This document shows positions 1-23,232 of a stretch of DNA of 23,232 bases, in pieces. This stretch comes from a virus. A program made the translations under genes and the position numbers. The stretch lies in the IMG/VR virus record IMGVR_UViG_3300026483_000048, positions 1 to 23,232 of that record. One strand, given 5' to 3'. Numbering within the stretch: the first letter of the stretch is position 1; each line of letters begins with the position of its first letter. The notes below the pieces were generated by a model. The model did no database searches. It was not told where the DNA came from and saw only the letters and a list, made by a program, of their open reading frames with translations.

Positions 1-2
1 AA

Positions 3-1124
3 TCAGGTGGTACTACAAAAGCTAAAATAACATCTAGTGGATTACAAAATGCAAGTGGTAGTGCTATTACTTCACAAGCAGGTAAAAATAAAATTATTAA
101 TGGTGATATGAGGATTGACCAAAGAAATGGTGGTGCTAGTAATACTCTTGTAGGCACAAGCACAAGTCATTCAACCAGTGCTATGATGACAGATAGATGG
201 CAACTTTTTTTACATGGAATTACTAATGCTCAAACTTATCAACAAGTAACAGATGCTCCAGCAGGATTTTCACATTCTTTAAAAATTACAAATAACTCAA
301 CAACACAATCAGTAGGTGCAGGTAATGCTCTTACTCCAAGACAAAAAATAGAAGGACTTAATACTGCTCATTTAAATTGGGGTACTTCAGATGCAAAAAC
401 AATAACTATATCTTTTTGGGTAAAAGCATCTGTTACAGGAACATACCCTGTGTCAATAAGTAATAATGCTTTTGATAGAGCTTATGTATCAACCTATACT
501 GTTTCTTCTGCTAATACATGGGAAAAGAAAACTGTAACTATTGCAGGTGATACATCAGGAACTTGGCTAACAAGTAATTCATTGGGCATTAATGTAATGT
601 TTGGTTTAGATGCAGGAACAAATTTTGATACAACAGCAAATGAATGGGTAGCAGGTAGTAAAAGGTCTATTTCTTCTAATGTACATTTTGTAGCTAACGC
701 ATCAGCAACATGGCAAATTACAGGAGTTCAACTAGAAGAAGGAACATCTGCAACACCATTTGAACATTTACAATACGGACAACAAATGCAACTGTGTCAA
801 AGATATTTTTATAGTATAGGTGGTACAGCTGCTTATGAATTTATGACTCATGGAATGTATGTTGGAACAACAAATCCGTTATTAAGAGCAGAACTGCCAG
901 TAAAAATGAGGGCAGCTCCATCATTAGGTTCAACAGGTACTTTTTTAGCTAAAGCAGGAAATAGTAATTTAGCTTGTGCATCTTTTTCTGTTGACCAATC
1001 AGCAACACAAACATTTAGTTTTTCAGCTACTATTAGTGGTGGTACATCAACAATAGGTTATGCAACTTTAATGTTTGCTAATAATAGTACAGCTACAAGA
1101 CTTACTTTTAGTGCGGAGTTATAA
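3..1124 (+). CDS. Tail fibre / receptor-binding protein, 5' partial
   Basis: The frame is open from the first full codon of the window, so the N-terminus lies upstream; the first in-frame ATG (108) is internal. The residues just before that ATG, then NGDMRIDQRNGG, match a motif common in phage fibre and appendage proteins (NKIINGDMRIDQRN type). The middle is rich in Ser, Thr, Gly and Asn and looks like a beta-sandwich or carbohydrate-binding module. Near the C-terminus, QLEEG..ATPFEHLQYG...LCQRYF is a recurrent phage fibre signature. It probably sits at the virion tail and contacts the host surface. It is followed after 2 nt by a small chaperone-like gene. Role as fibre is well supported by composition and motifs; the receptor is unknown. 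Confidence 0.8.
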   Translation, partial: SGGTTKAKITSSGLQNASGSAITSQAGKNKIINGDMRIDQRNGGASNTLVGTSTSHSTSAMMTDRWQLFLHGITNAQTYQQVTDAPAGFSHSLKITNNSTTQSVGAGNALTPRQKIEGLNTAHLNWGTSDAKTITISFWVKASVTGTYPVSISNNAFDRAYVSTYTVSSANTWEKKTVTIAGDTSGTWLTSNSLGINVMFGLDAGTNFDTTANEWVAGSKRSISSNVHFVANASATWQITGVQLEEGTSATPFEHLQYGQQMQLCQRYFYSIGGTAAYEFMTHGMYVGTTNPLLRAELPVKMRAAPSLGSTGTFLAKAGNSNLACASFSVDQSATQTFSFSATISGGTSTIGYATLMFANNSTATRLTFSAEL

Positions 1125-1126
1125 TT

Positions 1127-1312
1127 ATGAAATATAAATTAGTAAAAAGTGTTATATCAAATAAAATCGTTGGGGTAAATAAAACAGTAGAGCTTGAGGA
1201 TGGTGAAACTTCTACTATATCAATACCTTTTGATGAAGCAAACACAGACTATCAAGCGTATATAGAATGGACTAAAGCAAGTCCTATGAATGTAGCAGAG
1301 GAGACAGAATAA
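1127..1312 (+). CDS. Small tail-fibre-associated (chaperone-like) protein
   Basis: 61 residues. The N-terminal half has short beta-type stretches and the C-terminal half contains DYQAYIEWTKAS, resembling the DYQAYLxW..GN tail of small proteins encoded right after phage fibre genes. It starts 2 nt after the fibre gene and its stop overlaps the next ATG (TAATG), so it is translationally coupled on both sides. The 3' end (GAGGAGACAGAA) supplies the ribosome binding site of the next gene. Likely an assembly chaperone or small fibre component; that role is inferred from position and the C-terminal motif. Confidence 0.6.
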   Translation: MKYKLVKSVISNKIVGVNKTVELEDGETSTISIPFDEANTDYQAYIEWTKASPMNVAEETE

Positions 1313-1956
1313 TGGCTGATATAGTATTAACAGGAAACACCTCTGGAGCTATTACAGTTGCAGCACCAGCAGTAGCTGGAACTAATACACTAACATTACC
1401 TGCAACAACAGGAACAATACTAGATACAAATAGTAGTCTTTCTGCTCCAAATTTATCAGGTGATATTCCCATAGCTTCTTTTCCTACAGGTACTATTTTA
1501 CAAGTAGTAACTGTTCAACCAGATACAGGGTTAGTTACTTTTACATCAACATCTTTTGCAGAAGTAGATTCTGATTTAAGAGTTGCAATAACACCTAAAG
1601 CATCAGATAGCACACTAATAGTTACTTGTAATTATCTTTTTGGTGGTAATAATGGAACTCAAATGGTTGCAATGAAACTATATGATATTACAAATAGTAC
1701 AAATGTTAATACTTCTGCTTTAGGAAGTAAACAACAATGTAATTCTTCAGTAAGAGATATGAGCTATGATGTAAATGATGGGGTTCAAATGCAACTACAA
1801 GCACAAACAACTTCTGGTTCAACTGTTGCTAGAACTTATGGTATGTATGCAAAATTAGAAGCAGCAGCAACAAGATACTTTTTTGCTAACTTTAGCGATA
1901 CAGGTGCATTAGGTTATGCAAAACCATCAATAACAGTTATGGAGGTAGCAGCATAA
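1312..1956 (+). CDS. Putative tail fibre / appendage protein
   Basis: 214 residues. The start MADIVLTGNTSGAITVAAP and the following LPATTGTILDT are typical of N-terminal modules of marine phage fibre proteins, which carry 'G.ITVAAPA.AGTNTLTLPA' type segments. The rest is low in charge and rich in Thr, Ser, Asn and Gly, ending in a short hydrophobic segment. A hinge around residues 45-60 (SGDIPIASFPTGTILQV) matches a recurrent linker to a distal beta domain. There are no catalytic motifs. The ATG overlaps the upstream stop; GAGGAG in the previous gene is the SD. Likely structural; which part of the tail it forms cannot be told. Confidence 0.65.
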   Translation: MADIVLTGNTSGAITVAAPAVAGTNTLTLPATTGTILDTNSSLSAPNLSGDIPIASFPTGTILQVVTVQPDTGLVTFTSTSFAEVDSDLRVAITPKASDSTLIVTCNYLFGGNNGTQMVAMKLYDITNSTNVNTSALGSKQQCNSSVRDMSYDVNDGVQMQLQAQTTSGSTVARTYGMYAKLEAAATRYFFANFSDTGALGYAKPSITVMEVAA

Positions 1957-2237
1957 TGAAAGCTATACATACACTATATCCTGAAGCAGCAAAATCTAAA
2001 GTTAAAAGTGATACTGAAATGTATGCTTGGGATAAAGAGGGAAAAGAAATTGAATTAGATTTAGATGCTATTAATAACTGGGTAGACCCTGAAGAATACA
2101 AATATAAAAGACAACAAGAATACAAACCATTAGCTGAACAACTAGATATGCAATACCATGATGTACAAGATGGGACAGAGACATGGCTTGACCATATAAA
2201 AGAAGTCAAAGCTAAATACCCAAAGGGAGATAGGTAA
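1956..2237 (+). CDS. XkdW-like small fibre-associated protein
   Basis: 93 residues, strongly charged. The C-terminal half (EYKPLAEQLDMQYHDVQDG, then W..HIKEVKAKYPK) matches the pattern of short phage proteins encoded beside tail fibre genes, where a 'YPPLAEQLDMLYHD...W...I..VK..YPK' module recurs. The family is thought to help fibre assembly or attachment, but its biochemical role is not established. The SD is GGAGG inside the 3' end of the upstream gene, and its stop overlaps the next ATG. I am fairly sure of the module and less sure of the function. Confidence 0.65.
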   Translation: MKAIHTLYPEAAKSKVKSDTEMYAWDKEGKEIELDLDAINNWVDPEEYKYKRQQEYKPLAEQLDMQYHDVQDGTETWLDHIKEVKAKYPKGDR

Positions 2238-2776
2238 TGGCTTATAAACTAGATGATAAAACACTTTGTGTTGGACAAGCATTTTCAATTGGTGGTAACA
2301 ACTATCCTAAAAATTGGTTGCAGCTATCAACACAAGAAGATAGAGATGCACTAGGTATTACATGGGAAGATGAACCTGTAAGAGCTGATGACAGATACTA
2401 CTGGAATGGTGAACTAGATAACCCTAAAACAATGGAAGATGTAGATGCTGTAGATAAAGATGGCAATCAGGTATATGTTCAAACATATGATTCAAAAACA
2501 AAATCTATGGTAAATACAGATGAAAAATTAGTAACACATGGTTTAAAATATCAAATGACAAACCAAGTAAATCAAACAGCAGGTTCTATACTTGCACAAA
2601 CTGATTGGTATGTAACTAGAAAAACAGAAAGAGATGTAGCCATTCCTAAAGATGTTGTTGCCAAAAGAGCTCATGTAGTTGCTGAATCTAATAGACTAGA
2701 AACAGCTATTGCAGGTGCTAAAAATGTAGAAGAATTAATTACAGTAATGAATGAACAGAACTGGGAGAATAAATAA
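2237..2776 (+). CDS. Fibre-associated protein, DUF4376-like C-terminus
   Basis: 179 residues. The N-terminal part (KTLCVGQAFSIGGNNYPKNW then QLSTQEDRDALGI) reads like small phage tail proteins that follow fibre genes. The C-terminal part (QTDWYVTRKTERDVAIP..V...R..V....NRLETAIAGA) resembles the 'L..TDWY..R..E....P..V...R' helical segment seen in fibre assembly proteins. It is coupled to both neighbours by TAATG overlaps. It probably acts as a tail appendage component or an assembly factor; the sequence alone does not decide between these. Confidence 0.55.
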   Translation: MAYKLDDKTLCVGQAFSIGGNNYPKNWLQLSTQEDRDALGITWEDEPVRADDRYYWNGELDNPKTMEDVDAVDKDGNQVYVQTYDSKTKSMVNTDEKLVTHGLKYQMTNQVNQTAGSILAQTDWYVTRKTERDVAIPKDVVAKRAHVVAESNRLETAIAGAKNVEELITVMNEQNWENK

Positions 2777-3174
2777 TGGCATTATCAATTAACGGAAACG
2801 GAACATTAAGTGGGGAAAATGTAACTAACTCACTTAATCTACAAGTCAATGGTCAAGGATTTTCTCCTACGCTAACACTTACTGATGCAGCTACTATTAA
2901 TTGGGACACAGATTCTGGACAGGTAGCAAAAGTTACATTAGCAGGAAACAGAACTGTTGCTGCACCAACTAATTTAGAAGATGGTGCTTTTTATAGTATA
3001 CAAGTTACACAAGATGGTACAGGGTCAAGAACTTTAGCATGGAACGCTATATTTAAATGGAACGCAGCAACTGCTCCTACCTTATCTACAGTAGCTAATG
3101 CAGTTGACTTCTTTAACTTCAGGTCTGATGGGACAAATCTCTACGAGCAAGGTCAAACTCTAGGAGTTTCATAA
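2776..3174 (+). CDS. Small structural protein, fibre module
   Basis: 132 residues, rich in Thr, Asn, Ala and Gly with few charges, consistent with a beta-rich virion module. The stretch TDAATINWDTDSGQVAKVTL followed by AGNRT and the later DGTGSRTLAW is a pattern found in phage and prophage tail proteins ('D....G....VTLAGNRT......L..G..Y.L...QDGTGSRT'). The C-terminal FNFRSDGTNLYEQG matches the usual end of this module. The SD GGGAGAA lies in the 3' end of the previous gene. Structural role likely, exact location unknown. Confidence 0.65.
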   Translation: MALSINGNGTLSGENVTNSLNLQVNGQGFSPTLTLTDAATINWDTDSGQVAKVTLAGNRTVAAPTNLEDGAFYSIQVTQDGTGSRTLAWNAIFKWNAATAPTLSTVANAVDFFNFRSDGTNLYEQGQTLGVS

Positions 3175-5552
3175 TGCCATTATTAGTCGGAGCAGCATCT
3201 AACAGTGCTACTGGTTATACCCTAGACAACAGCTTACGCTTTCGTGCATCTGCTAATGCTTATTTAAGTAGAACTCCATCTAGTGCAGGTAACAAAAAAA
3301 CATGGACATTTAGTTGCTGGACAAAACGAGGAGCATTAACAGGTTCACAAGTTATTTTTGGTGCAGCTAATAGTGCTAATAGTCAATTTGTAGATGTAAC
3401 TATAAATGGTAACAATGTATTTGAGTTAGATATATTAGATAGCAATAGTACAAGAACTATTAGAACATCTACTGCTGTTTTGCGTGACCCATCTGCTTGG
3501 TATCATATTGCTTTAGTTATTGATACAACACAAGCTACTGATACAAACAGAATAAAACTATATGTTAATAATGAACTACTAACTACATCAGCAGGTACAG
3601 GAACATTCCCAAATCAAAATGCAGATACACAAATAAATGCTACAACAGGAATTCATGCTATTGCTAGGAGACAAGGTTCTGCTGACAGATATTATGATGC
3701 TTACTTAACAGAAATACATCATATAGATGGTCAAGCATTAGCACCAACAGATTTTGGTGAATATAATGAAGATACTGGTGTATGGCAACCTAAAAGATAT
3801 AGAGGTTCTTATGGTACAAATGGATTTTATCTAAAAGGTAGAGGTACAGATAACTCTGGCAATGGTAATAACTTTACTGAAAATAACCTTAATACAACTA
3901 ATAGTGCATTAACTACTTACGACATCATGTCAGATGTACCTACGCTAACAGATGAAGATACAAGTAACTTTGCTACATTAAATCCTTTAGTACCTTCTGG
4001 CTCTGTAACTATTGACAAAGCTAATTTAAAAGCTACAAGTGGAACTAATGCTCAAAGAAGTAATGTTAGTACAATATCAGTTTCTTCTGGTAAATATTAT
4101 TGGGAAACTACATGGAATACAGTTGGTGCAAATGATGCTGCAATGACAGGAATAATAGGTGTAGATAATTTAAACCCTAATAGTAATTTTGGTGGTACTA
4201 ATTCTTATGTTTATGTACAAGATGGTGGAAAACAAGGAGCTGGTTCTTATACAGGAAGCTATGGAGATAGGTATGTAGCAGGTGATGTTATAGGAACTGC
4301 TTTAGATTTAGATGCTAATACTATTACTTTCTACAGAAACGGAACTACACAAGGAACAGCATTTACAAGTTTACCTAGTGTTGAATATTATTTAGGATGT
4401 TCTTTTTATAATAGTGGAGATAATTTTGACATTAACTTTGGTCAAAGACCATTTGCCTACACACCACCTACAGGTTATAAAAAACTAAATACATTTAACT
4501 TACCTGACTCTACTATTGTAGATGGTAGTAAGCATTTTGATACGACATTATATACAGGTAATGGTAGTACACAAAGTATTACAGGTTTAGAATTTCAACC
4601 TGATTTTTTATGGTTAAAAGCAAGAACTGGAGGTAGCTATAGTCATCATTTAGTAGATGCAGTTAGAGGTAATAATAAGTTTATGATGTGTAACAGAACA
4701 GATGCAGAAAAAACATCTACTGACCAAGTTACAGCGTTTACTTCTGATGGATTTACTCTTGGTGCAGATTCAGCAGGACCTAATGATAGAGAAGTAAATG
4801 AAAACACTAGACCAATGGTTGGTTGGTCTTGGAAAGCAAATGGTACTGGAGTATCTAATACATTAGGTGCTATAACATCTACAGTATCTGCTAATACAAC
4901 AGCAGGGTTTAGTATTGTAACTTGGACTAAAAATGGTGGTTCTGGTGCTAGAACTATAGGTCATGGATTAGGAGGAGTACCTGAACTTGTATTTTTTAAA
5001 GAAGTAGATGACCCAAGTAATTGGTCAACCTATGTAGGTGTAACAGGCAATCCAGCACAAGATTATTGGTATTTAAATTTGTCTGTTGCACTTCCCTCTC
5101 CTGATTCAAACCAATGGTCTAATACAGCACCAACATCAACATTGTTTACATATAATCAAACTTATTCTTTTGGTAGTAACTCTAGTGCTAAAATGATAGG
5201 ATATTTCTTTAGAAGTATAGAGGGATATAGTAAAATTGGTACATACACAGGTAATGGCTCTACTGATGGAACATTTATATACACAGGGTTTAGACCTGCA
5301 TTTGTTATGATAAAAAGAATTGATTCAAGTGCAAATTGGTATATATATGATGCTACTCGTGGAACAACTAATGCTGTAATTCCATTTTTAAATCCAAACA
5401 ATAGTGATGCAGAACAATTTTTTGGTGCTTATGATTTTCTTTCTAATGGATTTAAAAATAGACAAACTAATGTATTTTTTAATGATAATAACGGAAAATA
5501 CTTTTACATGGCATTTGCCGAAAACCCTTTTAAAAACTCATTGGCTAGATAG
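3174..5552 (+). CDS. Large LamG/SPRY-type virion adhesin
   Basis: 792 residues. Residues ~20-200 look like a concanavalin/LamG-type lectin fold (SLRFRASANAYLSRTPSSAG, TWTFSCWTKRG, WYHIALVID, IKLYVNNEL). Residues ~305-425 look like a SPRY-type domain (SGKYYWETTW, IGVD, GDVIGTALDLDANTITFYRN, then NFGQRPF). From ~459 to the end there are two copies of a module beginning YTGNGST (residues ~459 and ~690) with PDFLWLKAR or PAFVMIKRI and VRG or TRG marks, as in a C-terminal module of marine phage fibres. Together this suggests a surface-binding appendage. It starts in the TAATG overlap and ends 8 nt before the next gene. Domain calls are by pattern only. Confidence 0.75.
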   Translation: MPLLVGAASNSATGYTLDNSLRFRASANAYLSRTPSSAGNKKTWTFSCWTKRGALTGSQVIFGAANSANSQFVDVTINGNNVFELDILDSNSTRTIRTSTAVLRDPSAWYHIALVIDTTQATDTNRIKLYVNNELLTTSAGTGTFPNQNADTQINATTGIHAIARRQGSADRYYDAYLTEIHHIDGQALAPTDFGEYNEDTGVWQPKRYRGSYGTNGFYLKGRGTDNSGNGNNFTENNLNTTNSALTTYDIMSDVPTLTDEDTSNFATLNPLVPSGSVTIDKANLKATSGTNAQRSNVSTISVSSGKYYWETTWNTVGANDAAMTGIIGVDNLNPNSNFGGTNSYVYVQDGGKQGAGSYTGSYGDRYVAGDVIGTALDLDANTITFYRNGTTQGTAFTSLPSVEYYLGCSFYNSGDNFDINFGQRPFAYTPPTGYKKLNTFNLPDSTIVDGSKHFDTTLYTGNGSTQSITGLEFQPDFLWLKARTGGSYSHHLVDAVRGNNKFMMCNRTDAEKTSTDQVTAFTSDGFTLGADSAGPNDREVNENTRPMVGWSWKANGTGVSNTLGAITSTVSANTTAGFSIVTWTKNGGSGARTIGHGLGGVPELVFFKEVDDPSNWSTYVGVTGNPAQDYWYLNLSVALPSPDSNQWSNTAPTSTLFTYNQTYSFGSNSSAKMIGYFFRSIEGYSKIGTYTGNGSTDGTFIYTGFRPAFVMIKRIDSSANWYIYDATRGTTNAVIPFLNPNNSDAEQFFGAYDFLSNGFKNRQTNVFFNDNNGKYFYMAFAENPFKNSLAR

Positions 5553-5560
5553 GATAAATA

Positions 5561-6157
5561 ATGTTTGGAATAAGTTCATTTTCAGAGTCTCCATATAGTT
5601 CTTTAGCAGGTAAAACATTAATTGGTGCTGCATCTATAGGTGCAACTGCTACTTTAACAGCAGATGGATTAAGAATTAGATTTGGTGATGCAAGTATTAG
5701 TGGTGTAGCAACTGTTACTTCATTAGCAGGTCTTATTGAAAATGCAACAGGTTCTATTACAGGTACTGCTACTGTTACTGCTAATGCTGTTTATGTAGCA
5801 TTTGGTGAGGGTGATATTACTGGTCGTGCAACATTAACTGTTGCTCTATCAGGTTCTATTATTGATGCTGATGCAAGTATCAGTGGAGTAGCAACGCTAA
5901 CTGCTGAAGGATTAAATATTGCATTAGGTGTAGCAAGTATTTCTGGAGTAGCTACAGTTCAAGCAATCGGTGGGTTTACTGCTGTAGGAACTGCAAGTGT
6001 AGAGGGAGTAGCAACATTAACAGCAGGAACTTCTATAACAAGACACGCTAATGCTTCTATTAGTGGTGCAGGAACAGTAGTAGCGTTAGGAACAATACTA
6101 GGTGAAGAATGGACAGATGTTCCAGTAGGAACTAATACATGGTTAAGACGAGGATAA
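5561..6157 (+). CDS. Repeat-built fibre-like protein (eight ~20-residue units)
   Basis: 198 residues. From about residue 20 to 190 it consists of about eight repeats of roughly 20 residues with the core ASISGVATVTA. The variants include GSITGTATVTA, GDITGRATLTV, ASVEGVATLTA and ASISGAGTVVA, separated by short hydrophobic stretches. There are almost no charged residues. This regularity suggests a beta-solenoid or beta-prism rod. The C-terminus (EEWTDVPVGTNTWLRRG) looks like a small capping motif. SD AGGAT is 8 nt upstream of the ATG. It lies among fibre genes, so a tail-fibre shaft or connector is the best guess. Confidence 0.7.
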   Translation: MFGISSFSESPYSSLAGKTLIGAASIGATATLTADGLRIRFGDASISGVATVTSLAGLIENATGSITGTATVTANAVYVAFGEGDITGRATLTVALSGSIIDADASISGVATLTAEGLNIALGVASISGVATVQAIGGFTAVGTASVEGVATLTAGTSITRHANASISGAGTVVALGTILGEEWTDVPVGTNTWLRRG

Positions 6158-6160
6158 CAA

Positions 6161-6748
6161 ATGGCAAAAACTAAAGTATCACAATGGGACAGTGTTGCAG
6201 CTAACAATACTGACATAAACTCAATAAACATAAATGAGGGCTGCCCACCCAGTACCATTAATAATGCAATTCGTGAAACAATGGCACAAATTAAAAATTG
6301 GCAAGATGGTTCTAGTGGTGATGGTTGGACTAGCTCTGGCACAATTACATCTTCAGGCACATTAGCTGTTACAGGCAATCTTACATTTGATGGTGCATCT
6401 GGAACTTCTGGTCAATATTTAAAATCATTAGGTTCTGGTAATACTCCTGAATGGTCAGATTTAGGTCTTGGCACTATGTCTACACAAAATTCTAATGCAG
6501 TTAATATAACAGGTGGCACAATAACTGGTTTATCTTCATTGACAACATCAGGTGGAACTATATCTGCAACTGCTATAACAGGAACTACTGTAACTGGCAG
6601 CACAACATTAGGTATTGGTGCTGATTGGACTGTTGTTCAATCTGGAAGCACTCTTATATTTAAGTATGGTGGCACAAGTAAAATGAAAGTAGATTCAAGT
6701 GGTAATTTAACTGTTGTTGGAAATGTAACTGCTTTTGGTACTATTTAA
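6161..6748 (+). CDS. Tail fibre protein
   Basis: 195 residues. The N-terminus (VSQWDSVAANNTDINSININ followed by EGCPPSTINNAIRETMAQIK) is the well-known N-terminal module of phage fibre proteins, where 'W.T..ANN.DINGI.IAEGCPPSGINNAIREMMAQI' recurs. The centre is a Thr/Ser/Gly-rich beta region with 'GTITGLSSLTTSGGTISATA' type stretches. The C-terminus (GADWTVVQSGSTLIFKYGG then MKVDSSGNLTVVGNVTAFG) is a common fibre tip or trimerization module. Starts 3 nt after the previous stop; its stop overlaps the next ATG. High confidence as a fibre protein. Confidence 0.8.
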   Translation: MAKTKVSQWDSVAANNTDINSININEGCPPSTINNAIRETMAQIKNWQDGSSGDGWTSSGTITSSGTLAVTGNLTFDGASGTSGQYLKSLGSGNTPEWSDLGLGTMSTQNSNAVNITGGTITGLSSLTTSGGTISATAITGTTVTGSTTLGIGADWTVVQSGSTLIFKYGGTSKMKVDSSGNLTVVGNVTAFGTI

Positions 6749-6924
6749 TGAAAACATCAGTAGAGTATAGAAAAGATTTTCAAGATAATTTTGATAATTT
6801 GCCTTACTTAAAAAATTTAATAAAAGATGTTGTTGTTTTTTATCATAACCAAACTAACTCAATAACTTACACCTTATTAGATAGTATAGATAATAGAATT
6901 TTGGAGATTGAAAATGGCAGGTAG
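6748..6924 (+). CDS. Small protein between fibre genes, unknown
   Basis: 58 residues (MKTSVEYRKDFQDNFDNLPY ... ILEIENGR). The ATG overlaps the TAA of the previous gene (TAATG), as in the other genes of this cluster, and its last 11 nt overlap the next gene. Rich in Asp, Asn and Tyr, likely helical, no Cys, no membrane segment. I do not recognise the family. Position suggests a fibre chaperone or connector, but nothing in the sequence proves it. The open frame together with the overlap pattern is what supports it being a gene. Confidence 0.5.
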   Translation: MKTSVEYRKDFQDNFDNLPYLKNLIKDVVVFYHNQTNSITYTLLDSIDNRILEIENGR

Positions 6925-7471
6925 ATTACCCTCAAGTGGAGCAATTTCTCTTACTGACATAAATTCAAATGTAGGAATGTCAACAACAAGAACAACTACT
7001 ATGAATGAAAATCATGTTAGAGCATTTTGTGGCAATAGAACTGATAGTAGCCAAACTTCATTAGGAGATGCTAGGGGTAGAGGAGTTACTTTTACAGGCA
7101 CTTTATCTCGTTCAGGTTATTCTTCAAGCGTTACTGTTCCAACTGTAGCTTTAAGTACATACTTTGATACAGCACAACTTACTACAGGATTCCCTCTTTA
7201 CACTACAATGAATGTTGATGTGCCACCTACATGGTGGGCATCTATTAACAACCCTAGAAACATGACCTCTACATTGGGAACTGCTAGTTCAAGGACAGGT
7301 GGTGGTACAGGTGGCTCTAAAAACTTTTACTCTGTTCAAAATTATGTTCCTAGCAGTCAATCTATTACAGGTAGTGGTTACTATAGTGGAAGTGGCACAA
7401 GTAATCCTAATGGGCAAGTAACATTACAATACATTAGTTTAATTGCAACAGGTACAGGAAGTGGCTCTTAA
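6914..7471 (+). CDS. Putative tail appendage protein
   Basis: 185 residues from ATG 6914, preceded by GGAG at 6903-6906 with a 7-nt spacer; an upstream in-frame TTG (6908) is a poorer start. The N-terminal MAGRLPSSGAISLTDINSNV is typical of small marine phage virion proteins ('LPSSGPISMSDINTELG'). A short RAFCG.R and later a Gly/Ser/Thr-rich segment with no charges follow (GTLSRSGYSSSVTVP; SQSITGSGYYSGSG). It is probably a minor structural protein of the tail. There are no enzymatic motifs. Next gene starts 14 nt downstream. Confidence 0.65.
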   Translation: MAGRLPSSGAISLTDINSNVGMSTTRTTTMNENHVRAFCGNRTDSSQTSLGDARGRGVTFTGTLSRSGYSSSVTVPTVALSTYFDTAQLTTGFPLYTTMNVDVPPTWWASINNPRNMTSTLGTASSRTGGGTGGSKNFYSVQNYVPSSQSITGSGYYSGSGTSNPNGQVTLQYISLIATGTGSGS

Positions 7472-7485
7472 ATAGGGATTAATAA

Positions 7486-8922
7486 ATGACAACAAAAAGA
7501 TTACAATTTACAGACTGGTTACCAGACCAACCTGCAAACGCAGGTAGTTTAAATGATGCAAAAAATGTATATCCTTTGGGTATTGGTTATGGTGCTTTTC
7601 CTAGTGCAGAAGATTTTTCTAACGCTGCCAGTGAAAATATTAACAATATATTTGTAGCTAAATTTGGAGCTAATGTAGAAGTATTTGCAGGTGGTGCTAC
7701 AAAGTTATTTAAACTAAATATTGCAACACTTGCATTAGCAGATGTATCTAAATCAGGTGGGTATGGTGGAAATGGCACTTGGAGATTTGAGCAATTTGGC
7801 AATGTAGTTTTAGCTTGTAACGACAATTCTAAAATACAAGCATGGACAATAGGTGTTTCTTCTGCATTTGCAGATGTAGCAGCAGCAGCTCCTGTAGCTA
7901 AAGACATTGCTGTAGTTCGTGATTTTGTTTTTTCAGGAAATATTGCAGCAGGTTCTAACCCTGATAAAGTGCAATGGTCAGATATTAATGATGAAACAGA
8001 TTGGACTTCTGGAGCTACAAGCCAAAGTGATTATCAAATAATTCCTGATGGTGGTAATGTTCAAGCAATAACAGGTGGTGAGTTTGGTGTTGTATTATTA
8101 GAAAAATCTATAGTTAGAGCTTCTTATGTTGGCTCACCATTATTCTTTCAATTTGATACTATTTCTAGTGGACTAGGTTGTTTAGAGGGTAACTCTGTTG
8201 CTAGGTACGGAAACATAACTTTCTTTTTGTCAGATGATGGTTGGTATTCTACAGATGGGCAAACAGTAACAAACATAGGATTAGAAAAAGTAGATAGATT
8301 TTTCTTTGATAATGCTGACTTAACAAAAATAGATACAATTAGTGCAGCAGTTGACCCAGTTAAAAATCTTGTAGTATGGAATTATGCAGATGTAGATGGA
8401 AACAGAAAAATACTTATTTATAATTGGCAGTTAGGAAAATGGTCAAGAGCTGAAACCACATCAGATGTTGTAGGCACTATTGCTACTTTAGGAGAGACAT
8501 TAGAAACTTTAGTAAGTAGTTTAGGTTATACAGATATAGATGAGATGAAAGCATCATTAGATTCACGATTGTTTATAGGTGGTAAATTTTTATTTGCAGG
8601 TGCTAAAGGCACTAAAATAGTAACCTTTACAGGAACATCTATAACACCTCAACTTATTACAACAGATGTTGAGATTGGCTATAACTCTGTAGCTACATTA
8701 GCAAGACCACAGATAGATAATGGCACAGCACAAGTAGCTGTAGCTAGTCGCAGAGAGTTAGATGATACTATTGGATTTAGTGCGTTTGTTCCTGCTACAT
8801 CAGAGGGTAGATGTAATTTAAGAAGTGCAGGTAGGTATCATAGATTCAATGTGCAACCTACAGGTAACTGGACAACTGCTATGGCAGTAGATGTAGATGT
8901 AAAACCACAAGGCAATAGATAA
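7486..8922 (+). CDS. P22 gp10-like packaged-DNA stabilization / tail hub protein
   Basis: 478 residues. The N-terminus (LQFTDWLPDQPANAGSLNDA then KNVYPLG.GYGAFPS) matches the start of podovirus proteins annotated as DNA stabilization protein or tail hub, which plug the portal after packaging. Characteristic internal marks are VQWSDINDETDW, QIIPDGGNVQAITG, GVVLLEKSIVRASYVG, FLSDDGWYSTDG and KWSRAE. The repeated four-stranded character suggests a beta-propeller body. It forms part of the head-to-tail junction in relatives (family knowledge); here this is inferred from pattern. SD is weak (AGGGAT, 11 nt upstream). It overlaps the next gene by 1 nt. Confidence 0.6.
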   Translation: MTTKRLQFTDWLPDQPANAGSLNDAKNVYPLGIGYGAFPSAEDFSNAASENINNIFVAKFGANVEVFAGGATKLFKLNIATLALADVSKSGGYGGNGTWRFEQFGNVVLACNDNSKIQAWTIGVSSAFADVAAAAPVAKDIAVVRDFVFSGNIAAGSNPDKVQWSDINDETDWTSGATSQSDYQIIPDGGNVQAITGGEFGVVLLEKSIVRASYVGSPLFFQFDTISSGLGCLEGNSVARYGNITFFLSDDGWYSTDGQTVTNIGLEKVDRFFFDNADLTKIDTISAAVDPVKNLVVWNYADVDGNRKILIYNWQLGKWSRAETTSDVVGTIATLGETLETLVSSLGYTDIDEMKASLDSRLFIGGKFLFAGAKGTKIVTFTGTSITPQLITTDVEIGYNSVATLARPQIDNGTAQVAVASRRELDDTIGFSAFVPATSEGRCNLRSAGRYHRFNVQPTGNWTTAMAVDVDVKPQGNR

Positions 8923-9236
8923 TGCCTAGAATGTATCGTACACTTCCCTATCAAGGTGGTGACCCTAGAGCTGTAGCAGAAGTAGTTAATAATGCTATGA
9001 ATGGCAAGACTAATAATAGTGGTACTTTTACTTTAGCAACATCATCTACAGAAACTACAGTTAGTAATGAAAGAGCAGGTTTTGATTCAGTCATTGTATT
9101 ATCACCAAGAACTGCAAATGCAGCAGCAGAATCAGACCATACATATATTAAGACAAAAGCTAAAAGTAGTTTTGTTATAGGGCATAGAAATACATCTCAT
9201 ACTGATGTAACATATGATTATATCATTGTTGGATAA
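8922..9236 (+). CDS. Small tail spike/trimerization-type virion protein
   Basis: 104 residues. It follows a pattern I know from many podoviruses and tailspikes: NNAMNGKTNNSGTFTLA, TVSNERAG..SVI.LSPRTANAA, then SSFVIGHRNTSHTDVTYDYIIVG. That module forms a compact beta trimer at the end of fibres or as a separate neck protein. The first ~20 residues (YRTLPYQGGDPRAVAEVV) form a short helix typical of the same genes. Starts on the last base of the preceding stop (TAATG) and ends 5 nt before the next gene. Virion role likely. Confidence 0.65.
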   Translation: MPRMYRTLPYQGGDPRAVAEVVNNAMNGKTNNSGTFTLATSSTETTVSNERAGFDSVIVLSPRTANAAAESDHTYIKTKAKSSFVIGHRNTSHTDVTYDYIIVG

Positions 9237-9241
9237 ATTCT

Positions 9242-9649
9242 ATGAAACTCTATGTAGTGCCTACGAATCAAGTGCAAAGATTTTGGTATCTTGCAGAACC
9301 TTTGTTACAAAAAGCTTTAGACAAAGGTAACAACGAATTTACAGCAGACCAATTAAAGCTGTTAGTTACACAAGGTCAGCAACAATTACTATTAGTAATG
9401 AAAGAAGATAAGTGTTATGTAGCACTCACTGTTCAATGGATTAACTATCCTAACGACAGAGTGGCTTATATAACTTATATAGGTGGTAAAAACACAAAAG
9501 CAGGGTTTGAGCAGTTTAAACAGTGGGTCAAACATAATGGTGGAACTGCAATACAGGGGTCTACTAAATTTGAGAGTATAGCTAGATTATGGAACAGGCT
9601 ATATGGTTACAAAAAAAAATATCAATTAATGGAGTTGAAACTAGAATGA
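9242..9649 (+). CDS. T7 gp13-like / GNAT-fold internal virion protein
   Basis: 135 residues. The layout is that of the GNAT-like protein encoded just before the ejection proteins in T7-like and marine podoviruses. It has an N-terminal helix (LAEPLLQKALDKG), FTADQLKLLVTQGQQQLLLV, a central strand (CYVALTVQWINYPND), AYITYIGG, then EQFKQWVKHNGGTAIQG and a final RLWNRLYGYKK. In T7, gp13 (138 residues) is needed for assembly of the internal core. It is not clear that it is an enzyme. It overlaps the next gene by ATGA. One GTTTAAAC copy lies at 9514-9521. Confidence 0.6.
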   Translation: MKLYVVPTNQVQRFWYLAEPLLQKALDKGNNEFTADQLKLLVTQGQQQLLLVMKEDKCYVALTVQWINYPNDRVAYITYIGGKNTKAGFEQFKQWVKHNGGTAIQGSTKFESIARLWNRLYGYKKKYQLMELKLE

Positions 9650-10554
9650 TTAAGTTAAAAATATGGTTATATAACTGGTTAGCAAAAGATTTAGGCAAAC
9701 TAGGTAGAGAGGGAGATACTGAATTAGCTCATGTTAATACATGGGAAGCTAATCTTTTAAAAGCACATGGTGGTTCAGGTACTATTAACCCTGTTACTGG
9801 ATTGCGTGAATACAAAGGTGGTGGTGGTGGTCAAACACAAACTACTAATCAAAATATTGACCCTGCAATCTTGCCATACATAACTTATGGTTTAGATGAA
9901 GCACAAAATCTTTATAAAGATGCTTCCCCAGAATATTACCCAGATGCAACTTATGTTCCAGCATCAGCAACTACAACAGAAGCATTAGGTTTAGCAGGTG
10001 ATAGAGCAAGAACTGGTAGTCCATTAGTACCAGCAGCTCAAGCACAACAGTTAAGCACAATTAGTGGTGACAGACTATCAGCAGGTAATCCATATTTTTC
10101 TGCAATGATGGCAAGTGCAGCTAAACCTGCTGTCAATGAATTTAACAAAGCTATTAGAGACATTGGTAGCAGAACAGCAGCTTCTGGTAGATATGGTTCA
10201 GGTGCTATGGGCGAAATGGAATCACAAGCAACTGAAAACCTAGCAAACTCTTTAACTAACAGAGCAGCAGAATTAGCTTACAGTAACTTTGGTGCAGAAA
10301 GAGCTAGACAAGATGCAGCTATTGCATCAGCTCCACAAATGGCTATGGCAGATTATTCAGACATAAATCAACTAGCTAAAATTGGTCAAACACAAGAACA
10401 GTATGCTAAAGATGCTTTAAATGCAGATATTAGTAGGTTTGAGTTTGAACAAAACAAACCATACAGTAAATTAGAAAGTTATCTATCAGCAGCTTATGGT
10501 GCACCAGCACCTATACAGCAAACTACAACTTCATCAGGTGGAGGAGGTAAGTAA
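9646..10554 (+). CDS. Internal virion / DNA-ejection protein
   Basis: 302 residues from ATG 9646, which overlaps the previous stop (ATGA). A longer version from 9589 would overlap 60 nt of the upstream gene and is unlikely. After a short amphipathic N-terminus and a Gly-rich/Gln-Thr stretch (KGGGGGQTQTTNQN), the protein is mainly helical and Ala-rich. SRTAASGRYGSGAMGEME, ENLANSLTNRAAELAY and APQMAMADYSDINQLAKIGQ match a conserved pattern in podovirus internal virion and ejection proteins. Such proteins leave the capsid at infection and help form the DNA channel (family knowledge). Assignment rests on pattern and order. Confidence 0.6.
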   Translation: MIKLKIWLYNWLAKDLGKLGREGDTELAHVNTWEANLLKAHGGSGTINPVTGLREYKGGGGGQTQTTNQNIDPAILPYITYGLDEAQNLYKDASPEYYPDATYVPASATTTEALGLAGDRARTGSPLVPAAQAQQLSTISGDRLSAGNPYFSAMMASAAKPAVNEFNKAIRDIGSRTAASGRYGSGAMGEMESQATENLANSLTNRAAELAYSNFGAERARQDAAIASAPQMAMADYSDINQLAKIGQTQEQYAKDALNADISRFEFEQNKPYSKLESYLSAAYGAPAPIQQTTTSSGGGGK

Positions 10555-11372
10555 TGGGTGCTCCAGTATTAGCAGGAATGGGAATAGGTGCAGCATTAGC
10601 TTTAGCTCAAGGTAGAGACCCTCTAAAAGCAGCCGCTATTGGTGGTGTTAGTGGTGGTATGTTTGGTGGTGCAGATGGAATTGGCTCTGGATTTGGTTTT
10701 GATGGAATGGGATTTGATTTAGGCTCTGGTGCATTAGCAAATACAGGTACTAACTCTCTAAATGCAGGTGCAGGGCTTATGGGTGGTACAGGCACTGCTG
10801 TAGGCACAGGTGGTTTAATTGGAACAGATGCTGTAGTTTCAAATAATTTACAAAATGTAACTGGTGGTGTAACAGGTCAAGGCTTTAGCCCTTATGCTAC
10901 CCCAGATACTTTAGGTCAATCTATAACACAAGTAGATATGCCAGTGTTTAGTGGAATGGATAGCAGTATTCCTAATCCTAGTTTGGGTTTAGATACAAAT
11001 AATGCTATTAAAGACCCCTTAACTGGTCAAGCTGTTGCCCCTCAATACAATTCAATACCGCAAGTTGAAGAAGCTCCTTTATATACAGGAGCAGTAAATC
11101 CTAATTTTGCAGACATTCAAAAATCTTCTCCAACAGAAATAGCTGAAGCTCAAGGTGGGTTTGAAGGTCAACAACCTTTATATGAAAAAGCATTTGATAG
11201 TGTAATGGGTTTTGCTCAAGAAAATCCAATAGCATTAGCTGCATTAGGTATGACAGCATTAGGTGGTAGTAGCAGTGCTAGTCCACAACAAGTCACTCAA
11301 TCAGTAGGTAGAGTTGCACAACAAGCATATAATCCAAGTAAAAATAGAATACTGAACATAAGGAGAGCGTAA
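10554..11372 (+). CDS. Gly-rich putative ejection / internal virion protein
   Basis: 272 residues. The N-terminal ~110 residues are Gly/Ala-rich and hydrophobic (LAGMGIGAALALAQGRDPLK then AAAIGGVSGGMFGG). This glycine-zipper-like character is typical of phage proteins that insert in the host envelope during DNA ejection. The middle is polar and Pro/Gln/Asn-rich. A short hydrophobic stretch (ENPIALAALGMTALGG) sits near residue 230, and the C-terminus is basic (NPSKNRILNIRRA). No enzymatic motif. It is coupled to the upstream gene by a 1-nt overlap and lies 1 nt before the next gene. Function inferred from composition and place. Confidence 0.55.
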   Translation: MGAPVLAGMGIGAALALAQGRDPLKAAAIGGVSGGMFGGADGIGSGFGFDGMGFDLGSGALANTGTNSLNAGAGLMGGTGTAVGTGGLIGTDAVVSNNLQNVTGGVTGQGFSPYATPDTLGQSITQVDMPVFSGMDSSIPNPSLGLDTNNAIKDPLTGQAVAPQYNSIPQVEEAPLYTGAVNPNFADIQKSSPTEIAEAQGGFEGQQPLYEKAFDSVMGFAQENPIALAALGMTALGGSSSASPQQVTQSVGRVAQQAYNPSKNRILNIRRA

Positions 11373-11373
11373 C

Positions 11374-13047
11374 ATGGCAGATTCATTGCTAGATTTTGAT
11401 TACAATACAATGATAGACAAGGCATTGGGAACGACTAATCAGCCCTTTAAAGGTCTTATTAATGACCCTAACTATCAAAGTTCTTTAAATGTAAATACAT
11501 TGTTAGGATTAGGTCAAGGATATTTTGACTCTCTTTACAAAGATAAAACAACTGGTCAAAAGGTGATTTCATCACTTACTGGTGCTAAAGCAGGAAGAAC
11601 AAAAGGTATTAATGATGCTGTTACAAACCTGTTTAACCAACAAAAATTTAACAAAAACTCTTTAGATTTAAATAAGTTGCAACAAGATATTATGTTAAAT
11701 CAATACAAACTTTCTGATGCTCCTATAAAATCAAAAAAACTAGCATACGAAACAGGAGCTGCTGGAACAACCTTTAGACTAGGAACGCTTCGTGAGAAAG
11801 CAATTGAAAGTAAATTTAGAGAATTAGAAGAAAGGGGAGATTTAGATTTATTACAACAATATGCAGTTGACCCAAAAGCATTTGATGCAGACCAAAGAAA
11901 ATCTGACCCAAGATTTAGAGAGCTTACTAAACTTTCTGTTGCTGAAGAAAATGTAGCAAAAGCATTAGGTATGGATATTAAAGACCCTACTAAAAATAGT
12001 GAGTTTCAAAATAATGCTTTTTTAGATTTAATTAATACTCCTAGTGATGAGGTGGTTGCAACTCATAATGCTTCTGAACAAAGCAAACGACTTGAAGATG
12101 CTAATTACATACCTAAAGAACAAAAAACTCTATCACAAAAATTAGGTATGTATACAAAACAACAAAAAGATGGAAGTAACAAAACTTTATCAGAACAAGG
12201 AAAACAAACAGGTTTAAACAACTCTCCTTATAGAAGCCGTACATTTCCCCCAGAAGAAGGCTATCCTGCTGTTAAAGTAAATGGCAAAGAAATTGGTGGG
12301 TATGTAGATTATTATGGAGACAAATACACCCCAGAGCAATGGGACAAACTAGGAAAACAACAACAAAAAGCATTAGACCCAAGATTAAATGCAGATAATG
12401 TAATGTTAAAAATGAAAGATTTTGAAAAAAATGGTAATGATAGTGGGAAAGCTGCTGCTTATATGATGGACACAGTTGCAAGAAGTAATAAAGTTATTAG
12501 AAGATTAATGGCTAACCCAGAAGCTGTAAAGGATATGCAAAGTGGTATGGGAAGGTTAATGATTAACGTAAAAGCAGGTAAATATGGTTTTCAAACAGAT
12601 GGTCAAGATGCAGCTAATCTTTTGTCCTTAATTCAAAATAAAGAATTTATTAAACAAATTCAAGAAATGAGAAATAACAACAGCACTGGTGGTGCTGTAG
12701 GTAATGTCTCTGACAGAGAAGTTCAGATGTTTATTAATGCCGCTGCTGCATTACAAAACACTAGCTCACCTCAAGCCTTATATAAAGAAATGCTCTTGCT
12801 ACATAGAATGGGTGAAGATATGGTAACAAAACAATCAGAAAAGTATTTGATGAATTTTGGTGAAGAATATTACAACAATTATGATTTAGGCGGTTCTCTA
12901 CAAGATGCTAATGTAGGACATATTTTTCCAGCTACCTTTAAAGAGGCATTGCAAAAACAAAGAAGTGAAATAATGAATATGGATATAGGTTTAGGAAACA
13001 ATCTACCTGCTCAATCATCATTCACAGCTACAGAAATTTTTGAATAG
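11374..13047 (+). CDS. Putative internal virion protein, unknown family
   Basis: 557 residues, hydrophilic and probably mostly helical, rich in Lys, Asn and Gln, with few Cys and no membrane segment. The first ~110 residues contain LINDPNYQSSLNVNTLLGLG and repeated short helices. The middle (GGYVDYYGDKYTPEQWDKLG) has an aromatic-rich segment. The C-terminal third includes SDREVQMFINAAAALQNTSS followed by PQALYKEMLLLHRMGED, a pattern of a helical bundle. Place between the Gly-rich protein and the 594-residue protein matches the second large ejection protein of podoviruses. No lysozyme or transglycosylase motif was seen. One GTTTAAAC copy at 12212-12219. Confidence 0.55.
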   Translation: MADSLLDFDYNTMIDKALGTTNQPFKGLINDPNYQSSLNVNTLLGLGQGYFDSLYKDKTTGQKVISSLTGAKAGRTKGINDAVTNLFNQQKFNKNSLDLNKLQQDIMLNQYKLSDAPIKSKKLAYETGAAGTTFRLGTLREKAIESKFRELEERGDLDLLQQYAVDPKAFDADQRKSDPRFRELTKLSVAEENVAKALGMDIKDPTKNSEFQNNAFLDLINTPSDEVVATHNASEQSKRLEDANYIPKEQKTLSQKLGMYTKQQKDGSNKTLSEQGKQTGLNNSPYRSRTFPPEEGYPAVKVNGKEIGGYVDYYGDKYTPEQWDKLGKQQQKALDPRLNADNVMLKMKDFEKNGNDSGKAAAYMMDTVARSNKVIRRLMANPEAVKDMQSGMGRLMINVKAGKYGFQTDGQDAANLLSLIQNKEFIKQIQEMRNNNSTGGAVGNVSDREVQMFINAAAALQNTSSPQALYKEMLLLHRMGEDMVTKQSEKYLMNFGEEYYNNYDLGGSLQDANVGHIFPATFKEALQKQRSEIMNMDIGLGNNLPAQSSFTATEIFE

Positions 13048-13054
13048 GAATATT

Positions 13055-14839
13055 ATGGCAAAATATAAAGTTACTTTAGATGGTAGAACTTTTGAGCTTA
13101 TAGGTGACCACATGCCTACAGAAGAAGAAGCAAGACAAGCTACAGGATTATCTAAACAAAAAGATGAAATTACTGCTGACTCAACAGCAGGAGAGGTAGC
13201 TAGTGCTGCTTTTGGAAACATTGGTAGTGACCTTTATAATCTTGGTGCAGGAGCAGTTCAAGCCGTTACTTCCCCTGTAAAAACTATGGAAGGCATAATA
13301 GATTTAGGTTCAGCAGGTATGTCTAAATTAGTAGATGAATTAGGTTTATCTAAATACGCTGACCCTCAAAAAATGGAAAAGTATCGTAAGTATAGGGGTA
13401 TTATTGCAGACGAATTTAGTGAGCTTACTACAGAAGGTGGTATAAAGAAAAGGTTAGCTGAAAAACCTATTACTAGTTTACTAGATTTAAGTGTTTTAGG
13501 TCGTGGTATAACTGCCCCATTAAAAGCACAACAGTATTCTTCTAAACTTCAAAAACTAGGAGAGGTAGGAAATAAAGTTAGTAGTGCTATAGACCCAACA
13601 CAAATTATTACTAAACCAACAGGTATGCTTTTTGATAAGATAAAATCTAAAGCAGATGTAAAACAATCTCAAATGGCTGATGTAGATGCTACATTATCAA
13701 AATTTACTGAAGAAGGATTTGTTGTTCCTCCTAGCTCTACTAAACAAGCAGGAAGAATTAGAAAGACAGCAGAATCATTATTAGGCAACACAAAAGCCAA
13801 CGCTATAAAAATTAATCAAAAAATATTTGACAAAAACGCTAGAAAGTTTGTAGGTGGAAAAGATAAAAATGGTAATCCTATTATGGATATACCAGAAACA
13901 ACTCCATTAACAAAAATGGTAGATTTCGTTGCAAACAAATACAAAAGTACATATGATACTATTAAATCTTATAAACCTGTTGTTTTGCAAAAAAGTAAAA
14001 CTACAAAAGGTAAACCAGAAGAAATAGATACGGGGCTTCTTGATGGAAGTGGTAACCCAATTATGAAAACAGTAACCCCACCACCATCTAAAACTAAAAC
14101 TGTTTATTCTAGAAGTGGAGCAGAAATACTAAAAGATATAAAAAAAATAAAATTAGATTATGCAGATGCTTGGAGAACTGCTAGAAAAAAAGCTGTTAGA
14201 GATGGACAGGATATTAATTACAAAAAAATAGAAAAAGAAAAAGCACGATTAGACAAAGCAGAAGCAGAGCTTGATTTTGTGGCTAAAAAATATGGTGACA
14301 AAGAAATAATTGGTAACTTACAAGAAGCTAAACAAGGTTTTGCTAGAGCATTTAATGTAGAAAGTTCTGTTAAAAAAGGCAATTTAGATGCTGTAGACTT
14401 TTACAAAAAAAACACAAGAAACAAAGCCCCAGTAAAAGATGAAGGTAAAATAATTATGGACTTTGTTGAAGAATATGGAGATGTAGTTAAACCTGCTGGT
14501 AAATCATCCAAATATGATTTGCTTAAAGATGGGCTTCTTCAAACTGCAAAATATGGTAGTGTTGGGTTTGCTTCAGGCGGATATGGTATTCCTTTATTAT
14601 TAGGAGCAGAAAAAGCTATTCCTAATTTATTATTAAGTAAAAATTCACAAAGAAAATTAAGCTCTGGAAATTATATGCCTACAGGTAGTGGTATGTTAAA
14701 TGCTTTAGCAAGTAGAAAAGGTGTGGGAGCAAGTGCATTTATTCCTAGCTTATTAGATTCAACTAAAGCACAATACTCTCCACTGTTAGATGATGATAAT
14801 AAATATACTACAATAGATATTATTGGGGGTGGAAGATAA
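13055..14839 (+). CDS. Putative internal virion / ejection protein
   Basis: 594 residues from ATG 13055, preceded by AGGA at 7-nt spacing; the TTG at 13040 lies in the previous gene and has no good SD. Residues 1-35 (YKVTLDGRTFELIGDHMPTE) resemble the short 'tail-tip' N-terminal domain seen in many podovirus internal proteins. Residues ~45-90 (AGEVASAAFGNIGSDLYNLG then AGAVQAVTSPVKT) are an amphipathic, Ala/Gly-rich segment. The centre is highly basic and includes a long charged helix around residues 370-420. Near residue 500 a hydrophobic stretch (GSVGFASGGYGIPLLLGAEK) could contact membrane. No catalytic motif. Last of the ejection-type block. Confidence 0.55.
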   Translation: MAKYKVTLDGRTFELIGDHMPTEEEARQATGLSKQKDEITADSTAGEVASAAFGNIGSDLYNLGAGAVQAVTSPVKTMEGIIDLGSAGMSKLVDELGLSKYADPQKMEKYRKYRGIIADEFSELTTEGGIKKRLAEKPITSLLDLSVLGRGITAPLKAQQYSSKLQKLGEVGNKVSSAIDPTQIITKPTGMLFDKIKSKADVKQSQMADVDATLSKFTEEGFVVPPSSTKQAGRIRKTAESLLGNTKANAIKINQKIFDKNARKFVGGKDKNGNPIMDIPETTPLTKMVDFVANKYKSTYDTIKSYKPVVLQKSKTTKGKPEEIDTGLLDGSGNPIMKTVTPPPSKTKTVYSRSGAEILKDIKKIKLDYADAWRTARKKAVRDGQDINYKKIEKEKARLDKAEAELDFVAKKYGDKEIIGNLQEAKQGFARAFNVESSVKKGNLDAVDFYKKNTRNKAPVKDEGKIIMDFVEEYGDVVKPAGKSSKYDLLKDGLLQTAKYGSVGFASGGYGIPLLLGAEKAIPNLLLSKNSQRKLSSGNYMPTGSGMLNALASRKGVGASAFIPSLLDSTKAQYSPLLDDDNKYTTIDIIGGGR

Positions 14840-15042
14840 TGCCTGATATTAACCTACAAGAATTTGGAAGAATGAAAGAGCAGATAGAGCAATTACAGAA
14901 AAGCCAAGATGAACTTTCAAGAGATATGAAAGCAATGTTAGCACTAGCTAATCAAGGTAAAGGCGGTTTTTGGGCAGGTATGGCAATCGCTGCATTTATA
15001 TCATCATTAGTAACTATACTGTTTAAACAATGGATAAATTAA
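14839..15042 (+). CDS. Coiled-coil plus single-TM protein of the lysis cassette
   Basis: 67 residues. Residues 5-40 form a Gln/Glu/Lys-rich coiled coil (MKEQIEQLQKSQDELSRDMK). Residues ~43-62 are a hydrophobic TM segment (FWAGMAIAAFISSLVTILF) followed by a short KQWIN tail. This architecture is found in small phage lysis proteins placed before the holin and endolysin, either as accessory holins or antiholins. The SD lies in the Gly-rich end of the upstream gene and the ATG overlaps its stop. GTTTAAAC is at 15021-15028 in its last codons. Function is inferred from architecture and context. Confidence 0.6.
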   Translation: MPDINLQEFGRMKEQIEQLQKSQDELSRDMKAMLALANQGKGGFWAGMAIAAFISSLVTILFKQWIN

Positions 15043-15146
15043 AAAAATTATTAACAAAACCAATAGCTGTTACATTTGCAATAATAGCAATACTACCTAT
15101 TACACCTATTGCACTTTGTTTATTATATGGATGGATTGAATCATGA
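15030..15146 (+). CDS. 38-residue single-TM peptide of the lysis cassette
   Basis: MDKLKKLLTKP followed by a hydrophobic stretch (IAVTFAIIAILPITPIALCL) and LYGWIES. The basic N-terminus and single TM segment suggest an inner-membrane peptide with the N-terminus inside. It starts inside the end of the previous gene, 1 nt after a GTTTAAAC palindrome, and its TGA overlaps the holin ATG (ATGA). The exact gene-to-gene fit supports it being real. No obvious SD, so coupling to the upstream gene is likely. Candidate accessory lysis or antiholin peptide; not recognised as a named family. Confidence 0.55.
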   Translation: MDKLKKLLTKPIAVTFAIIAILPITPIALCLLYGWIES

Positions 15147-15535
15147 TACAAGCATTACTACCTTTAATTGGAAATGTTATTGATAAAGTTGTTCCTGATA
15201 AAAACGCTAACGCTAAAGCAAAGAGAGAAATAGAAAAGTCTCTTACTGACAACGCTAACAAAATATTACTAGCACAAACAGAAATTAATAAAGTAGAAGC
15301 ATCACATCAAAATTTATTTGTTGCTGGATGGCGACCTGCAATCGGATGGTCTTGTGCATTAGGTGTATTTTGGTTGTTTATTGGTCATCCTTTAGCTACA
15401 TGGATAGACCATTTAGATGGAACAGCACAAACATTACCTACTATAGATTCAGAAATACTACTTGAGCTTGTATTTGCTATGCTTGGAATTGCTGGATTAA
15501 GGACACTAGAAAAAATAAAAGGTCTAACTAAATGA
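15143..15535 (+). CDS. Holin, 3TM (GTA holin-like) family
   Basis: 130 residues. The N-terminal part is soluble and basic (ALLPLIGNVIDKVVPDKNAN). It then shows ASHQNLFVAGWRPAIGWSCA and a hydrophobic LGVFWLFIGHPLATWI, and ends with LLELVFAMLGIAGLRTLEKI. 'F.AGWRP.IGW.CA' and the final 'LGI.GLRT.EK..G' are hallmarks of the holin family with three TM segments described for gene transfer agents and many phages. It makes pores in the inner membrane so that the endolysin can reach the wall. It overlaps the upstream peptide and the downstream endolysin by ATGA, which fits a lysis operon. Confidence 0.85.
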   Translation: MIQALLPLIGNVIDKVVPDKNANAKAKREIEKSLTDNANKILLAQTEINKVEASHQNLFVAGWRPAIGWSCALGVFWLFIGHPLATWIDHLDGTAQTLPTIDSEILLELVFAMLGIAGLRTLEKIKGLTK

Positions 15536-15975
15536 TAAAGGCATCACCTCATTTTAGTATAGAAGAATTAACCTTTAGCGAAACAGCAACAAGAAAAGAT
15601 ATAGATAACACACCATCTGATGAAGTGTTAGACAATCTATTAATAACAGCATGGAGCATGGAAAATGTTAGAGAACTACTTAATAATAATCCTATACTTA
15701 TTAGCAGTGGCTATCGTTGTTTGGAGCTTAATACATTACTCGGCTCTAAACCAACTTCGGCTCACATTAAAGGATTGGCTGTTGACTTTACTTGCCCGAA
15801 GTTCGGTGACCCTGATGACATTGTGGATGCTATTTTTAGGTCTGATATTCTGTATGACCAGATTATTTTGGAGTTTGATAAATGGGTTCATATCGCTTTT
15901 CCAGAAAATGGAAAGAGTGCTAGGAAAAAAGCGTTAATCATTAACAAAAAAGGGACAATGATATACTCTCAATGA
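15532..15975 (+). CDS. Endolysin, M15-type D-Ala-D-Ala/peptidoglycan peptidase
   Basis: 147 residues. SSGYRCLELNTLLGSKPTSA followed by HIKGLAVDF is the classic peptidase M15 (M15_3) motif, with zinc ligands His78 and Asp85; the third is His120 in KWVHIAF. This family cleaves peptide bonds in peptidoglycan stems. The N-terminal HFSIEELTFSETA...IDN.P is also typical. No signal peptide is seen, so export through the neighbouring holin is expected. The length matches single-domain M15 endolysins. Coupled by ATGA to the holin upstream and by TGATG overlap to the small gene downstream. Confidence 0.9.
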   Translation: MIKASPHFSIEELTFSETATRKDIDNTPSDEVLDNLLITAWSMENVRELLNNNPILISSGYRCLELNTLLGSKPTSAHIKGLAVDFTCPKFGDPDDIVDAIFRSDILYDQIILEFDKWVHIAFPENGKSARKKALIINKKGTMIYSQ

Positions 15976-16136
15976 TGGATATATTACTTATAGCCAAGCA
16001 CATGATGGACAAAACGATAGATGATATTGATATTGTTTATGGTGAAAACACAATGACTATATTTTTAGATGATGGCTCTAGTGTTGAAATGATTGTTGAT
16101 TCTATACATTTAAACGCAACTGAATATGACTCGTAA
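15972..16136 (+). CDS. Small acidic protein after endolysin, unknown
   Basis: 54 residues from ATG 15972 (or 53 from the adjacent ATG 15975), overlapping the endolysin stop. The sequence is acidic: DKTIDDIDIVYGENTMTIFL then DDGSSVEMIVDSI. The '.I.IFLDDGS.V' beta-hairpin resembles the 'I.LDDGT.I' core of the small protein encoded at 22978. No signal or TM segment. It overlaps the next TM peptide by 11 nt. I do not recognise a family, and its role in or beside the lysis cassette is unknown. Confidence 0.5.
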   Translation: MMDILLIAKHMMDKTIDDIDIVYGENTMTIFLDDGSSVEMIVDSIHLNATEYDS

Positions 16137-16230
16137 AACAAAAAACCTATTAAATACATTGGCATCTTTAGCAACAGTTATTTTGGTATTGCTGTTAATA
16201 TACTTCATATTCTTACTACTTATTGTTTAA
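16126..16230 (+). CDS. 34-residue single-TM peptide
   Basis: MTRKTKNLLN then an unbroken hydrophobic segment (TLASLATVILVLLLIYFIFL then LLIV) up to the stop. Basic N-terminus plus C-terminal TM suggests an inner-membrane peptide with its N-terminus in the cytoplasm. It starts 11 nt inside the previous gene and its stop codon lies within a GTTTAAAC palindrome (16225-16232). Last gene of the rightward late block, facing the leftward block. Candidate extra lysis peptide; it could also be a chance ORF, but the hydrophobic pattern and the exact packing argue against this. Confidence 0.5.
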   Translation: MTRKTKNLLNTLASLATVILVLLLIYFIFLLLIV

Positions 16231-16269
16231 ACGCTTTGTTTTGGCTTCGCCAGAGGCTCGTGGTGAGCT
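16231..16269. other. Convergent junction of late (+) and early (-) blocks
   Basis: This 39-nt gap separates the last rightward gene from the end of the first leftward one. In the + transcript TGGC (16242-16245) can pair with GCCA (16249-16252) around a TTC loop, with up to three more weak pairs. There is no T-run on either side, so a canonical intrinsic terminator is not supported. No other signal seen. Confidence 0.3.
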
Positions 16270-16761
16270 TTAAATTGATTGGTTAAGGGGTAGCCCTACC
16301 TTAAATTCTTTCATTAAAGACTGTTTAAACACATAATCTATTCTATTGCCTCTTTTTACTGTGGCACATATATCATTACGCTTCATATCAGATATATCTT
16401 TTTTACTTAACCAACCTTTAATTTCCATCTGACTTTCATCTTTGCTTATTTGTGCATATATATAAGTGTCAAACTTTTCATCCTGAATCCACATAGAGTC
16501 ACTAAATGTAGTTTTTAAATCTACACTTTTACCATTAATTATAAAGTCAGGACTGTCCCATCCTTTTTTTGTGTAGCAAATCCATTCAAACTTGTACGGA
16601 GTTGTTTTTAAATATTCATTAAATACAAGCTCACCTAAATATCCTATGTAATTTGTTTTACATTTAAACTTGTCATGTGTCTTTTGTTTATCAAACTTAA
16701 TCTGTTCTTCTTTAGCTTTTTGTAACTGGCTACTATTAATATCTAAAATTAAATTAAGCAT
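16270..16761 (-). CDS. Putative PD-(D/E)XK nuclease
   Basis: 163 residues. After a helical N-terminus, YIGYLGELVFNEYL (Glu44), then WDSPDFIINGKSVDLKTTF gives the expected metal-binding pattern: Asp72, then Asp81-x-Lys83 eight to ten residues later. This is the core of the PD-(D/E)XK superfamily, which includes restriction enzymes, resolvases and phage recombination nucleases. The C-terminal half has strands typical of the fold (TYIYAQISKD, MEIKGWLSKK). It overlaps the upstream gene by 8 nt and is the last gene of the leftward block. Substrate unknown; Holliday junction or DNA-degrading roles are both possible. GTTTAAAC at 16323-16330. Confidence 0.65.
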   Translation of the reverse strand: MLNLILDINSSQLQKAKEEQIKFDKQKTHDKFKCKTNYIGYLGELVFNEYLKTTPYKFEWICYTKKGWDSPDFIINGKSVDLKTTFSDSMWIQDEKFDTYIYAQISKDESQMEIKGWLSKKDISDMKRNDICATVKRGNRIDYVFKQSLMKEFKVGLPLNQSI

Positions 16762-17080
16762 ATATCTTTCTCCCAGCGATAGTTAAAAGATTGTCTATAG
16801 CTAACTCCAAATCTCTTTCATAATACATAGGCTTGTTGCCCCCTAGAAAGCGATAGTTAATAGCTTGTTTTTGTTGCTTTGGTAAGTCGTCTATAATAGA
16901 GTCTACAATCTTAACATTATCCATATCAGATTCAGATACCATATCCTCAAACACTTCTGCTGTAGACTCTCCTCCTGTTGAAAAATAAGATGTTTTGTTA
17001 GGGTAACCTAACCTATGGCTATCTTGTTTCATCCACCTTGCCCAATCTTCTAATATGTTCATGAGCCGAGCTATCCTCAT
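16754..17080 (-). CDS. Phage antitermination Q-like / late regulator
   Basis: 108 residues. The pattern LEDWARWMKQD..RLGYP, then VKIVDSIIDDLPKQQKQAIN and YRFLGG..., YYERDLELAIDNLL is what I associate with phage Q-type antiterminators and ArpU-like late regulators. These carry a sigma70 region 4-like HTH in the C-terminal half. The product would act on RNA polymerase or DNA to switch on late genes, here those on the + strand. The start overlaps the upstream stop (ATGA); a second ATG (17062) would remove six residues. Regulatory role is inferred from pattern. Confidence 0.55.
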   Translation of the reverse strand: MRIARLMNILEDWARWMKQDSHRLGYPNKTSYFSTGGESTAEVFEDMVSESDMDNVKIVDSIIDDLPKQQKQAINYRFLGGNKPMYYERDLELAIDNLLTIAGRKIYA

Positions 17081-17310
17081 TTCTTGCTTAAACCACCCAG
17101 TATTGTTCCCCAGTTACTTGCTTTTCTTGTTTGCTGTGGGGTCATAGCTTTTGGCATTACAAATCCATAATCCTTACTTAACCTATCTAATGCTCCTGCA
17201 TGAACTCCTGCATAATCTGCTATTCTTTTTCTACTAGCATCAGGATTCTTTGCTATAAAATCTTTTGCTCTTTTACCAAACTCATCATACTTTTCTTTTG
17301 TGTATTTCAT
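17077..17310 (-). CDS. Small HTH DNA-binding protein
   Basis: 77 residues, basic. The segment ASRKRIADYAGVHAGALDRL is a helix-turn-helix-like pattern: a helix RKRIADYAG, a turn VHAG and a second helix ALDRLSKDYG. The C-terminal tail is QQTRKASNWG. It is coupled by ATGA to the Q-like gene downstream and its start shares a base with the stop of the VRR-like gene upstream. It may regulate phage or host transcription. Not recognised as a named family. Confidence 0.5.
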   Translation of the reverse strand: MKYTKEKYDEFGKRAKDFIAKNPDASRKRIADYAGVHAGALDRLSKDYGFVMPKAMTPQQTRKASNWGTILGGLSKK

Positions 17311-17633
17311 TATGATATATCCACCTCTCTACATACCCATTTGTTATTCTTCTTATGCCACCCTTGAACAAGTAGCACCCAATTAGCATTTCTTAAATGA
17401 TGGATAGCATCACTATCCTCCATTTTCTTTACCCTTGCACTAATGTTACTGTAGCTAGTGACTTGGATTCCTACTGTGTTGCCCTTACTGTCTATTGCTA
17501 GTAAGTCTATAATGCCAAACAAATCTTGTCTTATCTTGGCAAAAGCGTTCCATCTTTCTACAATAGCAACTAAAGGATAGTCTCCACTATCTCGTAGCTT
17601 CTTCAGAGTCCTTTGTGTCGGGCTTATCGCCAT
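17310..17633 (-). CDS. VRR-NUC-like (PD-(D/E)XK fold) protein
   Basis: 107 residues from ATG 17633; a perfect GGAGG sits 6 nt upstream of it but directly abuts the alternative ATG at 17639. SPTQRTLKKLRDSG, AIVERWNAFAKIRQDLFGII then DLLAID..GNTVGIQVTSYS is the layout of VRR-NUC-like, resolvase-fold proteins found in phages. Glu26 and Asp37/Asp43 are in place, but the usual (D/E)-x-K is replaced by Gln57-Val-Thr, so catalysis is uncertain. The C-terminal WVLLVQGWHKKNNKWVCREV is conserved-looking. It overlaps the 3' end of the upstream small gene by 47 nt in another frame. Confidence 0.6.
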   Translation of the reverse strand: MAISPTQRTLKKLRDSGDYPLVAIVERWNAFAKIRQDLFGIIDLLAIDSKGNTVGIQVTSYSNISARVKKMEDSDAIHHLRNANWVLLVQGWHKKNNKWVCREVDIS

Positions 17634-17739
17634 CCTCATCCTCCTCTCTAACTACATTGCCTTTAAATATTCTATTCCACGCTTCTTCTAATTCTTCTTC
17701 ACTTATATCTTGCTTTCTTCTACCACTACCCTTACCCAT
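17587..17739 (-). CDS. Small phage protein with GKGSGRR N-terminus
   Basis: 50 residues. The beginning GKGSGRRKQDISEEELEEAW then NRIFKG matches a small family often seen in phages ('GKGSxRR..D...(f)..NWDrIFG'). The second half is acidic (REEDEDGDKPDTKDSEEAT). SD AGGAGG lies 7-8 nt upstream. It starts inside the last codons of the upstream gene and its last 47-53 nt overlap the VRR-like gene in another frame. The function of this family is not known to me. Confidence 0.6.
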   Translation of the reverse strand: MGKGSGRRKQDISEEELEEAWNRIFKGNVVREEDEDGDKPDTKDSEEATR

Positions 17740-18013
17740 CACAATCCCTCCTTACTTTACATACTTTATGTTTATCATAATATCTTACGCTGTTGTTTTT
17801 CATGTCTATGTTTTTAATTTGCGTTCCTTCTGGCAAATAAATATATTCTTTTTGCAAACACTTGTATTCCATTTCAACTTTGTTTGGGTCTGGATAATGT
17901 AAGTCTACATATAAGACAGCTTCTTGACAGCTATTAAACGACCCTACATATTGCCAATCTGTTAAAGGTTCTGGTGCTAAATTAATTACCATTACAAATG
18001 CAAACTCAATCAT
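17732..18013 (-). CDS. Small protein with hydrophobic N-terminus, unknown
   Basis: 93 residues. The first ~14 residues are hydrophobic (MIEFAFVMVINLAP), possibly a short signal or membrane anchor. WQYVGSFNSCQEAVLYVDLH follows, and four Cys (29, 52, 85, 91) that could pair outside the cytoplasm. The N-terminal pattern 'APEPLTDWQYVGSF.SC..A..YV' is reminiscent of small secreted phage proteins, but I cannot name the family. SD AAGGAG 6-7 nt upstream. Its 3' end carries the SD of the next gene and overlaps it by 8 nt. Confidence 0.5.
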   Translation of the reverse strand: MIEFAFVMVINLAPEPLTDWQYVGSFNSCQEAVLYVDLHYPDPNKVEMEYKCLQKEYIYLPEGTQIKNIDMKNNSVRYYDKHKVCKVRRDCDG

Positions 18014-18016
18014 GAT

Positions 18017-18181
18017 TTACTCCTTAAAGTTTCCTTTAGTTATAATCCTTCCTGTTAGTTCGTGTGCAATATTAAAATCTTTCTTATTATAATTCATTAT
18101 AAATTTGTAACCATCATATATAAATTGATGTTCTTTCCATGCTTCTTTATTCTTTTTCAGTGCTTCCTTACCCTTTGCCAT
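18017..18181 (-). CDS. Small basic protein, unknown
   Basis: 54 residues from ATG 18181, chosen because GGAG lies 9-10 nt upstream; a version from 18202 adds seven residues without an SD. The sequence MAKGKEALKKNKEAWKEHQF then IYDGYKFIMNYNKKDF has a basic helix followed by a possible beta hairpin. It overlaps the zinc-ribbon gene upstream by 14 nt and lies 3 nt from the gene downstream. No family recognised; a nucleic-acid or protein binder is plausible from charge only. Confidence 0.5.
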   Translation of the reverse strand: MAKGKEALKKNKEAWKEHQFIYDGYKFIMNYNKKDFNIAHELTGRIITKGNFKE

Positions 18182-18335
18182 CTTTCTCACTCCAATATAC
18201 ATTTAGTATTGTTTCACACTTTGGGCAACTATACTGACTCCACATTAAGTATTGACTATCATCTTCGTCATCATTATCCCAATCATTTCCCCATATCATT
18301 TCTACATCTTTACATTTAGGACAACTGATATTCAT
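18168..18335 (-). CDS. Zinc-ribbon microprotein
   Basis: 55 residues. Two CPKC knuckles (residues 5-8 and 37-40) flank an acidic linker (WDNDDEDDSQYL), giving a C-x2-C ... C-x2-C zinc ribbon. Such proteins usually bind DNA, RNA or a protein partner. It shares ATGA with the upstream Cys-rich gene and overlaps the downstream gene by 14 nt. SD GGAG lies within the 3' end of the upstream gene. Zinc binding is likely from the four Cys; the target is unknown. Confidence 0.65.
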   Translation of the reverse strand: MNISCPKCKDVEMIWGNDWDNDDEDDSQYLMWSQYSCPKCETILNVYWSEKDGKG

Positions 18336-18487
18336 TTCTTCTCCTTACAAAAACCTTTAGAATTAAACTCTCCTATTTCTGCGTTTAAACAACACCACCA
18401 TTTCCCATCAGAATATATTTTTGCTTTCTTTTTACATGAATGGCAAACAGGATTACTTGGTATTTTTATCGTTTTTGCAGATTCCAT
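18332..18487 (-). CDS. Cys-rich zinc-binding microprotein (paralogue A)
   Basis: 51 residues. PVCHSCKKKAKIYSDGKWWC then C, and GFCK near the end, give four or five Cys in the order C-x2-C ... CC ... C. The protein clearly resembles that of the gene just upstream (18453-18614): both show VCHxC, then A....D.KW.C..N, then a final G-[IF]-C-K. The SD is AAGGA. The stop overlaps the zinc-ribbon ATG. GTTTAAAC at 18383-18390 encodes part of CCLNA. Function unknown; zinc-binding inferred. Confidence 0.6.
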   Translation of the reverse strand: MESAKTIKIPSNPVCHSCKKKAKIYSDGKWWCCLNAEIGEFNSKGFCKEKK

Positions 18488-18614
18488 GATTTTCCTTTAT
18501 GTCATACCAATTAAAATAGCAATACCATTTCTTATCACTATCCATAAACATAGCATCACGACCACATTTATGACAAACAAATTTCTCTCCGTAAACTTCT
18601 TTAGTCCTCGTCAT
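18453..18614 (-). CDS. Cys-rich zinc-binding microprotein (paralogue B)
   Basis: 53 residues from ATG 18614, which lies within the last codons of the DUF3310 gene. A start at 18638 would add eight residues but has no SD. FVCHKCGRDAMFMDSDKKWY then CYFNW, and later HGICKND, place four Cys (14, 17, 31, 46 approximately) in a likely zinc knuckle. It is paralogous to the next gene. It overlaps that gene by 35 nt in another frame. Function not known. Confidence 0.6.
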   Translation of the reverse strand: MTRTKEVYGEKFVCHKCGRDAMFMDSDKKWYCYFNWYDIKENHGICKNDKNTK

Positions 18615-18897
18615 GTAACTCGTCATCAATCCATTCATCTTGTTTAGCTTTAACTTCTAATAGCTTTAATTCTGTTTGATGAACTTTAATCATTTGTTCA
18701 AGATACCATATTGCTTTCTTACAGTCATCTATCTTATCAGTCAGCTTCTCTGATTTTAAACCTTCTCTACTAATATACTTTAGTGCATTGCCTTTAATGT
18801 AGCCATAAAATTCTTCCTTGCTCATCTTGGCTTCCATATACTCTATTGTTTCTATCCCACCTTTTTTGTAATGGTCAGGATTTATTGTGTCACTCAT
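18601..18897 (-). CDS. DUF3310 family protein
   Basis: 98 residues. INPDHYKKGGIETIEYMEAK then EEFYGYIKGNALKYISR and KIDDCKKAIWYLEQMI is the defining pattern of DUF3310, a small family common in phages and sometimes linked to nucleotide kinase-like genes. Its activity is not established. The C-terminal tail is acidic (DEWIDDELHDED). SD AAGGAG is 6 nt upstream. First gene of the leftward small-gene block. A -10-like TATACT lies ~30 nt upstream on this strand, with GTTTAAAC near the -35 position. Confidence 0.85.
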   Translation of the reverse strand: MSDTINPDHYKKGGIETIEYMEAKMSKEEFYGYIKGNALKYISREGLKSEKLTDKIDDCKKAIWYLEQMIKVHQTELKLLEVKAKQDEWIDDELHDED

Positions 18898-18913
18898 TTT
18901 TACTCCTTATAAT
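18885..18913 (+). promoter_or_regulatory. Candidate promoter for pqqA
   Basis: TTGTGT (18885-18890), 17-nt spacer, perfect TATAAT (18908-18913). Transcription would start near 18920 and give an ~80-nt leader that contains the GTTTAAAC at 18945. The -35 matches only 3-4 of 6 and the -10 overlaps the SD of the divergent DUF3310 gene on the other strand, so this could be coincidence. Confidence 0.4.
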
Positions 18914-19002
18914 CATTAGTATAAACTCATACATTGTTCACTCTGTTTAAACTTACTTTGCAATTAAAATAAAGCCTTGATTAACCAACAAGGAACTTAA
19001 TT

Positions 19003-19074
19003 ATGTGGACAAAACCATCAGCTACTGAAATGAGATTTGGCTTTGAAGTTACAATGTATGTAATGAACAAGTAA
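19003..19074 (+). CDS. pqqA: PQQ precursor peptide PqqA (phage-encoded)
   Basis: 23-codon ORF, the usual PqqA length, with SD AAGGAA (18990-18995) 7 nt upstream. The peptide begins MWTKP and contains RFGFEVTMYVMNK. PqqA of Klebsiella is also 23 residues, begins MWKKP and has RLGFEVTMY, so spacing agrees residue for residue. Glu15 and Tyr19, which PqqE (radical SAM, aided by PqqD) crosslinks to build pyrroloquinoline quinone, are both present. It lies alone on the + strand between the leftward DUF3310 and SSB-like genes. No pqqB, C, D, E or F is in the window, so maturation would depend on host enzymes. Likely an auxiliary metabolic gene raising PQQ supply for dehydrogenases during infection (inference). 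Alternative: decoy substrate of host PqqE. Confidence 0.88.
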   Translation: MWTKPSATEMRFGFEVTMYVMNK

Positions 19075-19097
19075 AAAAAAGGGGGCGGTTAGCCCCC
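19073..19097 (-). terminator. Intrinsic terminator of the leftward replication operon
   Basis: GGGGGC (19081-19086), loop GGTTA, GCCCCC (19092-19097), with eight A at 19073-19080 on the + strand. On the minus strand this reads as a 6-bp GC stem followed by T8, a textbook rho-independent terminator 12 nt past the SSB-like stop. On the + strand it follows pqqA at once but lacks a T-run, so there it may only protect the 3' end. Confidence 0.85.
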
Positions 19098-19109
19098 AAT
19101 CCCCCCTAG

Positions 19110-19412
19110 TTAAAACGGCACATCTTCTGATACTTGGTCAAAACCTTCTTTAGCTTGTGGAGCAGTTGTATTACTACCCCCCTCATCTTTAAAAAACACT
19201 TTGGTGTTACCTAGTATAGCTCCTCTTGTTCCAGCTTCTCTTTCTTCTTGAGTCACTGATTGAGTTACCATACCATTGTTATCATATTGGTCTTTCTCAT
19301 CTAAATTAACAAATGCGGTTAAGTTGAGATAAGTGCCTTTCTTACCATCAATAAGTTTAGACTTATCAATCTTTGTTACATCAATACTTGCTGAAATACC
19401 TACTGTTGCCAT
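19110..19412 (-). CDS. SSB-like single-stranded DNA-binding protein
   Basis: 100 residues. The N-terminal ~75 residues look like a small OB-type beta fold (VGISASIDVTKIDKSKL, GTYLNLTAFVNLDEKDQYD, GAILGNTKVFFKD). A disordered Gly/Gln stretch follows and the protein ends EDVPF, like the acidic DDDIPF tip by which SSB recruits repair and replication proteins. Small SSB-like proteins of this form occur next to YqaJ/annealing pairs in phages. It overlaps the exonuclease gene by 1 nt, has SD AGGAGA, and is the last gene before the terminator. The role is well supported by the tail and place. Confidence 0.7.
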   Translation of the reverse strand: MATVGISASIDVTKIDKSKLIDGKKGTYLNLTAFVNLDEKDQYDNNGMVTQSVTQEEREAGTRGAILGNTKVFFKDEGGSNTTAPQAKEGFDQVSEDVPF

Positions 19413-20029
19413 TAGTTATTCTCCTTAATAAATTTAACTGAATCCATAACCTCTACTACAAAATCATGAATATCTCTTTCTAGACGACCTATTAAATCAT
19501 CATCTCTTTCTACTCTTTTGATAAAGAGTTTATAGTCACCAAAATCAGGATGATAGCAAACAAAATCACACCACTTCCTACCTGTGCAACTCATTTGCCA
19601 TTGCATTTGATGAATATATCTTTTGGGAATTACTGCGTTTTGCAATATCTCCGTATGCGTTGTAGCTTGAGGACACTTGATTTCTATAAGCCCCTCATCT
19701 CCTACCATGCCATCAGGACTAGCCCCTGACATCATAACTTTTGGGTGGTCTATAAAACCTACTTCTTTAACATCTACATTTTTAAGAAGCCCTAGCTTTG
19801 CTATGTAAGCGTTTCTAGCTTCATCTTCATACTCAACCCCATGTCTCATAGCCTCATTCATAAATATCTTTACAGGCTTTCCTGTTAGTTGCTCGGTAAT
19901 GAGTTGCGTTCTGTATTTTCGTTTATACATACTTTCGCCATTCTTAACCTTAACAATGACATTATCTACATTACTAGCGGTGACTTTACCTACCCTAGCT
20001 TGAAACCACTCATCACTCCGTTGTTCCAT
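19412..20029 (-). CDS. YqaJ-type (lambda Exo-like) recombination exonuclease
   Basis: 205 residues. MEQRSDEWFQARVGKVTASN is the signature start of the YqaJ family. RHGVEYEDEAR (Glu66), SGASPDGMVG (Asp106) and LIEIKCP (Glu116-x-Lys118) give the PD-(D/E)XK active site. The enzyme degrades one strand of double-stranded DNA from ends and passes the single strand to a partner annealing protein, which is encoded just upstream here. Length agrees with other YqaJ exonucleases. It overlaps the annealing gene by 1 nt (TAATG) and the SSB-like gene by 1 nt. Strong assignment. Confidence 0.92.
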   Translation of the reverse strand: MEQRSDEWFQARVGKVTASNVDNVIVKVKNGESMYKRKYRTQLITEQLTGKPVKIFMNEAMRHGVEYEDEARNAYIAKLGLLKNVDVKEVGFIDHPKVMMSGASPDGMVGDEGLIEIKCPQATTHTEILQNAVIPKRYIHQMQWQMSCTGRKWCDFVCYHPDFGDYKLFIKRVERDDDLIGRLERDIHDFVVEVMDSVKFIKENN

Positions 20030-20526
20030 TATTTACTTTCCTTTATTTTATTAATGAAAGGAATACATAGTTCCATATCCGAATCAGACAATGTATTGAA
20101 ATAGTTTCTTGCCTTGTCTATACCTTGCTCTTTGTATATGTTCTCTATGCGTTCTAGAACATCTCCTTCTGGCAAATCTTCTCCTTGATAGATATACAAA
20201 CCAATGCCATGTAATGATATAGCTTTTGCTAAACATCTTTGCATAGCTGTGTTGAGTTGCATAGCATTAGGATTCTTAATAGCTTGGTTCTTAAAATCTA
20301 TAACAGGTAATTGTGCAGTGACATTCTTACCAAACGCTTGGACTGTGCAGAACACCATCATACTGCCATCAGGTAATGTCATAGGGTCTGCATAACCCCA
20401 TGTTGCTGATTCATCATGTTGCAATAATGTATCTACTGCCCATGCCCATGATAGATAAGTAAACTTACCTTTCTTTTCTGTGTATTTACTAACATCTATC
20501 TTTCTTAACTCTGCGTATTTACTCAT
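20029..20526 (-). CDS. Sak3/DUF1071-type single-strand annealing protein
   Basis: 165 residues. KGKFTYLSWAWAVDTLLQHD, ATWGYADPMTLPDGSMMVFC, then LNTAMQRCLAKAISLHGIGL and YIYQGEDLP are hallmarks of DUF1071 (Sak3 group of phage annealing proteins). These bind single-stranded DNA and pair it with a complementary strand, with no ATP use. The gene is followed by its usual exonuclease partner, forming a two-part recombinase. Its ATG overlaps the stop of the small gene upstream (ATGA). The C-terminal part after ~residue 125 is helical. Strong assignment. Confidence 0.9.
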   Translation of the reverse strand: MSKYAELRKIDVSKYTEKKGKFTYLSWAWAVDTLLQHDESATWGYADPMTLPDGSMMVFCTVQAFGKNVTAQLPVIDFKNQAIKNPNAMQLNTAMQRCLAKAISLHGIGLYIYQGEDLPEGDVLERIENIYKEQGIDKARNYFNTLSDSDMELCIPFINKIKESK

Positions 20527-20681
20527 GACTTACCCCCAAATATTTCATTTATGATTTGTTGTTTGTAGGCAAGTTGAGACATCTGTTCCATCTCTTGATA
20601 GTCTTTAGCCATTTCTTGTTGTAGTTGGTCTTGTGATTCTTCTTGCTGAACTGCAAGTGATAATTCTGTTGATTTACTCAT
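20523..20681 (-). CDS. Small Gln-rich helical protein, unknown
   Basis: 52 residues: MSKSTELSLAVQQEESQDQL then QQEMAKDYQEMEQMSQLAYK and a short C-terminus ending FGGKS. Almost all helix-forming and rich in Gln, Glu and Met, suggesting a coiled coil. A good SD (AAAGGAG) lies 7-8 nt upstream and the stop overlaps the annealing protein start (ATGA). Because it is coupled to the recombination pair it may be a partner protein or scaffold; no family recognised. Confidence 0.55.
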   Translation of the reverse strand: MSKSTELSLAVQQEESQDQLQQEMAKDYQEMEQMSQLAYKQQIINEIFGGKS

Positions 20682-20725
20682 TGTATTTCTCCTTTCTTGT
20701 TAAAAGTTAATATACTTTACTACTG

Positions 20726-20866
20726 TTAATTTTGTTTGTCAAACTGTTTATTTAATTTATCAAAACCTTTTGATTTATAAACCTTTCCATCTTTACTTGT
20801 TGCTCTATATTCTGCACTTTTAAAAGTGCGTTTAAACTTCTTAATAAACTCATTGGCAGTTAGCAT
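20726..20866 (-). CDS. Small basic protein coupled to the helicase gene
   Basis: 46 residues: MLTANEFIKKFKRTFKSAEY then RATSKDGKVYKSKGFDKLN and KQFDKQN. Strongly basic. Its ATG lies within the last codons of the helicase gene, with SD GGAGAG 3-4 nt upstream of it. It contains the 16-bp palindrome at 20814-20829 and a GTTTAAAC at 20830-20837. A DNA- or nucleoprotein-binding role is likely from charge; family not recognised. Confidence 0.5.
   Translation of the reverse strand: MLTANEFIKKFKRTFKSAEYRATSKDGKVYKSKGFDKLNKQFDKQN
20814..20829. repeat. 16-bp perfect palindrome next to a GTTTAAAC site
   Basis: GCACTTTTAAAAGTGC is a perfect inverted repeat inside the small basic gene; the GTTTAAAC palindrome follows at once (20830-20837). 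Two abutting palindromes inside a coding region are unusual. It could be a protein-binding site or simply reflect Lys/Phe codons (FKSA). Confidence 0.5.
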
Positions 20867-21774
20867 GGTCTCTCCGAAAATCTCTGTTTAAACTTATTAA
20901 ACCAAAAAGAAAATGTCCCCTCAAACGGATGATTTCTTTGCTTCTGAACCATTAAGTATGAAGTGCAAGGGTTATCTCCCTCCTCTAATTCTCCTAACAT
21001 CTTTGCCTGTTCTATATCTTTTCTTCTATGCAAACAGATAATATTGTCTGTCAGATTTCTAATGTGGCTACTACCTAAAATGTGTGAAGCGTCAGGTATC
21101 ACTGTTTCATCTGCTAGTTTTTTAGTATGAGCAACCAAAAACACATGAATGTTAAGGTCTCTTGCAAGGCAACTAATTTTGTTAATAAACTTTTTCTGAC
21201 TTGCGTAATCATCTTCAGCAATACTATCTACTTTCATCAAACTGTCTATAACAAAAACATCACAGTCATGAACATTTTTTCCAAAGTGTAGACTTGCTAC
21301 TAAATCATCTTCAGATGTTGTCCCTTGTGCATTAAATAACCACAACTTATTTTTGTATTTTTCACAAAACTCCTCAATATGTTGGTCATAAGCTTCTCTG
21401 ATTCCTGTCTGTTGAATCATTTTTGCTATCTGAATTACAGGTCTCATCTCCATACTAGCTACTAAAACATTTGTATAGGTCATTAAGTTAAGTAATACTT
21501 GTGATAAAAAGGTAGTTTTTCCTGACCCTGAACTGCCTGTCAAGATTGTTACCTCTCCTCGCCTTACAAGAAAATTACTATCCTCGTCAGTTTTTTGAAA
21601 GCCTAAAGAAAACCCAGAGTTTTTTTCATTACGATAATAATTTTTTACATCATCTACTAAATTATCTGTCGTTTTTACTTTAAAATCTGTTTCTTCTTCA
21701 TAGAAACCACCCTCTTGCAAAGTTTTTCTGTTGATAGTCAACTGCTCTACAATGCTACCGACATCAGTTTTCAT
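20860..21774 (-). CDS. DnaB/RecA-like replicative helicase
   Basis: 304 residues. GEVTILTGSSGSGKTTFLSQ contains the Walker A motif (residues 80-88) and CDVFVIDSL at 171-179 is Walker B. FLVAHTKK and SSHIRNLTDNIICLHR follow the DnaB-type order (sensor and post-Walker segments), and KQRNHPFEG near residue 278 resembles the arginine-finger region of DnaB/Twinkle-like helicases. It lacks a DnaG-type or long N-terminal domain (only ~70 residues), so it is a short form, as in other small phages. It unwinds DNA at the fork. It overlaps the replication protein gene upstream by 4 nt. GTTTAAAC at 20886-20893. Confidence 0.9.
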   Translation of the reverse strand: MKTDVGSIVEQLTINRKTLQEGGFYEEETDFKVKTTDNLVDDVKNYYRNEKNSGFSLGFQKTDEDSNFLVRRGEVTILTGSSGSGKTTFLSQVLLNLMTYTNVLVASMEMRPVIQIAKMIQQTGIREAYDQHIEEFCEKYKNKLWLFNAQGTTSEDDLVASLHFGKNVHDCDVFVIDSLMKVDSIAEDDYASQKKFINKISCLARDLNIHVFLVAHTKKLADETVIPDASHILGSSHIRNLTDNIICLHRRKDIEQAKMLGELEEGDNPCTSYLMVQKQRNHPFEGTFSFWFNKFKQRFSERPC

Positions 21775-22364
21775 AAAGCACCTCTGATTTGTGTTGGTGA
21801 TTTAGGATTATCATTCCACCTTTCTTGATTAATAATAACTTCGGGGCTAGGATTAAAACCCTCTAACCACTCTCTCGTTTTTTTCATAGTAGCAGTCCAA
21901 GAAATAATTTTTTTTGAAATGTCATCAAGTTTTTTTGATTTCCATTTTTCTAAACAACCTTTCTTATTTACTTTTCTTTTGTCAGGTAACGACTCCCACC
22001 ATTTTTCAAAATGTTCCGCAGTGCCTTTAACAACTTCTGATTTTAAAACTGTAAGCATTGATTCTTTTTTTAAGTCTTGCTCTGTTACTTCATAGAACCA
22101 ATTTTTTGCGTTTAAACTAGCGTATATTTTTTCTAGTTTTTTCTCATCTTGTCTTAAACGAAAGGCACAAGATTTCATGTCAGGCAATACTCCATTGAAT
22201 TGCGAAGCTAAATCCCACGCTTCTCTTAAAAACAGTTTTTCTGTCTCCGACAATTCCATGTAGGTATGGTCATTGAGAATATCTCCGCCATACATTTTAT
22301 ACCACGACATTTTATTTTTATGTTTGTAGTGTTGGAACTTGTCCCAATTTTTTATTTTAAACAT
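21771..22364 (-). CDS. Replication initiator/primosomal-like protein (DUF1376-like)
   Basis: 197 residues. Residues ~20-90 (WYKMYGGDILNDHTYMELSE then FLREAWDLASQFNGVLPD) resemble the N-terminal domain of DUF1376/YdaU-type proteins. These are encoded before helicase genes in many phages and probably open the origin and load the helicase. The C-terminal half is basic and helical (KKGCLEKWKSKKLDDISKKI), with a WTATMKKTREWLEGF stretch. Start chosen because AAGGA lies ~8 nt upstream. It shares ATGA with the helicase gene. Position immediately before the helicase supports a loader or initiator. GTTTAAAC at 22110-22117 and just upstream at 22381. Confidence 0.65.
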   Translation of the reverse strand: MFKIKNWDKFQHYKHKNKMSWYKMYGGDILNDHTYMELSETEKLFLREAWDLASQFNGVLPDMKSCAFRLRQDEKKLEKIYASLNAKNWFYEVTEQDLKKESMLTVLKSEVVKGTAEHFEKWWESLPDKRKVNKKGCLEKWKSKKLDDISKKIISWTATMKKTREWLEGFNPSPEVIINQERWNDNPKSPTQIRGAL

Positions 22365-22382
22365 TATTTTTCCTTTTTATGT

Positions 22383-22550
22383 TTAAACAGATTTAGTTAA
22401 ATACTCCTGAATTTCATACTGTCTTAATTTTGGTATCTGTTGATTAATAAACCATTTTGAAACCGCTTGTCTACTGATTTGTAATTTGTCTGCAATGTCA
22501 GATTGATTCCTAAAATTTTCTAGCAGATATTCAAATGTAATTTTTTCCAT
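22383..22550 (-). CDS. Cro-like HTH transcription regulator
   Basis: 55 residues. The pattern NQSDIADKLQISRQAVSKWF is a clear helix-turn-helix: first helix SDIADKLQ, turn ISR, recognition helix QAVSKWF. The protein's size and fold type match Cro and YdaS-like regulators. SD AGGAG lies 6 nt upstream and a strong leftward promoter 25-60 nt upstream. It is the first gene of the leftward replication operon and probably controls it and the divergent rightward promoter. Its stop codon is inside a GTTTAAAC copy (22381-22388). Whether the phage is temperate cannot be told: no integrase or CI-type gene is in the window. Confidence 0.8.
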   Translation of the reverse strand: MEKITFEYLLENFRNQSDIADKLQISRQAVSKWFINQQIPKLRQYEIQEYLTKSV

Positions 22551-22574
22551 TTATAACTCCTTGTTAATTAATTG

Positions 22575-22585
22575 AGATGTCATCT
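22575..22585. promoter_or_regulatory. Candidate operator over leftward -10
   Basis: AGATG-T-CATCT is an 11-bp odd palindrome that overlaps the -10 of the leftward promoter. The ATGTCAT within it recurs at 22764-22770 over the rightward -10. Binding by the Cro-like protein would block the polymerase; this is inference. Confidence 0.35.
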
Positions 22586-22610
22586 TATGATGAACAAAAA
22601 AGATTGTCAA
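22582..22610 (-). promoter_or_regulatory. Leftward promoter of the replication operon
   Basis: On the minus strand TTGACA (22610-22605), 17-nt spacer, TAAGAT (22587-22582). The -35 is perfect and the -10 matches 4 of 6. Transcription would start near 22575, about 25 nt before the start codon of the HTH gene, with SD AGGAG in between. Confidence 0.7.
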
Positions 22611-22682
22611 GTAAAGTCTGAAATATAAACATCAGCAGACCCTATATATATTCTTTTCTAATCTTATCTTATCTGTTATAGA

Positions 22683-22726
22683 GGTTGTCTAGAACTTGTC
22701 TAGAGGTTGTCTAGAGCTTGTCTATA
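22683..22726. repeat. Four tandem 11-bp repeats (iteron-like)
   Basis: ggttgtctaga, acttgtctaga, ggttgtctaga, gcttgtctata stand head to tail without spacers (22683-22693, 22694-22704, 22705-22715, 22716-22726). The core TTGTCTAGA is exact in three copies and one base different in the fourth. The ~11-bp period puts each copy on the same face of the helix. They lie in an AT-rich stretch between the divergent promoters, 17 bp before the rightward -35. They may be iterons of a replication origin or activator sites; both are inference. Confidence 0.75.
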
Positions 22727-22743
22727 ATTTATTAAAAAAAAGG

Positions 22744-22773
22744 TTGACATTTATTTACATAGTATGTCATTAT
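22744..22773 (+). promoter_or_regulatory. Rightward promoter
   Basis: TTGACA (22744-22749), 18-nt spacer, CATTAT (22768-22773); a 17-nt spacing gives TCATTA. The -35 is perfect, the -10 matches 4 of 6. The start would be near 22780, ~20 nt before the first rightward gene, which has an AAAGGAG SD. Confidence 0.6.
22757..22767. promoter_or_regulatory. Candidate operator in rightward promoter
   Basis: ACATA-G-TATGT is an 11-bp odd palindrome in the spacer of the rightward promoter, just before the -10. ATATTTACAT-like TATTTACAT copies flank it at 22752-22760 and 22775-22783 (23 bp apart). It may be bound by the Cro-like protein or another phage regulator. Confidence 0.35.
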
Positions 22774-22801
22774 GTATTTACATTAATAAAAGGAGAGCAA
22801 A

Positions 22802-22981
22802 ATGAATTGTGATAAAGATTATGAATACGAAGTGATTGGTTACTTGTTAGCAAAAGTTGACCAAGAAACAGGTGAAGAAGTATTAAACAGACATGGTGAT
22901 GTAAAGTTGTTTAAACACCTAGACGATACGATTGATGTTCTAGGATTTTCAGAAGAATCAGTAGAGGAGATAGTGCAATGA
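22802..22981 (+). CDS. Small acidic protein, first rightward gene
   Basis: 59 residues: MNCDKDYEYEVIGYLLAKVD, QETGEEVLNRHGDVKLFKHL, then a helical acidic C-terminus (DDTIDVLGFSEESVEEIVQ). SD AAAGGAG lies 7 nt upstream and the rightward promoter just before it. The stop overlaps the next ATG (ATGA). GTTTAAAC at 22909-22916. No family recognised; small acidic early proteins of phages often inhibit host enzymes, but nothing here shows that. Confidence 0.6.
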   Translation: MNCDKDYEYEVIGYLLAKVDQETGEEVLNRHGDVKLFKHLDDTIDVLGFSEESVEEIVQ

Positions 22982-23214
22982 ATACCGAAGAAATATGGAC
23001 AGAAAAAGTAGCAAAGTATTTAGTAGGTAAAAAAATTGTAGCAGTTAAATATATGCCATTAGATGAAGTAACTGAATGGGGTTGGTATAAAAGACCTTGT
23101 GAAATTCATTTAGATGATGGCACTGTTATTACACCAAGTGCAGATGATGAGGGAAATGATGGTGGTTCTTTAGCTACCAACATAAGAAACTTACTTGTGA
23201 TACCAACATTATAG
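22978..23214 (+). CDS. Small protein with W.KRP.EIHLDDGT motif
   Basis: 78 residues. KKIVAVKYMPLDEVTEWGWY then KRPCEIHLDDGTVITPSADD and EGNDGGSLAT follow a pattern I associate with a small domain widespread in bacteria and phages ('GWY.RP..I.LDDGT...PS.DDEGNDGGAL.T'). Its activity is unknown to me. Coupled to the upstream gene by ATGA. Complete within the window; its stop overlaps the SD of the next gene. Confidence 0.65.
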   Translation: MNTEEIWTEKVAKYLVGKKIVAVKYMPLDEVTEWGWYKRPCEIHLDDGTVITPSADDEGNDGGSLATNIRNLLVIPTL

Positions 23215-23224
23215 GAGAATGAAA

Positions 23225-23232
23225 ATGAAGTT
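23225..23232 (+). CDS. Start of a further rightward gene (3' cut by window)
   Basis: GGAG (23214-23217) is followed 7 nt later by ATGAAGTT, which runs off the window. Only two codons are visible, so nothing can be said of the product. The ATG at 23219 is too near the SD. Confidence 0.45.

Follow-up and report, generated by a model that had tools for sequence, protein, structure and literature searches.

The DNA analysed here (the window) is a virus fragment of 23,232 bases that belongs to a Venkman-like phage infecting marine OM43 bacteria; its right end is 88.9% identical to Methylophilales phage Venkman (MT375522). A leftward operon encodes, in this order, a Cro-like HTH protein, a 197-aa initiator and a DnaB-like helicase; to its left lie the genes for a Sak annealing protein and a YqaJ exonuclease. 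The operon and the control region beside it contain the following features:

20860..21774, minus strand: DnaB-like replicative helicase, 304 aa (Pfam DnaB_C; PHROG)
21771..22364, minus strand: replication initiator, 197 aa, the proposed iteron binder (PHROG replication initiation and replication protein families; alignment of relatives)
22383..22550, minus strand: Cro-like HTH protein, 55 aa (Pfam P22_Cro PF14549, 35.9 bits, above the curated cut-off)
22582..22610, minus strand: predicted leftward sigma-70-type promoter of the HTH-initiator-helicase operon (TTGACA, 17 bp, TAAGAT; consensus match only)
22643..22674, minus strand: putative DNA unwinding element, AGATA AGATA AGATT AGAAA AGAAT ATATATA (stability; AGATA or AGAGA repeats kept in relatives)
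22672..22682, minus strand: degenerate fifth unit TCTATAACAGA, bridging the array and the AGATA repeats (spacing kept in relatives)
22683..22726, minus strand: iteron array of four 11-bp units (repeat finding, shuffle comparison, relatives)
22744..22773, plus strand: predicted rightward promoter (TTGACA, 18 bp, CATTAT; consensus match only)

Array position between divergent promoters, ending 17 bp from the rightward -35, had been proposed in a preliminary description of this DNA. The distance is correct (TTGACA at 22744-22749) and the leftward promoter was also found by consensus match (TTGACA at 22610, TAAGAT at 22582); promoter-type consensus matches in the array region show no excess over shuffles. 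The rightward promoter contains a palindrome, ACATAGTATGT, and a repeated ATTTACAT (22744-22790), a possible Cro-like operator. AT-rich tandem repeats with a 21-bp period separate the helicase gene from the small gene that follows; they occupy 20722-20786 and include a promoter-like TTGACA at 20742. Venkman gp21 (7271-8185) is annotated as a DNA primase; its homologue in the window matches the DnaB_C helicase family.

In the array, TTGTCTAGA occurs exactly at 22685-22693, 22696-22704 and 22707-22715, with no further exact copy elsewhere in the window, and a fourth unit, TTGTCTATA, differs from it by one change (22718-22726). The step between the four units is exactly 11 bp. The repeats first described as four in perfect register are therefore real, with exact steps, but the fourth copy is not identical, and the degenerate fifth unit and the AGATA/AT part had been missed. 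Tandem Repeats Finder gave the array the highest scores in the window (71 at period 11 and 85 at period 22), and its 11-bp self-match is 28/33, a value that none of 200 dinucleotide-shuffled versions of the full window reached (at most 25). On the minus strand, the units have the register TCTAGACAASS and the order TATAGACAAGC TCTAGACAACC TCTAGACAAGT TCTAGACAACC TCTATAACAGA, followed directly by TAAGATAAGATTAGAAAAGAATATATATA. The array passes without a gap into AGATAAGATAAGATTAG and then into an ATATATA tract. The 30-bp stretch at approximately 22643-22672 ranks among the least stable 0.1% of the record. In the putative unwinding region, the minus strand is rich in purines (0.70, against a mean of 0.49). 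The functional unit seems to extend leftward from the array into the AGATA repeats and AT tract (22643-22674).

Conserved repeats in relatives, which the preliminary description had suggested looking for, were found as a composite element in and upstream of initiator genes. Approximately 50 viral contigs encode the HTH protein, and we read the regions upstream of their HTH genes; the HTH-initiator-helicase module is common to the groups found in this way. The window clade (group A) and group B share the CAGATAAGATAAG in which the array ends, with invariant spacing. The spacing from array to AGATA repeats is constant in relatives, while the distance to either promoter varies, being 17-18, 42 or 53 bp to the rightward -35 and 38-79 bp to the leftward -35. 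An activator site at a set distance from the promoter is thus not kept among relatives.

A weight matrix of the composite element (11-bp units, fixed spacing and AGATA/AGAGA repeats), trained on intergenic copies only, located the element at 0.50-0.54 of the initiator gene in related phages. In-gene scores were mostly 27-49 bits, with a few weak members at 15-22, while reversed sequence gave at most 12.5; some full-length initiators (for example L069, L070 and L096) scored lower, their units visibly decayed. At a threshold of at least 20 bits, the matrix found 86 distinct places in 1.3 Mb of fetched sequence, counted as distinct sequences and not as independent lineages: 37 lie inside initiators, 29 at most 1.1 kb upstream, and the remainder are far copies or lie on contigs without an initiator. 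The reversed-sequence maximum in the 1.3 Mb was 9.7 bits. Orientation relative to the initiator is identical in 72 of 73 places, and the single exception looks like an opposite-strand match to a far-copy array. A search for the exact pattern across 2.9 million viral contigs returned 65 stretches. All belong to this phage group, and each lies in an initiator gene, at the far copy or on the upstream side of the HTH-initiator-helicase operon. Where a contig has no initiator, it aligns to the far-copy region of Venkman.

Two groups, D (L028-L041) and a freshwater group (L060-L106; initiators approximately 40-45% identical), have the element inside the gene, where it falls between the conserved N- and C-terminal parts of the initiator. 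The in-gene units fall in three successive frames, encoding SIQ, GLY and VYT (L028); since the same unit specifies different residues, it is the DNA that is conserved, and protein conservation does not explain it. Sliding-window DNA identity between groups, also considered as proof of DNA conservation, was uninformative, the best windows lying elsewhere in the gene. Initiators of phages PBR31, DC33 and others are more distant and similar mainly N-terminally; in the same linker they have three 11-bp units, with a GATATC or GCTAGC core, ahead of purine-rich repeats. A related group has 11-bp units TGATAACAACT with AGAGT-type repeats in the initiator gene (L108, 6267-6297; L111, 3720-3750), where unit sequence seems to turn over while architecture stays. 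Two records deserve comment. The 39-kb DC33 record (Limnohabitans phage, PQ492659; L167) is classed as Inoviridae yet carries an O-like initiator, and this class is probably a taxonomy error. Contig L025 has a second, divergent HTH and helicase module (36-1245; 51% and 36% identity) on the opposite strand beside the Venkman-like one, and may be chimeric.

The groups can be arranged by where the element lies. In group D and the freshwater group it is in the initiator gene. Groups C (L026, L036, L049) and B (L042-L048) have a full intergenic element plus, at 0.48-0.53 of the initiator gene, decayed 11-bp units that lack AGATA repeats. The window clade has the intergenic element only: its own initiator gene contains no convincing vestigial units (best 19/33, against 23-24 in groups B and C). 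This apparent natural series, from in-gene origin through intergenic element with decayed in-gene units to intergenic element only, suggests that the origin moved out of the initiator gene to an intergenic site upstream of the operon. It would allow tests of whether an in-gene origin must sit there and of how initiator and iterons co-evolve.

Venkman has a second element at 38120-38190, between gp71 and gp72; the latter, annotated as hypothetical, matches the terminase small subunit family phrog_309. Far copies of groups A, B and D lie in this same neighbourhood near the terminase small-subunit gene. We found no second copy within the 23,232-base window and no second array with the same units in MW202481. 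Within a lineage, near and far copies have the same characteristic units and 5-nt repeats, with TCTAGA accompanied by TAAGATAAG in group A, TATATAC by TAAGATAAG in group B and TATATAC by GAAGAGAAG in group D. Since the two copies change together by lineage, a common binder is suggested, that is, one protein may bind both.

The 197-aa initiator is the likeliest candidate for this binder. It had been called DUF1376-like, a label that the Pfam search did not bear out, giving no DUF1376 or other significant match; its relatives in PHROG are replication initiation, O-like and DnaD-like proteins. The predicted structure is of moderate confidence (pLDDT 73, pTM 0.44). A structure search with this model gave no significant match to a solved structure (best E 0.45), the third and fourth of the non-significant matches being a plasmid initiator and a Rep-DNA complex, and a sequence search of solved structures gave no relevant match. 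We infer that the N-terminal part would read the iterons, because distant initiators similar mainly in that part still carry 11-bp units in the linker. The cores of several units are palindromes of 6 bp, which would suit binding by dimers; the TCTATA units are not palindromic.

Every feature of a lambda/SPP1-type iteron origin that we could assess from sequence is present: phased direct repeats, an adjacent AT- and purine-rich region, a location within the initiator gene or next to it, and a helicase gene adjoining the initiator gene. The origin reading of the preliminary description is well supported by the comparison, in which the same element lies inside relatives' initiator genes beside purine-rich, easily melted DNA. 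We conclude that the array is very probably the iteron part of such an origin, one that the 197-aa initiator would read and that would have left the initiator gene. The initiator, transcribed leftward from the adjoining operon, would bind the 11-bp units on one helix face; DNA would then open in the adjoining AGATA-repeat and ATATATA region, where the phage's DnaB-like helicase would be loaded. In relatives, the module is inside the initiator gene, in the linker that separates its two domains; in the window clade, it would have been relocated to intergenic DNA ahead of the operon. As at SPP1 oriR, the initiator would also bind the far copy near the terminase small-subunit gene. A GC-skew check was indecisive: the cumulative skew of Venkman turns near 6 kb, where transcription also changes direction. 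More tentatively, and with the odds against it, the AGATA/AGAGA 5-nt repeats could be a second code, read on single-stranded DNA by a DnaA-unrelated initiator as DnaA reads DnaA-trios, in a two-part module able to leave the initiator gene and work elsewhere, both copies co-evolving. A literature search returned no described origin for Venkman-like phages; the present element is a sequence-defined candidate for this abundant, little-studied marine group.

The array could instead be an operator or activator array, through which a transcription factor such as the 55-aa Cro-like protein controls the divergent promoters. Its place between two predicted promoters, its helical phasing, which fits an activator, and the adjacent Cro-like gene agree with this. 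However, tblastn at E up to 1e-3 detected no HTH homologue on the loci of 31 of the 37 distinct in-gene copies, copies inside initiator genes are not beside a promoter, the far copies are near terminase genes, and a direct-repeat array joined to AGATA repeats would be unexpected of a Cro operator. The activator sites offered as an alternative in the preliminary description are disfavoured because the promoter distance, notably that to the rightward -35, varies and because the element is within a gene in many relatives; we consider regulation by such a factor improbable. More plausible, though still doubtful, is an origin through which the bound initiator would in addition control its own operon or the rightward promoter. 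Iteron plasmids commonly autoregulate via their initiators, and in the window clade the array is close to a predicted -35, but promoter spacing among relatives is variable. Such a dual role adds to the origin reading and does not replace it.

Because the far copy adjoins the terminase small-subunit gene, we also considered a packaging or recombination site, for which the shared neighbourhood of the group A, B and D far copies and the phrog_309 match speak. This is very improbable, as all these phages have the near copy either upstream of the initiator or, as in the 37 distinct in-gene cases, within it, and SPP1 oriR, itself an origin, is also in the late packaging-side region (PMC6316719). Short arrays easily arise in AT-rich DNA, but a functionless chance repeat has next to no probability here: the array exceeds shuffles, and its register, spacing and orientation are conserved across groups with initiators only 40-65% identical, a comparison that already contradicts this reading.

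The proposed origin resembles ori-lambda, within gene O, in having an iteron array, here predicted to be initiator-bound, followed by a purine-rich A+T region (PMC7466680, PMC5043065). In ori-lambda this region is strand-asymmetric in purines (PMC5043065) and its single strands are bound by lambda O protein (PMC7466680). In most relatives the element is likewise in the middle of the initiator gene, and in several a cro-like gene lies alongside. In contrast to the approximately 18-19-bp inverted repeats of lambda, the units here are 11 bp in strict register, and the window clade's element is outside the initiator gene; the tie between lambda O and the 197-aa initiator consists of the PHROG O-like labels on its relatives. 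Iteron plasmids (P1, F, RK2) also have an A+T-rich region next to direct repeats in helical phase (PMC5043065), but here a phage initiator and helicase are present, and in relatives the origin would be within the initiator gene. DnaA-trio/BUS bacterial origins likewise place short one-strand repeats directly after double-strand binding sites, a resemblance only, and the repeats here are 5-nt AGATA or AGAGA rather than trinucleotides.

The comparison with SPP1 and G38P is one of origin layout. SPP1 has two origin copies, oriL and oriR, each with direct repeats and an AT-rich unwinding element, as is predicted here, oriL being inside initiator gene 38, as is one copy in our relatives, and oriR in an intergenic late region; one protein binds both (PMC6316719). 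SPP1 infects another host group, its origins are approximately 13 kb apart, compared with approximately 6.9 kb between copies in group A and 2.8-5 kb in groups B and D, and the window clade has both copies intergenic. While the lambda/SPP1-type iteron origin is already known, an origin of this type outside the initiator gene would be new.
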